A stretch of DNA of 64,000 bases from Cryptosporangium arvum DSM 44712 (GTDB taxonomy: Bacteria > Actinomycetota > Actinomycetes > Mycobacteriales > Cryptosporangiaceae). Positions 1 through 64,000 of the stretch are shown in pieces. The DNA lies in the NCBI RefSeq assembly GCF_000585375.1, contig NZ_KK073874.1:4991251-5055250 (forward strand). The letters are read 5' to 3'. The notes below the pieces were generated by a model. That model worked only from the letters and a program-made list of their open reading frames with translations. It searched no databases and was not told the origin of the DNA. The position numbers were made by a program, and so were the translations under genes. Within the stretch, counting starts at the first letter, position 1. Each line of letters opens with the position of its first letter.

Positions 1-312
1 GAGCCGGTCGTCGTCGATCGCGCCGAGCGGCTCGGGGGTGTCGGTGAGCATCAGCGCCTCCTGGTGCTTCTCGTCGCGCCGGACCTCGCGGCGCAGGCGG
101 TCGACGGCCTTGCGGTAGGCGGTGGTGGTGAGCCAGGCGCCGGGGTTGGCCGGGACGCCCTCGTCCGGCCAGCGTTCGACCGCGGTGGCGAACGCCTCCG
201 CCGCCATCTCCTCGGCGACGTCGAGGTCGCCGAGGCGCCGGGCCAGGGTGGCGACCACCCGGGCCCACTCGTCACGGTGGACCCGGGTGATCGTGTCGGC
301 GACGCCGGTCAT
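1..312 (-). CDS. ECF RNA polymerase sigma factor, partial (ECF42-like)
   Basis: The reading frame runs from ATG at 312 off the left edge of the window, so only the first 104 residues are visible. It begins MTGVADTITRVHRDEWARV and carries the sigma-70 region 2 pattern (RRLGDLDVAEEMAAEAFATA, then TAYRKAVDRLRR). Its ATG overlaps the stop of the YCII/DGPF gene by four bases (ATGA), so the two are translationally coupled. This partner pairing is the hallmark of the ECF42 group, whose members carry a C-terminal TPR-like extension in place of a classical anti-sigma factor; that part is outside the window. Role expected: alternative promoter recognition. The family is well supported, the stimulus is unknown. 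Confidence 0.85.
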   Translation of the reverse strand, partial: MTGVADTITRVHRDEWARVVATLARRLGDLDVAEEMAAEAFATAVERWPDEGVPANPGAWLTTTAYRKAVDRLRREVRRDEKHQEALMLTDTPEPLGAIDDDRL

Positions 313-641
313 TCGCTGTGCGTCGGTCGGAGCTCGATCCGGCGGTTGCAGGCCTTCGACGCCTCGGTGGCCAGCCGCAGCGCGACGTCGAGATGCGGTG
401 CGGTGATGATCCACAGGCCGACGACGTACTCCTTCGTCTCCACGTACGGCCCGTCGGTGAGCACGGGCTCGTCGCCGCGGTTGTCGACGACGGTGGCCGT
501 GCCGGGCGCGCCGAGGCCGTCGGCGAACACCCAGTGGCCGCCGGTCCGCAATTTCTCGTTGAAGACGTCGATCGCGGCCTGCTCCTCCGGCGTGCCGGGG
601 TGGGTGCCGTCGTCGAGCACGGACATCAGGTACTGCGCCAT
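309..641 (-). CDS. YCII-related (DGPF domain) protein, ECF42 partner
   Basis: A 110-aa protein starting MAQYLMSVLDDG with the family signature TDGPYVETKEYVVGLW (DGPF-type motif) near residues 60-75. I chose the ATG at 641 over the one at 650: a GGGAG motif abuts the 650 ATG directly but sits nine bases before 641. YCII/DGPF proteins are small dimeric alpha/beta-barrel proteins. In actinobacteria and proteobacteria they are encoded, often in several copies, beside ECF42 sigma factors and are thought to be their regulatory partners or targets, although the biochemistry is unsettled. The four-base overlap with the sigma gene argues for co-expression in fixed ratio. Confidence 0.85.
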   Translation of the reverse strand: MAQYLMSVLDDGTHPGTPEEQAAIDVFNEKLRTGGHWVFADGLGAPGTATVVDNRGDEPVLTDGPYVETKEYVVGLWIITAPHLDVALRLATEASKACNRRIELRPTHSE

Positions 642-859
642 CCGGATCATCTCCCGAGGTGTGCGGGGTGCGAGTCAACCCTGCTACGAACGGCGCCCGC
701 CCGATCGGACACCCCCGCCGGGATCTTCTCGACACCGCCATCGACGGCTGGCGCCCACTGCCCTCAGCTTTCCGCGGAAACGGCCGATTTACTGCTCAAG
801 CCAGGCTCTCGGACACCTGACGCGAGCCCACCGTTAGAGCGAGAGCCCGAGGACCCGCG

Positions 860-1804
860 ATGAAATTCCGCCTGGTGACCCGCAGCGACTTCGACGGACT
901 GGTGTGCGCTGTCCTCCTGCGTCACCTGGACCTGATCGACGAGATCGTGTTCGTGCACCCCAAGCCGGTGCAGGACGGGCTGCTCGAGATCACCGAGCGC
1001 GACATCCTCACGAACCTCCCCTACTCGCCCGACGCGCACCTGGTCTTCGACCACCACCGCTCGGAGACCCTCCGCGTCGGCGCGAACTCGGCCAACCACG
1101 TCATCCGGCCGGACGCCCCGTCCGCGGCGCGCGTGGTCTACGAGTACTACGGCGGCCGGAAGGCGTTCCCGACGGTCTCCGACGACATGATGGAGGCCGT
1201 CGACGCCGGCGACTCCGGCGCGTACGACCTCGAGGACATCTTTTATCCCGAGGGCTGGACGCTGCTGAACTTCCTGATGGACAGCCGCACCGGCCTCGGA
1301 CGCTTCCGGCACTTCAAGATCTCGAACTACCAGCTGATGATGAAGCTGATCGGCGTCTGCGCGGAGAGCCCGACGGTCGACGACATCCTCGCCCAGCCCG
1401 ACGTCGCCGAGCGCGTGGACGTCTACCGCAAGCAGGCGAACGCGTTCACCGAGCAGCTGCGCCGCCTCGGTCGTCAGCACGACGACGTCGTGGTGGTCGA
1501 CTTCCGTCGCGAGCAGGTCATCCACGCCGGCAACCGGTTCATGGTCTACGCGCTGTTCCCGCAGGCACGGGTGTCGATCCACGTGCTGCCCGGCCGCGGC
1601 GGCACGAACACGGTGCTGGCGGTGGGCAAGTCGATCCTCGACCGCACGTCCCCCACCGACATCGGCGCGGTCATGCTGCGCCACGGCGGCGGCGGGCACC
1701 GGGCGGCCGGCAGCTGCCAGGTCGAGAACGAGCGCGCCGACTCGTTGCTGGCGCAGGTGATCACCGAAGTCGCGGCGAAACGGGAACCCGCATTGACTAC
1801 ATGA
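860..1804 (+). CDS. DHH/DHHA1-family phosphoesterase
   Basis: A 314-aa protein. The N-terminus has the DHH-domain metal motif TRSDFDGLVCAVLL (residues 7-20) and the name-giving FDHH near residue 68. The C-terminus has the DHHA1 signature RHGGGGHRAAGSCQ (about residues 273-286). The family cleaves phosphodiester or phosphoanhydride bonds (nanoRNase/pAp phosphatase, exopolyphosphatase-like, RecJ relatives) with two divalent metals held by the Asp and His residues. Which substrate applies here cannot be read from sequence. A GAGG motif eight bases before the ATG supports the start. The stop codon lies inside a 13-bp palindrome that precedes the next gene. It appears to be transcribed on its own or together with the following hydrolase. 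Confidence 0.85.
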   Translation: MKFRLVTRSDFDGLVCAVLLRHLDLIDEIVFVHPKPVQDGLLEITERDILTNLPYSPDAHLVFDHHRSETLRVGANSANHVIRPDAPSAARVVYEYYGGRKAFPTVSDDMMEAVDAGDSGAYDLEDIFYPEGWTLLNFLMDSRTGLGRFRHFKISNYQLMMKLIGVCAESPTVDDILAQPDVAERVDVYRKQANAFTEQLRRLGRQHDDVVVVDFRREQVIHAGNRFMVYALFPQARVSIHVLPGRGGTNTVLAVGKSILDRTSPTDIGAVMLRHGGGGHRAAGSCQVENERADSLLAQVITEVAAKREPALTT

Positions 1805-1809
1805 TGTAG
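1797..1809. promoter_or_regulatory. 13-bp perfect palindrome CTACATGATGTAG
   Basis: CTACAT-G-ATGTAG spans the stop codon of the DHH gene and ends nine bases before the GTG of the alpha/beta hydrolase gene. The length and symmetry suit a repressor site; the TACA/TGTA half-sites resemble those of BlaI/MecI-type regulators. No regulator of that family is in the window, so the role is inferred only. Confidence 0.35.
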
Positions 1810-1818
1810 ACAGATCGG

Positions 1819-2631
1819 GTGACCGACTTCTCGTCCGCGTACGACGCGGTCCTGGCGCAGTGGCCGGCCGGAACCGAGGCCGTCGACCTCCCGACACCGG
1901 TGGGGCGCACGCGTGTCCACGCGAGCGGCCGGGGCCGTCCGCTGGTGCTGCTGCACGGCGGTGGCGCGACCTCGACGGCCTGGTTCGCGCTGGCGTCCGC
2001 GCTGGCCGGGGAGTTCCGGGTGCACGCCCCCGATCTCGTCGGCGACGCCGGGCGCAGCGAGCGCACCGCGCTGACGTCGGTCGCCGACCTGCACCGCTGG
2101 CTCGACGCCGTGCTCGACGGCCTCGACCGGCCGGTCCTCGGCGGCCACTCCTACGGCGGCTGGATCGCGTTGAGCTACGCGCTCGCCCACCCCGGCCGCG
2201 TCGACCGGCTGGCGCTCTTCGAACCGTCGTCCTGCTTCGCCCCGATGGCACCGGGATATCTCCGGCGCGGGCTCCCGGTGCTGCTCGGCGCCACTCCCCG
2301 GCGGGTGCAGCGGCTGTACGACTGGGAGACCGGCGGCCGCGCCGTGGACCCGGCCTGGATGGAGCTCATGCGCGCGTCCACCGCCGAGCGTTGGCACCGC
2401 CCGGTGCTCCCCCGGCGTCCGAAACCGGAGCAGCTGACGGCGCTCTCCCTCCCCGTGCTCGTCGTCACCGGTGGCCGCAGCCGGTCCCAGGACCCGGCGC
2501 GGGTGGCGCGGGTGGCCACCGGCCTTCTTCCCGACGTCACCGCGCGCACCGTCGCACAGGCCAGCCATCACACGATCCCCACCGAGGACGCCGACGAGCT
2601 CGCCGCTCACCTGCGCGCGTTCACCGGCTGA
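1819..2631 (+). CDS. alpha/beta hydrolase
   Basis: A 270-aa alpha/beta-hydrolase-fold protein. The oxyanion-hole motif LVLLHGGGATST lies near residue 40, the nucleophile elbow GHSYGG near residue 109 (Ser nucleophile), and a C-terminal His sits in QASHHTIP near residue 250, giving a plausible Ser-Asp-His triad. Start is GTG, 14 bases after the preceding stop, without a clear ribosome binding site. The last 25 bases overlap the 3' end of the convergent GNAT-like gene. Closest in layout to general ester or C-C hydrolases (MhpC/epoxide-hydrolase-like); the substrate is not predictable. Confidence 0.8.
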   Translation: MTDFSSAYDAVLAQWPAGTEAVDLPTPVGRTRVHASGRGRPLVLLHGGGATSTAWFALASALAGEFRVHAPDLVGDAGRSERTALTSVADLHRWLDAVLDGLDRPVLGGHSYGGWIALSYALAHPGRVDRLALFEPSSCFAPMAPGYLRRGLPVLLGATPRRVQRLYDWETGGRAVDPAWMELMRASTAERWHRPVLPRRPKPEQLTALSLPVLVVTGGRSRSQDPARVARVATGLLPDVTARTVAQASHHTIPTEDADELAAHLRAFTG

Positions 2632-3266
2632 TCCCGTGCGGGCCGGATCAGCACCTCGCTGCCGATCGGCGTGAAGCCGGCCGCGAGGAACGCCCGGAGC
2701 GAGCGGGCGTTGCCCGGCGAGACCCCCGCGAACACCGCCTCGTCGCGCGGCACCAGCGACAGCGCCTCGCGGATCAGCGACCGGCCGTTACCCCGTCCGC
2801 GGACGGTCTGGTGGTGCAGCTCGATCGACATCTCCAGCCGCCCGGCGATGCCCTCGGCCAGCGTGACCAGGCCCCGCTCGTCGCCGTAGACGCGCACGTT
2901 CGACCGGCGGGCGCGGGCGAACGCGACCCGCGGGTGGTCGTCGGCGTCGGTGAGCTTCGGGAGCGCCGCCGCCCCGCCCCGGCCCCGGGCCACGACGGTG
3001 ACGTCCAGGTCGCCGACGTCACCCGCCGGGCCGGCCAGGAAGCGCAGGAAGTCCGGGGACATCGACCGGCCGAACCCGTCGGGCTTCTCGGCCGCGACGT
3101 GCGCGGGGCTCAGCGCGGTGGCCACCACCGCGTGCCCGGTGAACGCGACCGCGCACTCCCGGCCGCCGTCCAGCGCCGGCACGGCGGTCACCGTCCCGTC
3201 GTCGTCCGGGAACCGGCCGTCGGCGGCGTCCAGAAAGTACCGGAGGAGCGGATGTGCGTCAGTCAT
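2607..3266 (-). CDS. GNAT-like acetyltransferase
   Basis: A 219-aa protein starting MTDAHPLLRYFLDAADG. The second half has features of a GNAT fold: a beta strand with RLEMSIELHHQTVRGRGNG (the Q/RxxGxG/A-type acetyl-CoA pyrophosphate loop, here RGRGNGRSL near residue 157) followed by GVSPGNARSLRAFLAAGFTP, the usual N-x-x-S/A-x-R/x-F-x-x-x-G-F strand-helix of the C-terminal part. The start overlaps the end of the AraC-type gene upstream by eight bases, so both probably share a transcript. The 3' end overlaps the convergent hydrolase gene. Substrate unknown. Confidence 0.7.
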   Translation of the reverse strand: MTDAHPLLRYFLDAADGRFPDDDGTVTAVPALDGGRECAVAFTGHAVVATALSPAHVAAEKPDGFGRSMSPDFLRFLAGPAGDVGDLDVTVVARGRGGAAALPKLTDADDHPRVAFARARRSNVRVYGDERGLVTLAEGIAGRLEMSIELHHQTVRGRGNGRSLIREALSLVPRDEAVFAGVSPGNARSLRAFLAAGFTPIGSEVLIRPARDQPVNARR

Positions 3267-4158
3267 ACCGAAAAGGATGGAGCATCCGCGCGCCCGGCGG
3301 GTGCCCGGTGACCCGTTTGTAGGCCGCGCTGAACGCGCTCTCGGACGCGTATCCCCAGCGGCCGGCGACCGACGCGACGGTCCGGCCGGCGGCCAGCTCG
3401 GCGTCCGCACCGGCGATCCGCCGTCGCCGCAGGTAGTCCATCGGCGGTACACCGACGAGCGCGGCGAAGCGGGTGGCGAAGACCGTGCGGGAGAGCCGGG
3501 CGACCGCGGCCAGCCGCGCGACCGTCCAGGGCTCGGCCGGCCGCTCGTGCAGCGCGAGCAGCGCGGCCCCGATACCGGGTTCGCTGAGCGCGCCCGCGAG
3601 CGCGCTGGACCGGAAGACCTGCAGGTAGAGCGCTTGGCTCAGGTGCCGGCGCAGCGCCTCGCCGGCGCGCCCGCCCGCAGTGGCCTCGGCCGCGAGCAGC
3701 GACAGCGTCGCCGCGACCCCGCCGCGCAGGGTGCGCGCGGGCGGCAGCCCGTCGAGGAGCAGGCGCGCGCCGTCGGCATCGGCGAAACGCAACGCGGTGC
3801 CGACCATCCGCACCGTGACCGGCCCGGTGCCGGCCTCGTACCGGGCGTCTCCCCGCGCCGCCGCGGCGCCGTCGCGCGGACGGACCGCCGGGTCGCTCGC
3901 GGTGACGTAGTCGGCGCCGCTGAGCAGGTACGCCTCACCCGCTCCGAGGCGCACCGGTTCGGCCGCGCCGGCGCGCACCCAGCACGTGCCTTCCTCGACC
4001 GCGACGACCTTCACCTGCGCCGACCGGCCGAACCGCAGCGCCCAGTCCCCGCCGCCGGCGAACGTCGAGAGGCGGGCCGGGCGCGCGCCGAGCGTCGCGA
4101 GCGCGTCGGGCAGCACGTCGGCCGAACGATCGCGCACATCATCCGAACGCTCGCTCAT
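3259..4158 (-). CDS. AraC-family transcriptional regulator
   Basis: A 299-aa regulator. The N-terminal half is a cupin-like effector domain (AraC-binding, cupin_6 type; strands with DWALRFGRSAQVKVVAVEEG). The C-terminal ~100 residues form the double helix-turn-helix: first HTH in VARLAAVARLSRTVFATRFA, then the conserved GRWGYASESAFSAAYKRVTG, followed by PPGARM. GGAG six bases before the ATG supports the start. It is transcribed divergently from an SDR 35 bases away. Cupin-type AraC regulators of this class very often control an adjacent divergent oxidoreductase, so the SDR is the likely target. Confidence 0.9.
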   Translation of the reverse strand: MSERSDDVRDRSADVLPDALATLGARPARLSTFAGGGDWALRFGRSAQVKVVAVEEGTCWVRAGAAEPVRLGAGEAYLLSGADYVTASDPAVRPRDGAAAARGDARYEAGTGPVTVRMVGTALRFADADGARLLLDGLPPARTLRGGVAATLSLLAAEATAGGRAGEALRRHLSQALYLQVFRSSALAGALSEPGIGAALLALHERPAEPWTVARLAAVARLSRTVFATRFAALVGVPPMDYLRRRRIAGADAELAAGRTVASVAGRWGYASESAFSAAYKRVTGHPPGARMLHPFRYD

Positions 4159-4193
4159 GGTCGCTCCACGTCCCCATTCCTACCGTTCGAGAC

Positions 4194-4916
4194 ATGGAAA
4201 CCACCAACACGGTCGTGGTCATCACCGGCGCGAGCAGCGGGATCGGGGAGGCGACGGCGCGACTGCTCTCGTCGCGGGGCGCACGGCTCGTTCTCGGGGC
4301 GCGCCGCACCGACCGGCTCGAGGCGCTCGCGTCGTCGCTCGGCGACGCCGTCTACGCGGCGACCGACGTCCGCCGACGCGACGACGTCACCGCCCTGGTC
4401 GACCTCGCGCTCGACCGCTTCGGCCGGGTCGACGCGTTCGTCGGCAACGCGGGCATCGGCCCGGTGTCGCACCTGGCCGACCTGCGGGTCGACGAATGGG
4501 ACGCGATGGTCGACGTCAACATCAAGGGCGTGCTGCACGGGATCGCGGCCGCGCTGCCGGTGTTCCGCGCGCAGGGCAGCGGGCACTTCGTCACGACCGC
4601 CTCGACGGCCGCGTTCCGCACGCTGCCGACGATGGCGGTGTACGCGGCGACGAAGACCGCGGTCCGGGTGATCGCCGAAGGGCTGCGCCAGGAGTCGGAC
4701 GGCGCGTACCGCGTCACGACCGTCACCCCCGGCTTCATCGCGACCGACTTCGCCGGGGCGGCCACCGACCGGGAGGTCCGCGCCGACCTGCTCGCCCTGC
4801 GCGACCGGATCGCCATCCCACCGTCCGCGGTCGCCGAGGCGATCGCGTTCGCGCTCGCCCAACCACCCGAGGTCGACGTCAACGAGCTGGTGATCCGCCC
4901 GGTGACGCAGGGCTAG
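4194..4916 (+). CDS. SDR-family NAD(P)-dependent oxidoreductase
   Basis: A 240-aa classical short-chain dehydrogenase/reductase. The cofactor-binding TGASSGIG motif lies at residues 11-18, followed by GARRTDR, where the Arg pair favours NADP(H). The structural NAG motif is in VGNAGIGP, the catalytic Ser in TTASTAAF, and the YAATK (YxxxK) active site near residue 151. Length and motif spacing are normal. It is divergent from the AraC-family gene, which probably controls it. Substrate is unknown; relatives act on carbonyls and alcohols of many kinds. Confidence 0.9.
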   Translation: METTNTVVVITGASSGIGEATARLLSSRGARLVLGARRTDRLEALASSLGDAVYAATDVRRRDDVTALVDLALDRFGRVDAFVGNAGIGPVSHLADLRVDEWDAMVDVNIKGVLHGIAAALPVFRAQGSGHFVTTASTAAFRTLPTMAVYAATKTAVRVIAEGLRQESDGAYRVTTVTPGFIATDFAGAATDREVRADLLALRDRIAIPPSAVAEAIAFALAQPPEVDVNELVIRPVTQG

Positions 4917-5015
4917 GGTCGGGTTTCCAGGTTCAGGCCGCCGTGGGCGTGGTCCGGGCGGCGAGCGGCAAGGCGGAGGTCCTTTCCGATCCCGCTGCTT
5001 AATCCGAAGGGACCC

Positions 5016-5149
5016 GCAACGCGGCCTGGCGGCGGCTGAGCGGAGCCGCAGCCGCAGCCGGAGCGACCGGCAACCCGGCCTGGCGGCGGCTGAGCGGAGC
5101 CGAGCCGGAAGGACTGGCAACCCGGCCTGGCGGCGGCTGAGCGGAGCCG
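5016..5149. repeat. three copies of a 33-bp repeat with an internal hairpin
   Basis: Copies lie at 5016-5048, 5070-5102 and 5117-5149; the second and third are identical and the first differs at one base. Each unit starts GCAACCCGGCC and ends with CGGCT-GAGCGG-AGCCG, a 5-bp stem (6 bp in the outer copies) around a fixed 6-base loop. The array fills the gap between two convergent genes (SDR ending 4916, LAL regulator ending 5178), so it may act as a two-way terminator or be a REP-like palindromic element. It contains no gene. Confidence 0.8.
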
Positions 5150-5177
5150 CAGCCGAGCACGGATCGCCGGATGCGGC

Positions 5178-8100
5178 CTAGGTGAGGAGACCGGCGCGGC
5201 GGGCCAGGGCCGCGGCTTCGGTGCGCCCGGCGGCGCCGAGCTTCGCCATCAGGTTCGACACGTGGACGCTCACCGTCTTGTCGCTGATGTAGAGGGAGCG
5301 CCCGATCTGCCGGTTGGTGCGGCCCAGCGCGAGGAGTTCGAGCACCTGCCTCTCTCGCGGGGTCAGCTCGGTGTCGCGGCGATCGGCCGCGGTGCGTGGC
5401 CCGGCCGGACCGGCCAGCGCGGCCAGCTCGGCGAGCAGCGGCTCGGCGCCCAGCTCACGGGCCGTGGACCGGGCCGCGGCGGCCTCGGCCCGGGCGGACC
5501 CCGGGTCGCCGGTGGCCAGCAGGGCGGCCGCCAGCCGCGCCCGCGACCGCGCGCCCTCGAACCGGTGCCCGTAGCCGAAGGCCTCCACCGACCGCCGCCA
5601 GACCGCCACCAACTCCTCCGCTGACGGAACCTCGGCCGAGAGCGCCTCGGCCGAAGACACCGCAGCCGAAGACACCGCAGCCGAGGACACCGCGGTCGGG
5701 GGACTCCCACCCGAAGGAATCGCGGCCGTGGCCGACACCTCACCGCCGGCCGGGCCGACAGCGGCAAGGTCGACCGCGGCAAGGTCGACCGCGGCAGGGT
5801 CGGACGCGGCCGGGCCGGATTCGGCAAGGTCGGGCGCGGCCGGGTCGGGCGCGGCCGGGTCGGGCGCGGCCGGGTCGGACGCGGCCGGGTCGGACGCGGC
5901 GGCCCAGCGCAGGCGGGCCCACTCGGCGGCCACGCGGACGACCCAGGCCGTGCTCTCCGGCCCGAGCGGCCCGCCCCCGTGCGGCGGCGCCCAGCGCAGG
6001 CGGGGCCAGTCGTCGTCGGCGCGGGTCATCCGGGTGGGCTCGTCGGGGCCGAGCCTGCCGCTGCGGGCCCGGACGCTCTCCGCGACCCGGCCGACCATGC
6101 TCACCAGCTCCGCACCCCGACGCACGGCCGCGGCCCGCTCGGCCGCTCCGGCCCGGGCGACCGAGCTCGCGAGCGCGCCGAGCGCCAGCGCGTGCAGCCG
6201 GAACCGCGCGTCGAACCAGCGGCCACCCCACTGGGTGGAGACCGTGTCGATGATCTCGTCGTGGGTGGCCAGCGCCGCCTCCACGTCGCCGCGGTCGGCG
6301 TACGCGTCGAGCAGCGCGGCGCCGCCGATGATGCAGAGCACCCCGTCCCGCCGCCACCAGGGCCGGTTCGACTCGGCCAGGCGCAGCACGTCGGCCGAGC
6401 CGCGCCCGGCGTGCACGGTCAGGCTCGCCGCGACCAGGCCGGCCCGGGCCAGAGCCGGAGCGTCGGGGTAGGCCGCGGCCACGGACAGCGCGTCGTCCCA
6501 GCGCCCCAACACGTAGTCGGCCTGGATCATCATCGGCAGCGCGTCGGCGCCGTAGGTGGCCCATGGACGCCCGATCTCGCGGGCCACACCGGCCGTCTCG
6601 CCGAACGCCAGCCGCGCGTCCTCCAGGCGGCCCTGCTCGTAGAGGAAGATCGCCAGGCTGTAGAGCGAGCGCAGCGTCGCGTTGGGATCGCCCGACGCGC
6701 GGGCCTGCACGATGCTGTCGCGCAGCAGCCGCTCGGCGGCGGCCGGATCGGCGCGCCAGCGTTCGATCCGCGCGCGGGTGGTGGCCGCGTCGGCCTGGAC
6801 GTTCGTGATCCCGACGCGGACGGCGATCGCGCGCGCCTCGTCGCTGTAGACGATGGCCTCGTCGATGTCGCTGGCGTTGGCCGAGAGCGCGCGGGCCAGC
6901 GCGGCCAGGGCCCGGGCCCGCAGCGCGGTCGGCGGTTCCTCGGGGATCAGCTCGAGCGCCTGGCGGGCCAGGCCGACCACGTCGTGCGAGGTGTCGAACG
7001 CGACCGTGTGCTCGCTGAGCTCGATCAGCAACGCGGCCCGGACGTCGGGCGCGGCGTCGGCGGGCAGCCGGCCGAGCGCCTCCTCGATCATGTGCACGGC
7101 CCGGAACGGGTACCCGGCGTGCGAGGCCGCGCTGGCGGCCTTGCGGGGCAGCTCGACCACCGTGCGTGGGTCCTCGACCAGGGACGCCAGCTCCTGCACC
7201 GACTCGTAGAGGCGCATCGCCTCGCCCGGCGCGGCGACCCGCATCGCCTCGTCGCCGGCGCGGATACCGGCGTCGAACGCGGTGGTCAGGTCACCGGCTT
7301 CGCGGGCGTGGCGGGCCAGGTCGGCGTCGGTGCCCGGTATTTCCAGGCTGGCGATGACCTCGGCGAACTGCGCGTGATGACGGCGGCGCTCGCCGGGGAG
7401 CAGGTCGTCGTAGACGGCCTCGGCCAGCAGCGCGTGCCGGAACGCGTACTTGTCGCCCGGGCGCAGGTCGAGCACGTGCGCGTCGGCGGCCTCGCGCAGC
7501 GCGGCGTTGAGCGCGGCGCTGCTCAGGCCGGCGACGCGGACCAGCCGGTCGTGGTGGATCTTCAGCCCCGCGACCGCGATCAGCTGCAGCACGTGCCGGG
7601 TGTCGGCGGACAGCCGCTCGAGCCGGATCAGCAGCAGATCGGCCAGGTCGCGCGGGATCATGACCGACGACGACGGGCTGGCGACGAGCTCGGCGATCAG
7701 CTGCTCGGCGTAGAACGCGTTGCCCTGGGCGCGGTCGAGGACGTCGGCGAGCACGGCGTCGTCCAGCTCGGTGGCCGAACCCTCGGCGAGGCCACGGACG
7801 AGCGCGGCGGCGTCGGCCCGCTCCAGCGGACGCAACGCGACCCGCAGGACGCCGGGCAGCCGGCCCCACTCGAGCACGACCGTGCGCAGCGGGTGGCGGC
7901 GGTGCAGGTCGTCGGAGCGGTAGGAGGCGACCGGCACGACCGGGGCTGCGGCCTCGGCGGACAGGCGGGTGAGCAGGAAGCCGAACAGCTCACGGGTGGC
8001 GCCGTCGGCCCAGTGGAGGTCCTCCAGGACCAGTAACACGCGCCGGTCGCTGGCCAGCTCGAACAGCGCGCCGAGCACGGCCTCGTACAGCACCGCCGGG

Positions 8101-8474
8101 TCGAGGCGGCCCTCGTCGCCGTCGGAGCCGACCATCCGGCGCTGGGGCAGCAGGCGGGCCAGCGGCGGGTAGTGCACGCGGAGCCGTTCGACGGTCTCGG
8201 GTTCGTCCCGCGCGAGCCGCCCGAAGGCCTCGCTGATCGGCAGGAAGGGAACAGCATCACCCCCGAAGCTGACGCAGTGCCCCACCAGGACCAGCGCGCC
8301 CTCGGCGTCGGCCGCGCGGGCGAACTCCCGCAGCAGGCGGGTCTTACCGATGCCGGCCTCGCCCGACACGACCGCGGCGGAGGCCCCGCCGGACGCCGTG
8401 CCGCCGAGCAATCCCCGTAGCGTCGCCAGCTCGGCGTCGCGACCGACCAGAGGGGCCGGCTCCGCACTCGTCAT
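5178..8474 (-). CDS. LAL-type LuxR-family regulator with AAA ATPase domain
   Basis: A 1,098-aa regulator of the large ATP-binding LuxR (LAL/MalT-like) class. The N-terminus is LVGRDAELATLRGLL, then a Walker A in VVSGEAGIGKTRLLREFARA (about residues 35-54) and a Walker B-like LLVLEDLHWADG. The middle is a helical, TPR-like region. The C-terminal 65 residues are a LuxR HTH (LTPRERQVLELLALGRTNRQ, then SDKTVSVHVSNLMAKLG). A low-complexity linker of (S/P)DPAA and SSAAV pentapeptides precedes the HTH. I take ATG 8474 as start because VGRDAEL normally lies close to the N-terminus; an in-frame ATG at 8531 is possible and neither has a clear ribosome binding site. Target genes are unknown. Confidence 0.9.
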   Translation of the reverse strand: MTSAEPAPLVGRDAELATLRGLLGGTASGGASAAVVSGEAGIGKTRLLREFARAADAEGALVLVGHCVSFGGDAVPFLPISEAFGRLARDEPETVERLRVHYPPLARLLPQRRMVGSDGDEGRLDPAVLYEAVLGALFELASDRRVLLVLEDLHWADGATRELFGFLLTRLSAEAAAPVVPVASYRSDDLHRRHPLRTVVLEWGRLPGVLRVALRPLERADAAALVRGLAEGSATELDDAVLADVLDRAQGNAFYAEQLIAELVASPSSSVMIPRDLADLLLIRLERLSADTRHVLQLIAVAGLKIHHDRLVRVAGLSSAALNAALREAADAHVLDLRPGDKYAFRHALLAEAVYDDLLPGERRRHHAQFAEVIASLEIPGTDADLARHAREAGDLTTAFDAGIRAGDEAMRVAAPGEAMRLYESVQELASLVEDPRTVVELPRKAASAASHAGYPFRAVHMIEEALGRLPADAAPDVRAALLIELSEHTVAFDTSHDVVGLARQALELIPEEPPTALRARALAALARALSANASDIDEAIVYSDEARAIAVRVGITNVQADAATTRARIERWRADPAAAERLLRDSIVQARASGDPNATLRSLYSLAIFLYEQGRLEDARLAFGETAGVAREIGRPWATYGADALPMMIQADYVLGRWDDALSVAAAYPDAPALARAGLVAASLTVHAGRGSADVLRLAESNRPWWRRDGVLCIIGGAALLDAYADRGDVEAALATHDEIIDTVSTQWGGRWFDARFRLHALALGALASSVARAGAAERAAAVRRGAELVSMVGRVAESVRARSGRLGPDEPTRMTRADDDWPRLRWAPPHGGGPLGPESTAWVVRVAAEWARLRWAAASDPAASDPAAPDPAAPDPAAPDLAESGPAASDPAAVDLAAVDLAAVGPAGGEVSATAAIPSGGSPPTAVSSAAVSSAAVSSAEALSAEVPSAEELVAVWRRSVEAFGYGHRFEGARSRARLAAALLATGDPGSARAEAAAARSTARELGAEPLLAELAALAGPAGPRTAADRRDTELTPRERQVLELLALGRTNRQIGRSLYISDKTVSVHVSNLMAKLGAAGRTEAAALARRAGLLT
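5761..5895. repeat. 15-bp tandem repeat within the LAL gene (9 units)
   Basis: Nine contiguous 15-bp units of the type GCGGCCGGGTCGGGC, varying at a few positions, encode the pentapeptide series (S/P)DPAA in the linker ahead of the LuxR HTH. Units at 5836-5865 are identical, as are those at 5866-5895, so the array looks recently expanded. The unit length keeps the frame. Confidence 0.85.
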
Positions 8475-8533
8475 GAAGGCATTGTCGCGAACGGGTCCGA
8501 CAGAATTTCCGGTGACCGCCGGTGACGTCATGA

Positions 8534-8707
8534 TCAGCAGTCGGGCGCCGACGGTTGCAGCCGGTGACGCGCGAACAGCAGCGTGAACACGCCGGCCCGG
8601 TGCCGACGCGGACTCTGCTCGGTGTCGGCGCGGCGGGGACCGGTGCCGAGGCGCTCACGGGTGTAGTCGTACTGGGCCTTCGCGAATTCTTCGGTGATCG
8701 AGAACAT
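8534..8707 (-). CDS. small hypothetical protein (57 aa)
   Basis: A short ORF starting MFSITEEFAKAQYDYTRERL and ending LQPSAPDC. AAGG four bases before the ATG is a plausible, closely spaced ribosome binding site. The charged, helical N-terminus (E/K/R-rich) followed by a basic segment (RRHRAGV) resembles short actinobacterial proteins of unknown function that often begin M-F-x-x-x-E. It lies 59 bases upstream of the LAL gene in the same direction. It could also be non-coding; the support is the clean frame, the start signal and the lack of any other gene here. Confidence 0.5.
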   Translation of the reverse strand: MFSITEEFAKAQYDYTRERLGTGPRRADTEQSPRRHRAGVFTLLFARHRLQPSAPDC

Positions 8708-8779
8708 GCACCTTACGGTGGTCGTCTAAGGGGGGTCCCGGCATCGCCACTTTGCCCTAGAGCGGCGTCGGCGCAGGCC

Positions 8780-9727
8780 TTAGAAGGCCTCGAAGTACTC
8801 CGCACCGATGAACGACGTGATCGCCGCGATCTTCTCGCCCGCGAAGTCAAAAACGTTCACCGACCAGGGACGATACGGGCCTGAGGGGGTGTCGGCGAGG
8901 TAGGAGGCGACGGCCGGTCCCCCGTTGGCCCGGACCGGTCGGTGCCGCCAGGAACCGCAGTGCGCCATCGGCACCGCCGCCGCGAACCCGCGCACCGCCT
9001 CACGCCCGGAGTACCAGTGCGGCAGCGGCGGCATCGACCACGTCACGTCGGCGGTGAGCAGGGCCACGAACGCGTCGGCGTCCCCCCGCTCGAGCGCGCC
9101 GGCGAAGCCCGCGACGGTGTGGCGCAGCCGGGCGTCGTCGGCCGGCTGGGTCGCCGGGAGCGGCGCGCGGGCCCGGGCCCGCTGCAGCGCGCTGTTCACC
9201 GACGCCACCGTGGTGTCCATCGTGGTGGCGATCTCGGCCACCGTGAAGCCGAGCACGTCGAAGAGCAGCAGCGCGGCCCGCTGGTTGCCCGGCAGGTGCT
9301 GGCAGGCGGCGACGAACGCCAGCTGCACGGCCTCGCGCTGCTCGTAGGCGCCGTCCGGGCCGGTGAACGGGGTCAGCCATGGCACGTCGGCCGCCGGGGC
9401 GTCGGTGGCGACCGGGTGGTCGGACGCCGGGCCCAGGTCGACCGGCAGCACCCGGCGGCCGCGGTGGGCCAGCGCGTCCAGGCACACCCGGGTGGCCACC
9501 GTGTAGAGCCAGGTCCGCAGCGAGCTGCGCCGTTCGAACCGGGCCAGCCCCCGCCAGGCGCGCACGAGCGCGTCCTGCAGGGCGTCGTCGGCGTCGTGGA
9601 TCGATCCGAGCATCCGGTAGCAGTGCGCGCGCAGCTCCGGTTGCAGCGGGCCGACCAGGCGGCCGAAGGCCGCATCGTCGCCCGCCAGCGCCCGGCTCAG
9701 GTCGTCGTCGAGAAAAACTTCCGCCAC
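8780..9727 (-). CDS. ECF-type sigma factor with C-terminal SnoaL-like domain
   Basis: A 315-aa sigma-70 family protein. Region 2 is seen in LRAHCYRMLGSIHDADDALQ and SLRTWLYTVATRVCLDALAH. Region 4 is seen in LPGNQRAALLLFDVLGFTVA with the HTH ending VASVNSALQRARAR. The last ~130 residues are a SnoaL/NTF2-like domain (GALERGDADAFVALLTADVT, then MPPLPHWYSGREAV), as in the SigG/ECF41/ECF56-like groups, where this domain modulates sigma activity. Start GTG 9727 gives MAEVFLDDDLSRALAGDD, the usual N-terminus length; no strong ribosome binding site is visible. A longer in-frame extension exists but overlaps the divergent hydrolase gene. Likely regulator of that hydrolase. Confidence 0.85.
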   Translation of the reverse strand: MAEVFLDDDLSRALAGDDAAFGRLVGPLQPELRAHCYRMLGSIHDADDALQDALVRAWRGLARFERRSSLRTWLYTVATRVCLDALAHRGRRVLPVDLGPASDHPVATDAPAADVPWLTPFTGPDGAYEQREAVQLAFVAACQHLPGNQRAALLLFDVLGFTVAEIATTMDTTVASVNSALQRARARAPLPATQPADDARLRHTVAGFAGALERGDADAFVALLTADVTWSMPPLPHWYSGREAVRGFAAAVPMAHCGSWRHRPVRANGGPAVASYLADTPSGPYRPWSVNVFDFAGEKIAAITSFIGAEYFEAF

Positions 9728-9790
9728 GAGCGATGAGTCTGCCCGACGAACCCGGTCTCCCTCTCGAAGCCCCGATCCAGGAGGAACCCC

Positions 9791-10573
9791 ATGCTCGACG
9801 TACCCGGCGCACGACTGCACTACGAGCTGCGCGGACGCGGACCGCTCGTGGTGCTCGCCGGTGCACCGATGGACGCCGACGCGTTCACCGGCGTCGCCGA
9901 CCTGCTCGCGCTCGACCACACCGTGCTCACCACCGACCCCCGAGGCATCAACCGCAGCACGGTCGACGACCCGGACCGCGACTCGACGCCCGAGGACCGC
10001 GCCGACGACCTGGCCCGGTTGATCGCGCACGCCGACGCCGGGCCCGCGGTCGCGTTCGGCTCCAGCGGCGGCGCGGTGAGCGTGCTCGCGCTGGCGCAGC
10101 GCCACCCCGGGTCGGTGCGCGCGGTGATCGCACACGAGCCGCCGCTGATCGACCTGCTCGACGACCGCGCACAGCGGCGTGCGAAGACCGAGGAGATGAT
10201 CGCGACCTACCTGGCCGGCGACCACCGCGGCGCCTGGGTGAAGTTCCTGGCGAACGCGAACATCCACCTGCCCGGCGAGGTGTTCGAGATGATGTTCGGC
10301 GGTCCGCGCGAGGGCCGGGCGGCCGAGGACGAGTACTACGGGTTCGTCCGCATGCTGCGCGGCACGTCGTACTGGCGCCCCGACCTCGAGGTGCTGCGTA
10401 CCGCGACGGTGGAGGTCGGCATCGGTGAGGAGTCCGCCGGGCAGCTCTGCGACCGCACGTCGCGGGCGCTGGCCACTGCGCTGGGCACGACGCCGACGCT
10501 GTTCCCCGGCGACCACACCGGTTTCCTCGACCACCCGAAGGAGTTCGCCGCGCTGATCAGCGCTCGGGGCTGA
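9791..10573 (+). CDS. alpha/beta hydrolase
   Basis: A 260-aa alpha/beta-hydrolase protein. It has LVVLAGAPMDADAF near residue 19 in place of the usual HG oxyanion motif, the nucleophile elbow FGSSGGAVS near residue 91, and a C-terminal catalytic-His candidate in GDHTGFLDHP. A textbook AGGAGG lies seven bases before the ATG. It is divergent from the SnoaL-tailed sigma factor, a common arrangement in actinobacteria. The 3' end overlaps the convergent lyase gene by 17 bases. Substrate unknown. Confidence 0.85.
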   Translation: MLDVPGARLHYELRGRGPLVVLAGAPMDADAFTGVADLLALDHTVLTTDPRGINRSTVDDPDRDSTPEDRADDLARLIAHADAGPAVAFGSSGGAVSVLALAQRHPGSVRAVIAHEPPLIDLLDDRAQRRAKTEEMIATYLAGDHRGAWVKFLANANIHLPGEVFEMMFGGPREGRAAEDEYYGFVRMLRGTSYWRPDLEVLRTATVEVGIGEESAGQLCDRTSRALATALGTTPTLFPGDHTGFLDHPKEFAALISARG

Positions 10574-11459
10574 GCGCACCCGGGAAGTCGCCGGCGCGGC
10601 CGAGCAGCGCGGGAACCTGCGTCCCGAGCTCGTTCTCGATGAGGGCGGCCGCGCCGACGACGCCGGAGAGCGTCAGCCCGGACGCGATCCCGGAGCGGCG
10701 CAACGCGTAGGTGAGGTCCTCGGTGGCGATGTTCCCGGTCGCGTTCGGGGCGAACGGGCAGCCGCCGATGCCGCCGGCGCTCGCGTCCAGCGCCGCCGCG
10801 CCCTGCTCGACCGCGGTCAGCGCGTTCGCGTACCCGGTGTTGCGGGTGTTGTGGAAGTGGAACCGCAGCGGTAACCGGGTGACGTCGCGCGCGGCCTCGA
10901 CCAGCCGCACGACGTCCGCCGGCACGCCGACGCCGATGGTGTCGGCCAGCGCGATCTCGTCCGCGCCGGCGTCCGCGCAGTCACGCACCAGGCCCGCCAC
11001 CGTCGCCGGAGCGACCTCGCCCTCGAACGGGCACCCGAAGCTCGCGCCGATCGTGGCCGTGACCCCGAGCCCGGCGGCGCGGGCCCGGCCGCTGACCGCC
11101 GCGAACGACCGCACCGCCTCGGCGACGCTCATGCCCTGGTTGCGGTGGCTGAACGTCTCGCTGGCCACCAGCACGACGTTGACCTCGTCGACGCCGGCGG
11201 CCAGGGCGCGGTCGAGCCCGCGCTCGTTGAGCACGAGCCCGATGTAGCGGACGCCGGGCGGGCGCGGCACGCCGGCCATCACCGCCTCCGCGTCGGCCAT
11301 CTGGGGCACGCGTTTCGGGTGCACGAAGCTGGTGGCCTCGATCCGCCGGGCGCCGGCGGCGATCAGCGCCTCGATGTAGGCGATCTTCGCGGCCGTCGGC
11401 ACCAGCGCGCTCTCGTTCTGCAGGCCGTCGCGCGGTCCGACCTCAACGATCTCCACCAT
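10557..11459 (-). CDS. mvaB: hydroxymethylglutaryl-CoA lyase family protein
   Basis: A 300-aa TIM-barrel lyase. The N-terminal VEIVEVGPRDGLQNES is the catalytic Arg/Asp loop, FHFHNTRNTGYANA carries the metal-ligand HxH, and GGIGGCPFAPNATGNIATED is the family signature with the active-site Cys. HMG-CoA lyases cleave 3-hydroxy-3-methylglutaryl-CoA to acetyl-CoA and acetoacetate; relatives act on other 3-hydroxyacyl-CoAs. It is divergent from a GntR regulator and the CoA-transferase/Hyu operon. It may therefore cleave a CoA thioester made by that CoA-transferase rather than serve leucine breakdown: no leucine-pathway genes are nearby. Family sure, exact substrate inferred. Confidence 0.88.
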   Translation of the reverse strand: MVEIVEVGPRDGLQNESALVPTAAKIAYIEALIAAGARRIEATSFVHPKRVPQMADAEAVMAGVPRPPGVRYIGLVLNERGLDRALAAGVDEVNVVLVASETFSHRNQGMSVAEAVRSFAAVSGRARAAGLGVTATIGASFGCPFEGEVAPATVAGLVRDCADAGADEIALADTIGVGVPADVVRLVEAARDVTRLPLRFHFHNTRNTGYANALTAVEQGAAALDASAGGIGGCPFAPNATGNIATEDLTYALRRSGIASGLTLSGVVGAAALIENELGTQVPALLGRAGDFPGALSPER

Positions 11460-11485
11460 GCGTCAGTGTTTAGCATCGACGTGGA

Positions 11486-11559
11486 ATGTATGCAATGCGC
11501 GAGAAACAACCGTCCAACCCCTTGAAGAACTGGGAACTCATCCACTACATGTATGCAAT
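11486..11559. promoter_or_regulatory. two identical ATGTATGCAAT operator-like motifs
   Basis: ATGTATGCAAT occurs at 11486-11496 and again at 11549-11559, 63 bases apart, in the region between the divergent lyase and GntR genes. The core TGTATGCA is an imperfect palindrome (6 of 8 positions symmetric). FCD-type GntR regulators bind sites of similar TGTATACA form, so these are probably the binding sites of the regulator encoded at 11581, covering both promoters. Confidence 0.6.
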
Positions 11560-11580
11560 CGGCGAACGAAGGGCCCTCCG

Positions 11581-12228
11581 ATGACGGCAGCGAGCGATCG
11601 CGCGGCCGACGAGCTGCGCACCCGCATCCTGGGCGGGGAGTACGTGCCCGGCGAGCGCCTCGGCGAGGCCGAACTCGCCGCGACGCTCGGCGTGAGCCGC
11701 ACCCCGGTGCGGGAGGCGCTGCGCCGGCTCGCGGCCGACGGGCTCGTCGAGATCACCACCAACAAGGGCGCCCGCGTCGTCGAGCACCCGCACGCCGACC
11801 TGGACGCGATCTTCGCGATCCGCGCCCACGTCGAGGGCATCGCGGCGCGCACCGCCGCCGAACGGGTGTCCGACGCGGACCTCGACCGCCTCGACGAGAT
11901 CGCGACCGAGCTGACCCGCTGCTCGGACGCCGGGCAGCTGGAGGACGTACTGCGGCTCAACGCGCAGTTCCACGGCCTGATCAACGGCCTGTCCGAGAGC
12001 TCGGTGCTGACCAGCACGGTCAACCAGCTCATCCACGCGTCGGTGCTGTTCCGCACCCTGCACGCGTTCGACGAGGACGCCCGCCGCCGTAGCTGTGCCC
12101 ACCACCACGAGATCGTCGCCGCGCTGCGCGCCCGCGACGGCGCCTGGGCCGAAGCCGTCATGCACGCCCACCTGTACTCCGCACGCGCCTCACTGCTCGG
12201 CCCCCGCTCCAAGGAGGACCCCCGATGA
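11581..12228 (+). CDS. GntR-family regulator, FCD domain
   Basis: A 215-aa regulator. The winged HTH is near the N-terminus (GERLGEAELAATLGVSRTPV, then REALRRLAADGLVEI). It is followed by an all-helical FCD ligand domain with metal-site residues in IRAHVEGIAARTAAE, NAQFHGLI and CAHHHEIV. GAAGGG upstream of ATG 11581 supports the start; longer in-frame starts would run through the operator-like motif. It overlaps the CoA-transferase gene by four bases and so heads that operon. Expected role: repressor of both directions of the lyase/Hyu cluster, released by the pathway substrate or an acid intermediate. Confidence 0.9.
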   Translation: MTAASDRAADELRTRILGGEYVPGERLGEAELAATLGVSRTPVREALRRLAADGLVEITTNKGARVVEHPHADLDAIFAIRAHVEGIAARTAAERVSDADLDRLDEIATELTRCSDAGQLEDVLRLNAQFHGLINGLSESSVLTSTVNQLIHASVLFRTLHAFDEDARRRSCAHHHEIVAALRARDGAWAEAVMHAHLYSARASLLGPRSKEDPR

Positions 12229-13424
12229 CCCGCCCGCTGCCGTTGCGTGACGTCCGCGTCGTCGAGCTGGGCCAGTTACTGGCCGGCCCGTTCTGCGGGC
12301 AACTGCTCGGTGACTTCGGCGCCGAGGTGATCAAGGTCGAGGACCCGGCCAAGGGCGACCCGATGCGCCAGTGGGGCCGCGAGAAGCCGCACGGACGGTC
12401 GCTGTGGTGGCCGGTGGTGGCACGCAACAAGAAGTCGGTCACCGCCAACCTGCGCTCCCCCGAGGGCCAGGACCTGCTGCGCCGGCTGGTCGAGCAGTCC
12501 GACGTCCTGCTGGAGAACTTCCGCCCGGGCACCCTCGAACGCTGGGGTCTCGCGCCGGAGAAACTGTGGGAGATCAACCCGAAGCTCGTCGTCACCCGGG
12601 TCACCGGCTACGGCCAGACCGGTCCGTACGCCGCCCGCGCCGGGTTCGGCTCGATCGGCGAGGCGATGGGCGGCATCCGGTACGTCACCGGTTCGCCCGA
12701 CCAGCCGCCCTCGCGCGCCGGTATCTCGCTCGGCGACTCGCTGGCCGCGATGCACGCGACGCTCGGCACGCTCGTGGCCCTGCACGAGCGGGACAACTCC
12801 GGGCGGGGCCAGGTCGTCGACGCGGCGATCTACGAGTCGGTCCTCGGCCTGATGGAGTCGCTGCTCCCGGAGTGGCAGCAGGCCGGCTACCAGCGTGAAC
12901 GCACCGGCCCGGTGCTGCCGAACGTCGCTCCGAGCAACGTCTACCCGACCCGTGACGGCGACAGCGTCCTGATCGCCGCCAACCAGGACTCGGTGTTCGG
13001 ACGGCTGGCCGCGGTCATGGGGCAGCCGGAGCTGCGCGAGAACCCGCGGTACGCCACCCACGGCGCGCGCGGCGAGTACATGGACGAGCTCGACGGGCTG
13101 ATCGCCGCGTGGACCGCCCGGCACGACACCGAGGAACTCCTCGAGGCGCTCCACGACGGCGGCGTCCCGGCCGGGCGCATCTACAAGGCCATGGACATGT
13201 TCGACGATCCGCACTTCGCCGCGCGCGACGCGATCGTCACCGTGCCCGACCCGAACCTCGGCCCGGTCGCGATGCAGAACGTGTTCCCGAAACTGTCGGC
13301 CTCCCCTGGCACAGTGCGTGCCACCGGACCGGAGCTCGGCCAGCACAACCAGGAGATCTACGGAGGCCTTCTCGGCTTGCCGGACGACGAAATCTCACGG
13401 CTCAGCGGAGCCGGCATCATCTGA
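12225..13424 (+). CDS. CaiB/BaiF-family (class III) CoA-transferase
   Basis: A 399-aa class III CoA-transferase. It starts LPLRDVRVVELGQLLAGPFC and has the DFGAEVIKVEDPAKGDPMRQ segment, a LLENFRPGTLERWGL stretch and GYGQTGPYAARAGFG. The catalytic Asp expected in the GxSLGDSLAAMHA region is present (GISLGDSLAA). AAGGAGG precedes the ATG, and the ATG overlaps the GntR stop (ATGA). These enzymes move CoA between carboxylic acids (succinyl-CoA or formyl-CoA type donors). In this operon it would activate a carboxylate, possibly for cleavage by the divergent HMG-CoA-lyase-like protein. Confidence 0.9.
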   Translation: MTRPLPLRDVRVVELGQLLAGPFCGQLLGDFGAEVIKVEDPAKGDPMRQWGREKPHGRSLWWPVVARNKKSVTANLRSPEGQDLLRRLVEQSDVLLENFRPGTLERWGLAPEKLWEINPKLVVTRVTGYGQTGPYAARAGFGSIGEAMGGIRYVTGSPDQPPSRAGISLGDSLAAMHATLGTLVALHERDNSGRGQVVDAAIYESVLGLMESLLPEWQQAGYQRERTGPVLPNVAPSNVYPTRDGDSVLIAANQDSVFGRLAAVMGQPELRENPRYATHGARGEYMDELDGLIAAWTARHDTEELLEALHDGGVPAGRIYKAMDMFDDPHFAARDAIVTVPDPNLGPVAMQNVFPKLSASPGTVRATGPELGQHNQEIYGGLLGLPDDEISRLSGAGII

Positions 13425-13440
13425 TAGGAAGGCGCGTGGC

Positions 13441-15483
13441 ATGCGTTACCGGTTAGGTGTGGACGTCGGGGGCACGTTCACCGACGTCCTGCTCATCGAC
13501 GAAGACAGCGGCGAGTCGTTCCGCGCCAAGACCCCCTCCACCCCCCACGACCAGTCCGTCGGCGTGCTCACCGGCATCGAGAAGGTGTGCGCGGCCGCCG
13601 GCACCACCGTGGACGAGGTCGGCCAGGTGCTGCACGGCACCACGGTCGCCACCAACGCGATCCTCGAAGGCAAGGGCGCGACCGTCGGGCTCGTCACCAC
13701 GGCCGGGTTCCGGCAGGTGCTGCAGATCGCGCGGTCGTTCGTGCCGGGCGGGCTGGCCGGCTGGATCATCTGGCCCAAACCCGAGCCGCTGGCCGCGCTG
13801 GAGAACACCGTCGAGGCGATCGAACGGATCGGCGCCGACGGCACGATCGTCACCCCGCTGGACGAGGACGACCTGCGCGGGAAGCTGCGCACGCTGGGCG
13901 ATCAGGGCATCGAGGCCCTCGCGGTGGCGCTGATCAACTCGTACGTGTGGTCCGGGCACGAGGACCGCATCGCCGCGATCGCCGCCGAGGAACTGCCCGG
14001 CATCCCGGTGTCGATCTCCTCGCAGGTGCTGCCCGAGCTGCGTGAGTACGAGCGCACGATCACCACCGTCGCCAACGCGTACGTGCAGCCGCAGGTCGCG
14101 CGCTACCTGGAGAACATGAGCGGGCGGCTGAGCCGCAAGCTCTACATCCTGCGCTCCGACGGCGGCCTGGCCAGTGCCGGGGCCGCGGCCGACAACCCGG
14201 TGTCGATGCTGCTGTCCGGCCCGGCCGGCGGCGTCTCCGGCGCGGTCTGGGCGGCCAGCCGCGCCGGCTACCCCGATCTGCTCACGTTCGACATGGGCGG
14301 CACCTCGACCGACGTCGCCCTGGTCGAGGGTGGTCTGCCGCGGATCGGGCGCGAGACGCAGGTCGGGGACCTCAAGGTCCGGTCCACTTCGGTCGACGTC
14401 CGCACGGTCGGCGCCGGCGGCGGATCGATCGCCCACGTCCCGGAGCTCACGAAGGCGCTCCGGGTCGGGCCGCAGTCGGCGGGCGCCGACCCGGGCCCGG
14501 CCGCCTACGGCAAGGGCGGAGTCGAACCCACCGTCACCGACGCGAACGTGGTGCTCGGGTACCTGCCGTCCGAACTGGCCGGCGGGGAGATCGCGCTCGA
14601 CCGCGACGCGGCGCGGGCCGCGGTGGCCCGGGTGCAGGACGGCGTGGGGCTGGGGTCGGTCGAGGCGGCCGCCGCGGGAATCATCGACATCGTCAACGAG
14701 AACATGCTCGGTGCGCTGCGGCTGGTCTCGGTGCAGCAGGGCTACGACCCGCGTGACTTCGCGCTCGTCGCGTTCGGCGGCGCCGGGCCGCTGCACGCCA
14801 ACGCGCTCGGCAAGCTCACCGGGGCCTGGCCGGTGATCATCCCGCCGTCGCCGGGGGTGCTGTGTGCCTACGGCGACGCCACCACCGGCCTGCGCGACGA
14901 GGCGGCACGCACCTACATCCGCCGGTTCTCCGAGCTCACCGACGACGAGGTCCGCGGGCTCTACTCCGAGCTGGCCGAGCAGGCGATCGCCACGCTCGAA
15001 GCCGAAGGGGTGCCGCGCTCGGAGCAGACGCTGAGCTACCAGGCCGACCTGCGCTACCACGGGCAGGGCTTCGAGATCACGGTGAGCGTCGACCTGGAGA
15101 ACTTCAGCCTCGAGGCGCTGGGCTCGGCGTTCGACACCGAACACGAGCGGCTGTTCTCGTTCCTGCTGACGCGCAACGAGCACGAGCTGGTCAGCGCCCG
15201 CGCGGCCGCCACCGGGCCGCGCCCGCACGTGAAACCGGTCGAGCTGGCCGAGGGCGGCGCCGACCCGTCCGACGCGCTGCGCACCACGACCTCGATCTAC
15301 GTCGAGGGCGCCACCACCGAGGCCGGCGTCTACGACCGGGCGAAGCTGCGGGCCGGCGACGTCGTCACCGGCCCGGCGATCGTCACCGAGATGGACTCGA
15401 CGACGCTCGTGCTACCCGGCCACGCCGCGACCGTGCACCCCACCGGCAGCCTGCTCATTCGTCCCGTCGCCGAGGAGGCGTGA
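13441..15483 (+). CDS. hyuA: hydantoinase/oxoprolinase family subunit A
   Basis: A 680-aa HyuA-type subunit with an actin-like ATPase fold. It begins MRYRLGVDVGGTFTDVLLID (phosphate-1 loop); VLHGTTVATNAILE and FDMGGTSTDVALV (second phosphate loop) follow, with VRTVGAGGGSIAHV and FGGAGPLHA near the C-terminal half. GGAAGG lies about nine bases upstream of the ATG. Family members with HyuB open cyclic amides (hydantoins, 5-oxoproline) or carboxylate ketones (acetone and acetophenone carboxylases) at the cost of ATP. The stop overlaps the hyuB start by one base, so the two subunits are co-translated. Confidence 0.92.
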   Translation: MRYRLGVDVGGTFTDVLLIDEDSGESFRAKTPSTPHDQSVGVLTGIEKVCAAAGTTVDEVGQVLHGTTVATNAILEGKGATVGLVTTAGFRQVLQIARSFVPGGLAGWIIWPKPEPLAALENTVEAIERIGADGTIVTPLDEDDLRGKLRTLGDQGIEALAVALINSYVWSGHEDRIAAIAAEELPGIPVSISSQVLPELREYERTITTVANAYVQPQVARYLENMSGRLSRKLYILRSDGGLASAGAAADNPVSMLLSGPAGGVSGAVWAASRAGYPDLLTFDMGGTSTDVALVEGGLPRIGRETQVGDLKVRSTSVDVRTVGAGGGSIAHVPELTKALRVGPQSAGADPGPAAYGKGGVEPTVTDANVVLGYLPSELAGGEIALDRDAARAAVARVQDGVGLGSVEAAAAGIIDIVNENMLGALRLVSVQQGYDPRDFALVAFGGAGPLHANALGKLTGAWPVIIPPSPGVLCAYGDATTGLRDEAARTYIRRFSELTDDEVRGLYSELAEQAIATLEAEGVPRSEQTLSYQADLRYHGQGFEITVSVDLENFSLEALGSAFDTEHERLFSFLLTRNEHELVSARAAATGPRPHVKPVELAEGGADPSDALRTTTSIYVEGATTEAGVYDRAKLRAGDVVTGPAIVTEMDSTTLVLPGHAATVHPTGSLLIRPVAEEA

Positions 15484-17360
15484 TGGCCGAGATCCTGGAA
15501 ACGAACACCGAGCCGCTGGCCGCCGTCGACGTCGACCCGGTCACGCTCGACATCATCGAGAACGCGCTGCGCAACGCCCGGTACGAGATGGACGAGGTGC
15601 TGTTCCGCACCGCGCTCTCGCCGGGTATCCGGGAGCAGCACGACGAGTTCCCGCTGATCGGCGACCCGTCCGGCCGGATGGTCGTGGGCCAGTTCGGGCT
15701 CTCGATCCCGTCGCTTCTCGACCGCTACGAGGGCACGATCGGCGAGGGCGACGTGCTGCTCACGTCCGACCCGTACTCCTGCGACGGCGCGATCAGCCAC
15801 GCCAACGACTGGCTCGTCGTGATGCCGATCTACGTCGGCGGGCGGGTCGTCGGCTGGTCGTCGATGTTCGGGCACATGTCCGACGTCGGCGGCAAGACCG
15901 TCAGCTCGATGCCCACGGACGCGCACACGATCTACGAGGAGGGCGTCATCATCCCGCCCTTCAAGCTGTATGCGGGCGGTGTGCTCAACGAGGACGCGCT
16001 GCGGATCATCCTCAACCAGGTGCGTCAGCCCGAGTGGAACCGCGCCGACCTCAACGGCATCGTCGCGGCCTGCCGGACGGCGTCCCGGCGGATCCAGGAG
16101 CTGTGCGAACGCTTCGGCGTCGAGACGTACGTGGCGGCCCTCGACGCCCTCCTCGACCGCAACTACCAGGCGATGAAGACGCTGCTGACGACGATCTTCG
16201 CCGACGGCGAGACGATCAGCTTCTCCGACTACATCTGTGACGACGGCGTGGGCTACGGGCCGTACAAGCTGGTGTTGTCGCTGACCCGCACCGGCGACAA
16301 GGTGCTGCTGGACTTCACCGGCTCGGCGCCGCAGTCGCCGGGGCCGATCAACTACTTCATCAACGACAACCTGGCCCGGATGTTCTTCGGGATCTACATG
16401 ATCACCGTGGCCGACCCGCAGATCCTGTGGAACGACGGGTTCTATCCGCTCGTCGACGTGAAGATCCCCGAAGACTCGTTCTGGAAACCGAAGCACCCGG
16501 CCGCGCTCAACGCACGCAACCACGGCATCGGGCGGATCTTCGACCTGTTCGGCGGGCTGCTCGGGCAGAAGAACCCCGACCTGCTCAACGCGGCCGGCTT
16601 CTCCTCGTCGCCGCACTTCATGTACTCCGGGCACTACGCCGACGGCGAGCGGGCCGGCGAGTGGTTCCAGCTGTACTCGATCGGGTTCGGCGGCATCCCC
16701 GGCCGGCCGATCGGCGACGGGCCCGACGGCCACTCGCTCTGGCCGTCGTTCGTCAACATCCCGTGCGAGTACCTGGAGTCGTACTACCCGTTGCGCATCG
16801 AGCGCTGGGAGACCGTCGCCGACACCGGCGGCGCGGGCCTGCACCGCGGCGGCAACGGCGTCGACGTGGCGTACCGGTTCCTGCAGCCGGGCACGATCGC
16901 GATCCACGACGACCGGTGGCTCACCTACCCGTGGGGCGTGAACGGCGGCGACCCGGGGGCCCGCGGGCGCAAGTGGATCGACCGCGCCGACGGGTCGCGG
17001 GAGATCCTGGCGTCGAAGGTCCACGACGTGGCCGTGAACGTCGGGGACGTGCTGCACTTCGTCACCTGGGGCGGCGGCGGGTGGGGCGACCCGCTGGAAC
17101 GCGCGCCGGAGCTCGTCGAGCTGGAGGTGCGGCGCGGGCTGGTGTCGGCGTCCGGCGCGGAGCGGTACGGCGTCGTGCTCGACCCGGACGGCGGGCTCGA
17201 CGCGTCGGCGACGTCCGAGCTGCGTGAGCGGTTGCGGGCGACGCGGCCGGCACCATCGGTGTTCAACATGGGGCCGCCGCTCGAGGAGATCCTCGAACGC
17301 AGCCTCGAAGAGACCGGGCTCCCGGCGCCGCGCGACCCGGCGACCGCGGTTCGTCCCTGA
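15483..17360 (+). CDS. hyuB: hydantoinase/oxoprolinase family subunit B
   Basis: A 625-aa HyuB-type subunit. It shows DPVTLDIIENALRNARYEMD, the conserved DPYSCDGAISHANDWLVVMP segment, MFGHMSDVGGKT with clustered metal-type His/Asp residues, DFTGSAPQSPGPIN and the C-terminal TWGGGGWGDPLERAPE. All parts are present and the length is normal or slightly long, with a ~60-residue tail. It forms the catalytic complex with HyuA. The HyuAB family does not reveal whether the substrate is a cyclic amide or a ketone; the next gene, an N-carbamoyl-amidase-like hydrolase, favours the hydantoin type. Confidence 0.92.
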   Translation: MAEILETNTEPLAAVDVDPVTLDIIENALRNARYEMDEVLFRTALSPGIREQHDEFPLIGDPSGRMVVGQFGLSIPSLLDRYEGTIGEGDVLLTSDPYSCDGAISHANDWLVVMPIYVGGRVVGWSSMFGHMSDVGGKTVSSMPTDAHTIYEEGVIIPPFKLYAGGVLNEDALRIILNQVRQPEWNRADLNGIVAACRTASRRIQELCERFGVETYVAALDALLDRNYQAMKTLLTTIFADGETISFSDYICDDGVGYGPYKLVLSLTRTGDKVLLDFTGSAPQSPGPINYFINDNLARMFFGIYMITVADPQILWNDGFYPLVDVKIPEDSFWKPKHPAALNARNHGIGRIFDLFGGLLGQKNPDLLNAAGFSSSPHFMYSGHYADGERAGEWFQLYSIGFGGIPGRPIGDGPDGHSLWPSFVNIPCEYLESYYPLRIERWETVADTGGAGLHRGGNGVDVAYRFLQPGTIAIHDDRWLTYPWGVNGGDPGARGRKWIDRADGSREILASKVHDVAVNVGDVLHFVTWGGGGWGDPLERAPELVELEVRRGLVSASGAERYGVVLDPDGGLDASATSELRERLRATRPAPSVFNMGPPLEEILERSLEETGLPAPRDPATAVRP

Positions 17361-17366
17361 CGTGAC

Positions 17367-17394
17367 GTGCGGCCCGGGTGCGCCCGGGCCGCAC
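17367..17394 (+). terminator. perfect 12-bp hairpin inside the hyu operon
   Basis: Arms GTGCGGCCCGGG (17367-17378) and CCCGGGCCGCAC (17383-17394) are exact complements around a TGCG tetraloop. It starts six bases after the hyuB stop and ends just before the GGAGG of the next gene. No U-tract follows, so it may be an attenuating or partial terminator, a 3'-end stabiliser for the hyuAB message, or a structure that limits access to the downstream ribosome binding site. Confidence 0.7.
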
Positions 17395-17405
17395 CGGAGG
17401 TGACA

Positions 17406-18032
17406 GTGGAACTCTCCGACGACTACGCCGGCGCCGGGTTCGGGCAGCCGCTGGACTGGGGCCGCTCCCCGGCGGTGCTGGTCATCGACATGGTGCGGGC
17501 GTACTTCGAGCCCGGCGCGGAGCTGTACCTGGGATCGCGCTCGTGCCTGGACTCCGCCGCCCGGGTCGTGACCGCCGCCCGGAGCGCGGGGGTGCCGGTC
17601 ATCGTCACCAAGGTCGTGTACGCGGCGGGCGGAGCCGACGGCGGTCTGTTCTACCGCAAGGTCGGCGCGCTGCGTCACTTCGCGGCCGGCGCTGCGGGGT
17701 CGCTCGGCGAGGTGATGCCCGAGGTGGCGCCGGAACCCGGCGATCTCGTCGTCACCAAGCAGTACGCCAGCGCCTTCTTCGGTACCTCGCTGGCCGCGAC
17801 GCTCGCCTCGCGGCGGATCGACACGCTGGTCCTCTGCGGGGTGAGCACGTCCGGCTGCGTGCGCGCCACCGCGGTCGACGCGATCTCGTCGGGCTACGTA
17901 CCGATCGTCGTGGCCGACGCCGTCGGCGACCGGGATCCGCGGCCGCACGAGGCGAGCCTGTTCGACCTGGCCGCGAAGTACGCGGAGGTCTGGTCGGAGG
18001 AGAAGGTCCTGAAGCGACTGAATCAGCGTTAA
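17406..18032 (+). CDS. isochorismatase-family amidohydrolase (N-carbamoylsarcosine amidase-like)
   Basis: A 208-aa cysteine hydrolase. The catalytic triad is visible as Asp28 (VLVIDMVRAY), Lys118 (VVTKQYASAFFGT) and Cys151 (GVSTSGCVRATAVDAISSGY). The Lys-to-Cys spacing of 33 matches, from memory, that of Arthrobacter N-carbamoylsarcosine amidohydrolase, whose LFY-K and ASAF-GT stretches are also shared. This subgroup hydrolyses N-carbamoyl compounds to amine, CO2 and ammonia. Start GTG 17406 follows GGAGG by five bases; the in-frame upstream GTG at 17367 would lie within the hairpin. Placed after hyuAB, it would act on the ring-opened product of a hydantoin. That pathway is inference. Confidence 0.82.
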   Translation: MELSDDYAGAGFGQPLDWGRSPAVLVIDMVRAYFEPGAELYLGSRSCLDSAARVVTAARSAGVPVIVTKVVYAAGGADGGLFYRKVGALRHFAAGAAGSLGEVMPEVAPEPGDLVVTKQYASAFFGTSLAATLASRRIDTLVLCGVSTSGCVRATAVDAISSGYVPIVVADAVGDRDPRPHEASLFDLAAKYAEVWSEEKVLKRLNQR

Positions 18033-18073
18033 CATCGGTTCGCTCGCTACCAACGACGGCGGCAGGAGCGACC

Positions 18074-19321
18074 GTGACCTCGACCCGCACGTACGACCCC
18101 ATCGACGTCAGCTCGATGGAGTTCTGGACCAGCACCGCGCCCGAGCGCGAGCGCACGTTCGCCGCGCTGCGCGCCCAGCGCCCCGTCTCCTGGCACCCGA
18201 TGCCCGAGAGCGGGCTGATGGACGACCCGGACGACCCCGGCTTCTGGGCGGTCGTGCGGCACGCGGACATCGTGGAGGTCAGCCGGCGCAGCGACGTGTT
18301 CGTGTCCGGGCGCGGGGTGATGTTCGGCAACGCGCCCGAGGAGCTGCTCGAGGCGTCGCAGTCGTTCCTCGCGATGGACCCGCCCCGGCACACGCTGATC
18401 CGCAAGCTGGTCAGCGCGGCGTTCACCGCCCGCCAGATCTCCCGGATCTCGGCGGAGATCGAACAGGACGCGCGGACGGTCGTCGAGGAGCTCGTGCGGG
18501 GCGGGCCGGACGTCGACTTCGTCGAGCACTGCTCGGCGAAGCTGCCGATCCGGACGCTGGCCCGGATGATGGGCATCCCGCAGTCCGAGTGGGAGTCGGT
18601 GGTGCACCACGCGAACGCGCTGGTGTCGGCGGCGGACCCGGAGTTCACCGCCGGTCGCGACCCCGTCCAGGTGCTGCTCGACTCGCTGTTCGTGCTGCAC
18701 CAGACCGCGTCGGACCTGGCGACCCGACGCCGGGAGCACCCGGCCGACGACCTGATGACGAACCTGACCCAGGCCGAGGTGGACGGGCAGCGGCTCACCG
18801 ACGCCGAGATCGCCGCGTTCTTCGTGCTGCTCTCGGTGGCCGGCAACGACACGACCCGGCAGACGACGTCGCACGCGATGCGGGCGTTCTCGCTGTTCCC
18901 GGCGCAGCGGGAGTGGCTGCTCGAGGACTTCGAAGGGCGCATCGGCAGCGCGGTCGAGGAGTTCGTGCGCTGGGCGACGCCGGTGATGACGTTCCGCCGT
19001 ACCGCGGCCGTGCCGTTCGAGCTGCACGGCCAGCAGATCGACGAGGGCGACAAGGTCGTCATGTTCTACGCGTCGGGCAACATGGACGAGTCGGTCTTCG
19101 ACCACCCCGAGCGGTTCGACCTGTCGCGCAAACCGAACCCGCACGTGGCGTTCGGCGGCGGCGGCGTGCACTACTGCCTCGGTAGCAACGTGGCGAAGGT
19201 GCAGCTCAAGGCGATCTTCCGGGAACTGTTCCGGCAGGTGCCCCAGCTGCAGGCCGGCGAACCGCAGTACGTACCGGGCGCTTTCATCCACGCGATCCGC
19301 TCGATGCCCTGCACGTTCTGA
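18074..19321 (+). CDS. cytochrome P450
   Basis: A 415-aa soluble bacterial P450. The I-helix oxygen-binding motif is LLSVAGNDTTRQ, the heme-binding loop is HVAFGGGGVHYCLGSNVAK with the axial Cys, and the C-helix has MDPPRHTLIRKL. ExxR is read as EEFVRW. AGGAG six bases before the GTG supports the start. It sits 41 bases after the amidohydrolase in the same direction and is probably the last gene of the operon. Such P450s hydroxylate or N/O-dealkylate small molecules, with electrons from a ferredoxin encoded elsewhere. Here it may start attack on the substrate of the cluster. Confidence 0.92.
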   Translation: MTSTRTYDPIDVSSMEFWTSTAPERERTFAALRAQRPVSWHPMPESGLMDDPDDPGFWAVVRHADIVEVSRRSDVFVSGRGVMFGNAPEELLEASQSFLAMDPPRHTLIRKLVSAAFTARQISRISAEIEQDARTVVEELVRGGPDVDFVEHCSAKLPIRTLARMMGIPQSEWESVVHHANALVSAADPEFTAGRDPVQVLLDSLFVLHQTASDLATRRREHPADDLMTNLTQAEVDGQRLTDAEIAAFFVLLSVAGNDTTRQTTSHAMRAFSLFPAQREWLLEDFEGRIGSAVEEFVRWATPVMTFRRTAAVPFELHGQQIDEGDKVVMFYASGNMDESVFDHPERFDLSRKPNPHVAFGGGGVHYCLGSNVAKVQLKAIFRELFRQVPQLQAGEPQYVPGAFIHAIRSMPCTF

Positions 19322-19473
19322 GGCCGGATATCTTTCGAGTGACGCCAGTGGCGCCTTCCTCGGCAATGTCGCGGGACGACCGAACCTGACGCTGAATCGC
19401 GTCGTGTAGAGCTGCGCAGCCAGCCGGACTGCCAGTTTTCACCCGCGATTCCGAGCCAGGAGTTGTCTTTGCC

Positions 19474-19965
19474 ATGCTCACGAACAGGTCGTTCGTCGCC
19501 GTCGTCGGTGCGCTGATTGCCATTCTCGTCGCGCCGGCCCCACCCGCCTGGGCGGCACCGAAACCGCCCGATCCCCGTTACGACGTAGTCGATTCCTGGT
19601 CCGACGCCACCGGAGCGACTGTCTATCTGCGCCGCGGCTCGTGGAACGGCAAAACCGGATGGGGATACGAGAAAGTGACTCGGTACCACAATCTCAATGT
19701 CGCCGCCGTCCGGCTGACTACCCGGTATCCGGAGAGCCGGTCCCTCGTCGCCGGGACGAAATACAACTACGTCACCCCGGTGCACCATGTACGGTGCTCC
19801 GGATGGTGGCTGTTTCGCCGGTGCGAGATTGTGGAGACGGTCGATGTGACGGTGGGCGTGGACTTTCGGAACGTCGGCAGCGGATCGTTCGGGGTCGTAA
19901 CCGCATTCTGCTCGGGCGATCCGAAGTGTCCGGACTGGGTCAGGAATGCGGCGAACAACCGATGA
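19474..19965 (+). CDS. secreted hypothetical protein with four cysteines
   Basis: A 163-aa protein with a Sec signal peptide: MLTNR, hydrophobic core FVAVVGALIAILVA, and likely cleavage after PAWA (about residue 27). The mature part is short, rich in aromatic and Arg residues, and contains Cys in VRCSGWWLFRRCEIV and AFCSGDPKCPDW, suggesting two disulfides. AGGAG lies about eleven bases before ATG. Base composition is visibly lower in GC than neighbouring genes, hinting at recent arrival. No family was recognised. Its stop overlaps the next start (ATGA). Confidence 0.7.
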   Translation: MLTNRSFVAVVGALIAILVAPAPPAWAAPKPPDPRYDVVDSWSDATGATVYLRRGSWNGKTGWGYEKVTRYHNLNVAAVRLTTRYPESRSLVAGTKYNYVTPVHHVRCSGWWLFRRCEIVETVDVTVGVDFRNVGSGSFGVVTAFCSGDPKCPDWVRNAANNR

Positions 19966-20459
19966 CCACCACCGCGGTAACGCAAGGGCGGTTCTTGGTT
20001 GAAGTGGCGGCCGTGCAGCGGGACTCCGCTCAGGGCCTGATCTCGGTGGTGCGGTTCGGGGCGGAGGCGTCGGTCACCGTCACCGGAGTCTCGGACACCG
20101 GGGAACGCACGGTGGTGGTGCCGGTCACGGCCGGGCGCGCCGTGATCGCGGCGGCCGTGTTCCCCGGGGAGCCGCCGCCCGGGCGGGGTGACGCGGAGGG
20201 GTTCCCGGTGCTCGCCCCGCCGCGGGCCGTGCACGCCGAGCTGCTCCGGGACCTCGGGGTCAACGCCGACGCGCTCAGCGGCTACCTCGGTGGCGGGGTC
20301 GTCTACACCGAGGTGCGCAGCGACGGGCGGACGTCCACGGTGGTCGTCGGCCGGGAGGACGGCGGTGCGGGCGCCGAGGTCGCGCTGTCGCTCACGCCGG
20401 ACGAGCCGGTCGTGGGAGTCCCGTACTCGCTCGTCGAGGCGCTCCTGACGCCGCCCTGA
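19962..20459 (+). CDS. hypothetical protein, beta-rich
   Basis: A 165-aa protein beginning MTTTAVTQGRFLVEVAAVQR. It has no signal peptide or membrane segment. The first half alternates hydrophobic residues in several predicted strands (LISVVRFGAEASVTVTGVSD, then RTVVVPVTAGRAVIAAAVFP). The end reads PVVGVPYSLVEALLTPP. The ATG overlaps the stop of the secreted protein gene by four bases, so they form an operon. No family recognised. The longer in-frame ORF upstream overlaps the secreted protein gene and is not used. Confidence 0.65.
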   Translation: MTTTAVTQGRFLVEVAAVQRDSAQGLISVVRFGAEASVTVTGVSDTGERTVVVPVTAGRAVIAAAVFPGEPPPGRGDAEGFPVLAPPRAVHAELLRDLGVNADALSGYLGGGVVYTEVRSDGRTSTVVVGREDGGAGAEVALSLTPDEPVVGVPYSLVEALLTPP

Positions 20460-20543
20460 CGGATGCCGTGTCGGCGGCGCGACGGTCCGCCCGCGCGACG
20501 CCCGCGATCCTGGAGCGCACACAGCGGACCAGGGACGGCGGGG

Positions 20544-20891
20544 ATGACGATGACGGTGCTGGCGTTCGGCGGGGCCGTGATCCTGCTGGCCATCGGGCTG
20601 CTCAGCGCGTTCACGGCGACCGCGGTGCGGTGGTCGCCCGACGCTCCGGGCCGGAGAGGGGTGATCGCCCGACGGCTGACCGGCGCCGACGGGTCGAGCC
20701 CGGCGACGCTCTGGTGGGCCGCGGGCGAGCTCGGGCTGATGAGCGTCGGCTGCGTGTCCGTCGGCCTGGGGGCGCTGCCGCGGTACGAGGACGCGATCTG
20801 GCCGAGCGTGGTCGCGCTCGTGTTCCTCGCGGCCGGGGGCGCCGTGGGCGTCGCGATGGTGCTCCGCCGGCGGACGCGGGCCGGGCGATGA
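20544..20891 (+). CDS. small membrane protein, hypothetical
   Basis: A 115-aa protein with three likely transmembrane helices: FGGAVILLAIGLLSAFTATA near the N-terminus, WWAAGELGLMSVGCVSVGLG in the middle and SVVALVFLAAGGAVGVAMVL before a basic tail RRRTRAGR. ATG 20544 follows a G-rich stretch; an in-frame ATG at 20463 would add a basic, proline-rich leader and is less likely. It follows the two preceding small genes by 84 bases and may be part of the same transcript. Function unknown. Confidence 0.6.
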   Translation: MTMTVLAFGGAVILLAIGLLSAFTATAVRWSPDAPGRRGVIARRLTGADGSSPATLWWAAGELGLMSVGCVSVGLGALPRYEDAIWPSVVALVFLAAGGAVGVAMVLRRRTRAGR

Positions 20892-20896
20892 CCGGC

Positions 20897-20932
20897 GGCC
20901 CTCCGCGCCCGCGGAAGCAGACGCGGAAGGCC
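20897..20932. terminator. stem-loop between convergent genes
   Basis: GGCCCTCCGCG (20897-20907) pairs with CGCGGAAGGCC (20922-20932), 10 of 11 positions, around a 14-base loop. It lies between the end of the membrane protein gene (20891) and the end of the opposing 90-aa gene (20939), fitting a two-way terminator. Confidence 0.5.
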
Positions 20933-20938
20933 GGTGCG

Positions 20939-21211
20939 TTACGACGCCGCCACTAACTCCCGGTTGGGATGACGGAGCAGCCAGAACCCCAGCGCACGGG
21001 GCATGCGCCGGGGCTTCGGCTGCCGGACGTAGGGCTCCCAGGCCGCCTTGAGCGGCTCGGGAACCTCACTCGCCGCCAGATGACGGTTACAGGAATCGCA
21101 GGGGACGCGTTCCAGCGCTGCGTACAGAGCCTTGGTCGTGCGAGCCGCCTCGACCCGTTCGTACCAACCGCAGCAACGCTCGGAGCGCGCTAATTCGTCG
21201 TTCTGGGCCAT
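20939..21211 (-). CDS. hypothetical protein with CxxC
   Basis: A 90-aa protein starting MAQNDELARSERCCGWYERV. It has a Cys pair in RCCGW and a CDSC motif in RVPCDSCNRHLAASEV, so it may bind zinc, though only four Cys and one His are available. The C-terminus is basic (RQPKPRRMPRALGF). GAAGGGA lies about 12 bases ahead of the ATG. No family recognised. Confidence 0.55.
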   Translation of the reverse strand: MAQNDELARSERCCGWYERVEAARTTKALYAALERVPCDSCNRHLAASEVPEPLKAAWEPYVRQPKPRRMPRALGFWLLRHPNRELVAAS

Positions 21212-21306
21212 GGGGGGAGCTGTCCCTTCGACACCGTCGTCGATCAAATCCTGGGACGATTCTGCCCTCTCATGTGATTTCTGTCTCGGAGTTCGAGATG
21301 TAGGGG

Positions 21307-22074
21307 TTAGAAGCCCGGGAACGTGGCGCGCAGCGCGTCCAGATCGACGTTCTCGGCCGTCACCGACGGGCTGTGGGCCGGGTCCAGCCGGCCGTAGAGC
21401 AGCCGGAGGAACGCCTCGGCCGGCAACTGGAGCTCGCCGGTGCTCTCGCCGCCGTCCCACGGCTCGAGGGCGACCTTCTCGCCCAGGACGAGGGCGTACT
21501 CGGCGTCGGGGTCGCTGACCGTGACGTGGATCCGGCCGGCCGGGCCCGGCTTGCCGGCGAACCCGACGAGGCTCTTGGCGAACTCGAGGATCGTGGCGAC
21601 GGCCTCGGGCAGGACGGTCGCGGACGGGTCGAGCATGACCTCGACGTCCCAGGTATGGACGGCGTGCTCGGACAGGCGCATGGCGACGAACGTCGCGAGG
21701 TCGGCCGGGCCGAACCAGAGGTCGAAGCGGGCGGTCTCGCGCTGTTCGGCGGTGAGGCCCTCGATCTTCTCGACCAGACGCGCGTCGGAGTCGAGGGCGT
21801 CGGCGGCCTGCGCGTCGGGGTCCTTGGCGTCCCAGACCGCCCAGACGCCCTGGAAGGCTTCCTGCTCGGGTGCCGGGGTCCGCTCGACGCCGGCGTCGAA
21901 GATCAGCCCGTTGATCTCGGCCCCGGAGCCGAGGTGCGACAGGACCTGCGCGATCGACCACTCGGACGGGTAGCCAGGGCTGCGTACCTGCTCGGGGGTG
22001 AGCGGCGCGGCGACCGCCCGGAGCCGGTCGTGGGAGGCGCGGAGGGCCGCGATGCGAGTGAGAGCGTCGGTCAT
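21307..22074 (-). CDS. maleylpyruvate isomerase family mycothiol-dependent enzyme
   Basis: A 255-aa protein of the DinB/MDMPI superfamily. The N-terminal four-helix domain has SEWSIAQVLSHLGSGAEI, with the first metal His, and the conserved RLSEHAVHTWDVEVML with the Glu/His cluster. A C-terminal sterol-carrier-like domain (SDPDAEYALVLGEKVALEPW) follows. Mycothiol is the actinobacterial thiol, and these enzymes use it for isomerisation or thiol transfer; the true substrate of most members is unknown. Its ATG overlaps the stop of the MFS gene upstream (ATGA), so exporter and enzyme are one operon, perhaps for detoxification. Confidence 0.88.
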   Translation of the reverse strand: MTDALTRIAALRASHDRLRAVAAPLTPEQVRSPGYPSEWSIAQVLSHLGSGAEINGLIFDAGVERTPAPEQEAFQGVWAVWDAKDPDAQAADALDSDARLVEKIEGLTAEQRETARFDLWFGPADLATFVAMRLSEHAVHTWDVEVMLDPSATVLPEAVATILEFAKSLVGFAGKPGPAGRIHVTVSDPDAEYALVLGEKVALEPWDGGESTGELQLPAEAFLRLLYGRLDPAHSPSVTAENVDLDALRATFPGF

Positions 22075-23288
22075 GCGCTCACCTTAGGACGCTCACTGCG
22101 CGACACGGCGGGACGCCGCGACGTCCCGACCGCCGTGAGGGTGGCCGCGAGCGCGGCCAGGGCGATCAGGACGCCGATCAGGGCGACGGTGAGCGGCCAG
22201 CCGCCCGCGTGCCAGCCGATGCCGACGGCGGCCCCGAACACGCTGGATCCGGCGTAGTACCCGAACACGTAGAGCGCACCGGCGGTCGCGGGCCGGGCCG
22301 CGCCGACCACCGGGGCCCATCCGCTCGCGGTCGAGTGCGCGCCGAAGAACCCGGCGGTGAAGATCAGCAGGCCGAGCGCGATCGTCGGCAGCCACGGCGG
22401 CAGCGTGAGCAGCAGCCCGGCCCCCATCAGCGCGATCGAGGCGAGCAGCACCGGGGGACGGCCGACGCGGTCGGCGGCCCGCCCGGCCAGCGCGGAGGCG
22501 GCGGTGCCCGCGAGGTAGGTGAGGAAGACCGCGCCGATCACGGCCTCGGAGACGTCGAACGGGGCCGCGGTGAGGCGGTAGGTGAGGAAGTTGTAGGCCG
22601 CGACGAAGCCTCCCATGAGCAGGAACGGCACCGCGAGCAGGGCGAGCAGCGCGGGGTCGCGCCACACCCCCGCTCGTCCCTCCGCAGCGCTCGGACCGGC
22701 CGTGACCGGCCCGGTCGGTGGCGGCAGCAGACGCCAGAACAGCACGGTGGCGACGAGGCCGAGCAGGCCGATCGCCGCCAGCGCCCAGCGCCAGCCGGCC
22801 ACGTCGACGACGATCGACGACACGAGCCGGCCGGTCACTCCCCCGACCGAGTTCCCGGCGACGTAGAGCCCCATCGCCGCGCCCAGCCCGCTCGGGTGCA
22901 CCTCGGCGGCCACGTGCCCCATCGCCACCCCGACGACCGCCGCGAGCGCCGCCCCGCTCGCGGCGCGCAGCACGAGCAGCGTGGCGAACGTCGGGGCGGC
23001 CGCGCACGCGAACATCAGCACGACCGACGCGACGAGCCCGGCACGCATCACCCGGCGCCGCCCGAACCGCTGCCCGAGCCAGGTCGCCGGCACGACGAGC
23101 AACGCCAGCGTGCCGGTCGTCACCGAGAGCGACAGGCTCGCGGTGGTGGCGTCGACCGCGAAGTGCGCGGAGAGACGGGGCAGCAGCGGCTGGGTCGCGT
23201 AGAGCAGGCCGAAGGCCGCGAGGCCGATCAGCGCCATCCCGACGTTCAGCGCGCGGTACCCCGGGGTTCCCGGGAGGTGACGAGGCAC
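22071..23288 (-). CDS. MFS transporter
   Basis: A 405-aa, 12-helix major facilitator. It begins near YRALNVGMALIGLAAFGLLY, contains TWLGQRFGRRRVMRAGL (the loop 2-3 motif A, GxxxDRxGRR type) and a second copy in GRAADRVGRPPVLL. I chose GTG 23288; ATG 23330 lies only 13 bases from the divergent LysR start and has no ribosome binding site. The YnfM/arabinose-efflux-like branch (TQPLLPRLSAHF) exports small molecules. It is divergent from a LysR regulator that probably controls it. Confidence 0.85.
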   Translation of the reverse strand: MPRHLPGTPGYRALNVGMALIGLAAFGLLYATQPLLPRLSAHFAVDATTASLSLSVTTGTLALLVVPATWLGQRFGRRRVMRAGLVASVVLMFACAAAPTFATLLVLRAASGAALAAVVGVAMGHVAAEVHPSGLGAAMGLYVAGNSVGGVTGRLVSSIVVDVAGWRWALAAIGLLGLVATVLFWRLLPPPTGPVTAGPSAAEGRAGVWRDPALLALLAVPFLLMGGFVAAYNFLTYRLTAAPFDVSEAVIGAVFLTYLAGTAASALAGRAADRVGRPPVLLASIALMGAGLLLTLPPWLPTIALGLLIFTAGFFGAHSTASGWAPVVGAARPATAGALYVFGYYAGSSVFGAAVGIGWHAGGWPLTVALIGVLIALAALAATLTAVGTSRRPAVSRSERPKVSA

Positions 23289-23326
23289 CTTCCCGACGGT
23301 CCTCGCCCTGATCGCATACGTCCAAT

Positions 23327-23350
23327 GCATCTGTGGCAGTTAAATGATGC
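23327..23350. promoter_or_regulatory. GCATC-N14-GATGC inverted repeat
   Basis: GCATC (23327-23331) and GATGC (23346-23350) face each other across 14 bases between the MFS gene and the LysR gene, overlapping the LysR start. The spacing is near that of LysR-type sites. Short arms make chance occurrence possible. Confidence 0.3.
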
Positions 23351-24285
23351 GGATGGAGGATGAATTCGTGCGTCCGTTGCGTGAGCTGGTCGCGGTGGCC
23401 CGCACCGGCCACCTGACCGAGGCCGCCCGTGACCTCGGGGTGCCCCAGCCGACGCTGAGCCGCTCGCTCGCGCGGCTCTCGGCGCAGGTCGGAGCGCCGC
23501 TGCTGCTCAGAAAGGGCCGCGGGATCGCGCTGAGCCGGCACGGGCGGCTGCTGGCGGCGGCCGCGGACCGCGCGGTCCAGGAGGTCGACGAGGCCGTGCG
23601 ACGCATCCGGGCCGACGTCGATCCGGAGTCCGGCCTGGTTCGCCTCGGCTTCCAGCACGTGCTCGGCGCCGAGCTGGTCACCAGGACGCTCGGTGATTTC
23701 CACGCGGCCCGGCCCGGGGTGCGGTTGCAGCTGGCCGAAGGGGGCGCCGGCCATCTGGTCGCCGACGTCGCGTCCGGGCGGCTCGACCTGGCGCTGGTGG
23801 CCACGCTGGAAACGGTGGACGGCGCGTCGGTGCTGGGCACCGAGCCGCTGCGTGTGCTGCTGCCGTCGGGGCACCCGCGGGCGCGCGACGCGTCGATCGA
23901 CCTGGCCGCGCTGGCCGGCGAGCCGTTCGTCGCGATGGCCGAGGGGTACGGGATGCGCACGATCACCGACCGGCTGCTGCGCGACGCCGGGCTGGCGCCG
24001 GAGCCCGCGTGCACGTGCGAGGACCTGGCGACGGCGGCGGGGCTCGTCGCGGCCGGGCTGGGCGTGACCGTGGTCCCGGCCGGGATCGCGCCGCCGGGCA
24101 CGGTGGAGGTGCCGCTGGCGCGGGCGGCCGAGCGGGTCGTGCAGCTGCTGTGGAGCGCGGAGAGCATCACGTCGGCACCCGTGGTGGCCCTCCGTGACGC
24201 GCTCGCGCGGACCGTTCCCGCCCAGCTCGCCGAACCGGCCGGCGGCGCGCGCCGGCGCCCACCCGGCCCGATCAGTCGGCGATGA
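23344..24285 (+). CDS. LysR-family transcriptional regulator
   Basis: A 313-aa LysR regulator. The winged HTH is in LRELVAVARTGHLTEAARDL and VPQPTLSRSLARLSAQVGAP; the effector domain follows from about residue 97 (LVRLGFQHVLGAELVTRTLG). It is divergent from the MFS/mycothiol enzyme operon, the usual target arrangement. Start codon ATG 23344, with ATG 23347 and 23353 also in frame. The C-terminus is an unusually basic, proline-rich tail (GGARRRPPGPISRR) and its coding end overlaps the convergent DeoR gene by 14 bases. Confidence 0.9.
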   Translation: MMRMEDEFVRPLRELVAVARTGHLTEAARDLGVPQPTLSRSLARLSAQVGAPLLLRKGRGIALSRHGRLLAAAADRAVQEVDEAVRRIRADVDPESGLVRLGFQHVLGAELVTRTLGDFHAARPGVRLQLAEGGAGHLVADVASGRLDLALVATLETVDGASVLGTEPLRVLLPSGHPRARDASIDLAALAGEPFVAMAEGYGMRTITDRLLRDAGLAPEPACTCEDLATAAGLVAAGLGVTVVPAGIAPPGTVEVPLARAAERVVQLLWSAESITSAPVVALRDALARTVPAQLAEPAGGARRRPPGPISRR

Positions 24286-25051
24286 CGACCTCGGTGCCGG
24301 CGCGGCGGATCGCGTCGATGCCCGCCGGGTCCGCGCTCGAGTCGGTGACCAGCACCGACACGTCGGTGATCGGGCAGATGCCGGCGAGGTAGGCGCGCCC
24401 GATCTTCGAGCCGTCGGCCACCACGATCACCCGGTCCGCGCGCCGGATCATGCACGCGTTCGTGTGCGCCTCGATCTCGTCGTGGGTCGTCAGGCCGCCG
24501 CGGGCGCTGATGCCGTCGACACCGACGACCGCGACCTGCATGTTCAGGCCCTCGAGGGCCCGGTCGGCGATCGGCCCGACCAGCTCGTAGGACTGGGTGC
24601 GCGACACTCCCCCGGTCATGATGAGCTTCAGCCGCGGCCGCAGTGCCAGTTCCGAGGCGATGTTCAGCGCGTTCGTGACCACGGTGAGGTCGACGCGCTC
24701 GGCGAGCATCCGGGCCAGGATGTGCGTCGTCGTGCCGCCGGTGAGGCCCAGCGTCAGCGGGCCCCGGGGCAGCAGGTCCGCGGCCCGCCGCGCCACCACG
24801 CCCTTCGCGTCGCGGTTCTGGCCGGCCCGGTAGCGCACCGGCAGCTCGTAGGCCACGTCCACCGCAACCGCCCCGCCGTGCGTGCGGGAGAGCAACTTCT
24901 GGTCCTCGAGCACCTGCAGGTCACGGCGGATCGTCGCGGCCGAGACGACGAACTCGTCGGCCAGCCGCCCGGCGTCGACCGATCCGTCGGCGGCCAGCCG
25001 TTCGAGGATGGCCGAGACGCGCTCGGCCCGGCGAAGTGACGACCGCGGCAT
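24272..25051 (-). CDS. DeoR-family sugar-operon regulator
   Basis: A 259-aa DeoR regulator. The N-terminal HTH is AGRLADEFVVSAATIRRDLQ with VLEDQKLLSRTHGGAV after it. The sugar-phosphate sensing DeoRC domain has LGLTGGTTTHILARML, VTNALNIASELAL, MTGGVSRTQSYELVGP and the GVDGISARGGLTTHD stretch. It is divergent from the sugar catabolic genes that follow (GH4, SIS, ABC, kinases, aldolase) and is very likely their repressor, relieved by a phosphorylated sugar, as for AgaR and similar proteins. Confidence 0.9.
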   Translation of the reverse strand: MPRSSLRRAERVSAILERLAADGSVDAGRLADEFVVSAATIRRDLQVLEDQKLLSRTHGGAVAVDVAYELPVRYRAGQNRDAKGVVARRAADLLPRGPLTLGLTGGTTTHILARMLAERVDLTVVTNALNIASELALRPRLKLIMTGGVSRTQSYELVGPIADRALEGLNMQVAVVGVDGISARGGLTTHDEIEAHTNACMIRRADRVIVVADGSKIGRAYLAGICPITDVSVLVTDSSADPAGIDAIRRAGTEVVIAD

Positions 25052-25072
25052 CCGTGACCCCTAACTGAAGAC

Positions 25073-25102
25073 CCAAACGAGCACTGAGAATAGTCCGTTT
25101 GG
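25073..25102. promoter_or_regulatory. CCAAACG-N16-CGTTTGG inverted repeat
   Basis: Perfect 7-bp arms (25073-25079 and 25096-25102) lie between the DeoR gene and the GH4 gene. This is the natural place for an operator of the DeoR protein acting on both promoters. A related CGTTTG-CGCGCG stretch occurs near 26453 before the SIS gene. Confidence 0.5.
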
Positions 25103-25147
25103 CGCGTAACACTGTTCGTTCGTGAGCGATCCGCGCAAAATCGCGCC

Positions 25148-26446
25148 ATGACCGTGATCACGTTCCTCGGGGCCGGCAGCGTGGTGTTCACCCGCGAACT
25201 GCTGGCCGACCTCCTTTCCTTCGACGAGCTCCGCGGCGTCACCCTGAGCCTGCACGACATCGACCCGGAGCGGCTGGAGACCGCCGAGGCGATCGCCCGG
25301 CGCACCGCCGAGCAGCTCGACGCGAAGCCGGAGATCCGCACCAGCCTCGACCGGCGGCGGGCCCTCGACGGCTCGACCTACGTCATCAACGCGATCCAGG
25401 TCGGCATGCACGCCGCCACCGTGCGCGACTTCGAGATCCCCGCCAAGTACGGCCTGCGCCAGACGATCGGCGACACGCTGGGCGTGGGCGGCATCTTCCG
25501 GGCACTGCGGACGTTCCCGGTGCTCGACGGCATCGCGAAGGACATGCTCGAGATCTGTCCGGACGCCTGGCTGCTCAACTACACCAACCCGATGGCGATG
25601 AACATCGGCTACCTGGCGGCCGTCGCACCGCAGCTGAAGGCCGTCGGGCTCTGCCACTCGGTGTTCTGGACCGTCCACGACCTGTGCCAGCTGATCGACG
25701 TCCCGCTCGACGAGGTCGACTACACCGGCGCCGGCGTCAACCACCAGGCGTGGCTGCTGCGCTGGGAGCACCGCGGCGAGAGCCTGTACCCCCGGCTCGA
25801 CGAGAAGCTGGCCGCCGACCCGGAGCTGCGCCGTCGCGTCCGGATGGACATGTACTCCCGGCTCGGGTACTTCCCCACCGAGACCAGCGAGCACTCGTCC
25901 GAGTACGTGCCCTGGTACCTGCACACCGACGCCGAGGTCGAGCGGCTGCGCATCCCGGTGGGCGACTACCTGCGGATCAGTCAGGACAACCTGGACGAGT
26001 ACGCGCGCGTCCGCGACGACCTGCGCGACGGCAAGCCGCTGGACCTGCACCGCGAGGCCACCGAGTACGCGCCCCAGGTCATCCACAGCATGGAGACCGG
26101 CGTCATCCGGCGGATCCACGGCAACGTCGCCAACCGGGGCCTGATCAGCAACCTGCCCGAGAACTACGCGGTCGAGGTGCCGTGCGTCGTCGACCGGCTC
26201 GGCGTGCGCCCGGAGCGCGTCGGCGCCCTGCCCGCGCAGTGCGCCGCGGTGAACCGGCCGTTCGTCAGCGTCGGTGAGCTCACCGTGCGGGCCGCGGTCG
26301 AGGGCGATCCGCGGATGGTGCGGCAGGCGGCGATGGTCGACCCGAACACCGCCGCTACGCTGACGCTCGACGCGATCTGGGAACTGTGCGACGAGCTGAC
26401 CGCCGCGCACGGCGACCTGATCCCCGAACCGTTGCGCGCACTCTAG
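25148..26446 (+). CDS. melA: glycoside hydrolase family 4, alpha-galactosidase (MelA)-like
   Basis: A 432-aa GH4 enzyme. The N-terminal Rossmann motif is ITFLGAGSVVFTRELL (NAD+). The catalytic Mn ligands are in GLCHSVFWT (Cys) and GAGVNHQAWLL (His), matching MelA Cys174/His201 by memory of that protein; NYTNPMAMN and ETSEHSSEYVPW are also shared. GH4 enzymes use an NAD-dependent oxidation-elimination route. MelA acts on unphosphorylated alpha-galactosides, which fits the ABC importer next door better than a phospho-glycosidase would. No ribosome binding site is seen: a -10-like CAAAAT ends six bases before ATG, so the message may be leaderless. Confidence 0.88.
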   Translation: MTVITFLGAGSVVFTRELLADLLSFDELRGVTLSLHDIDPERLETAEAIARRTAEQLDAKPEIRTSLDRRRALDGSTYVINAIQVGMHAATVRDFEIPAKYGLRQTIGDTLGVGGIFRALRTFPVLDGIAKDMLEICPDAWLLNYTNPMAMNIGYLAAVAPQLKAVGLCHSVFWTVHDLCQLIDVPLDEVDYTGAGVNHQAWLLRWEHRGESLYPRLDEKLAADPELRRRVRMDMYSRLGYFPTETSEHSSEYVPWYLHTDAEVERLRIPVGDYLRISQDNLDEYARVRDDLRDGKPLDLHREATEYAPQVIHSMETGVIRRIHGNVANRGLISNLPENYAVEVPCVVDRLGVRPERVGALPAQCAAVNRPFVSVGELTVRAAVEGDPRMVRQAAMVDPNTAATLTLDAIWELCDELTAAHGDLIPEPLRAL

Positions 26447-26469
26447 ATTGCACGTTTGCGCGCGAATGC

Positions 26470-26497
26470 TTGTTGATGATGCTCGAATGAGCATAAT
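26470..26497 (+). promoter_or_regulatory. candidate leaderless promoter with palindromic operator
   Basis: TTGTTG (26470-26475) and CATAAT (26492-26497) are spaced by 16 bases and place the transcription start at about the ATG (26505) of the SIS gene, which lacks a ribosome binding site. Between them sits the perfect palindrome ATGCTC-GAAT-GAGCAT (26479-26494), well placed for repression, probably by the DeoR protein. Confidence 0.55.
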
Positions 26498-26504
26498 CCC
26501 CGTC

Positions 26505-27383
26505 ATGGACGCCACCGCACGTGAGATCGCCAGCCAGCCCGACGTCTGGGGACGCGGGCTGGCTCTGGCCGACGAGGCCCGGTCCCTGCTCGCCGAACCG
26601 GGCGAGCGGACGCTCTACCTCGGGTGCGGCACGTCCTGGTTCGTCGCGCAGAGCCTCGCCGAGCTGCGTGAGTCCGCGGGGCTCGGCGAGTCCGACGCGG
26701 TCTGCGCGTCGGAGTACGTTCCGCGCCGCCGCTACGACCGCGTCGTCGCGATCACCCGCTCCGGCACCTCCACCGAGGTGCTCGAGGCCCTCCGCGCCGT
26801 CCCTACCGGCACGAAGCGGGTCGCGGTGACCGCGGTCAGCGGTGAGGCCGTCGACGACCTGGTCGACGCTCGTCTGCTGCTCGACTTCGCCGACGAGACG
26901 AGCGTCGTCCAGACGCGCTTCCCGACCACCGTCCTGGCGGCGGCCAGGACGGCCTGGGGCGAGGACCTCACGGCGGCGGTCGCGGACGGGCGGGAGGCCC
27001 TGACCTGCGACCTGCCCGCCGACCCGGCGTCCGTGGACCACCTGGTGTTCCTCGGCACCGGCTGGACCGTCGGCCTGGCCCACGAGGCCGCGCTGAAGGT
27101 CCGGGAGGCCGCGCAGGCCTGGTCGGAGTCCTACCCGGCCCGCGACTACCGGCACGGGCCGGTGGCGGTGGCCGGTCCCCGGTCGCTGGTCTGGTCGTTC
27201 GGTGCGGTGCCGGAGAGCCTCGACGACGTGGCCCGTTCCGCCGGCGCGGCCGCGTACCGGGACGCGCGTGACCCGCTCGCCCAGCTCGTCCTCGCCCAGC
27301 GGTTCGCGGTCGCGCTGGCCGCACACCGCGGGCTCGATCCCGATCAACCCCGCCTGTTGACCCGTTCCGTCGTACTCGCCTGA
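26505..27383 (+). CDS. SIS-domain sugar isomerase/deaminase (AgaS-like)
   Basis: A 292-aa protein with two SIS domains. It starts MDATAREIASQPDVWGRGLA, has the substrate loop YLGCGTSWFVAQSLA, the phosphosugar loop ITRSGTSTEVLEAL and the second-domain LGTGWTVGLAHEAALKVREA, followed by WSESYPARDYRHGPVA, the GlmS-like ExxxRHGP motif. This layout matches AgaS-type proteins, which turn galactosamine-6-phosphate into tagatose-6-phosphate and ammonia. Here it would feed the tagatose-6-phosphate kinase and aldolase at 32-34 kb. ATG 26487 is an alternative start but lies in the operator palindrome. Confidence 0.82.
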   Translation: MDATAREIASQPDVWGRGLALADEARSLLAEPGERTLYLGCGTSWFVAQSLAELRESAGLGESDAVCASEYVPRRRYDRVVAITRSGTSTEVLEALRAVPTGTKRVAVTAVSGEAVDDLVDARLLLDFADETSVVQTRFPTTVLAAARTAWGEDLTAAVADGREALTCDLPADPASVDHLVFLGTGWTVGLAHEAALKVREAAQAWSESYPARDYRHGPVAVAGPRSLVWSFGAVPESLDDVARSAGAAAYRDARDPLAQLVLAQRFAVALAAHRGLDPDQPRLLTRSVVLA

Positions 27384-27421
27384 TACGTCTCACCCCGAAC
27401 CCCCCTCGAGAGGTGCAGCAG

Positions 27422-28744
27422 ATGAGGTACTCCCCCCGGTTACTCGCCGGTCTCGCCACCACGGTCGCCGCGGCCCTGGCCCTGTCGGCCTGCAGCGGCT
27501 CGTCCCCGTCGAGCAGCGGCAAGGACGCCGCCGAGGGCTACGACCCGAAAGCCACGGTGGAGATCACCTGGTGGACCGGGCAGACCACGGAGGCCGAGCA
27601 GAAAGCCGAGCAACTCGCGGCCGAGTACCAGAAGCTGCACCCGAACGTCACGGTCAAGACGTCGGCCGGCGCCACCGTCACCGACGACCTGCTGACCAAG
27701 CTCTCGGCCGGGTTCACCAGCGGCAACTACCCCGACGTCTCGTACGCGTTCGGCAGCTGGGCCGGTGAGCTCGCCGAGAGCGGCCGCACGCAGGACCTGC
27801 GCGACTTCGTGAAGGAACCCGCGTTCGGCTGGGACGAGTTCCCGGCCGCGGCCCGCGAGACCGCGACCGCCACCGACGGCTCGGTGATCGGCGTCCCGGC
27901 GCTCGTCGACAACCTCGCGCTGCTCTACAACAAGACCCTGTTCGACGCGGCCAAGCTCCCCTACCCCACCGACGACTGGACCTGGGAGCAGTACCGCGCG
28001 GCCGCGAAGAAGCTCACCGACCCCGCGAAGAGCATCTACGGCACCGCGTACTCGGTCTCGGGCAGCGAGGACACCACCTGGCACCTGTGGCCGCTGCTCT
28101 GGCAGAACGGCGGCAAGATCCTCGACGGCAAGAAGCCCGCGTTCAACAGCGACGCCGGCGTCAAGGCCCTGGAGACGCTGCGCGCGATCGCCGTCGACGA
28201 CAAGTCGATGTACCTCGACCAGACCGACGAGAAGTACTCGCCGCTGTTCCGCAGCGGCCGGATCGGCATGATCCTGTCCGGCCCGTGGGAGCTGCTGGAG
28301 CTGGCCAGCAGCAAGACCAGCTACGGCGTCGCGCAGCTGCCGGGCACCGACGGCGACCACCAGACCGTCTCCGGCCCCGACCTCTGGGTGCTCTACAACC
28401 ACGACGACCCCAACCGCGCCGGCGCGTCCCGCGACTTCGTCAAGTGGCTGACGAGCAAGGAAACCGACGCGAAGTGGAACCTCGCGATCGGTAACCTGCC
28501 GCTGCGCACCACCGAGAAGGACACGCCGGAGTACGCGAACTACGCCAAGCAGTACCCGGCCGGGCCGAAGTTCGTGGACAACCTGGCGAACGCGAAGCAG
28601 GCCCGCCCGACGGTCTCCGGCTACGAGGAGATGTCACGCAACGTCGGCGACGCGATCGCGAAGGTGCTCCAGGGCAAGGCCAAGCCCAAGGAAGCCCTCG
28701 ACGAAGCAGCCGAGAAGTCCGCCGGCATCCTGGAAGACAACTAG
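27422..28744 (+). CDS. ABC sugar transporter, substrate-binding lipoprotein
   Basis: A 440-aa family 1 extracellular solute-binding protein. The lipoprotein signal is MRYSPRLLAGLATTVAAALA followed by the lipobox LSAC, then a Ser/Gly linker. The mature part has ITWWTGQTTEAEQKAEQLAA and the typical SPLFRSGRIGMILSGPWELL region. AGAGG eight bases before ATG 27422 supports the start; GTG 27413 is possible. It delivers an oligosaccharide or glycoside to the two permeases that follow. No ATPase gene is in the cluster, so a shared MsiK-like ATPase is expected to drive it, as is common in actinobacteria. Confidence 0.92.
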   Translation: MRYSPRLLAGLATTVAAALALSACSGSSPSSSGKDAAEGYDPKATVEITWWTGQTTEAEQKAEQLAAEYQKLHPNVTVKTSAGATVTDDLLTKLSAGFTSGNYPDVSYAFGSWAGELAESGRTQDLRDFVKEPAFGWDEFPAAARETATATDGSVIGVPALVDNLALLYNKTLFDAAKLPYPTDDWTWEQYRAAAKKLTDPAKSIYGTAYSVSGSEDTTWHLWPLLWQNGGKILDGKKPAFNSDAGVKALETLRAIAVDDKSMYLDQTDEKYSPLFRSGRIGMILSGPWELLELASSKTSYGVAQLPGTDGDHQTVSGPDLWVLYNHDDPNRAGASRDFVKWLTSKETDAKWNLAIGNLPLRTTEKDTPEYANYAKQYPAGPKFVDNLANAKQARPTVSGYEEMSRNVGDAIAKVLQGKAKPKEALDEAAEKSAGILEDN

Positions 28745-29691
28745 TGGCCGTGGCGAGCCCGCCGCGGTTCGCCGTCGGGGCGCGGAAGCCGGCTTCCGCG
28801 CCCCGGGCACCGCACGGCCGGGGCGCGCGCCGCGCGCTGACCGGATGGGCGTTCGCCGGGCCCGCGACCGTCATCGTGGTCGGGCTGTCGATCTTCCCCG
28901 CCGTCTGGGCGTTCTTCATCAGCCGGACGAAGTGGAACGGCGTGGCTCCGCCCACCGACGTCGGGTGGCGCAACTACCAGCGGCTGGCCGAGGATTCGAA
29001 CGCCCTCGACGCCGCCAAGCAGTCGTTGCTGCTGACCGCGACGTTCGTGCCGCTCTCGATCGTCATCGGGCTGTTCGTGGCGGTGGCGCTCAACCGGAAG
29101 ATCCGGTTCATCGGCTTCTACCGCACCTGCATCTTCGTGCCGTACGTGGCGTCCGCCGCGGCCACCGGCATCCTCGCCGGGTACGTGTTCAGCCCGCAGT
29201 TCGGCATGGTCAACGAGGCGCTGCGCTCGCTCGGCCTGCCCGCGCAGGGGTTCCTGGAGAGCCCGAGCCAGGCGCTGCTGACGATCGTCGTCATCGCGCT
29301 GTGGGGCGAGATCGGCTTCGTCGCGGTGATCTACCTGGCCGCGTTGCAGGACGTGCCGAAAGAACTCGTCGAGGCCGCGATCGTCGACGGCGCCGGGCCG
29401 TGGCGGGTGTTCCGGCACGTCACGCTGCCCCAGCTGCGTCCGGTCACGGTGTTCGCCACGGTGTGGCAGACGATCACCGCGCTGCAGCTGTTCGACCTGA
29501 TCTACACCTCGACCCGCGGTGGGCCGCTGAACAGCACGCAGACCGTCGTCTACTACATCTACGAGCTGGCGTTCCAGACCCGGCGGCTCGGCTACGGCGC
29601 CGCGCTGGCCTACCTGTTGTTCGCGGTGACGCTCCTGCTCACCGTGCTCGTCGTCTGGTACGGGCGGCGTCGCGGATCGGAGGCCTTCTGA
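28744..29691 (+). CDS. ABC sugar transporter permease (MalF/UgpA-type)
   Basis: A 315-aa inner-membrane permease with six transmembrane helices after a basic, proline-rich cytoplasmic leader. The EAA loop that meets the ATPase is in ELVEAAIVDGAGPWRVFRHV. GTG overlaps the stop of the binding-protein gene by one base. The last helices end YGRRRGSEAF, and the stop shares a base with the next permease gene, so the three transport genes are tightly coupled. Confidence 0.92.
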   Translation: MAVASPPRFAVGARKPASAPRAPHGRGARRALTGWAFAGPATVIVVGLSIFPAVWAFFISRTKWNGVAPPTDVGWRNYQRLAEDSNALDAAKQSLLLTATFVPLSIVIGLFVAVALNRKIRFIGFYRTCIFVPYVASAAATGILAGYVFSPQFGMVNEALRSLGLPAQGFLESPSQALLTIVVIALWGEIGFVAVIYLAALQDVPKELVEAAIVDGAGPWRVFRHVTLPQLRPVTVFATVWQTITALQLFDLIYTSTRGGPLNSTQTVVYYIYELAFQTRRLGYGAALAYLLFAVTLLLTVLVVWYGRRRGSEAF

Positions 29692-30536
29692 TGACGTCCC
29701 CACCCGTGACGCGCACACGGCGGCGGTTGCCGTTCAGCCCGTGGCATCTGGTGCTGATGCCGATCGCGTTGGTCTTCGTGCTGCCGCTGGTGCAGATGGT
29801 CCTGACGTCGCTGATGCCGGAAGCGCAGATCACCCAGTTCCCGCCGGACTTCGTCCCGCACGGCATCCACTTCGACGGGTACCGCACGTTGTTCGCCGAG
29901 TCGAAGATCGTGCGGTGGCTGTTCAACACCGTGGTGGTGTCGGCGATCTCGGTGGCCGCGCACCTCGTGCTGTGCTCGCTGGCCGGCTACGGGTTCGCGC
30001 GGCTGAAGTTCCCGGGGCGGGGGCTGGCGTTCCTCGGCATCATCGCGACGGTCATGATCCCGATCCAGGTGCTGATGATCCCGACGTACCTGCTGTTCGC
30101 CCGGGTCGGCATCGTGGACACGCTGGCCGCCGCGATCGTGCCGTGGCTGGCGTCGGCGTTCGGCATCTTCCTCATGCGCCAGTTCTTCCTGACGCTGCCG
30201 GTGGAGCTGGAGGAGGCCGCGCTGCTCGACGGGGCCGGGGCGCTGCGCACGTTCCTCTCGATCGTGCTGCCGCTGGCCCGCCCGGCGCTGGCCACGCTGG
30301 CCGTCTTCACGCTGCTGTCCAGCTGGAACGATCTGCTGTGGCCGCTGATCGCGATCACCGACGACACGAAGTACACGCTGCAGGTCGGGCTGGCGTCGTT
30401 CCAGGGCATGCGGCGCACGGAGTGGTCGCAGCTGATGGCCGGCAACGTCATCGCGACGCTGCCACTGGTGCTGGCGTTCGTGTTCGCCCAGAAACGCTTC
30501 ATCGCCACGATGTCGTTCAGCGGCCTCAAGGGCTGA
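29691..30536 (+). CDS. ABC sugar transporter permease (MalG/UgpE-type)
   Basis: A 281-aa permease with six membrane helices. The EAA loop is LEEAALLDGAGALRTFLSIV, and the end MSFSGLKG is typical of MalG-type subunits. It pairs with the preceding permease. A strong terminator-like hairpin begins five bases after its stop, ending the transport operon. Confidence 0.92.
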   Translation: MTSPPVTRTRRRLPFSPWHLVLMPIALVFVLPLVQMVLTSLMPEAQITQFPPDFVPHGIHFDGYRTLFAESKIVRWLFNTVVVSAISVAAHLVLCSLAGYGFARLKFPGRGLAFLGIIATVMIPIQVLMIPTYLLFARVGIVDTLAAAIVPWLASAFGIFLMRQFFLTLPVELEEAALLDGAGALRTFLSIVLPLARPALATLAVFTLLSSWNDLLWPLIAITDDTKYTLQVGLASFQGMRRTEWSQLMAGNVIATLPLVLAFVFAQKRFIATMSFSGLKG

Positions 30537-30541
30537 TCCGC

Positions 30542-30573
30542 GCGGCCCGGCCCCGTGCGCGGGGCCGGGCCGC
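30542..30573 (+). terminator. perfect 14-bp hairpin after the sugar ABC operon
   Basis: GCGGCCCGGCCCCG (30542-30555) and CGGGGCCGGGCCGC (30560-30573) are exact complements around a TGCG tetraloop. No U-tract follows, as is usual in high-GC actinobacteria. Its 3' arm runs into the first unit of the 17-bp tandem repeat. Confidence 0.8.
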
Positions 30574-30664
30574 ACACAGAACCGGGCCGCACACAGAACC
30601 GGGCCCCGCACAGAACCGGGCCCCGCACAGAACCGGGCCCCGCACAGAACCGGGCCGCGCACAG
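30565..30664. repeat. 17-bp tandem repeat, five units plus a partial sixth
   Basis: Units start at 30565, 30582, 30599, 30616 and 30633. The first two read CCGGGCCGCACACAGAA, the next three CCGGGCCCCGCACAGAA, and a partial sixth follows. The first unit is built on the 3' arm of the terminator hairpin, suggesting the array arose by duplication of terminator sequence. The gene-free stretch 30537-30911 holds this array, degenerate relatives up to about 30790, and a second array. Confidence 0.85.
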
Positions 30665-30796
30665 CGCCGGGCAGCGCGGAGAGCTGGGCCGTACGCAGGG
30701 CCGGGTCGTACGGAGCACCGGCCGCACGCAGAACCCGGCTGCGTAGCGTGCAGAGCCGGGCCGCGCAGGGCCGAGGTGCGCAAGGCCGAGGCGCGC

Positions 30797-30886
30797 GGAG
30801 CCAGGTCGCGCGGAGCCAGGCCGCGCGGAGCCAGGCCGCGCGGAGCCAGGCCGCGCGAGACCGAGCCACGCGAGACCGAGCCGCGC
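30797..30886. repeat. 15-bp tandem repeat, six units
   Basis: Units of GGAGCCAGGCCGCGC begin at 30797, 30812, 30827 and 30842; two diverged units (GAGACCGAGCC-type) follow at 30857 and 30872. It ends 25 bases before the 3' end of the opposing PfkB kinase gene. No gene or clear hairpin is seen in it. Confidence 0.85.
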
Positions 30887-30911
30887 GCGGGCGGTCAGGC
30901 GGCGCGGGCGG

Positions 30912-32033
30912 TCAGGCGGGGGTGAGGGCGGCGCGGATCTCGGCTCGGGTGGCCTGGGCGGCGGTGCCGCCGGGGGCGCGGGTGCTCAACGAGCCGGCCG
31001 CGGCCGCCCAGGCCACCGCCTCCGGGAGGTCCGAGCCGCCGAGCCGGGCGGCCAGGAAACCAGCGTTGAAGCTGTCCCCCGCGCCGGTCGTGTCGACCAC
31101 GTCCACCGCCAGGCTCGGCGCGGAGAACTCCGCGATCCCGCTCACCGCGGAGAACTCCCCGGCCCCACCCGGCACGGAGTACCCCCCGGCCCCACCCGGC
31201 ACGGAGTACCCCCCGGCCCCACCCGGCGCGGAAAACTCTCCAGCACCACCCGACGCGGAAAGCCCCCCAGCCCCACCCGACGCGGAGAACCCCCCGGCGC
31301 TGTTCGCCGTCTCCGCCTCCGCGGAGGCCGCCGGGGTCCAGGCTCGGCCGCCCCGGGCGCCGTCCTTGAGCACCACGGTCGTGCCCGACGCCACCAGCAG
31401 CGCGGCCGCCGCGGCCACGTCGGCGGCGCCGGTGACCGCAAGGAGCTCCGCGGTGTTGGGCAGGAAGACGTCGACCCCCCCGAGGAGCTCCCGGATGCCG
31501 GTCCAGCGCTCGCTGGGATCCCAGTTCGTGTCGAGCGACGTCGTCACGCCCAGCGCGCGGGCCCGCGCGAACACGTCGGCCAGCCCGTCGGCCAACGCCG
31601 GCTGCAGGAACACCGACGCCACGTGCAGGTGCCGGGTGCGCGCGAGCAACTCGTCCGAGATGTCGGACGGCGTCAGCGTCGGGATCGTGCCCGGCAGCGT
31701 GAGGATCGACCGGTCGTCGGGTCCGGACAGGATCACCGAGAGGCCGGTGGGCTCGCCCGCGGCCGGGCGCGGGTTCTCCAGCACCACGCCGCGCTCCTCC
31801 AGCCACGCGCGCGTGACCCCGCCGAACACGTCGTCGCCGACCCGGGCGAGCAGCGCCGTGCGCAGCCCCAGCCGGGCGCACCCGGAGGCGGTGATCGCCG
31901 CCGAGCCACCGAGCACGAGGTCGGCCGCCGACAGCATCTGCTCGACCTGACCGAACCGCGGCACGACGTCCCCGCGGAGCACGAGGTCGGGGTTGGCGTC
32001 GCCGACGACCAGGACATCGAGCTGAGTGTTCAT
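30912..32033 (-). CDS. PfkB-family sugar kinase with internal repeat insert
   Basis: A 373-aa ribokinase-like kinase. It starts MNTQLDVLVVGDANPDLVLR; LVLGGSAAITASGCARLGLR is PfkB signature 1-like, and VDVVDTTGAGDSFNAGFLAA is the C-terminal signature with the catalytic Asp and anion hole. It is about 65 residues longer than usual because seven 9-residue repeats (GGYSVPGGA type) sit just before the GAGD segment. GAGGGA upstream supports ATG 32033. Divergent from the kinase/aldolase operon, it may phosphorylate the free sugar (for instance galactosamine) released by the GH4 enzyme. This step is needed because import is by ABC and not PTS. Confidence 0.85.
   Translation of the reverse strand: MNTQLDVLVVGDANPDLVLRGDVVPRFGQVEQMLSAADLVLGGSAAITASGCARLGLRTALLARVGDDVFGGVTRAWLEERGVVLENPRPAAGEPTGLSVILSGPDDRSILTLPGTIPTLTPSDISDELLARTRHLHVASVFLQPALADGLADVFARARALGVTTSLDTNWDPSERWTGIRELLGGVDVFLPNTAELLAVTGAADVAAAAALLVASGTTVVLKDGARGGRAWTPAASAEAETANSAGGFSASGGAGGLSASGGAGEFSAPGGAGGYSVPGGAGGYSVPGGAGEFSAVSGIAEFSAPSLAVDVVDTTGAGDSFNAGFLAARLGGSDLPEAVAWAAAAGSLSTRAPGGTAAQATRAEIRAALTPA
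31107..31295. repeat. 27-bp tandem repeat inside the PfkB kinase gene (7 units)
   Basis: Seven in-frame 27-bp units encode GGFSASGGA, GGLSASGGA, GEFSAPGGA, GGYSVPGGA twice, GEFSAVSGI and AEFSAPSLA. The two central units (31161-31187 and 31188-31214) encode the same peptide and are almost identical in DNA. The insert is Gly/Ser/Ala-rich and likely a flexible surface loop. Confidence 0.88.
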
Positions 32034-32109
32034 TCCGCAGTCCCTCGGTGATCGTTTATGGTCGTTACAGCAGTGAGACGAGCATAGTCGCGCAGAAGCT
32101 GGAGCAGGA

Positions 32110-33045
32110 GTGATCCTGACCGTCACCCTCAACGCCGCCCTCGACGTCACTTACCGTGTCGACGCGCTGATCCCGCACGCGACACACCGGGTCGCCGAGG
32201 TGAGCGAGCGCGCCGGAGGCAAGGGACTCAACGTCGCCCGGGTGCTGCACGGGCTCGGCGAGCCGGTGCGGGCCACCGGTCTGCTCGGTGGCGACACCGG
32301 CGCCCGGGTGCGCCGGTTGCTCGGCGAAGCCGGGCTGGACGAGGCGTTCGTGCCGATCGGCGACGAGACGCGCCGGACGGTCGCGGTGGTCGACGGCGAC
32401 GCGACCGGGTTCTGGGAGCCGGGCCCGGTGGTCACCCCCGACGAGTGGGACGCGTTCCGGGTCCGGTACGCCGGGCTGGTCGGGGACGCCACCGTCGTCG
32501 TGCTCTCGGGTTCCCTCCCGCGCGGCCTGCCCGCCGACGCCTACGCGACGCTGATCGCCGCCGCCCGCCGGGCCGGCGTCCGCACCGTCCTCGACACCAG
32601 CGGCGCCCCGCTCTCCGCGGCGCTGCCGGCCCGCCCCGACGTCGTCAAACCCAACCTGCACGAGCTCGAAGAGCTGGTCGGTGCACCGGCCGGCCGCGGG
32701 CTGGTGCACCTCGCCGGGCAGGCGCGTGCGCTCGGAGCCGGTGCGGTGGTGGCGTCGGCGGGCGCGGACGGGCTGGTCGGCGTCACCGGGGACGGGGCCT
32801 GGCAGGTGCGCCCGCCGGAGCGGGTCGCCGGCAACCCGACCGGAGCCGGGGACGCGTCGGTCGCCGCGCTGGCCCGCGGCCTGCGCGACGACTCCCCCTG
32901 GCCGGAGCTGCTCACCGACGCGGTCGCGCTCTCCGCGGCGGCGGTCGCCGCCCCCGTCGCCGGCACCGTCGATCCCGCCACCGCCGAACGTTTCCGCACG
33001 TCAGTCACCGTCACCGAGATCACCGAGGAGCTCCCCGCATGCTGA
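32110..33045 (+). CDS. 1-phosphofructokinase/tagatose-6-phosphate kinase family
   Basis: A 311-aa PfkB kinase of the FruK/LacC branch. The N-terminus MILTVTLNAALDVTYRVDAL and AGGKGLNVARVLHGLG are diagnostic of hexose-phosphate kinases; the catalytic segment is GNPTGAGDASVAALARGLRD. In this locus the expected reaction is tagatose-6-phosphate + ATP to tagatose-1,6-bisphosphate; fructose-1-phosphate is the alternative substrate. GTG start after GGAGCAGGA. Its stop lies inside the aldolase gene (7-base overlap), so kinase and aldolase are made together. Confidence 0.88.
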   Translation: MILTVTLNAALDVTYRVDALIPHATHRVAEVSERAGGKGLNVARVLHGLGEPVRATGLLGGDTGARVRRLLGEAGLDEAFVPIGDETRRTVAVVDGDATGFWEPGPVVTPDEWDAFRVRYAGLVGDATVVVLSGSLPRGLPADAYATLIAAARRAGVRTVLDTSGAPLSAALPARPDVVKPNLHELEELVGAPAGRGLVHLAGQARALGAGAVVASAGADGLVGVTGDGAWQVRPPERVAGNPTGAGDASVAALARGLRDDSPWPELLTDAVALSAAAVAAPVAGTVDPATAERFRTSVTVTEITEELPAC

Positions 33046-33911
33046 CCCCCACCGGCGAACTGGTCGCCGCCGCCCGCGCGGCCGGTTCCGCGGTCCCGGC
33101 GTTCAACGTCATCACGATCGAGCACGCCGAGGCGATCGTCGCCGGCGCCGAAGCGGCGAACGCCCCGGTGATCCTGCAGATCAGCGAGAACGCGGTGCGT
33201 TTCCACGGCTCGCGGCTCGCGCCGATCGCCGCCGCGACCCGCGCGGTCGCCGACGCCGCGAGCGTCGGCGTCGCCCTGCACCTCGACCACGTCGAGGACG
33301 CCGAGCTGATCGCCCAGGCCGCGGCGAACGGCTTCCACTCGGTGATGGTCGACGCCTCCACGCTCCCCTACGACGAGAACGTCGCCGCCACCGCGGCCGC
33401 CGCGGCCCGCCTGCACGCCGAGGGGCTGTGGGTGGAGAGCGAGCTCGGTGCGGTCGGCGGCAAGGACGGGGCGCACGCGCCGGGCGTGCGCACCGACCCC
33501 GGCGAGGCCAAGGCCTTCGTCGACGCGACCGGCGTGGACGCGCTCGCGGTCGCGGTGGGTTCGTCGCACGCGATGACCGACCGCACCGCCCGCCTCGACC
33601 ACGCGCTGATCACGTCCCTGCGCGACGCCGTCCCGGTGCCCCTCGTGCTGCACGGCTCCTCCGGCGTCCCCGACGACGAGCTCGCCGCCGCGGTCACCGC
33701 CGGCATGGTGAAGATCAACGTCGGCACCGCCCTGAACACCGCCTTCACCGCCGCGGTCCGCCGCGCCCTGACCGACGAGAAACTCGTCGACCCCCGCAAG
33801 TACCTGTCCCCCGCCCGCGACGCCATGGCCACCACCGTCGCCCACTTCACCACCCTCCTGGCCGGCCGTCAGCCCGGCACCGACCTGTCCGCGGCGGACG
33901 TCAGAAGGTGA
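33039..33911 (+). CDS. class II fructose/tagatose-bisphosphate aldolase family
   Basis: A 290-aa zinc aldolase. It has VPAFNVITIEHAEAIVAGAE, the zinc/catalytic ALHLDHVEDAELI (Asp-His), WVESELGAVGGKDG, the His in VGSSHAMTDR, VLHGSSGVPDDE and the phosphate-binding KINVGTALN. Zn2+ and a monovalent ion are the family cofactors. Downstream of a LacC-like kinase and with an AgaS-like isomerase in the same locus, tagatose-1,6-bisphosphate (KbaY/GatY/AgaY activity) is the favoured substrate, giving glyceraldehyde-3-phosphate and DHAP. The 3' end overlaps the opposing kinase gene by 11 bases. Confidence 0.88.
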   Translation: MLTPTGELVAAARAAGSAVPAFNVITIEHAEAIVAGAEAANAPVILQISENAVRFHGSRLAPIAAATRAVADAASVGVALHLDHVEDAELIAQAAANGFHSVMVDASTLPYDENVAATAAAAARLHAEGLWVESELGAVGGKDGAHAPGVRTDPGEAKAFVDATGVDALAVAVGSSHAMTDRTARLDHALITSLRDAVPVPLVLHGSSGVPDDELAAAVTAGMVKINVGTALNTAFTAAVRRALTDEKLVDPRKYLSPARDAMATTVAHFTTLLAGRQPGTDLSAADVRR

Positions 33912-34926
33912 CGGTGACGTCCAGGCCGCCGGTCCGGCGCGGGCGCACGGCCAGCTCGGCCCGGTGGGCGTCGGCGATGGCACGCACGATCGTGAGGCCC
34001 AGGCCGTGACCGCCGCCGAGGCGCAGGCGGGCTCCGCCGAGCTGCTGGAACGGCTCCAGGAGCCGCGCCACCTCCGCTGGGGGAACCGCCGGGCCGCTGT
34101 TGCTCACCCGGAGGAACGACCGGCCGTCGGCGACCCCGGTGGCGACGTCGATCCAGGCGCGGGAGTCGTTGTGCCGCACCGCGTTGTCGACGAGGTTGGC
34201 GGCCAGGCTCCGCAGCAACTGCGCGTCGCCGGCGGTGGGCGCCGGCTCCAGGTGGAGCGACACCGCGCGGTCGCCGATCGCGGAAGCGGCCAGCGCGGCC
34301 AGGTCGACCGGTTCCCGGGGGAACGCGCCCGATTCGCTGCCGGCCAGGGTCAGCAGCGCGTCGATGAGGCGTTCCTGCGCCTCGCCCAGGGCGAGGACGT
34401 CCTGGCAGGCCGCGCGCAGGTCGTCGGCGGTCGCGGCCGGGTCGGCCAGGGCCACCTGGAGCAGGGTGCGCTCCGCGGTCAGCGGGGTACGCAACTCGTG
34501 CGACGCGTTGGCCACGAAGCGGCGCTGGGCCTCGAACGCGGCCTCCAGGCGCGCGAACAGGTCGTCGAGCACCGCGGCGAGCTCGCCGAACTCGTTGTCG
34601 CGGCCCTCGACGCCCAGCCGGCGGTGCAGGTTGGACGCCGAGATGTCGCGGGCGGTGCCGGTGATCGTGCGCAGCGGCCGCAGCAGCCGCCCGGAGATCA
34701 GCCAGCCCAGCACGACCGCCACGACCAGCGTGGCCGCGAGCACGACGAGCGAGGTCACCAGCACGTCCGGCGGCCCGGCCACCGACTCCCGGGCCCGGGG
34801 CACCGCCGGCGTCCCGGGAGCGGGAACGGTCTGCGACGTCCGCAGCAACGGGACCCCGACCAGCGCCGCGCCGCACCCCACGAACGCCCCCGCGTAGAGC
34901 AGCGTCAGCTGCCCGCGCAGGCTCAC
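33901..34926 (-). CDS. sensor histidine kinase (OmpR-type pair)
   Basis: A 341-aa membrane histidine kinase. Two helices (TLLYAGAFVGCGAALVGVPL and LVVLAATLVVAVVLGWLISG) bound a short ~45-residue periplasm-facing segment, then a HAMP domain (RLLRPLRTITGTARDISASN), the H-box FVANASHELRTPLTAERTLL with the phospho-acceptor His, the N-box LVDNAVRHND and the G-box GGGHGLGLTIVRAIADAH. Its start overlaps the response-regulator gene (ATGA). The short sensor loop suggests sensing within or near the membrane. The divergent ABC exporter is the likely output, as in Bce/Cpr-like drug-sensing sets. Confidence 0.9.
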   Translation of the reverse strand: MSLRGQLTLLYAGAFVGCGAALVGVPLLRTSQTVPAPGTPAVPRARESVAGPPDVLVTSLVVLAATLVVAVVLGWLISGRLLRPLRTITGTARDISASNLHRRLGVEGRDNEFGELAAVLDDLFARLEAAFEAQRRFVANASHELRTPLTAERTLLQVALADPAATADDLRAACQDVLALGEAQERLIDALLTLAGSESGAFPREPVDLAALAASAIGDRAVSLHLEPAPTAGDAQLLRSLAANLVDNAVRHNDSRAWIDVATGVADGRSFLRVSNSGPAVPPAEVARLLEPFQQLGGARLRLGGGHGLGLTIVRAIADAHRAELAVRPRRTGGLDVTVTF

Positions 34927-35594
34927 GGCTCACCCACCCGGTAGCCGCCCCCGCGGACCGTGTGCACCACCGGCGGCTCGCCCAGTTTCGTCCGCAGCCG
35001 CTTGATCGTGGTCTTGACCGCGGTCGTGAACGGGTCGGCGGCCTCGTCCCAGACGTGTTCGAGCAGTTCCTCGGCCGGCACGACCCGCCCGGCCGCACCG
35101 AGCAGGTGCTCCAGCACCGCGAACTCCTTCGGGGACAGCTCCAGGCGCCGCCCGGCCCTGGCCGCCGCCCGCCGGCTCGGGTCCAGGGTCAGGTCCCCGG
35201 CCGAGAGCAGCGGCGGCAGCCCCGCGCCCGGCCGCCGGCCCAGCGCACGCACCCGGGCCACGAGCTCGGCGAAGTCGAACGGCTTGGGCAGGTAGTCGTC
35301 GGCGCCGAGCTCCAGGCCGTGCACCCGGTCGCGGACGGTGCCTGCGGCGGTGAGCATCAGCACCCGGCAGCCCGGGTGGGACGCGACGATCCGGCGGCAC
35401 ACCTCGTCGCCGTGCACCTTCGGCACGTCGCGGTCGAGCACCGCGACGTCGTACGCGGTGACGGCCAGCCGCTCGAGCGCGGCGTCGCCGTCCAGGACGA
35501 CGTCCACCGCCAGCCCTTCGCGGCGCAGCCCGGTGCCCAGCGCACGGGCCAGGATCTCGAAGTCCTCCACGACCAGCACTCTCACCCCGCTCAC
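34923..35594 (-). CDS. OmpR/PhoB-family response regulator
   Basis: A 223-aa response regulator. The receiver domain starts RVLVVEDFEILARALGTGLR; the phospho-acceptor Asp is in YDVAVLDRDVPKVHGDEV and the conserved Lys in LPKPFDFAELVARV. The C-terminal winged helix ends VKTTIKRLRTKLGEPPVVHT and VRGGGYRVGEP. It is followed at once by its kinase gene and is divergent from the ABC exporter operon 79 bases away, which it probably activates. Confidence 0.92.
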   Translation of the reverse strand: MSGVRVLVVEDFEILARALGTGLRREGLAVDVVLDGDAALERLAVTAYDVAVLDRDVPKVHGDEVCRRIVASHPGCRVLMLTAAGTVRDRVHGLELGADDYLPKPFDFAELVARVRALGRRPGAGLPPLLSAGDLTLDPSRRAAARAGRRLELSPKEFAVLEHLLGAAGRVVPAEELLEHVWDEAADPFTTAVKTTIKRLRTKLGEPPVVHTVRGGGYRVGEP

Positions 35595-35673
35595 AGTGCC
35601 AGCCGCCCGGTGTCAGCGGAGTGTCGACGCTCGACACCGCCGTGACACCGCCGGTCGCGTACACCCAACGGCC

Positions 35674-36387
35674 ATGAACATCGACGTCACCGACCTCCAC
35701 AAACGGTTCGGGTCCGCATCGGCGCTGGACGGCATGACCTTCGGCGTGCGTCCCGGAGTGGTCACCGGGTTCGTCGGGCCCAACGGGGCGGGCAAGTCCA
35801 CCACGATGCGCGTCATCCTGGGCCTGGACGCGCCCGACGCCGGCACCGCGCTGATCGGCGGCCGGCGCTACCGGGACCTCGAGCGGCCACTGCGGACGCT
35901 CGGCTCGCTCCTGGACGCCGCCGCGCTCCAGCCGAGCCGCACCGGACGCAACCACCTGCTCTGGCTCGCGCACTCGCAGGGTCTCGGCGGCGCGCGGGCC
36001 GACGAGGTCCTCACGCTCACCGGTCTGCACGACGTGCGGCACCGTAAGGCCGGCGGCTACTCGCTCGGCATGCGTCAGCGTCTCGGCATCGCCGCCGCGC
36101 TGCTCGGCGACCCGCCCACGATCATGCTCGACGAACCGTTCAACGGCATGGACCCCGACGGCATCATCTGGATGCGCGGGCTCCTGCGGTCGCTGGCCGC
36201 GGAGGGCAGGGCGGTCCTGGTCTCCAGCCACCTCATGGGTGAGCTGCAGGACACCGCGCACCACCTGGTCGTGGTGGGCCGCGGGCGGGTGCTCGCGGAC
36301 ACCACCGTGCCCGCACTCGTCGACGATCACGGCTCGCTCGAACAGGCCTACCTGGCGCTCACGCGCGGCGCGGTGGAGTTCCGGTGA
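35674..36387 (+). CDS. ABC transporter ATP-binding protein
   Basis: A 237-aa ABC ATPase. Walker A is VGPNGAGKSTTMRVIL, the signature is GGYSLGMRQRLGIAAALLGD, Walker B is TIMLDEPFNGMD and the H-loop is VLVSSHLM. It is of the drug-resistance/bacteriocin-export (DrrA/CcmA-like) branch. The stop overlaps the first permease gene (ATGA-like). It works with the two ABC-2 permeases that follow and is under likely control of the divergent two-component system. Confidence 0.92.
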   Translation: MNIDVTDLHKRFGSASALDGMTFGVRPGVVTGFVGPNGAGKSTTMRVILGLDAPDAGTALIGGRRYRDLERPLRTLGSLLDAAALQPSRTGRNHLLWLAHSQGLGGARADEVLTLTGLHDVRHRKAGGYSLGMRQRLGIAAALLGDPPTIMLDEPFNGMDPDGIIWMRGLLRSLAAEGRAVLVSSHLMGELQDTAHHLVVVGRGRVLADTTVPALVDDHGSLEQAYLALTRGAVEFR

Positions 36388-37898
36388 TCCGGGCCGAGTG
36401 GACCAAGCTGCGTACGGTACGCGGCTGGGTTGCGGCGCTGGCCGCGGTGCTGCTGGTGATCGTCGTGTTCTCGGTCGCGCCCGGTGCCGGGGGCACGTGC
36501 GACGCGTCGTGCCGGCTCCCGACCGGCCCGGCGGGGCAGGAGGTCACCGACGCGTTCCGGTTCGTGCACCGCACGCTCCCCGGCGACGGTTCGATCACCG
36601 CCCGGATCACGTCGTTCACCGGCGAGCGGGACGCCGGCCCGGGGCGGGCCGAGAAGGGGCTGGTGCCGTGGGCCAAGGCCGGGCTGATCGTGAAGGACGG
36701 CACCGAGCCCGGCTCGTCGTACGCCGCGGTGATGCTGACCGGCGCGCACGGCGTCCGGATGCAGTACGACTACGTGCACGACGTGGCCGGCCCCACCGGG
36801 GGCCCGGCCCCGCAGTGGCTGCGCCTGACCCGGGACGGGGCCACGATCACCGCGGCGGCCTCGCCCGACGGGCGCCGCTGGACCACGGTCGGCACCGCGA
36901 CGCCGGACCTGCCGGCCACCGTGGAGGTGGGGTTGTTCGTCGCGTCCCCGCAGTACGCGGAGGTGTCCACCGAGGTTTTCGGGGTGAGCGGTGCGACCGG
37001 GGGCCCGTCCACCGCCACCGCGGTCTTCGATGAGGTGCAGGTCGCGGGGACGGCCACGGCCTGGACGACCCAGCAGCTGGGCGGCCCCAGCGGCACGGCC
37101 GCGGTGCCCGGGACCGACGCCGACCCGGCGGACGATCCGCGGCCCGGGCCGCCCCGACCGGCGAGCAGCTCCTCGGCCGCCGGCGGCGTCTACACGCTGA
37201 CCGGCAACGGTGACGTCGCCCCGGCGGTGTCCGGCGCGAACGGCCTGGGCTCGAGCATCACCCAGACGCTCGCCGGAACGTTCGTGGCGCTGATCCTGCT
37301 GGTCGTGGTCGGGGCGATGTTCGTCACGGCGGAGTACCGGCGGGGACTGCTCGCGGTGACGCTGGCCGCGGCCCCCCGGCGGAGCCGGGTGCTGACGGCC
37401 AAGGCGGTCGTGATCGGCGGGGTCGCCGCCGTGATCGGCACCGTCGCCGCCGCGATCGCGGTGCCGCTGGGCACCACGGTGATGGAGGCCAACGGGCTGT
37501 ACGTCAACGCCGCACCGACGTCGACGGTGGTCCGGGCCGTGCTCGGCACCGGGCTGCTGCTGGCGCTGTGCGCGGTGTTCGCGCTCGCGATCGGCACCGT
37601 GGTGCGCCGGGGCGCGGTGGCGCTCACCGCGGTGCTGGGACTGACCGTGCTGCCGTACCTGCTGTCGATGTCGGTGCTGCCGGCCCGGGTCGGTGACTGG
37701 GTGCTGGCGGTGACGCCCGCCGCCGCGTTCGCCGTGCAGCAGAGCGCGGTGGAGTACCCGTTCGTCGACAACCTGTACGTGCCGTCGGCCGGGTACTTCC
37801 CGCTCCCGCCGGCCGGTGGCCTGGCCGTGTTGCTGGCCTGGACGGCGGTCGCGTTCACCGCCGCCGTGGTGCTGCTCGGCCGCCGGGACGTGCGATGA
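36384..37898 (+). CDS. ABC-2 type permease with a large extracytoplasmic domain
   Basis: A 504-aa permease. The first helix (WVAALAAVLLVIVVFSVAPG) is followed by ~250 residues outside the membrane and then five helices of an ABC-2 core, including AEYRRGLLAVTLAAAPRRSR. The outer part contains a beta-rich stretch (SITARITSFTGER, AKAGLIVKDGTEPGSSYAAV, WLRLTRDGATITAAASPDGR, VEVGLFVASPQYA) that reads like a concanavalin/DUF1349-type jelly roll, then a proline-rich linker. Fusion of such a domain to a permease is unusual; it may bind a glycan or a lipid-linked sugar at the cell surface. Confidence 0.85.
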   Translation: MIRAEWTKLRTVRGWVAALAAVLLVIVVFSVAPGAGGTCDASCRLPTGPAGQEVTDAFRFVHRTLPGDGSITARITSFTGERDAGPGRAEKGLVPWAKAGLIVKDGTEPGSSYAAVMLTGAHGVRMQYDYVHDVAGPTGGPAPQWLRLTRDGATITAAASPDGRRWTTVGTATPDLPATVEVGLFVASPQYAEVSTEVFGVSGATGGPSTATAVFDEVQVAGTATAWTTQQLGGPSGTAAVPGTDADPADDPRPGPPRPASSSSAAGGVYTLTGNGDVAPAVSGANGLGSSITQTLAGTFVALILLVVVGAMFVTAEYRRGLLAVTLAAAPRRSRVLTAKAVVIGGVAAVIGTVAAAIAVPLGTTVMEANGLYVNAAPTSTVVRAVLGTGLLLALCAVFALAIGTVVRRGAVALTAVLGLTVLPYLLSMSVLPARVGDWVLAVTPAAAFAVQQSAVEYPFVDNLYVPSAGYFPLPPAGGLAVLLAWTAVAFTAAVVLLGRRDVR

Positions 37899-38614
37899 GC
37901 GACGTCGTGCGCGGTGAGTGGACGAAGCTCAGGACGGTCCCGGCGACCCTGTGGGCGGTGCTCGCGGTGGCGGTGGCCACGGCCGGGTCGAGCGCGCTGG
38001 CGGTGACCACCGTGGACTGTCCGTGCGCGACCGACACGACGAGGCTGACGCTGGTCGGGGTCCAGCTGGGGCAGGCCGTGGCCGCGGTGTTCGCGGCCGG
38101 CGTGATCGGCGGCGAGTACGGCACCGGAATGGTCGCGGTGACGTTCGCCGCGACGCCCCGGCGCACGTCGGTGCTCGCCGCGAAGGCACTGCTGGTCAGC
38201 GTCCTGGTGGGTGGCGCGGGCGCGGTCGGGGTGGGGGCCGCGTGGGTGGCCGGGCACGCCGCGCTGGGGACGGGCTTCGCGGCCCGGCCGCTGGTCGGGT
38301 CGGTGCTCTACCTGGTGCTCGTCGCGCTGCTGGGGCTCGGCGTCGCCGCGGTGACCCGGGGTTCGGCGGCCGCGACCGGGGTCGTTCTGGCGCTGCTCTA
38401 CGTCGCGCCGATCGTCACCGGGATGGTGGGCGACCCGGAGTGGAAGCGGCACCTGCGTCAGATCGGCCCGTCCGACGCGGGGCTGGCGATCCAGGCGAGC
38501 ACCGGCCTGGACGCGCTCCCGATCCAGCCCTGGCCCGGTCTCGGGGTGCTGGCGGCGTGGGCGGGGGCGGCGCTGCTGGCCGGCGCCGTGTCGCTGGCCG
38601 GCCGGGACGCCTGA
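37895..38614 (+). CDS. ABC-2 type permease
   Basis: A 239-aa permease with six hydrophobic helices and no extra domain. It shares with its neighbour the start pattern RGEWTKLRTVPATLWAV and the conserved GGEYGTGMVAVTFAATPRRT. Overlaps the preceding gene by four bases (ATGA). It is the second membrane half of the exporter. Its operon ends at a perfect hairpin four bases downstream. Confidence 0.88.
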   Translation: MSDVVRGEWTKLRTVPATLWAVLAVAVATAGSSALAVTTVDCPCATDTTRLTLVGVQLGQAVAAVFAAGVIGGEYGTGMVAVTFAATPRRTSVLAAKALLVSVLVGGAGAVGVGAAWVAGHAALGTGFAARPLVGSVLYLVLVALLGLGVAAVTRGSAAATGVVLALLYVAPIVTGMVGDPEWKRHLRQIGPSDAGLAIQASTGLDALPIQPWPGLGVLAAWAGAALLAGAVSLAGRDA

Positions 38615-38617
38615 GAA

Positions 38618-38651
38618 GAGGCGTGCACCCCCGCCCGGGGGTGCACGCCTC
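38618..38651. terminator. perfect 15-bp terminator hairpin between convergent operons
   Basis: GAGGCGTGCACCCCC (38618-38632) pairs exactly with GGGGGTGCACGCCTC (38637-38651) around a GCCC loop. It fills the 46-base gap between the ABC permease (stop 38614) and the opposing MFS gene (stop at 38661), and should serve both. Confidence 0.9.
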
Positions 38652-38660
38652 TGGACGAAC

Positions 38661-40145
38661 TCAGTGCGCGAGCGCCGGCTCGGCCGCCGGAAGCGGAACC
38701 GCCACCGGCTCCGTGGTCCGCCGCTCGAACAGCAGCGCCGCGATCACCGCGCCGGTCGCGAAGAACCCGGCGCCCCACCAGTACGCGGTGGCGTAGCTGT
38801 GCACCGCGGCCTCGGCGCCCGAGGACGCCCCGTGCGTGGCCACGTAGTTCGCCGCCGCGGTGGCCGCGAGCGTGTTCAGCAGCGCGGTACCGATCGAGCC
38901 ACCCACCTGCTGGGAGGTGTTGACCAGCGCGGAGGCCACCCCGGCGAAGTGCCGGTCGACGCCGAGCGTCGCGGTCTGCATCGCGGCCGGCATCGTCGCG
39001 CCCATGCCGAGGCCGAGCACGACGAGCGGCGCGAGGATGTCGGCCGCGTAGGAGGAGTCGATCCCGAGGCGGGTCAGCGCGACCATCGCGCTCGCGCCCA
39101 GCCCCAGGCCGATCGGCACCAGGACCTTCGGGCCGAAGCGGGGCAGCAGGACGTTCGTGGACAGCTGCGCGGCGGTGGCCATGCCGAACACCATCGGCAG
39201 GAACGCCAGTCCGGTGCGGATCGGCGAGTAGCCGAGTGTGCCCTGCAGGTAGTACGTGACGAACAGGAACACCCCGAACATGCCGGTGGCGGCGATCAGC
39301 ACCGCGAGGTAGGCGGCGCCGCGGTTGCGGTGCAGGACGATGTTCAGCGGCAGCAGCGGGTGCGCTGCCCGGCGCTGCCAGGCGACGAACGTGACCAGCA
39401 GTGCGACGCCCAGGGCCAGCGGACCCCAGGTCAGGGCCGAGCTCCAGCCGTCGGTCTCGGCGTTGGAGAACCCGTAGACGATCGAGAACAGCGCGCCGGA
39501 GACCAGCAGGGTTCCGGGGACGTCCAGGCGTGGGCGCGGCCCGGTGCGCTCCGCCGAGTCGATGAACAGGAACGTGCCGACGAACGCGACCGCGGCGATG
39601 AACGCGTTGATGTAGAGCGTCCAGCGCCAGCTCAGCGTCTCGGTGAGCACACCGCCGGCGAGCAGGCCGATCGCGCCACCGGCGGCGGCCACGGCACCGA
39701 ACACGCCGAAGGCCCGGGCCCGCTCGCGCGGGATCGTGAACGTCGTGGTCAGCACCGCGAGCGCGGTGGGAGCGAGCAGCGCGCCGAACACACCCTGCAG
39801 GGCGCGGGCGCCGACGAGCATCTCGAAGCTCTGCGCCGCGCCGCCGAGCGCCGACGCCGCGGCGAAGCCGACCAGCGCGACCAGGAACGTGCGCTTGCGC
39901 CCGATCAGGTCGGAGAGCCGCCCGCCGAGCAGCAGCAGGCTGCCGAACGCGAGCGAGTAGGCCGTGATGACCCACTGACGGCTGCCGTCGGAGAAGCCCA
40001 GGTCGCTCTGCGCCGCGGGAAGCCCGATGTTCACCACGGTCATGTCCAGCACGATCATCAGCTGGGCCAGCCCGACGGTGACGAGTGCCCACCACCGCCG
40101 GGAAGATGCCGCCCCCGTGGACGGCTCGATAGTTGTCGAGGTCAT
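38661..40145 (-). CDS. MFS transporter, DHA2 (EmrB/QacA-like) family
   Basis: A 494-aa drug exporter with 14 likely helices. Motif D1/TM1 is LMIVLDMTVVNIGLP, motif A is GGRLSDLIGRKRTFL, motif C-like glycine-rich stretch is GGAIGLLAGGVLTETLSWRW. It ends with a short hydrophilic tail. The adjacent divergent TetR gene and the double palindrome between them show it to be a repressor-controlled efflux pump. Substrate unknown; family members export quaternary amines, antibiotics and dyes using the proton gradient. Confidence 0.92.
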   Translation of the reverse strand: MTSTTIEPSTGAASSRRWWALVTVGLAQLMIVLDMTVVNIGLPAAQSDLGFSDGSRQWVITAYSLAFGSLLLLGGRLSDLIGRKRTFLVALVGFAAASALGGAAQSFEMLVGARALQGVFGALLAPTALAVLTTTFTIPRERARAFGVFGAVAAAGGAIGLLAGGVLTETLSWRWTLYINAFIAAVAFVGTFLFIDSAERTGPRPRLDVPGTLLVSGALFSIVYGFSNAETDGWSSALTWGPLALGVALLVTFVAWQRRAAHPLLPLNIVLHRNRGAAYLAVLIAATGMFGVFLFVTYYLQGTLGYSPIRTGLAFLPMVFGMATAAQLSTNVLLPRFGPKVLVPIGLGLGASAMVALTRLGIDSSYAADILAPLVVLGLGMGATMPAAMQTATLGVDRHFAGVASALVNTSQQVGGSIGTALLNTLAATAAANYVATHGASSGAEAAVHSYATAYWWGAGFFATGAVIAALLFERRTTEPVAVPLPAAEPALAH

Positions 40146-40168
40146 GCAACGACCATATACGGAACTCG

Positions 40169-40198
40169 CCAGTTTCGAAACTGGTTAGTTTCGGAACT
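40169..40198. promoter_or_regulatory. double TetR-type operator
   Basis: The 16-bp perfect palindrome CCAGTTTCGAAACTGG (40169-40184) is followed by a second, imperfect site AGTTTCGGAACT (40187-40198) with centres 16 bases apart. A further half-site GGAACT lies at 40161-40166. The sites lie between the MFS and TetR genes and suit cooperative binding of two repressor dimers controlling both. Confidence 0.85.
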
Positions 40199-40243
40199 CT
40201 GCAGTACCATCGGTGGACTATCGGAGAACAGGAGGCGGCCACG

Positions 40244-40837
40244 ATGACGTCCGCCGTGAAGCCGGGTCGCAAGCGTGATCACTCGCGTGATCCCGAGATC
40301 CTCGACTGCACGCTCGACGTGCTCGCCGAGACCGGCTACGACGGGATGACGCTCGACCAGGTCGCCACCCGCGCCAAGGCCGGAAAGGCCACCCTCTACC
40401 GGCGCTGGTCGTCCAAGTCCGAGCTGGTCATCGACGCGGTGGCCTGCATGAAGAAGGAGAACCTCGCTCCCGAGGCGCTGCCCGACACCGGCACGCTGCG
40501 CGGTGACCTGCTGGCGATGATCAAGCCGCCGTCGATCCAGGACGCCGAGCGCAAGCTCAAGATCATGTCCGGCGTCGTCTCGATGATCTCCCGGCACCCC
40601 GAGCTGGGCGAGGCGCTCCAGGCCGTGATGGTCGAGCCGCGCGCCGCCGCGAACCGGTTCCTGCTCCGCCGGGCGATCGCGCGCGGCGAGATCCGCCCCG
40701 ACTGCGACGTCGACACGCTCGCGCAGGTCAGCGCGTCGATGGTGTTCTACCGGACGATGATCCAGCAGATCCCGGTCGACCGGGCGTTCCTGGTGTCGGT
40801 CATCGACGAGATCCTGCTCCCCGCGGTTCGTCGCTAG
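40244..40837 (+). CDS. TetR-family repressor of the DHA2 exporter
   Basis: A 197-aa TetR regulator. A basic arm (KPGRKRDHSRDPEILDCTLD) precedes the HTH MTLDQVATRAKAGKATLYRR with WSSKSELVIDAV. The C-terminal ligand domain belongs to the TetR_C_16/AcrR-like type (PELGEALQAVMVEPRAAANR). AGGAGG eight bases before ATG. It is the obvious regulator of the divergent exporter. The phosphatase gene follows 21 bases downstream and may be read from the same transcript. Confidence 0.92.
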   Translation: MTSAVKPGRKRDHSRDPEILDCTLDVLAETGYDGMTLDQVATRAKAGKATLYRRWSSKSELVIDAVACMKKENLAPEALPDTGTLRGDLLAMIKPPSIQDAERKLKIMSGVVSMISRHPELGEALQAVMVEPRAAANRFLLRRAIARGEIRPDCDVDTLAQVSASMVFYRTMIQQIPVDRAFLVSVIDEILLPAVRR

Positions 40838-40858
40838 CACCTCACCAGGGGGACGCCG

Positions 40859-42448
40859 ATGCACTTCCCGCTCCCCCGCCGCCGCTTCCTCGCCCTCGTC
40901 GGCTCGGCCACCGCCGGTTTCGTCGGACCGGCGCTGGTCGGCGCCGACGGCGCGCTCGCCCGCGTCCCCCGCCGCCGCACCGTGCTGCCTCGCGACGTGT
41001 TCACGCTCGGGGTGGCGTCCGGTGACCCGTTACCCGACGGCGTCGTGCTCTGGACCCGGCTGGCGCCGCGCCCGCTCGAGGGTGGGGGCATGCCGCCGGA
41101 GCCGGTCGAGGTGCGCTGGGAGGTCGCCGCGGACGAACGCTTCCGCACGCTCGTGCGCACGGGCACCGCGGTGGCCCGTCCGGCCGGCGCCCACACGCTC
41201 CACGTCGACGCCCGGGGGCTGCGGCCGGGAGCGTCGTACTTCTACCGGTTCCGGGTCGGGGACCAGGCCTCGCCGGTGGGCCGGACCCGGACCGCGCCGA
41301 CGGGTGCGACCCGGCGGCTGCGGTTCGCGACCGCGTCGTGCCAGAACTACCAGGACGGCTACTACACCGCCCACCGCGCGATGGCCGCCGAGGACCTGGA
41401 CTTCGTCGCGTTCCTCGGCGACTACCTCTACGAGGCCGCGCCCTGGCCGGGGTTGCTGCGCGAGCACATCGGACCGGGTCAGCCGTACACGCTCGACGAG
41501 TACCGCAACCGGCACGCGCAGTACCGCACCGACCCCGACCTGGCCCGCGCGCACGCGTCCGCGCCCTGGATCGTCTCGCTCGACGACCACGACGTCGACG
41601 ACAACTGGACCGGCGACGGGGCCGCGAACCCGTCCGAGCCGAGCCCGGTGCCGTTCGCGGCCCGCCGCGACGCCGCGCTCCGGGCCTACGTCGAGCACCT
41701 GCCGGTGCGGGTCGGGCCCGGGCTGCGCCTGTACCGGCGGTTCCGGTTCGGTGACCTGGCCACGCTGCACGTGCTCGACACCCGGCAGTACCGCTCGGCG
41801 CACCCGACCACGGTGGCCGAGGCCGAGGAGCCGTGGCGCTCGATGACCGGACCGGCCCAGGAGCGCTGGCTGCTCGACGGGCTGGTGGACTCCGACGCCC
41901 GGTGGAGCCTGCTCGGCAACCAGGTGCTGCTGGCCGGGAACGACAGCCGGCGCGGCCGGGGCGAGAAGTACAGCTTCGACAGCTGGGACGGCTACCGGGT
42001 ACAGCGCCGGCGGCTGTTGAACTTCCTCGGGACCGGGCTGGCCCCGAACCCGGTCGTGCTCAGCGGCGACCAGCACTGCACCTGGGTCAGCCAGCTCAAC
42101 CCGGACCCGCTCGACGAAGGCTCACGGGTGGTCGGCGCGGAGCTCTCCGGCACCTCGATCTCGTCCGGCGGCGAACCGGACGTCGAGCGGCTGCGCCGGG
42201 AGGACGACGAGACCAGGGCCGACAATCCGCAGCGGCTCTACGTCGACGCCCGGCGCGGGTACCTGCTGGGTGAGCTGACCCCGGACGCGCTGCGGGTGCA
42301 GCTCCGGGTCGTCGACAGCGTCACCGATCGGCGTTCCGGCGGCGCCCGGACCGCGGCCCGCTTCGTGGTGGAGAACGGCCACCCGGGGGTCGGGCTGGAC
42401 GGCCCGCCCGACGTCCACGCCGCCGCCGGTGGCGCCCCGGTCACCTGA
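40859..42448 (+). CDS. phoD: PhoD-like alkaline phosphatase, Tat-exported
   Basis: A 529-aa PhoD-family phosphatase. A Tat signal (PLPRRRFLALVGSATAGFVG) leads to a likely AXA cleavage near GALA. The PhoD N domain (FTLGVASGDPLPDGVVLWTR) is followed by the metallophosphatase core: FATASCQNYQDGYYTAHR, DFVAFLGDYLYE, IVSLDDHDVDDNWTGD, LHVLDTRQYRS and VVLSGDQHCTWV, which supply the Fe/Ca ligands. Secreted PhoD releases phosphate from phosphodiesters and monoesters. AGGGGG precedes ATG. A clear paralogue lies at 45536. The 3' end overlaps the opposing LysE gene by eight bases. Confidence 0.92.
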   Translation: MHFPLPRRRFLALVGSATAGFVGPALVGADGALARVPRRRTVLPRDVFTLGVASGDPLPDGVVLWTRLAPRPLEGGGMPPEPVEVRWEVAADERFRTLVRTGTAVARPAGAHTLHVDARGLRPGASYFYRFRVGDQASPVGRTRTAPTGATRRLRFATASCQNYQDGYYTAHRAMAAEDLDFVAFLGDYLYEAAPWPGLLREHIGPGQPYTLDEYRNRHAQYRTDPDLARAHASAPWIVSLDDHDVDDNWTGDGAANPSEPSPVPFAARRDAALRAYVEHLPVRVGPGLRLYRRFRFGDLATLHVLDTRQYRSAHPTTVAEAEEPWRSMTGPAQERWLLDGLVDSDARWSLLGNQVLLAGNDSRRGRGEKYSFDSWDGYRVQRRRLLNFLGTGLAPNPVVLSGDQHCTWVSQLNPDPLDEGSRVVGAELSGTSISSGGEPDVERLRREDDETRADNPQRLYVDARRGYLLGELTPDALRVQLRVVDSVTDRRSGGARTAARFVVENGHPGVGLDGPPDVHAAAGGAPVT

Positions 42449-43064
42449 GCGAGGCCACCTGCTCGATCAGCAGCAGCGCCCCGACGCTCACCGTCGTGAC
42501 GCCCGAGAGGCGGGTCACGACCGCGGCCGCCGCGGGCCGGGCCCGGAGCACCGTGCGGGCCCCGGTGCCGACACCGGTGTAGACCACCGCGCAGCTGGCC
42601 ACGTGCACGAGGCCGAGCACGGCGATCTGGGCCGCGACCGGCCAGCCGGTGCCGGGCCGGGTGAACTGGGGCAGGAGCGCGAGGAAGAGCAGCAGCACCT
42701 TCGGGTTCAGCCCGCTGACCCCCAGGCCCCGTGCGGCCTGCCGGAGCCGGGAGTCCGGCGGCTCCGCCGTCGCGGCCCGGACCGTGGCGGGGCGCAGGAG
42801 CAGCCCCGCACCGAGCCACACCAGGTACCCCGCTCCGGCGAGGGTCAGGCCGGTCAGCACCCACGGCGAGCGGGCGACGACGGCGGCGACCCCGGCCGCC
42901 ACCACCGCGGTGGCCAGCAGGTGCCCGGCCAGCAACCCGCTCACCGCCGGCAGCACCGTGCGGTGGCGCAGGCCGGCCGCGATCGCGTACGCCCAGTCCG
43001 CACCCGGAACCAGCACCATCACGAACGACACCGCCCAGAACGCGGCGACAGTGTTGACCGCCAT
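42441..43064 (-). CDS. LysE/RhtB-family amino-acid exporter
   Basis: A 207-aa exporter with six hydrophobic helices. The N-terminus AFWAVSFVMVLVPGADWAYA carries the family's PGAD(W/M) motif, and SGLNPKVLLLFLALLPQFTR is the second conserved stretch. These proteins pump amino acids or related amines out of the cell. It is divergent from an Lrp/AsnC regulator, the classical control partner, with operator-like sequence between them. Confidence 0.9.
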   Translation of the reverse strand: MAVNTVAAFWAVSFVMVLVPGADWAYAIAAGLRHRTVLPAVSGLLAGHLLATAVVAAGVAAVVARSPWVLTGLTLAGAGYLVWLGAGLLLRPATVRAATAEPPDSRLRQAARGLGVSGLNPKVLLLFLALLPQFTRPGTGWPVAAQIAVLGLVHVASCAVVYTGVGTGARTVLRARPAAAAVVTRLSGVTTVSVGALLLIEQVASLR

Positions 43065-43155
43065 GACTCCACCTTCCGCTCGTCTGCGTGCAGAAGATTA
43101 GGCGGATTTCACCCGAAGGTGCTTTCAAGATCTCCCCCGCCACCCGGGTGTTGGA

Positions 43156-43169
43156 GGGAGAATCTTCCC
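43156..43169. promoter_or_regulatory. Lrp-type operator candidate
   Basis: GGGAGAATCTTCCC is a 14-bp imperfect palindrome directly before the Lrp gene start. A facing AGAAGATT (43092-43099) lies nearer the LysE gene; its GAAGATT is the complement of AATCTTC at 43161-43167. Paired distant sites are typical of Lrp proteins, which wrap DNA. Confidence 0.45.
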
Positions 43170-43170
43170 C

Positions 43171-43623
43171 ATGGACGACGTCGATCGCGCGATCCTTGCC
43201 GAGCTGCAGAAGGACGGGCGGCTGACGGTCACCGAGCTCGCCGAGCGGGTGCGGCTCAGCCTGTCCCCGTGTCACCGGCGGCTGCGCGCACTGGAGCGCT
43301 CCGGCGCGATCAGCGGCTACCGCGCCCAGCTCGACCCGGCCACCCTGGGGCTGACGTTCAACGCGCTGGTCTTCGTCACGATGCGCACCGCCGACCGCGA
43401 CGCGATCGACGCGTTCGAGGTCGCGGTCGCCGAGGTGCCCTCCGTGCTGCACGCCGAGCGGCTCTTCGGCGACCCCGACTACCTGCTCCGGGTCACCGCC
43501 CGCGACCTGCCCGCCTTCCAGCAGCTCTACGACGACGAGCTCGCCACCCTGCCCGGCGTCCAGCGCCTCTCGTCGACCCTGGTCATGAAGGCCGTGATCC
43601 AGAACCGGCCACTGCCGCTCTGA
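43171..43623 (+). CDS. Lrp/AsnC-family transcriptional regulator
   Basis: A 150-aa regulator of normal length. The HTH spans MDDVDRAILAELQKDGRLTV and AERVRLSLSPCHRRLRALER. The C-terminal RAM (ligand) domain contains VTMRTADRDAIDAFEVAVAE and GDPDYLLRVTARDLPAFQQL. It likely senses an amino acid and controls the divergent LysE exporter and itself. Confidence 0.92.
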   Translation: MDDVDRAILAELQKDGRLTVTELAERVRLSLSPCHRRLRALERSGAISGYRAQLDPATLGLTFNALVFVTMRTADRDAIDAFEVAVAEVPSVLHAERLFGDPDYLLRVTARDLPAFQQLYDDELATLPGVQRLSSTLVMKAVIQNRPLPL

Positions 43624-43633
43624 CCGGCACCGT

Positions 43634-45382
43634 TCACGCGACCAGCGGGACGTCCAGCGGCAGGTGGACGCTGACCTGGGTGCCGGTGGACGAGCTGTCG
43701 ATCGCGGCCCAGCCGGAGAGGACCCGGGCCCGGTCGACGATGCCGGCCAGGCCGCCGCCGGCGGTCGCGTCGGCGCCGCCCGGCCCGTCGTCGACCACGA
43801 AGCCGGACGCCCAGCCGTCGGAGACGGCCACCCGGACGGTGACGGCCGCACCACCGGCGTACTTTGCGACGTTCGTCAGGCCCTCGCAGAGCGCGAAGTA
43901 CAGCGTGGCCTCGACCGCCGGGGGGAGCCGCCCGGGGACGACCTCGACCGCCGCGGTGAGACCGAGCCGCGCCACCACGGTCTGCAGCGCGGGGCCGAGC
44001 CCGCGCTCGGCCAGCGCGGCCGGGAGCAGCCCGCGCGCCAGCGCCTCCAGTTCGCCGACCGTGGCCAGCACCTCCCGGCGGCACTCCCCGGCGAAGTGCC
44101 GGACGGCCGGGTCGGACGTGTGGTCGGTGAGCCCGTGCAACTGGCGCGCGAGCAGGCCGAGGCGGTGCTGCGCGCCCTCGACGAGTTCCTGCTCGAGCCG
44201 CTGACGCTCGGCCAGCTCGCGCTCGGCCAGCCGCTCCTGGGCCGCGAGCACCTGCGCGAGGTTCGCGCTCGCGGCCGCCTGGAGCTGGGCGGTGAGCAGC
44301 GCGGGGCTACCGGCCCGCAGGACGGCGTCGACGAGCAGCGGACGGTCACGCAGGGCCGCGTCGACCTCGACGACGGCCAGCGGGTGCTGGTGCCCGTCGA
44401 CGGCGATGCGCCAGCGCCGGTCGTCGGAGGACGACTCCGGCACGGCCGGCAGCCCCCGCACGTCGACCCAGCCGTTCTCGGCCGGCGCCCAGAAGTACAG
44501 GCGCAGCGACCGGTCGCGCAGCGCCTCGGCGAGCGCGACGCGCACCGTGGCGACCGACGTGCCCGACGACGTGATGCGCACGACGCGGTGCGGCGCGCTC
44601 AGCTCCCACCAGCGGTCGCGCAGCGCGCCGGAGACCAGCGCGGTGGAGACGACGAGCGCGACGACGCCCTGGTTGAAGTAGAACGCCTGCAGCTCCGACC
44701 GGGTGGTCCACGCGCTCGTCACGACCGCGGCCTTGACCGAGCTGAACAGCACCAGGGCGGCCGCGGCGACGAGCACCGGCACCGCGATGCGCCGATCCAG
44801 GCTGGACAGCCAGCGGGCGCGCACCCAGAGCAGCGCGGTGAACCACGCGGCCAGCACCACCTGGGCCGCGGCGAGGACCCGGATCCACGCGTCGAACACG
44901 CTCCGGTCGGCGACGACACCGGGCCAGGAGACGGTGGCCGGCAGGCCGAGCCACTGCGGCTGCGACACCAGCAGCAACACGACACCACCCCCCACCATCA
45001 CCACCGCCGCGCCCGCGACGAACGCCCGGTACCGGTTGGCGACCAGTACACCGGTGGGGTACGACAGGATCGCGGCGCCGGCCAGCACCCAGAAGGAGCC
45101 CTGGCACAGATAGGACACCGCCGGCCCGGGGCCGCGGTCCCAGGAGACCAGCCACGCGAACGGCCAGCAGAACCCGGCCGCGAGCAGGAGCCGCCCGGTG
45201 AACACGCGCCGCGGGCCGCCGGTGGCGAGCAGCGCGCCGGCCGCGGCGAACCCCGCGCATGCGAGACCGGCCACCACGCCGCGGACCGGATGGGACTGCC
45301 AGTAGGGCGCCCCGGAGGCCGCGACCAGCCCACCGGAGACGAGCGCGCAGAGCAGCACCCGGACGATCTGGTCGCGCGACAC
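43634..45382 (-). CDS. NarL-type sensor histidine kinase homologue lacking the phospho-acceptor His
   Basis: A 582-aa membrane protein. The first ~250 residues hold about seven hydrophobic helices (for example VVAGLACAGFAAAGALLATG, AGAAVVMVGGGVVLLLVSQP). A cytoplasmic linker leads to a HisKA_3-like region RQRLEQELVEGAQHRLGLLA. In normal members this reads R-D-L-H-D-G-A-Q; here the His position is Val401 (GTC, codon 44180-44182) and the following Asp is Glu402. The HATPase part looks intact (EGLTNVAKYAGG, VVDDGPGGADATAGGGLAGI). No response regulator is adjacent. It may act as a pseudokinase partner or ATP-dependent sensor. Start GTG 45382. Confidence 0.85.
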   Translation of the reverse strand: MSRDQIVRVLLCALVSGGLVAASGAPYWQSHPVRGVVAGLACAGFAAAGALLATGGPRRVFTGRLLLAAGFCWPFAWLVSWDRGPGPAVSYLCQGSFWVLAGAAILSYPTGVLVANRYRAFVAGAAVVMVGGGVVLLLVSQPQWLGLPATVSWPGVVADRSVFDAWIRVLAAAQVVLAAWFTALLWVRARWLSSLDRRIAVPVLVAAAALVLFSSVKAAVVTSAWTTRSELQAFYFNQGVVALVVSTALVSGALRDRWWELSAPHRVVRITSSGTSVATVRVALAEALRDRSLRLYFWAPAENGWVDVRGLPAVPESSSDDRRWRIAVDGHQHPLAVVEVDAALRDRPLLVDAVLRAGSPALLTAQLQAAASANLAQVLAAQERLAERELAERQRLEQELVEGAQHRLGLLARQLHGLTDHTSDPAVRHFAGECRREVLATVGELEALARGLLPAALAERGLGPALQTVVARLGLTAAVEVVPGRLPPAVEATLYFALCEGLTNVAKYAGGAAVTVRVAVSDGWASGFVVDDGPGGADATAGGGLAGIVDRARVLSGWAAIDSSSTGTQVSVHLPLDVPLVA

Positions 45383-45399
45383 TCGCGCATGGTACGGAC

Positions 45400-45455
45400 G
45401 CCGTCGAGCGGGCGCTGTCCCCCGTTCGGTGGGTCACCGGGATCCGCTCGACGGC
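45400..45455. promoter_or_regulatory. 12-bp perfect inverted repeat between divergent genes
   Basis: GCCGTCGAGCGG (45400-45411) and CCGCTCGACGGC (45444-45455) are exact complements 32 bases apart. They lie between the kinase homologue and the second phoD-like gene. They could be a cruciform, an operator pair for the divergent promoters, or part of a transcript leader. Nothing else is seen in this 153-base gap. Confidence 0.45.
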
Positions 45456-45535
45456 GAGGACGCCGTGCGCGTCGTGGCGGACGTCCCGGTACCGCTCGCT
45501 CGTCAGGTGACCCCCGGCTTCTAGCCTCCGGGGAC

Positions 45536-47089
45536 GTGTCACTCGTGTTCCCGCTCCCCCGGCGGCGGTTCCTCGCCGCCGGCGCGGCCGGGCTCCTCGT
45601 CCCGGTGTTGCTGGCGGCCGACGGCGACGCGGCGCGGGTGCGCTCGGCGCGGCCGGTCCGGGTCCCGGCCGGTGCGTTCACGCTCGGCGTCGCGTCCGGG
45701 GACCCGCTGCCCGACGGCGTCGTGCTCTGGACCCGGCTGGCCCCGCGCCCGACCGAGGGCGGCGGGATGCCACCGGAGCCGGTCGAGGTGCGCTGGGAGG
45801 TGGCCACCGACGAGCGCTTCCGCCACGTCGAGCGCCACGGTGTCGCGGTGGCGCGGCCGAGTCGGGCGCACGCGGTCCACGTCGACGCGCGCGGGCTGCG
45901 TCCGGGCCGGGACTACTTCTACCGGTTCCGGCTGGGCGCCGAGACCTCACCCGTCGGCCGCACCCGCACCGCACCGGCGCCCGACGCCCGGCCGCGGAGG
46001 CTCCGCTTCGCCACCGCGTCCTGCCAGAACTGGCAGGACGGCTTCTACACCGCGTACCGCGGGATGGCCGAGGAGGACGTGGACTTCGTCGCGTTCCTCG
46101 GCGACTACATCTACGAGGTGGGGCCGGGCGCGAACCGGCTGCGCGACCACGCCGGGAGCGGGCAGACCTACACGCTCACCGACTACCGCAACCGGCACGC
46201 GCAGTACCGCACCGACGTCGACCTGGCGCGCATGCACGCGGCCGCTCCGTGGATCGTGACGATCGACGACCACGACGTGGACGACAACTGGACCGGCGAC
46301 CACCCGATGGACCCGGACGCGCGCGAGCCGGTGCCGTTCGCGGCACGCAAGGCCGCGGCGCTCCGGGCGTTCGTGGAGCACATGCCCGTCCGGGTGGGGC
46401 CCGGGTTCCGGCTCTACCGGCGGTTGCGCTTCGGGCGTCTCGCGACCCTGCACGCCGTCGACACCCGCCAGTACCGCTCCCGGCACCCACGTACGCAGCG
46501 CGAGGCCAACGACCCCGGGCGGACGATGACCGGGCCCGAGCAGGAACGCTGGCTGGTGCGCGGGCTGGCCGGCTCGTCGAGCGGCTGGAACCTGGTGGCC
46601 AACCAGGTGATGATCGCGGCGGCCGGGTTCCCGGGGCGCCGGCTCGGGTTCGACGGCTGGAACGGCTACCGCGCCCAGCGTCACCGGCTGCTGGAGTTCC
46701 TCGGCACCGGCGCGGTGTCGAACCCGGTCGTGCTCAGCGGCGACCAGCACGCCACGCTCGCCTGCGACCTGCGGCCGGACTTCGACTCGGCCGGTTCGCC
46801 GGTGGTCGCCGCGGAACTGGTCGGCACGTCGATCACGTCGGGCGGCGACGCCGACGTGGCCGGCTTCCAGCACGCGCACGCGGCCGAGCGGGCGGCGAAC
46901 CCGCACTGGAAGTTCCTGGACAACCGGCGCGGATATCTCGTCGGTGAGCTGTACCCCCGCCGGCTCGACGCCCGGCTGCGGGTGGTGGGCACGGTACGCA
47001 GCCCCGGCGACACCACCGTGACGACCGCGGCCCGGTTCGTGGTCGAAAGTGGACGTCCGGGCGTGACGCTCGACGCAGCGGCCGGCTGA
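45536..47089 (+). CDS. phoD: PhoD-like alkaline phosphatase, Tat-exported (second copy)
   Basis: A 517-aa paralogue of the protein at 40859, colinear through its length. The Tat signal is FPLPRRRFLAAGAAGLLVPV. The shared core is FTLGVASGDPLPDGVVLWTR, FATASCQNWQDGFYTAYR, DFVAFLGDYIYEVG, IVTIDDHDVDDNWTGD and VVLSGDQHATLA. Compared with the first copy, QHCTW has become QHATL, near a metal-site His. Start GTG 45536; GTG 45545 is a good alternative because it aligns with the first copy's start and has GGGGA ten bases upstream. Expected role: extracellular phosphate scavenging. Confidence 0.9.
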   Translation: MSLVFPLPRRRFLAAGAAGLLVPVLLAADGDAARVRSARPVRVPAGAFTLGVASGDPLPDGVVLWTRLAPRPTEGGGMPPEPVEVRWEVATDERFRHVERHGVAVARPSRAHAVHVDARGLRPGRDYFYRFRLGAETSPVGRTRTAPAPDARPRRLRFATASCQNWQDGFYTAYRGMAEEDVDFVAFLGDYIYEVGPGANRLRDHAGSGQTYTLTDYRNRHAQYRTDVDLARMHAAAPWIVTIDDHDVDDNWTGDHPMDPDAREPVPFAARKAAALRAFVEHMPVRVGPGFRLYRRLRFGRLATLHAVDTRQYRSRHPRTQREANDPGRTMTGPEQERWLVRGLAGSSSGWNLVANQVMIAAAGFPGRRLGFDGWNGYRAQRHRLLEFLGTGAVSNPVVLSGDQHATLACDLRPDFDSAGSPVVAAELVGTSITSGGDADVAGFQHAHAAERAANPHWKFLDNRRGYLVGELYPRRLDARLRVVGTVRSPGDTTVTTAARFVVESGRPGVTLDAAAG

Positions 47090-47191
47090 CCCCCGTTCGG
47101 AGTGCGTGCGCGTCACTCGCGGTAGTGGCATGCTGACCGATGATTCCGGGATCGCGATGTGTCGTGTCGTCCGAGCGATGGTGGTAGGTCA

Positions 47192-47512
47192 ATGCAGACG
47201 GGGCGTTCGGCGGGCCCGGTCCGGTGCGGGCCGGTCCGGTCCGGTCACCGGCTCGCGGTGTCCGGCGAGATCGACCAGGCGAACGCGGCGGCACTGGGCG
47301 TGGCACTGGAGGACGGCGTCACGGTCCTCGACCTGACCGGGGTGACGTTCTTCGGCGTGGCCGGCGTGCGTGTGCCGCTGGAGATCGGCGCGGTCGCGGC
47401 CGGGCGGGGCCACGTGGTCCGGGTCAGCTGCTCGTCCCCGGTCCGGCGGGTGCTCGAGGTCTGCGACCTCCCGGCGGTCGCCGGGCTGGAACTCGACGGA
47501 CCCCGCCCGTGA
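47192..47512 (+). CDS. STAS-domain protein (anti-sigma factor antagonist-like)
   Basis: A 106-aa STAS-domain protein. The core reads HRLAVSGEIDQANAAALGVA, then VTVLDLTGVTFFGVAGVRVP, where SpoIIAA-type proteins have D-S/T-x-G; here the phosphorylatable Ser position is in the FFGVAG segment and lacks a clear Ser, so phospho-control may be lost. Its stop overlaps the start of the MEDS-ATPase gene (GTGA). The pair resembles a partner-switching module, although no sigma factor is adjacent. Confidence 0.75.
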   Translation: MQTGRSAGPVRCGPVRSGHRLAVSGEIDQANAAALGVALEDGVTVLDLTGVTFFGVAGVRVPLEIGAVAAGRGHVVRVSCSSPVRRVLEVCDLPAVAGLELDGPRP

Positions 47513-48495
47513 GCACCGACGCGCCGGGCCGGTTCGACCACGCGGCGCTCATCGTCGACTCCGACGACACCGTCGAGCGCCTCCTGGTCCCGGTGCTGCG
47601 CCGGCACGTCGCGGCGCGCCAGAACGTCCTGGTGATCGTCAACCCCGGCACCGAACACGTCCTGCGGACGCGGCTCGGGCCGGACGCCGACGGGGTCGAG
47701 TGGGGCGTCGCGGACGCGTTCTACGGGCGGCTCGGCTTCGCGTTCGCCGGTTTCCGCCACTACCTGCGGGCCCAGCACGCGCAGGGGCGCACCGTCCACG
47801 TGATCGCCGAGCCCGACGTCGCGACCGACCTCGAGGCCCCGGTGGACCGCGTCGCGGCCTACCTGAGCTACGAGGCCATGTGCAACGACGTGTACGCCGG
47901 GTACGGCTGCCCGGTCACCTGCATCTGGGACAGCCGGCGTCACCCGACGCTCGTCATCGAAGGCGTCCGCAGCATCCACGACCACGAGCTGACCGCCGAG
48001 GGCCGCCGGGAGAACCGGACGTTCGTCCCGGCCGCCGAGTACCTGAGCGGCCGCGCCGAGGTCGCGATGTCACCGGAGCCCGACGTCAGCGACCTGGACT
48101 TCGCGGTCACCGGCCTGGGCGAGCTCACCGGCTGCCGGGTGGGGCTGTGGGCCTGGGCGGTGGAGTTCGGGTTCGCCGACGCCGCCGCCGACCAGGTGAC
48201 CTCGGCGGCGAACGAGGTGATCACGAACGGCCTGCGTCACGGGCGCCCGCCGGTCCGGGTCCGCGCCTGGCACCACGACAAGACGCTGATCGTCCAGATC
48301 GACGACCACGGCGGCCGGGCGCTACCGGCCGACGCCGGGTACCGCCCGCCCGGCGGCCCCGGCGACGGGATCGGGCTGTGGCTCGCCCGCCAGCTCGCGG
48401 ACGTGCTCCTCACCCGCACCGCCGCCGGGCGGACGTCGGTGCGCCTGTACTTCCCGTACGCCGTGACCCACCGGGAACTCGACGTGCACGCCTAG
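47509..48495 (+). CDS. MEDS-domain and HATPase (anti-sigma kinase-like) protein
   Basis: A 328-aa protein. The N-terminal ~170 residues form a MEDS (DcmR sensory-type) domain: RFDHAALIVDSDDTVERLLV, then AYLSYEAMCNDVYAGYGCPV and CIWDSRRHP. The C-terminal ~130 residues are an RsbW-like HATPase with N-box ADQVTSAANEVITNGLRHGR, DDHGGRALPADAG and GDGIGLWLARQLAD. MEDS-HATPase fusions are frequent in actinobacteria and are thought to be sensor kinases of partner-switching systems that phosphorylate STAS proteins such as its neighbour. Starts at GTG 47509, overlapping the STAS gene by four bases. Confidence 0.85.
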   Translation: MSTDAPGRFDHAALIVDSDDTVERLLVPVLRRHVAARQNVLVIVNPGTEHVLRTRLGPDADGVEWGVADAFYGRLGFAFAGFRHYLRAQHAQGRTVHVIAEPDVATDLEAPVDRVAAYLSYEAMCNDVYAGYGCPVTCIWDSRRHPTLVIEGVRSIHDHELTAEGRRENRTFVPAAEYLSGRAEVAMSPEPDVSDLDFAVTGLGELTGCRVGLWAWAVEFGFADAAADQVTSAANEVITNGLRHGRPPVRVRAWHHDKTLIVQIDDHGGRALPADAGYRPPGGPGDGIGLWLARQLADVLLTRTAAGRTSVRLYFPYAVTHRELDVHA

Positions 48496-48524
48496 ACCGT
48501 GTCCGGCGAGGTTCGCAGGACGGC

Positions 48525-49631
48525 CTACGGGGCGACCGAGCCGAAGTCGGTGAAGCCGGACGGGTCGTGGCGGCCGATGCTGGCGTGCTCGAACAGCCCC
48601 CAGCCGACCTGGCCGTCGCAGGTGGCGCGGGCCGGGTGGTCGACGACGCCCCACGGCACGCGGCCCGCGTTGGCCGGGTCACTCATGTCGTAGCGGTCCG
48701 CGCGTGACCACTCCCGGCCGTGCCAGGTGCCGTGCGTCCAGTCCGGGTCGCCGCCGTACCCGGCGCCGACGTGCAGCGGGATACCGCCGAGCGACTCGAC
48801 CTCGACGGTCAGCGGCTTGCCGTCGGGTGTGGTGCAGTGCAGGCGGGCGCCGGTCGGCACCCGCGTGCCGCTGGTGTAGCTGATCTCGATGCGCGGCCAG
48901 CCGAGCTGCTCGACCCGCCCGTCCGGGAACACACGGGTGGCGTCGTTGAGCGTGCGGTAGCCGTCCGGCGTCTCCTGCACGATGACGACGACCGCGAAGT
49001 CGTCGAAGCGCAGCGGGACGTAGAGCCACCAGAGGCCCTCGTTGGGGTCGTCGAGCGGACGACCGGGCGGGATCGACTCGCCGACCGGCCGGATGCCCCA
49101 GGACCGGTCCCGGCTGCCCAGCCAGACGTCCGGGTCGACGTCGTACTCGGTGCCGTCGACGACGAGCCGGCCGCTCCACGTGCCGACCTGCGCGAACCGG
49201 TTCGCGTCGAGCGTGACCCGCGGGCCGCTGTACATCAGGTGCGACTGCTCCAGCACCGCCGGGAACGAACCCTCCCAGGTGAGGTCGAAACCGACGCCCT
49301 GATCGGCGGCGTCGCAGATCAGGCGGACGCGCTGGAGCGGGTCCACCACCTCGACCCGGTACGGCCCGACGCGCTGGTCGAGCCCGCGGGCCTCGAGCGC
49401 GTCGGAGAACTTCACCGAGTAGTGCACATCGCCCCGCCGGGCCAGCGCGAACGCGTCGACGACGCCCAGGTGCGGGTAGGTGCCGAGCCCGGTGATCAGC
49501 GCGATGTCGCCGGTGCGGTCGTGAGCGAGGAAGTAGCAGCGGTCGTAGAAGTTGCGGTCGCTGGTCGCGGCGCGCGCGATCGGCAGCGGCGCCTGGTGGA
49601 TCGGGTACTCGTCGAGCGGCGTCGGTTTCAT
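48525..49631 (-). CDS. conserved hypothetical protein beside phosphotransferase
   Basis: A 368-aa protein with no signal peptide or membrane helix. It is rich in Trp, Asp and Tyr with a beta-sandwich look (DVWLGSRDRSWGIRPVGESI, WWLYVPLRFDDFAVVVIVQE). The SRDRSWG motif and GLWWLYVPL are reminiscent of lipocalin-like/hydroxyneurosporene-synthase-type (CrtC/AttH) proteins, but I cannot assign it. Its ATG overlaps the stop of the phosphotransferase gene upstream, so both are in one operon under the KstR-like box at 50773. A role in lipid or steroid use is inferred from that context only. Confidence 0.7.
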   Translation of the reverse strand: MKPTPLDEYPIHQAPLPIARAATSDRNFYDRCYFLAHDRTGDIALITGLGTYPHLGVVDAFALARRGDVHYSVKFSDALEARGLDQRVGPYRVEVVDPLQRVRLICDAADQGVGFDLTWEGSFPAVLEQSHLMYSGPRVTLDANRFAQVGTWSGRLVVDGTEYDVDPDVWLGSRDRSWGIRPVGESIPPGRPLDDPNEGLWWLYVPLRFDDFAVVVIVQETPDGYRTLNDATRVFPDGRVEQLGWPRIEISYTSGTRVPTGARLHCTTPDGKPLTVEVESLGGIPLHVGAGYGGDPDWTHGTWHGREWSRADRYDMSDPANAGRVPWGVVDHPARATCDGQVGWGLFEHASIGRHDPSGFTDFGSVAP

Positions 49632-50755
49632 TCGCTCATCCATCCCGCGCGGCCCTCGAGCATGGACCGCAGCAGCGGGGCGAACATGACGTACTCGTCG
49701 GGCGTGGGTGGCACGGGATCCTCCCCGAAGTGGATCATCCGGCGTTTGATGCGGCTCATCACGATGGCGTGACGCAGCGCCGCGAACACGAGGTAGAAGT
49801 CGAAGTCGCGGACGGTCTCCCCGGAGGCCTCCTGATAGGTGCCGACGACGTCGGAGACGCGGAACAGGCCGGGGATGCCCGGCGTCTCGAAGATCTCCGC
49901 GATGTCCTGGAAGAAGCGGTGCAGGAACACCAGCCAGGAGAGGTCGACCTCGCGGGGGCCGACGCAGCACATTTCCCAGTCGAGCACCGCGACCGGCCGG
50001 AACCCGTCGAAGATGACGTTGCCCGGGCGGGCGTCGCCCCAGCAGAGCACCGGCTCACCGGTCTCGGCCGGCCAGTGCTGTTCCAGCCAGTCGAACGTGT
50101 CCTCGATCACCGGGATCCGCAGGCCGTCCTCGCGGTGGCTCCACCGGTAGTACTCGCGCTGGGCGTCGACGAGCGTGCGCAGCGGGTCGGCGCCGGCCTC
50201 CGCCTCGAGCGCCGCCGGGCGCGGGGTGCGGTGGATGCCGGCGAGCGCGCGCACGACGCCGTCCTGCAGCGCCCGCTGGTCGTCGGGTGCGGCCTCGAGC
50301 AGCCAGCCGCCGAACACGTACGGTGGGTTGTCGGTGGGGATCCGGCCGTCGATGCGTTCCATGACCAGGAACGGCGAGCCGAGCACGTCGGGTGATTCCT
50401 CGAACCAGTGCAGCGGCGGCACCGGGACGTCGGTGTGCCGGGCGACGGCGGAGATCACGTCGTACTGGCGCCGCAGGTCGTAGGCGGGGAACACGGGGTA
50501 GGCGCTGGTGTCCGGGGGGATCCGGACGACCAGCCCGCGGCGCACCGGCCGACCGTCGGCCAGCCAGGACGCGTCGAGCAGGAGCGAGACGCTCGACAGG
50601 CCGTTCTCGGCCGGGCGGTGGATCTCGCCGATGTCGGCCTGGCCGCCGGTGACCGCGGTGAGCCAGCCGGTGAGGCGGCGCCGCAGATCGGCCAGGTCGG
50701 TGATCGTGGTGGTCATTGTCTTGGTTGCCCGCTCGGGGCGATCGGACCCGGCCAT
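49628..50755 (-). CDS. phosphotransferase family protein (APH/ACAD10-like)
   Basis: A 375-aa aminoglycoside-phosphotransferase-fold protein. The kinase core has LVVRIPPDTSAYP, VMERIDGRIP, the catalytic loop LCWGDARPGNVIFDG (Brenner-type motif) and the metal site VAVLDWEMCCVGPREVDLSW. This subgroup is common in mycobacterial and rhodococcal lipid-degradation regulons and is related to the kinase part of human ACAD10/11, which phosphorylates 4-hydroxyacyl-CoAs. A KstR-like palindrome lies 18 bases before the start. The unknown protein gene follows with a four-base overlap. Confidence 0.85.
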   Translation of the reverse strand: MAGSDRPERATKTMTTTITDLADLRRRLTGWLTAVTGGQADIGEIHRPAENGLSSVSLLLDASWLADGRPVRRGLVVRIPPDTSAYPVFPAYDLRRQYDVISAVARHTDVPVPPLHWFEESPDVLGSPFLVMERIDGRIPTDNPPYVFGGWLLEAAPDDQRALQDGVVRALAGIHRTPRPAALEAEAGADPLRTLVDAQREYYRWSHREDGLRIPVIEDTFDWLEQHWPAETGEPVLCWGDARPGNVIFDGFRPVAVLDWEMCCVGPREVDLSWLVFLHRFFQDIAEIFETPGIPGLFRVSDVVGTYQEASGETVRDFDFYLVFAALRHAIVMSRIKRRMIHFGEDPVPPTPDEYVMFAPLLRSMLEGRAGWMSE

Positions 50756-50772
50756 CGGACGCCTCCCGTCAT

Positions 50773-50786
50773 TGGAACGCGTTCTC
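50773..50786. promoter_or_regulatory. KstR-like box 1 (TGGAACGCGTTCTC)
   Basis: Matches the TNNAACNNGTTNNA pattern except the last base. It lies 18 bases upstream of the phosphotransferase start codon, consistent with promoter overlap and repression of the two-gene operon. Confidence 0.6.
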
Positions 50787-50821
50787 GTTTGGCGGAGAGT
50801 AGAACCGGGTGGGCGACGGGG

Positions 50822-51268
50822 TCAAGGAGTCCGGATGCTCGCGAGCGTGCGCTCGACCTCCCAGTAGGCACGCATCAGCTCGATGCGGCCGGACCCGTCG
50901 AGCCGGTAGACGCTCACGAGCTCGGTGTCGGCGACGCTGCCGTCGGCCATCTCGGTGGTGAACGTGGCGACGTTCGCGCAGTGCGGACCGTTGGCGAACG
51001 AGTCGTGCACGGTGAAGTGGAAGCTCTTCACCGGCCCGATCGCCAGGTCCCAGAACGCGGCGACACCGTCGCGGCCGCGGTGGCCCTTGGCCTCGGGGTC
51101 GAAGAAGGACGGTCCGACCGGGTCCTCCAGGACCGCGTGGTCGGCGAAGAGCGCGAGCCACTCCTCTTTGGCCTTGCGGCCGACCGCGTCGTAGGAGCGT
51201 TGCGACGCCGCCCGGGCCGGGTTGTCACCGTCGGGCGCGTTCCAGGTGATGAACTCGGAGTCGATCAT
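50822..51268 (-). CDS. NTF2-like/SnoaL-like protein (steroid isomerase fold)
   Basis: A 148-aa protein starting MIDSEFITWNAPDGDNPARA. The helix-cone-strand layout of the NTF2 family shows in EWLALFADHAVLEDPVGPSF, GRDGVAAFWDLAIGPVKSFH and RIELMRAYWEVE. Ketosteroid isomerases and limonene-epoxide-hydrolase-like enzymes share this fold. It is divergent from the LLM gene with a perfect KstR-type palindrome between them, so a role in steroid or related lipid breakdown is plausible. The frame has no stop upstream, but ATG 51268 gives normal length. Confidence 0.82.
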   Translation of the reverse strand: MIDSEFITWNAPDGDNPARAASQRSYDAVGRKAKEEWLALFADHAVLEDPVGPSFFDPEAKGHRGRDGVAAFWDLAIGPVKSFHFTVHDSFANGPHCANVATFTTEMADGSVADTELVSVYRLDGSGRIELMRAYWEVERTLASIRTP

Positions 51269-51276
51269 TTCGGTAC

Positions 51277-51290
51277 TGTAACGCGTTCTA
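51277..51290. promoter_or_regulatory. KstR-like box 2 (TGTAACGCGTTCTA)
   Basis: A full match to TNNAACNNGTTNNA within the 30-base gap between the divergent NTF2-like and LLM genes (9 bases from each start codon). With so little room both promoters must overlap it, and the transcripts may be leaderless. Confidence 0.72.
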
Positions 51291-51298
51291 ATAGGGGC

Positions 51299-52237
51299 AT
51301 GACGATTCGCCTGGGCTACCAGATTCCGAACTACAGCTACCCGGACACGCCGGACGACGAGCTGTTCGACGTGGTGATCGCGCAGGCGAAGGAGGCCGAG
51401 GCGTCCGGGTTCGACACCGTGCTGGTGATGGACCACTTCTACCAGCTGCCGGGGCTCGGCTCGCCGGACCGGCCGATGCTGGAGTGCTACACCGCGCTCG
51501 GCGCGCTGGCCGGAGCGACGTCGACCGTGCGGCTCTCGGCGCTGGTCACCGGCAACACCTACCGCAACCCGCCGATGCTCGCCAAGACCGTGACGACGCT
51601 CGACGTCGTGTCGAAGGGGCGCGCGATCCTCGGTATCGGCGCGGGCTGGTTCGAGCGCGAACACGACGACTTCGGGTACGAGTTCGGGACGTTCACCGAC
51701 CGGTTCGAGAAGCTCGAGGAGTCGCTGACCATCGTCGCGCCGATGCTGCGCGGAGAGGCGCCGTCGTTCTCCGGCAAGTGGTACACGGTGACGAACGCGA
51801 TGAACAACCCACGGGTGCGCCCGACGATCCCGATCATGCTCGGCGGCTCCGGAGAGAAGAAGACGTTCCGGCTGGCGGCGCTGTTCGCCGACCACCTCAA
51901 CGTCATCTGCGCCCGGGAGGACATCCCCCGCAAGGTCGCGGCGCTGCGCCAGCGCTGCGAGGAGGCCGGGCGGGACCCCGCGACGCTGCCGACCAGCTTC
52001 CTGACCTCCGTGGTGGTGGCCGAGACGTCGGCGGAGCTCGAGGCGCTGCTCGAGGGCGTGTCGCCGCGGGCACGGGCCCGGATGATCTGCGGGACGCCGG
52101 ACGAGGTGGCCACGGTGCTGCAGAAGGAGGTTCTCGACCCGGGCATCACCGGGCTGACGATCAACATGCCCCTGATCGGCCACCGCCCCGGCGCGGTCGC
52201 CCTGGCCGGCCGGACCCTGCGGCCGCTGGTGAACTAG
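51299..52237 (+). CDS. LLM-class F420-dependent oxidoreductase
   Basis: A 312-aa luciferase-like barrel. It starts MTIRLGYQIPNYSYPDTPDD; the LLM pattern continues with AKEAEASGFDTVLVMDHFYQ, STVRLSALVTGNTYRNPPML, TLDVVSKGRAILGIGAGWFE and PIMLGGSGEKKTFRLAALFA. These TIGR-type mycobacterial/actinobacterial members use F420 or FMN. The KstR-like box nine bases upstream of the ATG links it to steroid-type catabolism. The reaction is unknown. Confidence 0.9.
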   Translation: MTIRLGYQIPNYSYPDTPDDELFDVVIAQAKEAEASGFDTVLVMDHFYQLPGLGSPDRPMLECYTALGALAGATSTVRLSALVTGNTYRNPPMLAKTVTTLDVVSKGRAILGIGAGWFEREHDDFGYEFGTFTDRFEKLEESLTIVAPMLRGEAPSFSGKWYTVTNAMNNPRVRPTIPIMLGGSGEKKTFRLAALFADHLNVICAREDIPRKVAALRQRCEEAGRDPATLPTSFLTSVVVAETSAELEALLEGVSPRARARMICGTPDEVATVLQKEVLDPGITGLTINMPLIGHRPGAVALAGRTLRPLVN

Positions 52238-52571
52238 CGGAGCGGCGCCTGGTTCGGTGGCACCTTCACGCTCCGCCCGACCCAGACGATCGCCACGACC
52301 TCGACGGCAGCAGCCAGCAGCAGCACGACCATGAGGTCGAGAGTACGGCAGATCAGCGGCCGGTCAGGGCATCACCGGCGGGGCGGGGCAGCCCGGCCCG
52401 GCTCGCCGACCAGCCGAACCCCACCTGGAGGAAGAGCGGCAGCAGGAACGGGATCGCGGTGATCAGCGCGTACGCGGTGATCGCCTCGTTGACGTCGACC
52501 GGGGCCACCCCGAAGTCGGCCGCGATGCTCGGGGCGGCCGGGGCGATCACCGTGCCGTCGAGGATCTCCAT
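52234..52571 (-). pseudogene. remnant of a DHA2-type MFS transporter
   Basis: From ATG 52571 a 72-codon frame reads MEILDGTVIAPAAPSIAADF, the TM1 region of a DHA2 exporter, then passes via AITAYALITAIPFLLPLFLQ straight into VGFGWSASRAGL, a segment normally several hundred residues later. Most of the gene has been deleted. A separate 32-codon hydrophobic frame (52332-52234, MVVLLLAAAVEVVAIVWVGR) in another phase may be a further piece of it. This explains the otherwise gene-free 375 bases between 52238 and 52612. Confidence 0.65.
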
Positions 52572-52612
52572 GAAGTACGCGCCCGCGACGCGGCGCCACG
52601 CGGCCGAGTCTG

Positions 52613-53623
52613 TCAGATCTCGATCAGCACCTTCCCGACGGCGCCGCCGGCCACCGCCGCGTGGGCGTCACCGGCCGACGCGAGCGGGTATCGCAGGATC
52701 GGCAGGCCGTGCTCGGTGCCCACCGGCAGCGCGCCGTCGGCCACCGCCCGGGTGATGTCCTCGGCCGCCGCGTCCAGCGCGGGCTGCCCCACGGTGTAGA
52801 GCAGCAGGAACTGGTAGCGCACGTTCGCCGCGAAGTGCCCGATGACGTTCAGCGTCAGCTCGTCGCCGCCGTCGTTCGCGTAGACCGCGACCGTGCCGTG
52901 GTTGGCCAGCACCGCCTGGTTGAGCGCGGCGTTGCGGGCCGGGGACACCTCCACCACCTGGTCGACGCCGCCGGGTGCGAGCCGCCGGATCTCGGCGGCC
53001 GCGTCCTGCTCCCGGTAGTTGACGACGTGGTGCGCCCCGGCCGCGGTGGCCAGCTCCGCCTTCTCGGGGCCGCTGATCGTGGTGACCACGGTCGCGCCGG
53101 CCCACCGCGCGAGCTGGATCGCCGCGTGCCCGACCGCGCCCGCTCCCCCGGCGACCAGCACGACCCGGCCGTCCAGTGCCCCCGGCCCGAGCCGGGACGG
53201 GCCGTGCTCGGCCACGGTCAGCGCCCGGTGCGCGGTCATCGCGGGTACACCCAGCGAGGCGCCCAGCTCCAGGCTCGCGCCGTCCGGCAGCCGGACGACG
53301 TGCTCCACGGGCTGCACCGTGTACTCGGCCGCGGTGCCGCCGGGCCGCTGGTGGGCCGACAGGTAGGTCCAGACGTGGTCACCCACGCTCAAACCGGACA
53401 CGCCGGGGCCGACCGCGTCGATCACGCCCGACCCGTCCTGGTTGGGCACGATCTCGGGGAACGGCAGGTCGCCGGGGCGGGCCCGGGACTTCCAGTCGGT
53501 CGGGTTCACGCCCGAGAACGCCACCCGGATCCGCACCTCGCCCTCGCCCGGCTCCGGCACCGGTCGGTCGACCAGTTCGAGCACGGAGGGATCACCGGTC
53601 CTGCTGTACACCACGGCTCTCAT
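52613..53623 (-). CDS. NADPH:quinone reductase-like MDR-family oxidoreductase
   Basis: A 336-aa medium-chain dehydrogenase/reductase without zinc ligands. The N-terminal GroES-like domain has MRAVVYSRTGDPSVLELVDR and VAFSGVNPTDWKSRAR; the Rossmann part has VVLVAGGAGAVGHAAIQLAR (AxxGxxG) and ends AVAGGAVGKVLIEI. The quinone oxidoreductase/zeta-crystallin subgroup reduces quinones or enones with NADPH. I chose ATG 53623; longer in-frame starts overlap the divergent FAH-family gene. It is not preceded by a KstR-like box. Confidence 0.9.
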   Translation of the reverse strand: MRAVVYSRTGDPSVLELVDRPVPEPGEGEVRIRVAFSGVNPTDWKSRARPGDLPFPEIVPNQDGSGVIDAVGPGVSGLSVGDHVWTYLSAHQRPGGTAAEYTVQPVEHVVRLPDGASLELGASLGVPAMTAHRALTVAEHGPSRLGPGALDGRVVLVAGGAGAVGHAAIQLARWAGATVVTTISGPEKAELATAAGAHHVVNYREQDAAAEIRRLAPGGVDQVVEVSPARNAALNQAVLANHGTVAVYANDGGDELTLNVIGHFAANVRYQFLLLYTVGQPALDAAAEDITRAVADGALPVGTEHGLPILRYPLASAGDAHAAVAGGAVGKVLIEI

Positions 53624-53684
53624 GACACCCAGTGTGCCCGTGCCCTTGAATGGGGTTCTCGCCGCAGCACATCTGGGAGTGACC

Positions 53685-54530
53685 GTGAAGATCGTCGGGA
53701 TCCGCCGCAGCAGCACGTCACCGGTCGAGGTGGCCGACCTCTCCGAGGACGGTTCGGCCGTGTCCGTGGTGGCCGCGCTCGACGATTTCTGGGCCGACGC
53801 CGCGCGGCTGATCGCCCGCCCGCCGGCCGGTGACCGGCTGGCCCGGACGGACGTCGAGCTGGTACCGCCCGTGCTCCCGGGCGCGCGGGTGATCTGCATC
53901 GGGCTGAACTACGTCAAGCACGTCGCGGAGGGCACGTTCGCCGCCGAGGGCGTGCCGCCGCACCCGACGCTGTTCGCCCGCTGGACCCGGTCGCTCACCG
54001 TGGACGGGGCCTCGGTGCCGGTGCCGTCGAACGAGCCGGGGATCGACTGGGAGGGCGAGGTCGTGGCCTGGGTCGGCTCGCGTCTGGCCGACGCCGACCC
54101 GGACACCGCGCTGGCCGCCGTCGTCGGCTACTCGGCGTTCAACGACCTCACCGCGCGCACGGCGCAGAAGCTCACGTCGCAGTGGATCCTGGGCAAGAAC
54201 GGCGACCGGTCCGGGCCGCTCGGGCCGCTCGTCCCGGCCGCCGAGGTCGGTGACCTGCGCGACGGGCTGCGCGTGCGGACCCGGGTCAACGGCGAGACCG
54301 TGCAGGACGGGCGCACCGACGAGATGGTGTACACCGTCGGCGACACGCTCTCGCTCATCTCGCACACGTTCACGCTGCACCCCGGTGACCTGCTGGCCAC
54401 CGGCACCCCGTCGGGCGTCGGCTACGCCCGCGACCCCCAGTGGCTCCTGCACCCCGGCGACGTCGTGGAGGTGGAGGTGGAGCGGATCGGCGTGCTCCGC
54501 AACCCGATCGTCGGAAACGACGAACGCTGA
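53685..54530 (+). CDS. fumarylacetoacetate hydrolase family protein
   Basis: A 281-aa FAH-family protein. After an N-terminal domain the core has VICIGLNYVKHVAEG, the metal ligands in DWEGEVVAWVG (Glu-x-Glu), YSAFNDLTARTAQ, WILGKNGDRSGPLGP and TLHPGDLLATGTPSGVG. These enzymes hydrolyse or decarboxylate/isomerise beta-diketo acids in aromatic and steroid ring degradation. GGGAG seven bases before GTG supports the start. It lies 51 bases ahead of the KstR-boxed LLM gene, in the same direction. Confidence 0.88.
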   Translation: MKIVGIRRSSTSPVEVADLSEDGSAVSVVAALDDFWADAARLIARPPAGDRLARTDVELVPPVLPGARVICIGLNYVKHVAEGTFAAEGVPPHPTLFARWTRSLTVDGASVPVPSNEPGIDWEGEVVAWVGSRLADADPDTALAAVVGYSAFNDLTARTAQKLTSQWILGKNGDRSGPLGPLVPAAEVGDLRDGLRVRTRVNGETVQDGRTDEMVYTVGDTLSLISHTFTLHPGDLLATGTPSGVGYARDPQWLLHPGDVVEVEVERIGVLRNPIVGNDER

Positions 54531-54548
54531 CCGTCGGCACCCCTACGC

Positions 54549-54562
54549 TAGAACACGTTCTA
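54549..54562. promoter_or_regulatory. KstR-like box 3 (TAGAACACGTTCTA)
   Basis: A perfect match to TNNAACNNGTTNNA and close to the published mycobacterial KstR consensus core; the outer TAGAAC/GTTCTA arms are fully symmetric. It lies 19 bases upstream of the second LLM gene. Confidence 0.78.
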
Positions 54563-54581
54563 ATTCGACGTGGAGGTGCGC

Positions 54582-55442
54582 ATGAGGCACGGGGTCGTGC
54601 TGTTCGCCAGCGACCGGGGGATCCGGCCGGCCGACGCGGCGCGGGCGGCCGAGGACGCCGGTTTCGACGCGTTCTACGTGCCCGAGCACACCCACATCCC
54701 GGTCCGCCGGGAGGCCCCGCACCCCGGCACCGGGGGCGCCGCGCTGCCCGACGACCGCTACTCGCGCACGCTCGACCCCTGGGTGGCGCTCGCGACCGCC
54801 GCCCAGGTCACGACCCGGATCCGGCTCGCGACCGCGGTCGCGCTCCCGGTCGAGTCCGACCCGATCACGCTCGCGAAGACGATCGCCACGCTCGACCACC
54901 TCTCCGGCGGCCGGGTGACGCTCGGCGCCGGGTTCGGCTGGAACACCGACGAACTCGGCGACCACCGGGTCGACTCCCCGCGCCGGCGCACCGTGCTCCG
55001 CGAGTACGTGGAGGCGATGCGCGCGCTCTGGACCCAGGAGGTCGCCGAGTACCAGGGCGAGTACGTCGCGTTCGGCCCCTCGTGGGCGTACCCGAAGCCG
55101 GTGCAGCCGCACGTTCCGCTGATCATCGGCGCCGGTGGCGGCCCGAAGACGTTCGCCTGGATCGCCCGTACCGCGGACGGCTGGATGACCACGCCGACCG
55201 AGACCGGCCTGGGCGAGAAGACCGACGCGCTCCGGAGCGCCTGGGCGGCCGCCGGACGGTCCGGCGAGCCCCAGATCCACGTGCTCGCGACCGCGCGCCC
55301 CACGCCGGAGCTGCTCGGCTCCTGGGCCGACGCCGGCGTCACCGACGCGATCTGGGGGCTGCCCGACCGCTCCCCCGACGAGGTCGTCGCCTCGCTGGGA
55401 CGCACGGCCGAGCGCCTGGGGCTGACCGCCACCCGCGCCTGA
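54582..55442 (+). CDS. LLM-class F420-dependent oxidoreductase (second)
   Basis: A 286-aa luciferase-like oxidoreductase starting [20 protein letters not shown]. Family features are [58 protein letters not shown] and [25 protein letters not shown] five bases before ATG 54582 fixes the start (an in-frame GTG at 54570 precedes it). It is only distantly alike to the LLM protein at 51299. The perfect KstR-like box upstream suggests the same regulon. Confidence 0.9.
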
Positions 55443-55503
55443 ACGCCTCAGCTCCCGCCACCGCCCGCCGATGAGGCACCGGGGTCCGCGACGCGGGGAT
55501 GGG

Positions 55504-57075
55504 GTGGCGATAGTGCGCTGGACGATCAAGCGGAAGCTCGTCGGTATGGGCGCGGTCGCGCTCGTCGGAGTCGCGGCCATGGCCGGGGTGCAGTACTACA
55601 CCGGTCACCAGTCGAGCGCCGCGCTGACTGAGATCGCCGACAACAACTATCCGTCGGTGCGGCTCGCGCTCGAGATGGAGGTGTCCAAGACCGGTCAGGC
55701 CGACGACCTGGCCAGTTACGTCGCCGGTGGGAACACCGAGTTGGTCACCGAGTGGAAGAAGGACGGGGCCGAGTACAAGGCGTTCCTGGAGCAGTACGCG
55801 AAGCTCGAGAACACCGACACCGAGGTCGAGGTGATCGCGGGGCTGCGCGAGCTCGAAACGCAGTACGACGCGGCCGGCCAGCAGGTGGCCGCCCTGGTCG
55901 CGCAGGGCGACCGGACCCGGGCCTCCGAGGTCTCGGACTCGGTGCTCGGCCCGATCGAGGACAAGATGTTCGCCGACCTCACCAAGCTCGAGGACATCAA
56001 CGCGGACTTCCTCGACGCGCAGAACACCGACGCCAAGTCCGCCGCCCGCACCGCGCTGTGGCTCTCGCTCGGTCTGGCGGCGCTGATCGCCGTCGTGACG
56101 CTCGTCGTCTGCGCGCTCGTCATCCGCTCGATCCTCTCCGCGCTGGCCCGCACGTCGGCCGTGCTCAGCGCGGTGGCGGCGAACGACCTGACCCGCACCG
56201 TCGAGGACGTCGGCGACGACGAGATCGGCGAGATGAACGTGTCGCTGAACACCGCGATGGGCTCGGTCCGCAAACTCGTCGGCGCGGCCGGCGAGTCGGC
56301 GCAGGCGCTGGCCGCCGCGGCCGAGCAGCTGACCGCCTCGGGTGTGCAGATCGCCCACAGCGCCGAGGAGACCTCCGCGCAGGCGCAGGCCGTCGTGCGG
56401 GCCGCCGAACAGGTGGCGATGAACGTGCAGACGGTCGCGGCCGGCTCGGAGGAGATGAGCGCGGCGATCCAGCAGATCTCGGAGAGCGCGAACGAGGCCG
56501 CGACGGTCGCCGCCGAGGCCGTGCAGGCCGCCGAGTCGACCAACTCGACGATGCACAAGCTCGGCGACTCGTCGATCGAGATCGGCAACGTGGTGAAGGT
56601 CATCACCTCGATCGCCGAGCAGACCAACCTGCTCGCGCTCAACGCCACGATCGAGGCCGCCAGGGCCGGCGAGTCCGGGAAGGGCTTCGCGGTCGTCGCG
56701 AACGAGGTGAAGGACCTGGCCCAGGAGACCGCGAAGGCCACCGAGGACATCGCGGCGCGGGTGGAGGCGATCCAGGCCGACAGCCAGACCGCGGTGGGCG
56801 CGCTGGACGCGATCCGCGACGTCATCGGCCGGATCAACGACTACCAGGTGACGATCGCCGCGGCGGTCGAGGAGCAGGCCGCGACGACCGGCGAGATGAA
56901 CCGGAACGTGGCCGGCGCCTCCGACGGCGTCGGCGAGATCACCGCGAACATCAGCGGGGTCGCCGAGGCCGCCGAGATCACCGGCCAGGGCGTCACCGAG
57001 TCGGCGCGGGCCACCGCCGACCTGTCCCGGATGAGCAACGATCTCCAGCAGCTCGTCGGCGCGTTCCGGGTCTGA
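55504..57075 (+). CDS. methyl-accepting chemotaxis protein
   Basis: A 523-aa chemoreceptor. TM1 is [20 protein letters not shown]; a ~155-residue four-helix-bundle (4HB_MCP) sensor follows; TM2 is [20 protein letters not shown]; then HAMP ([20 protein letters not shown]) and the signalling domain, whose hairpin tip reads [20 protein letters not shown] and [20 protein letters not shown]. No che genes are in the window. Its presence implies flagellar or surface motility. Start GTG 55504; GTG 55516 is an alternative. Its N-terminus (VRWTIKRKL) resembles that of the hybrid kinase at 59343 (MARWTVGRL). Confidence 0.92.
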
Positions 57076-57090
57076 CGCTGACGTTCACGG

Positions 57091-58017
57091 TTAGAGGTCC
57101 AGCTCCAGAGTGTCGGTCTCGCTGCGGGAGACGCAGCACATGACCGCGGTGCCGGCGGCGCGTTCGCGCTCGTCCAGGTACTCGTCGCGGTGCAGCGGCG
57201 TACCGGCCAGCACCGGGGTCAGGCACTCGCCGCAGATGCCCTGGCGGCACAGGTTGGGCACCGCGACCCCGGCGCGCTCGAGCGCGTCGAGCAGGCTGGT
57301 CCCGGGGGGCACGACCACGTCGCGCCCGGAACGGGCCAGGCGCGCGACGAACCGGGCCCCGGGGTCGAGCGCGGCGGGCACGAACCGTTCGAGGTGCAGG
57401 CGTTGCGGCACCCACCCGGCGCCGGCGGCGTCGCCGAGCACCCGGTCGGTGAGCCCGCCCGGGCCGCAGACGTAGAGGTGCGTGCCGAGCGGCTGGCCGG
57501 TGAGCGCGCCGGCCAGCACCCCGAGGAACTCCGCGCGCCCGGTGACCCGGTGCAGACGCGGCCCGAGCGTGTCGGCCAGCTCCGCGGCGAAGGCCCCCGC
57601 GTGCGGGCGGTGCACGTAGATCAGCTCGACGTCCCGCCGGCGGCGCCGGGCGTCGCGGACGTGGGCGACCATCGGGGTGACGCCGATCCCGCCGGCGATC
57701 AGGAGGTGCTTGCGCGCGGTGCGCACCGGGGCGAACGCGCTGCGCGGGCGGGACGCGGTGACCCGGTCGCCGGGCGCGAGGCCGTGCAGGTACGCCGACC
57801 CGCCGCCGCGTCGCAGCACGGCGATCGTGTACTCCCCCGGCGCGGTGCCGTCGTTGGTCAGCGAGTAGGCGTTGCGGGCGGGGCCGCACTCCAGCACCAG
57901 GTGGCTCCCGGCCGGGTGCGGCGGGAGCGGACGCCCGTCCGCGGCGGTCAGGGCCAGCTCGCGGATGCCGTCGGCGAGCCCGGTGGTGCGCCGGACGACC
58001 AGGTCGAGCACGCTCAC
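57091..58017 (-). CDS. PDR/VanB-type ferredoxin reductase (FMN/NAD + 2Fe-2S)
   Basis: A 308-aa phthalate-dioxygenase-reductase-like protein. The flavin domain has RNAYSLTNDG (RxYS), the NAD domain has HLLIAGGIGVTPMVAHVRDA, LYVCGPGGLTDRVL, and the C-terminal plant-type 2Fe-2S site has LCRQGICGECLTPVL (CxxxxCxxC) with the fourth Cys in AVMCCVS. It feeds electrons from NAD(P)H to an oxygenase. Its GTG overlaps the stop of the DmmA-like gene upstream (GTGA), so they are partners. Confidence 0.9.
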   Translation of the reverse strand: MSVLDLVVRRTTGLADGIRELALTAADGRPLPPHPAGSHLVLECGPARNAYSLTNDGTAPGEYTIAVLRRGGGSAYLHGLAPGDRVTASRPRSAFAPVRTARKHLLIAGGIGVTPMVAHVRDARRRRRDVELIYVHRPHAGAFAAELADTLGPRLHRVTGRAEFLGVLAGALTGQPLGTHLYVCGPGGLTDRVLGDAAGAGWVPQRLHLERFVPAALDPGARFVARLARSGRDVVVPPGTSLLDALERAGVAVPNLCRQGICGECLTPVLAGTPLHRDEYLDERERAAGTAVMCCVSRSETDTLELDL

Positions 58018-58511
58018 CCGGCCGAGCCCAGGTAGGCGGCGTGGACCCGGGAGACGTGGGCGTGCACCACGAGCGTGCGGGCGCACCCGGCGCAGCGCAG
58101 CTGCTCGTCGGGGCGCACGTCGGCCTCGGTGGTCGCGGTGCAGTGGGCGCAGCGGACCCGGCGGCGCCGGTCGTCGGTCACCAGGATCCGCAGCTCGGCG
58201 TCGAGCGCGCCGCCGTCCAGCGCCACCGCGTGCGCGCGCAGCACGTCGATCTCCGGGCCGGCCAGCAGGAGACGCCAGCCGACGGTCACGACCCGCAGCC
58301 GCCCGGCGAGCGCGGCCAGCGCGTCGTCGTCGGCCCGGTCGCAGCGCCGGACCCAGAGCGGGCGGGCCAGGGCGCGGATCCGCTCGCACCAGCCGGCGGC
58401 GACCCCGGCGGCGTCCCCGCCGAAGGCCATCACCGCGTACGCGCGGCCGCTCTCGTCGATCCCGGGATCGGTGGTCGGCCAGCGCGGCACGCTCGTGTGC
58501 GGAGCACCCAT
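58014..58511 (-). CDS. dmmA: dimethylamine monooxygenase subunit DmmA-like
   Basis: A 165-aa protein matching, from memory, the DmmA family: VGWRLLLAGPEIDVLRAHAV in the middle, LDAELRILVTD, and a C-terminal zinc-ribbon-like pair RCAHCTATTEADV and LRCAGCARTLVVHAHVSRVH ending AYLG. DmmA is a subunit of the secondary-amine (dimethylamine) monooxygenase, usually found with a DUF3445 heme subunit and ferredoxin-reductase subunits. Here only this gene and the reductase are present. Either the heme subunit is encoded elsewhere or the pair has another role. Confidence 0.7.
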   Translation of the reverse strand: MGAPHTSVPRWPTTDPGIDESGRAYAVMAFGGDAAGVAAGWCERIRALARPLWVRRCDRADDDALAALAGRLRVVTVGWRLLLAGPEIDVLRAHAVALDGGALDAELRILVTDDRRRRVRCAHCTATTEADVRPDEQLRCAGCARTLVVHAHVSRVHAAYLGSAG

Positions 58512-58534
58512 CCCTCCAGGATCCCAGGCGTACG

Positions 58535-59146
58535 TCAGTTGTCGGACGTGAGGAGCCGGAAGAAGCGGCGCCGACCCACCTTCGCCTCGGCCTCCTCGGT
58601 CGCCACCAGCGCCGCCGCGACCGTCTCGGCCACCGGAGCCGGAACCGACCGCTCGGACGGCGGTGCGGGCACGGCCCGTTCGGCCGGTGGGGCGCCGGGT
58701 ACCGGAACCGCCATCGGCACCGGGGTCGCCACGGAACCCGGGGCGGGCGCCCCGATGAGCTGGTCGTCGTCGACGCCCGGGGAGCCGTTCATCAGCGAGT
58801 CGATGCGCGCCGCCAGCTCCCGGGGGCTGAACGGCTTGGCCAGGAAGTCGTCGGCGCCGGAGTTGAAGCTCTCACCGATGTACTGCGGCTGGCTGTGGGA
58901 CGTCACCATGATGACCGGCACCTTGGCCGTCGACGGGTCGGCCCGGATCAACCGGACGACGTCGAGGCCCGACAGGCCGGGCATCTGCATGTCGAGCACC
59001 ACGACGTCCGGTACCGACCGTTTCACCGCGACGATCGCGGCCGCGCCGTCCTCGGCCGCCGTCACCTGATGCCCGGCCCGGGACAGCTTCTCGGTGATCA
59101 TCGCCCGGATGTCCGGGTCGTCTTCCGCGATTACGACGGCACCCAT
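58535..59146 (-). CDS. response regulator with proline/alanine-rich tail
   Basis: A 203-aa protein. Residues 1-120 are a receiver domain: AVVIAEDDPDIRAMITEKLS, phospho-acceptor in PDVVVLDMQMPGLSGLDVVR, and the Lys in DDFLAKPFSPRELAARI. There is no DNA-binding domain. The remaining ~80 residues are Pro/Ala/Val-rich (PVPMAVPVPGAPPAE) and end in a basic RRRFFRLLTSDN. AAGGAG seven bases before ATG is a strong ribosome binding site. It is divergent from the hybrid kinase, which may phosphorylate it. A protein-interaction output, perhaps on motility, is likely. Confidence 0.88.
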   Translation of the reverse strand: MGAVVIAEDDPDIRAMITEKLSRAGHQVTAAEDGAAAIVAVKRSVPDVVVLDMQMPGLSGLDVVRLIRADPSTAKVPVIMVTSHSQPQYIGESFNSGADDFLAKPFSPRELAARIDSLMNGSPGVDDDQLIGAPAPGSVATPVPMAVPVPGAPPAERAVPAPPSERSVPAPVAETVAAALVATEEAEAKVGRRRFFRLLTSDN

Positions 59147-59342
59147 ATGGCACTCCTTTTGACGCTTCATCCCGATTTTGGCCCGGCACAGTCTCGGAAA
59201 AGTTGCGAAACGGGTGCAGCCCGGGAGCGGCCGTCGACGTGGGGCCGGTGACACCCGCGCCGCACCCGAAGCAAAGCTCCTCGGCACCCCGGGCCGTCGA
59301 TGATCGAGCCGTCGGGATCCGAGCGCGGGAATCGGGGTGGGC

Positions 59343-62108
59343 ATGGCCAGGTGGACCGTCGGACGACTGGTGGCCTTCGGCTACGTCCTCGCGATGCTCG
59401 TCACCGCCGTCCTCGGGGGCAGCGGCTACGTCCGGATCGAGACGATGAGCCACACCCAGGCCTCGGTCGAGCACAGCTACCACGTGCTCGACCGCATCGC
59501 CGCGCTCCGGGCCCAGCTGCAGGACGCCGAGCGCGGCCAGCGCGGCTACCTGCTGACCGGCCGGGACTCCTACCTGGCGCCGTACGCGAGCGCGGTGCGC
59601 GAGGTCACCGCGACGATGAGCGGGCTGGCGTCGGCCGCCGCCGGCGACGCGGTGGCCCGACGGGCCCTCACCGACCTGCGCCCGGTCGTGGCGGGCAAGC
59701 TCGCCGAGCTCGCCGAGACCGTCGCGCTGCGGCGCACCGAGGGCTTCGCCGCCGCCCAGCGCGTCGTGCTCACCGACCGCGGCGACCAGGAGATGGACCG
59801 GATCCAGTCGATCCTCGCCGGCCTCGAACGCCACGAGCGCTCCGTGCTCGCCACCAACCGGGCCGCGCGGGCCGCCGGTGCCGCCGCCACCCAGTCGCTG
59901 CTGCTGTGGGGCTCGGGGTTCGCCGCGCTGGTGATGGTCGGCGTCGCGGCCTGGGTGACCCGGTCGCTGACGTCGCCGGTCCGCCGGATCACCGCGGCGG
60001 CCGACCAGGTCAGCGCCGGTGACCTGGGGCAGCGGGTCCACCCGACCGGCCCGGTCGAGCTGCGCCGCGCGGCCGAGGCGATCAACGCGTCGGTGGACGC
60101 GATCTCCGCCGCCCGCGACGAGGCGATCGCGGCCACCGCGGCCAAGTCGGCGTTCCTCGCGACGATGAGCCACGAGATCCGCACCCCGATGAACGCCGTG
60201 ATCGGCATGACCGGGCTGCTCCTGGACAGCGAGCTGGGCGCCGACCAGCGGCGGCTGGCCGAGACCGTGCGCGACAGCGGCGAGTCGCTGCTCGCGATCA
60301 TCAACGACATCCTCGACTTCTCGAAGATCGAGGCCGGTGAACTCGGCCTCGAGAACACCCGGTTCGACCTGCAGGAGTGCCTCGACACCGCGCTGAGCCT
60401 GGTCGCCCTGCCCGCGCACGCCAAGGGGCTGGAGCTGGTCGGCTCGCTCGCCGACGACTGCCCCACGTTCCTGAGCGGCGACGTGACGCGGCTGCGCCAG
60501 GTGCTCGTCAACCTGCTGTCGAACGCGGTGAAGTTCACCGAGCGCGGCGAGATCGCGGTGTCCGTCGACGGGCACCGGGGGCCGGGCGGCGCTCTCGAGC
60601 TGGAGATCAGCGTCCGGGACACCGGCATCGGGATCCCGGCCGACCGGATGGACCGCCTGTTCCGGGAGTTCAGCCAGGTCGACGCGTCGACGACCCGGGT
60701 GTACGGCGGCACCGGGCTGGGCCTGGCGATCAGCCGGCGCCTGGTCTCGGCGATGGGCGGCGACCTGCGGGTGACCAGTGAGGTCGGGGTCGGCACCACG
60801 TTCACGTTCACGGTCGGCCTGACCGCCCACGCCGACCGCCGGAGCACCGCGGCGCCGGCCGCGCTCGCCGGGAAGTCCGTGCTCATCGTCGACGACAACC
60901 CGACCGTGCGCCGGATCGTCGCCGCCCGCCTGGCGTCCTGGGGGGTGCGCTGGAGCGAGGCCGACTCGGCCGAAGCCGCCGTGCTGGCGCTCACCGACGG
61001 CATCGGCTACGACGCCGCGCTCGTCGACGCGAGCCTGCCCGGCACCGACGGGGTGCGGCTGGCGCGCCGGATGCGTGCCCTGCCGGCCGGGCGCGAGCTG
61101 CCGCTGGTGCTGCTCGCGGGCGCCACCGGGCAGCCGGACCTCACCGGCGACGGGCTGTTCGCCGCCGTGCTCACCAAGCCGCTGCGCCCGGTGCAGCTGG
61201 CCTCGACGCTGGGCCGGCTGCTCGACCCCGGGTACGCCGACGCCGGACGGCGGTCGACCGACCGGGCCGAGGCGCCGGTCGCCACCCGGCGGCTGCGCGT
61301 GTTGCTCGCCGAGGACAACCCGATCAACCAGCAGGTCGCGCAGTTCATCGTGGCAAAGCTGGGGCACCGGATCGACACCGTCGGCAACGGGCAGGAGGCG
61401 GTGGAGGCGTTGGCACGCACCCAGTACGACGCGGTGCTCATGGACGTGCAGATGCCGGTGCTGGACGGGCTGGAGGCCACCCGCCGGATCCGGGCGCAGG
61501 TGCCGGCCGAGCGGCAGCCGCACATCATCGCGATGACCGCGAGCGTGCTGGTGGAGGACGAGGCCGCGTGCCGGGCGGCGGGCATGGACTCGTATCTGCC
61601 CAAGCCGGTCCGCGCCGCCGATCTGGCCGCGGCGCTGGCCGCGGTGGGCAGCGGCACTCCGGCGCCCGCGGTGGAGGCCGCGGTCGCCGTCGCCACCGCC
61701 ACCGCCACCGAAGGCGACGACGCCGGGATTCAGAACACGTCGGACATGCGGGGGCGGCTGGAGGACCTGATCGAGCCGGACTCGGACGCGGACGAGCGGG
61801 CGATGATCGGGCGGATGTTCACCTCGTTCGTGCAGCGGCTGCCCGGCGCGCTGGAGAGCGTCGAGTCGGCGCTGGGGGCCGGGGACGGGACGGCGCTGGC
61901 GACCGCCGCGCACAGCCTCAAAGGAATGGCGTCGAACGTGGGGGCGATGCGGCTCTCCCGGCTGGCCGCGTCGGTCGAGGACGCCGCCCGCTCCGGCGCG
62001 GCGGTGCCGGGGGACGCGCGGTCGCGTCTGCAGGGTGAGGCCGAGGCTGCCGCGGTGGCCGCCGAGGCGATCGGGGCCGAGCTCGTCCTCACCGCGGCCG
62101 CGGCCTGA
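59343..62108 (+). CDS. hybrid sensor histidine kinase (CHASE3-HAMP-HK-REC-REC-HPt)
   Basis: A 921-aa BarA-like kinase. Domains in order: TM1; CHASE3-like sensor ([20 protein letters not shown]); TM2 and HAMP near 205-260; HisKA H-box [20 protein letters not shown]; HATPase with [20 protein letters not shown]; a first receiver ([32 protein letters not shown]), which has Ala near the usual Thr switch; a second, canonical receiver ([40 protein letters not shown]); and a C-terminal HPt with [14 protein letters not shown]. It supports a multi-step phosphorelay. ATG 59343 is chosen; GTG 59337 is also in frame. Confidence 0.92.
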
Positions 62109-62137
62109 GGGGTCCACCGGCGTCCCCGGGCCGCCGG

Positions 62138-62166
62138 AGCCCCGGCCCAGGGGCGCGGCCGGGGTT
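62138..62166. terminator. stem-loop between convergent hybrid kinase and TSUP genes
   Basis: AGCCCCGGCC (62138-62147) pairs with GGCCGGGGTT (62157-62166), ten pairs including one G-U, around a nine-base loop. It lies in the 57-base gap between the two convergent stops and can serve both. Confidence 0.6.
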
Positions 62167-62918
62167 CAGAGGAGCATGGTGACGGCGGCGGTGATGCCGG
62201 CCAGCACGATCAGGACCCGCAGGAGGGTGGCCGGGAGGCGGCGGCCGATCAGGGCGCCGACGTAGCCGCCGCCCGCCGAGCCGAGCGCGAGCAACCCCGC
62301 CGCGGCCCAGTTCACGTCGGCGACCACGACGAACAGCACCGACGCGACGACGTTCCCGGCCGCGATCGAGAGCGTCTTCAGCGCGTTCACCACGCGCATC
62401 GGAAGGTCGGCGCCGAACCCGAGCACGGCCATCATCATCACGCCCGACCCGCCACCGAAGTACCCGCCGTACACACCGACGACGACGCACGCCGCGGTCG
62501 TGACGGCGGAGAGCCGGGCCCCGCCGCGCTCACGACGGCGCAGCCGCTTCGAGAGGAACGGCTGCGCACCGACGAGCAGGCAGGTCACCAGGATCAGGTA
62601 CGGAACCACGGCGGCGAACACCCCGGGCGGCAGGGCCAGCAGCAGCACCACGCCGAGCACCGCGCCGCCCGCGCAGGTCACCAGCACGACCGTCGTCACC
62701 AGCGGCTGTTCGCGCAGTTCGCGGCGGTAGCCGAACGAGCCGCTGAGCCCGGCCGGCGTCAGCCCGATCGTGTTCGAGACGTTCGCGACGACCGGCGGGA
62801 GCCCGACCGCCAGCAGCACCGGGAAGCTCAGCAGCGACGCGAACCCGACGGTGGAGATCAGCAGCCCGGACCCGAGCCCGGCGAACAGCACCAGCGCGTA
62901 CTCGACCGGTGAGTTCAC
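62166..62918 (-). CDS. TSUP (TauE/SafE) family membrane exporter
   Basis: A 250-aa membrane protein with eight hydrophobic helices and the two-fold repeat of the TauE/SafE family. The first half has STVGFASLLSFPVLLAVGLP and ANVSNTIGLTPAGLSGSFGY, the second VVGVYGGYFGGGSGVMMMAV with ALKTLSIAAGNVV. The family exports sulfite, sulfoacetate or other organic anions. It is divergent from the MatC-like carrier with a palindrome in the gap. Confidence 0.88.
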   Translation of the reverse strand: MNSPVEYALVLFAGLGSGLLISTVGFASLLSFPVLLAVGLPPVVANVSNTIGLTPAGLSGSFGYRRELREQPLVTTVVLVTCAGGAVLGVVLLLALPPGVFAAVVPYLILVTCLLVGAQPFLSKRLRRRERGGARLSAVTTAACVVVGVYGGYFGGGSGVMMMAVLGFGADLPMRVVNALKTLSIAAGNVVASVLFVVVADVNWAAAGLLALGSAGGGYVGALIGRRLPATLLRVLIVLAGITAAVTMLL

Positions 62919-62934
62919 CGCAGCAGCATATCTA

Positions 62935-62950
62935 AGTGACCCTAGTCACT
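62935..62950. promoter_or_regulatory. AGTGAC-CCTA-GTCACT palindrome
   Basis: Perfect 6-bp arms around a 4-base centre, in the 64-base gap between the TSUP gene (start 62918) and the MatC-like gene (start 62983). Likely the operator for a regulator encoded outside the window, acting on one or both genes. Confidence 0.6.
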
Positions 62951-62982
62951 CTAACCTGGACACATCGACCGGGAGGTGTGTC

Positions 62983-64000
62983 ATGGGACCGGAATGGGTG
63001 GCGATTCTCGCGCTGATCGCGCTGTTCGTCGCGGGTACCGCGTTACCGATCAACATGGGCGCGCTGGCGTACGTGGCCGCGTGGCTCGTCGGGATGTACT
63101 CGCTGGGACTGGACGAGAAGGAGATCCTCGCCGGGGTCAGCGGTGACCTGATTTTGACGCTCATCGGCGTGACGTACCTCTTCGCGGTGGCGCGCAACAA
63201 CGGCACCGTGGACGTGATCGTGAACTCCGCGGTGCGTGCCGTCGGCGGGCGGGTCGCGCTCATCCCGTGGGTGATGTTCGCGGTGACCGCGGTGCTCACC
63301 GCGATCGGCGCGGCCAGCCCGGCGGCGTGCGCGATCATCGGCCCGATCGCGCTCGGGTTCGCCGGCCGGTACGGGATCAACCCGTTGATGATGGGCATGT
63401 TCGTCGTGCACGGCGCGCAGGGCGGGGGCTTCTCGCCGATCAGCATCTACGGGACGATCACCAACTCGGTGATGGAGGAGGCGAACCTCCCGACCGGCGA
63501 GATGACGGTGTTCCTCGCGAGCCTCGCGATCAACCTGGTGATGGCCGCGATCCTGTTCGCGCTGTTCGGCCGGGGTCTCCTGCGCCGCCGGGTGGCCCCG
63601 GACCACACCGAGGAGACGCCCGAGGCCGTCGGCGCGACGGCGCCCTCCCTCTCCGGAGACGCGCGGGCGGCCGGGTCCGGCGGGGACCGGCCGGTCTCCG
63701 GTGGGACCGCCGGAGGCGGCGCGGGAACGGGTCGCGCCGCGGACGATCCGCCGGACGACGGGGCGGACGGCGGCGGGGCCGAGCGGGACGGGGTGACGCG
63801 GCCGCGGACCGCCGAGACCGGCGGCACCGGGGCGGCGGCGGAGGCCGCGGGTGGGGAGCGCACCGGTGGCCGCCGGGACCACGTCCTGACGCTCGTCGCG
63901 TTCGCGCTGGTGGCGATCGTGGCGCTGGTCTTCGACAAGAACATCGGGTTCGTGGCGATCACCGCCGCGGTCGTGCTCGCGATGCTCTCCCCCACCCAGC
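62983..64000 (+). CDS. MatC-like dicarboxylate carrier, partial, with hydrophilic insert
   Basis: The frame runs off the right edge (339 codons seen). The first ~200 residues match the MatC N-terminal domain: WVAILALIALFVAGTALPIN, GVTYLFAVARNNGTVDVIVN, PWVMFAVTAVLTAIGAASPA and VVHGAQGGGFSPISIYGTIT. About 100 hydrophilic Gly/Ala/Asp/Arg residues follow (after FGRGLLRRRV), then the next helices begin (HVLTLVAFALVAIVALVF). GGGAGG before ATG supports the start. MatC-like proteins import malonate or other dicarboxylates. The insert is far longer than a usual loop and low in complexity. Confidence 0.85.
   Translation, partial: MGPEWVAILALIALFVAGTALPINMGALAYVAAWLVGMYSLGLDEKEILAGVSGDLILTLIGVTYLFAVARNNGTVDVIVNSAVRAVGGRVALIPWVMFAVTAVLTAIGAASPAACAIIGPIALGFAGRYGINPLMMGMFVVHGAQGGGFSPISIYGTITNSVMEEANLPTGEMTVFLASLAINLVMAAILFALFGRGLLRRRVAPDHTEETPEAVGATAPSLSGDARAAGSGGDRPVSGGTAGGGAGTGRAADDPPDDGADGGGAERDGVTRPRTAETGGTGAAAEAAGGERTGGRRDHVLTLVAFALVAIVALVFDKNIGFVAITAAVVLAMLSPTQ

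Follow-up and report, generated by a model that had tools for sequence, protein, structure and literature searches.

What can a histidine kinase homologue do when the residue that should accept the phosphate is no longer a histidine? To our knowledge, few histidine pseudokinases found in nature are understood in detail, the model being DivL of Caulobacter. The question arises at 43634-45382 of the window (the whole 64,000-nucleotide stretch of DNA analyzed), where the initial annotation had described such a homologue, with the reading frame, strand, and coordinates all placed correctly. The gene is laid out as follows.

43634..45382, minus strand: HisKA_3/DesK-type histidine kinase homologue without a phospho-acceptor His (582 aa, GTG start; orthologues 65-69% identical)
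44615..45382, minus strand: N-terminal membrane part, residues 1-256, seven to eight helices (hydropathy peaks)
44216..44614, minus strand: cytoplasmic linker, residues 257-389 (82% mean identity among orthologues over 257-385)
43973..44215, minus strand: DHp domain, residues 390-470, drifting (alignment with the DesK DHp; pN/pS 0.60 over 13 members)
44180..44182, minus strand: codon 401, GTC (Val), the phospho-acceptor position (R, H, and R in orthologues)
43655..43933, minus strand: CA (ATP-binding) domain, residues 484-576 (Pfam HATPase_c match at 491-576)
43856..43891, minus strand: N-box, residues 498-509, LCEGLTNVAKYA (96-100% identity inside subclades)
43772..43792, minus strand: G1 box, residues 531-537, DDGPGGA (invariant in 13/13)
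43736..43759, minus strand: G2 box, residues 542-549, GGGLAGIV (GGGLAG invariant in 13/13)

The hydropathy profile has seven segments with a Kyte-Doolittle mean above 1.4, and an eighth is plausible by eye at about residues 64 to 81, in line with the initial count of about seven helices. The linker, the most conserved broad region among the orthologues, is GAF-like by inference only. The ATP-binding motifs are intact, as had been noted, with an N-box core (EGLTNVAKY), G1 (DDGPGG), G2 (GGGLAG), and a terminal GT all present. A structure prediction of the DHp and CA domains from the one sequence was poor (mean pLDDT of 57).

The label "NarL-type kinase" given at the outset was misplaced: NarL is a response regulator, not a kinase, and the relevant family is HisKA_3/DesK-NarX. 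A family profile matched the DesK structures of Bacillus subtilis (3gig and others) over positions 375-574 with an E value of ∼4e-9, and the window kinase is homologous in its DHp and CA domains to solved HisKA_3 kinases. Its Pfam scores are low, with 15.4 bits for HisKA_3 (curated cut-off of 24) and 15.8 bits for HATPase_c (curated cut-off of 26.4). At E values up to 1, HisKA_3 was matched in 7 and HATPase_c in all 13 members of the clade described below (best HATPase_c value, 6.7e-7). Judged by its sequence, the protein is a HisKA_3 (DesK/NarX-type) histidine kinase by descent.

The family profile aligns His188 of DesK with residue 401 of the window kinase, which is Val (GTC at 44182-44180) and is followed by Glu402, as initially reported. 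The HDxxxQ phosphatase motif is absent: the sequence reads V-E-G-A-Q-H, with His406 in place of the canonical phosphatase Gln (His+5). We found syntenic orthologues, 65-69% identical, in three congeneric genomes, with Arg (G003), His (G001), and Arg (G002) at position 401. The possibility raised in the initial annotation that the orthologues all carry His was thus not borne out. The check it suggested, whether orthologues share the substitution, gave a mixed result: the His is replaced in two of the three, by Val in none, and it is kept in G001. These proteins are part of a 13-member clade that is confined to the genus and spread over four genomes (3 to 4 genes per genome); 11 of the members lack the His (10 Arg and 1 Val); the two that bear it are L004, which is the G001 orthologue, and L046. 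Nine of the members are paralogues forming a second subclade, 49-52% identical, eight of them with Arg and one with His. Val is therefore peculiar to the window kinase and Arg is the usual residue of the lineage, written by three codons (CGT, CGC, and CGG), while position His+5 is R, H, or Q across the clade. Chance and a sequencing error are ruled out by the loss of the His in 11 of the 13 members and the varied Arg codons. By its sequence, the window kinase would be a pseudo-histidine kinase in the sense of DivL, having a kinase fold that lacks the phosphorylatable His and sharing this lack with relatives, the orthologue L004 excepted.

Outside the clade, every X-box-bearing homologue examined keeps the His, and a search of public genome contigs for relatives returned one distant match only. 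In the window's own genome, we gathered 81 distinct HisKA_3 cores, first with a PF07730 search and then with a core profile, and 76 of them keep the His. The other five are the window kinase, two paralogues (both Arg), and one core in each of two double-core proteins (Asp and Glu). These last, L143 (G000:C1:3958800-3962200) and L172 (G000:C1:4220300-4223700), carry two HisKA_3 cores per polypeptide, with His in one and Asp or Glu in the other, and are built-in pseudo-dimers. Across the 13 clade members, no cytoplasmic His is invariant; the only His shared by all, H31, lies close to the membrane region.

In the tree, the 13 members group as a single clade (100/100), and the sister group consists of congeneric His-bearing kinases that adjoin a response regulator. 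When the X-box columns are left out of the tree building, the state of the acceptor position switches between His and not-His at least three times; an AU test of the 11 His-less rows as one clade gave a p value of 0.033, a weak rejection of a hypothesis that was posed after seeing the tree. L046, which has the His, sits within a group of Arg-bearing paralogues, and by parsimony its His is a regain. Alternatively, gene conversion between paralogues is possible, because L032, L036, L040, and L047 have common flanking genes yet do not group in the tree.

Over all 13 members, pN/pS (uncorrected Nei-Gojobori proportions, near saturation at synonymous sites) is ∼0.007 in the N, G1, and G2 boxes, 0.44 in the CA domain, 0.60 in the DHp domain, and 0.80 in the membrane part. 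The G1 and G2 boxes show synonymous codon variation within the clade, which, together with the near fixation of the ATP motifs, argues that the sequence is not simply decaying. The neighboring His-bearing tandem kinases show the opposite pattern, with an X-box identity of 1.00 and a G1 identity of 0.51-0.63. Since the ATP motifs are near-fixed, the cytoplasmic part offers no other invariant His, and the phosphatase Gln has been lost, we infer from these alignments that selection holds the ATP site while the clade gives up phospho-acceptance, and with it self-phosphorylation.

The flanks of the 13 clade loci were read by sequence search, mostly over 4-8 kb on each side (one flank of L035 covers ∼2 kb, up to the end of its contig). 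No clade kinase has its own response regulator in these flanks, which extends to the whole clade what had been noted for the window kinase; the lone response regulator encountered (L033) adjoins another kinase. Most HisKA_3 kinases of the window genome, and the sister clades, do have a response regulator beside them. In the three congeneric genomes, the orthologue shares the neighborhood of the window kinase: one flank carries PhoD-like, TetR-like, and MFS genes, the other PhoD-like, STAS, and MEDS/HATPase genes, these names being partly from Pfam and otherwise read off the sequence. In G001-G003, a gene for a phosphate-binding-like protein, present once per genome, lies immediately upstream of the kinase.

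L102:6938-8494, same strand as the orthologous kinase: PBP_like_2 gene
L103:6563-8191, same strand as the orthologous kinase: PBP_like_2 gene
L104:6574-8388, same strand as the orthologous kinase: PBP_like_2 gene

This gene is absent altogether from the window genome, and a PBP-like gene was not found as a recurrent neighbor of the second subclade. The PhoD-like and PBP-like neighbors give at most a hint of phosphate. No co-inherited neighbor is common to the whole clade, synteny being confined to sub-loci. At the window locus, a LysE-type exporter and an Lrp/AsnC regulator (42441-43623) separate the kinase from the PhoD-like gene, an arrangement confined to the window genome and with no counterpart at the orthologous loci of the other three genomes. 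Elsewhere, L045:4751-6280 (G002:C10) encodes the N-terminal membrane module of the clade kinases fused to an unrelated, kinase-less C-terminus. The kinase of the L043/L049-type locus, complete elsewhere, is represented in the window genome only by a short ORF of 204 aa (L182:3473-4009, at about G000:C1 8868472-8869008), perhaps a truncated form.

The initial proposal of a pseudokinase, which would bind ATP without autophosphorylating normally and would perhaps regulate another kinase, fits all of this sequence evidence, because the His has been lost repeatedly, the ATP motifs are under strong purifying selection, and neither a conserved substitute His nor, in the flanks read, a cognate regulator is found; only the Val on which it was based is a peculiarity of the window copy, in a lineage that has Arg. 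Pseudo- and split histidine kinases are already known as a kind, of which this clade would be a variant. The window kinase resembles DesK in its DHp and CA fold family, as judged by profile, and in its several membrane helices, and differs from it in having V401 and His406 where DesK keeps His188 and Gln193, the latter positioning water in the phosphatase reaction (PMC5231405), and in having no adjacent response regulator. It carries the very same substitution as the engineered DesK H188V, which abolishes the activity of full-length DesK, the H188V homodimer being dead (PMC8301901). In two-chain TM1/TM5 DesK, an H188V chain paired with a His-bearing chain signals, the CA domain of the H188V chain phosphorylating the His of its partner; signaling was seen in one of the two arrangements tested, the reverse TM1/TM5 arrangement being almost inactive (PMC8301901). 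In nature, CheA3/CheA4 of Rhodobacter sphaeroides is a split kinase (PMC3591291), with ATP-binding and phosphorylatable halves on different proteins, as would be the case here in our reading. Unlike CheA4, which lacks the whole P1 domain, the window kinase has a residue swapped and its DHp retained, and its partner is a candidate only. An actinobacterial case is the ChrS variant of Corynebacterium glutamicum, a pseudokinase whose effect runs through HrrS, a paralogous kinase (PMC9491836). This variant is a laboratory-evolved frameshift that lost its CA domain, whereas the window kinase is altered in the opposite half.

We propose that the window kinase is the ATP-competent half of heterodimers with a His-bearing kinase, donating phosphate in trans or setting its partner allosterically, a reading that we put at slightly less than an even chance on the sequences at hand. 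A membrane sensor of the DesK/HisKA_3 kind would have given up its own His and its phosphatase Gln while its ATP site was selected, and would work only with a His-bearing kinase, through a DHp-mediated heterodimer. Acting in trans, its CA domain would pass the gamma-phosphate to the His of the partner, and the partner would then phosphorylate its own response regulator according to what the sensor's membrane domain detects. Alternatively, the ATP-bound sensor would merely set the kinase/phosphatase state of the partner. The two clade members with His (L004 and L046) count against the heterodimer model, and so does the possibility that the conserved ATP motifs serve conformational control by ATP with no phosphotransfer.

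The window kinase has ATP motifs without an acceptor residue, as expected of one half of a split kinase, and its genome also contains paralogues that bear the His and have a defective ATP site. At a kinase-response regulator-kinase locus (L034:5098-9373, G000:C1:6985098-6989373; regulator at L034:6840-7517), the first kinase has an intact X-box and no N or G boxes; the second has an intact His but lacks G1 and the ATP lid, a loss confined to the window genome, since the orthologous loci L038, L042, and L048 retain an intact second kinase. Likely partners would be close paralogues, above all these tandem kinases, but this is speculative: no partner kinase is linked to the window kinase gene, and the complementary defects are a coincidence, not evidence of contact. 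Furthermore, the ATP-defective kinases adjoin their own regulator, and one kinase of each pair keeps its ATP site in the other three genomes, so that an outside donor is not generally needed.

A different role for the window kinase would be that of a DivL-like allosteric pseudokinase or decoy. Such a protein never donates phosphate; it acts by binding a kinase or a response regulator, which it switches or sequesters. DivL, a natural His-less kinase in which the other motifs are present, has Tyr at this position (Ala in Magnetospirillum) and regulates the kinase CckA via DivK binding (PMC4211667); moreover, DesKC H188V still binds the receiver domain of its regulator (PMC5231405), and the X-box and DHp of the clade are still recognizable. 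However, DivL binds ATP weakly (PMC4211667), whereas the ATP boxes are near-fixed and the most conserved part of the clade proteins, and the DHp, the docking surface for regulators and kinases, belongs to the more variable regions. We regard this role as possible but rather unlikely. DivL is a PAS-type HisKA protein, unlike these polytopic membrane HisKA_3 proteins of a mostly Arg-bearing lineage. Still less probable is another ATP-dependent output, whether as an ATPase or phosphotransferase on a non-kinase substrate or with the HATPase fold as an ATP sensor. The absence of an own response regulator from the flanks read at the clade loci, the PhoD-like genes flanking the locus, and the single-copy PBP-like gene, directly downstream of which three of the four orthologues lie, would suit such an output, but neither the patchy occurrence of the PBP-like gene, missing from the window genome and not recurrent beside the second subclade, nor the retention of the DHp dimerization helices does.

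That the window copy is a gene on its way out, decaying after the loss of its PBP-like partner and its His, is very unlikely. It does score 15.8 bits for HATPase_c, under the cut-off, versus 29.9 bits in L004, its genome lacks the PBP-like gene, and, of the four orthologues, it has the largest number of private changes in the CA domain (11 versus 1-7). Nevertheless, its ORF is intact with every ATP-motif residue kept, the private changes are spread much as in the His-bearing L004, and the loss of the His is common to 10 other members in four genomes. Least credible of all is a sequencing error or an active kinase that uses another His, for which His406, five residues downstream of Val401, would be the example. 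A non-His residue at position 401 in 11/13 sequences, orthologues included, contradicts an error, and at position 406 the orthologues have His, Arg, Arg, and His, the paralogues Arg or Gln.

A bolder form of the heterodimer proposal, which we consider doubtful, would make these orphan membrane sensors, at the level of the genus, dedicated ATP-donor subunits that trans-phosphorylate His-bearing, ATP-dead paralogues, in a family-wide single-residue split of DesK-type kinases with an occasional regain of the His (L046). The window kinase is a natural counterpart of the engineered DesK H188V, and the idea of a split kinase or heterodimer is testable with existing assays. In this expanded actinobacterial lineage of DesK-type kinases, selection visibly parts ATP binding from phospho-acceptance.
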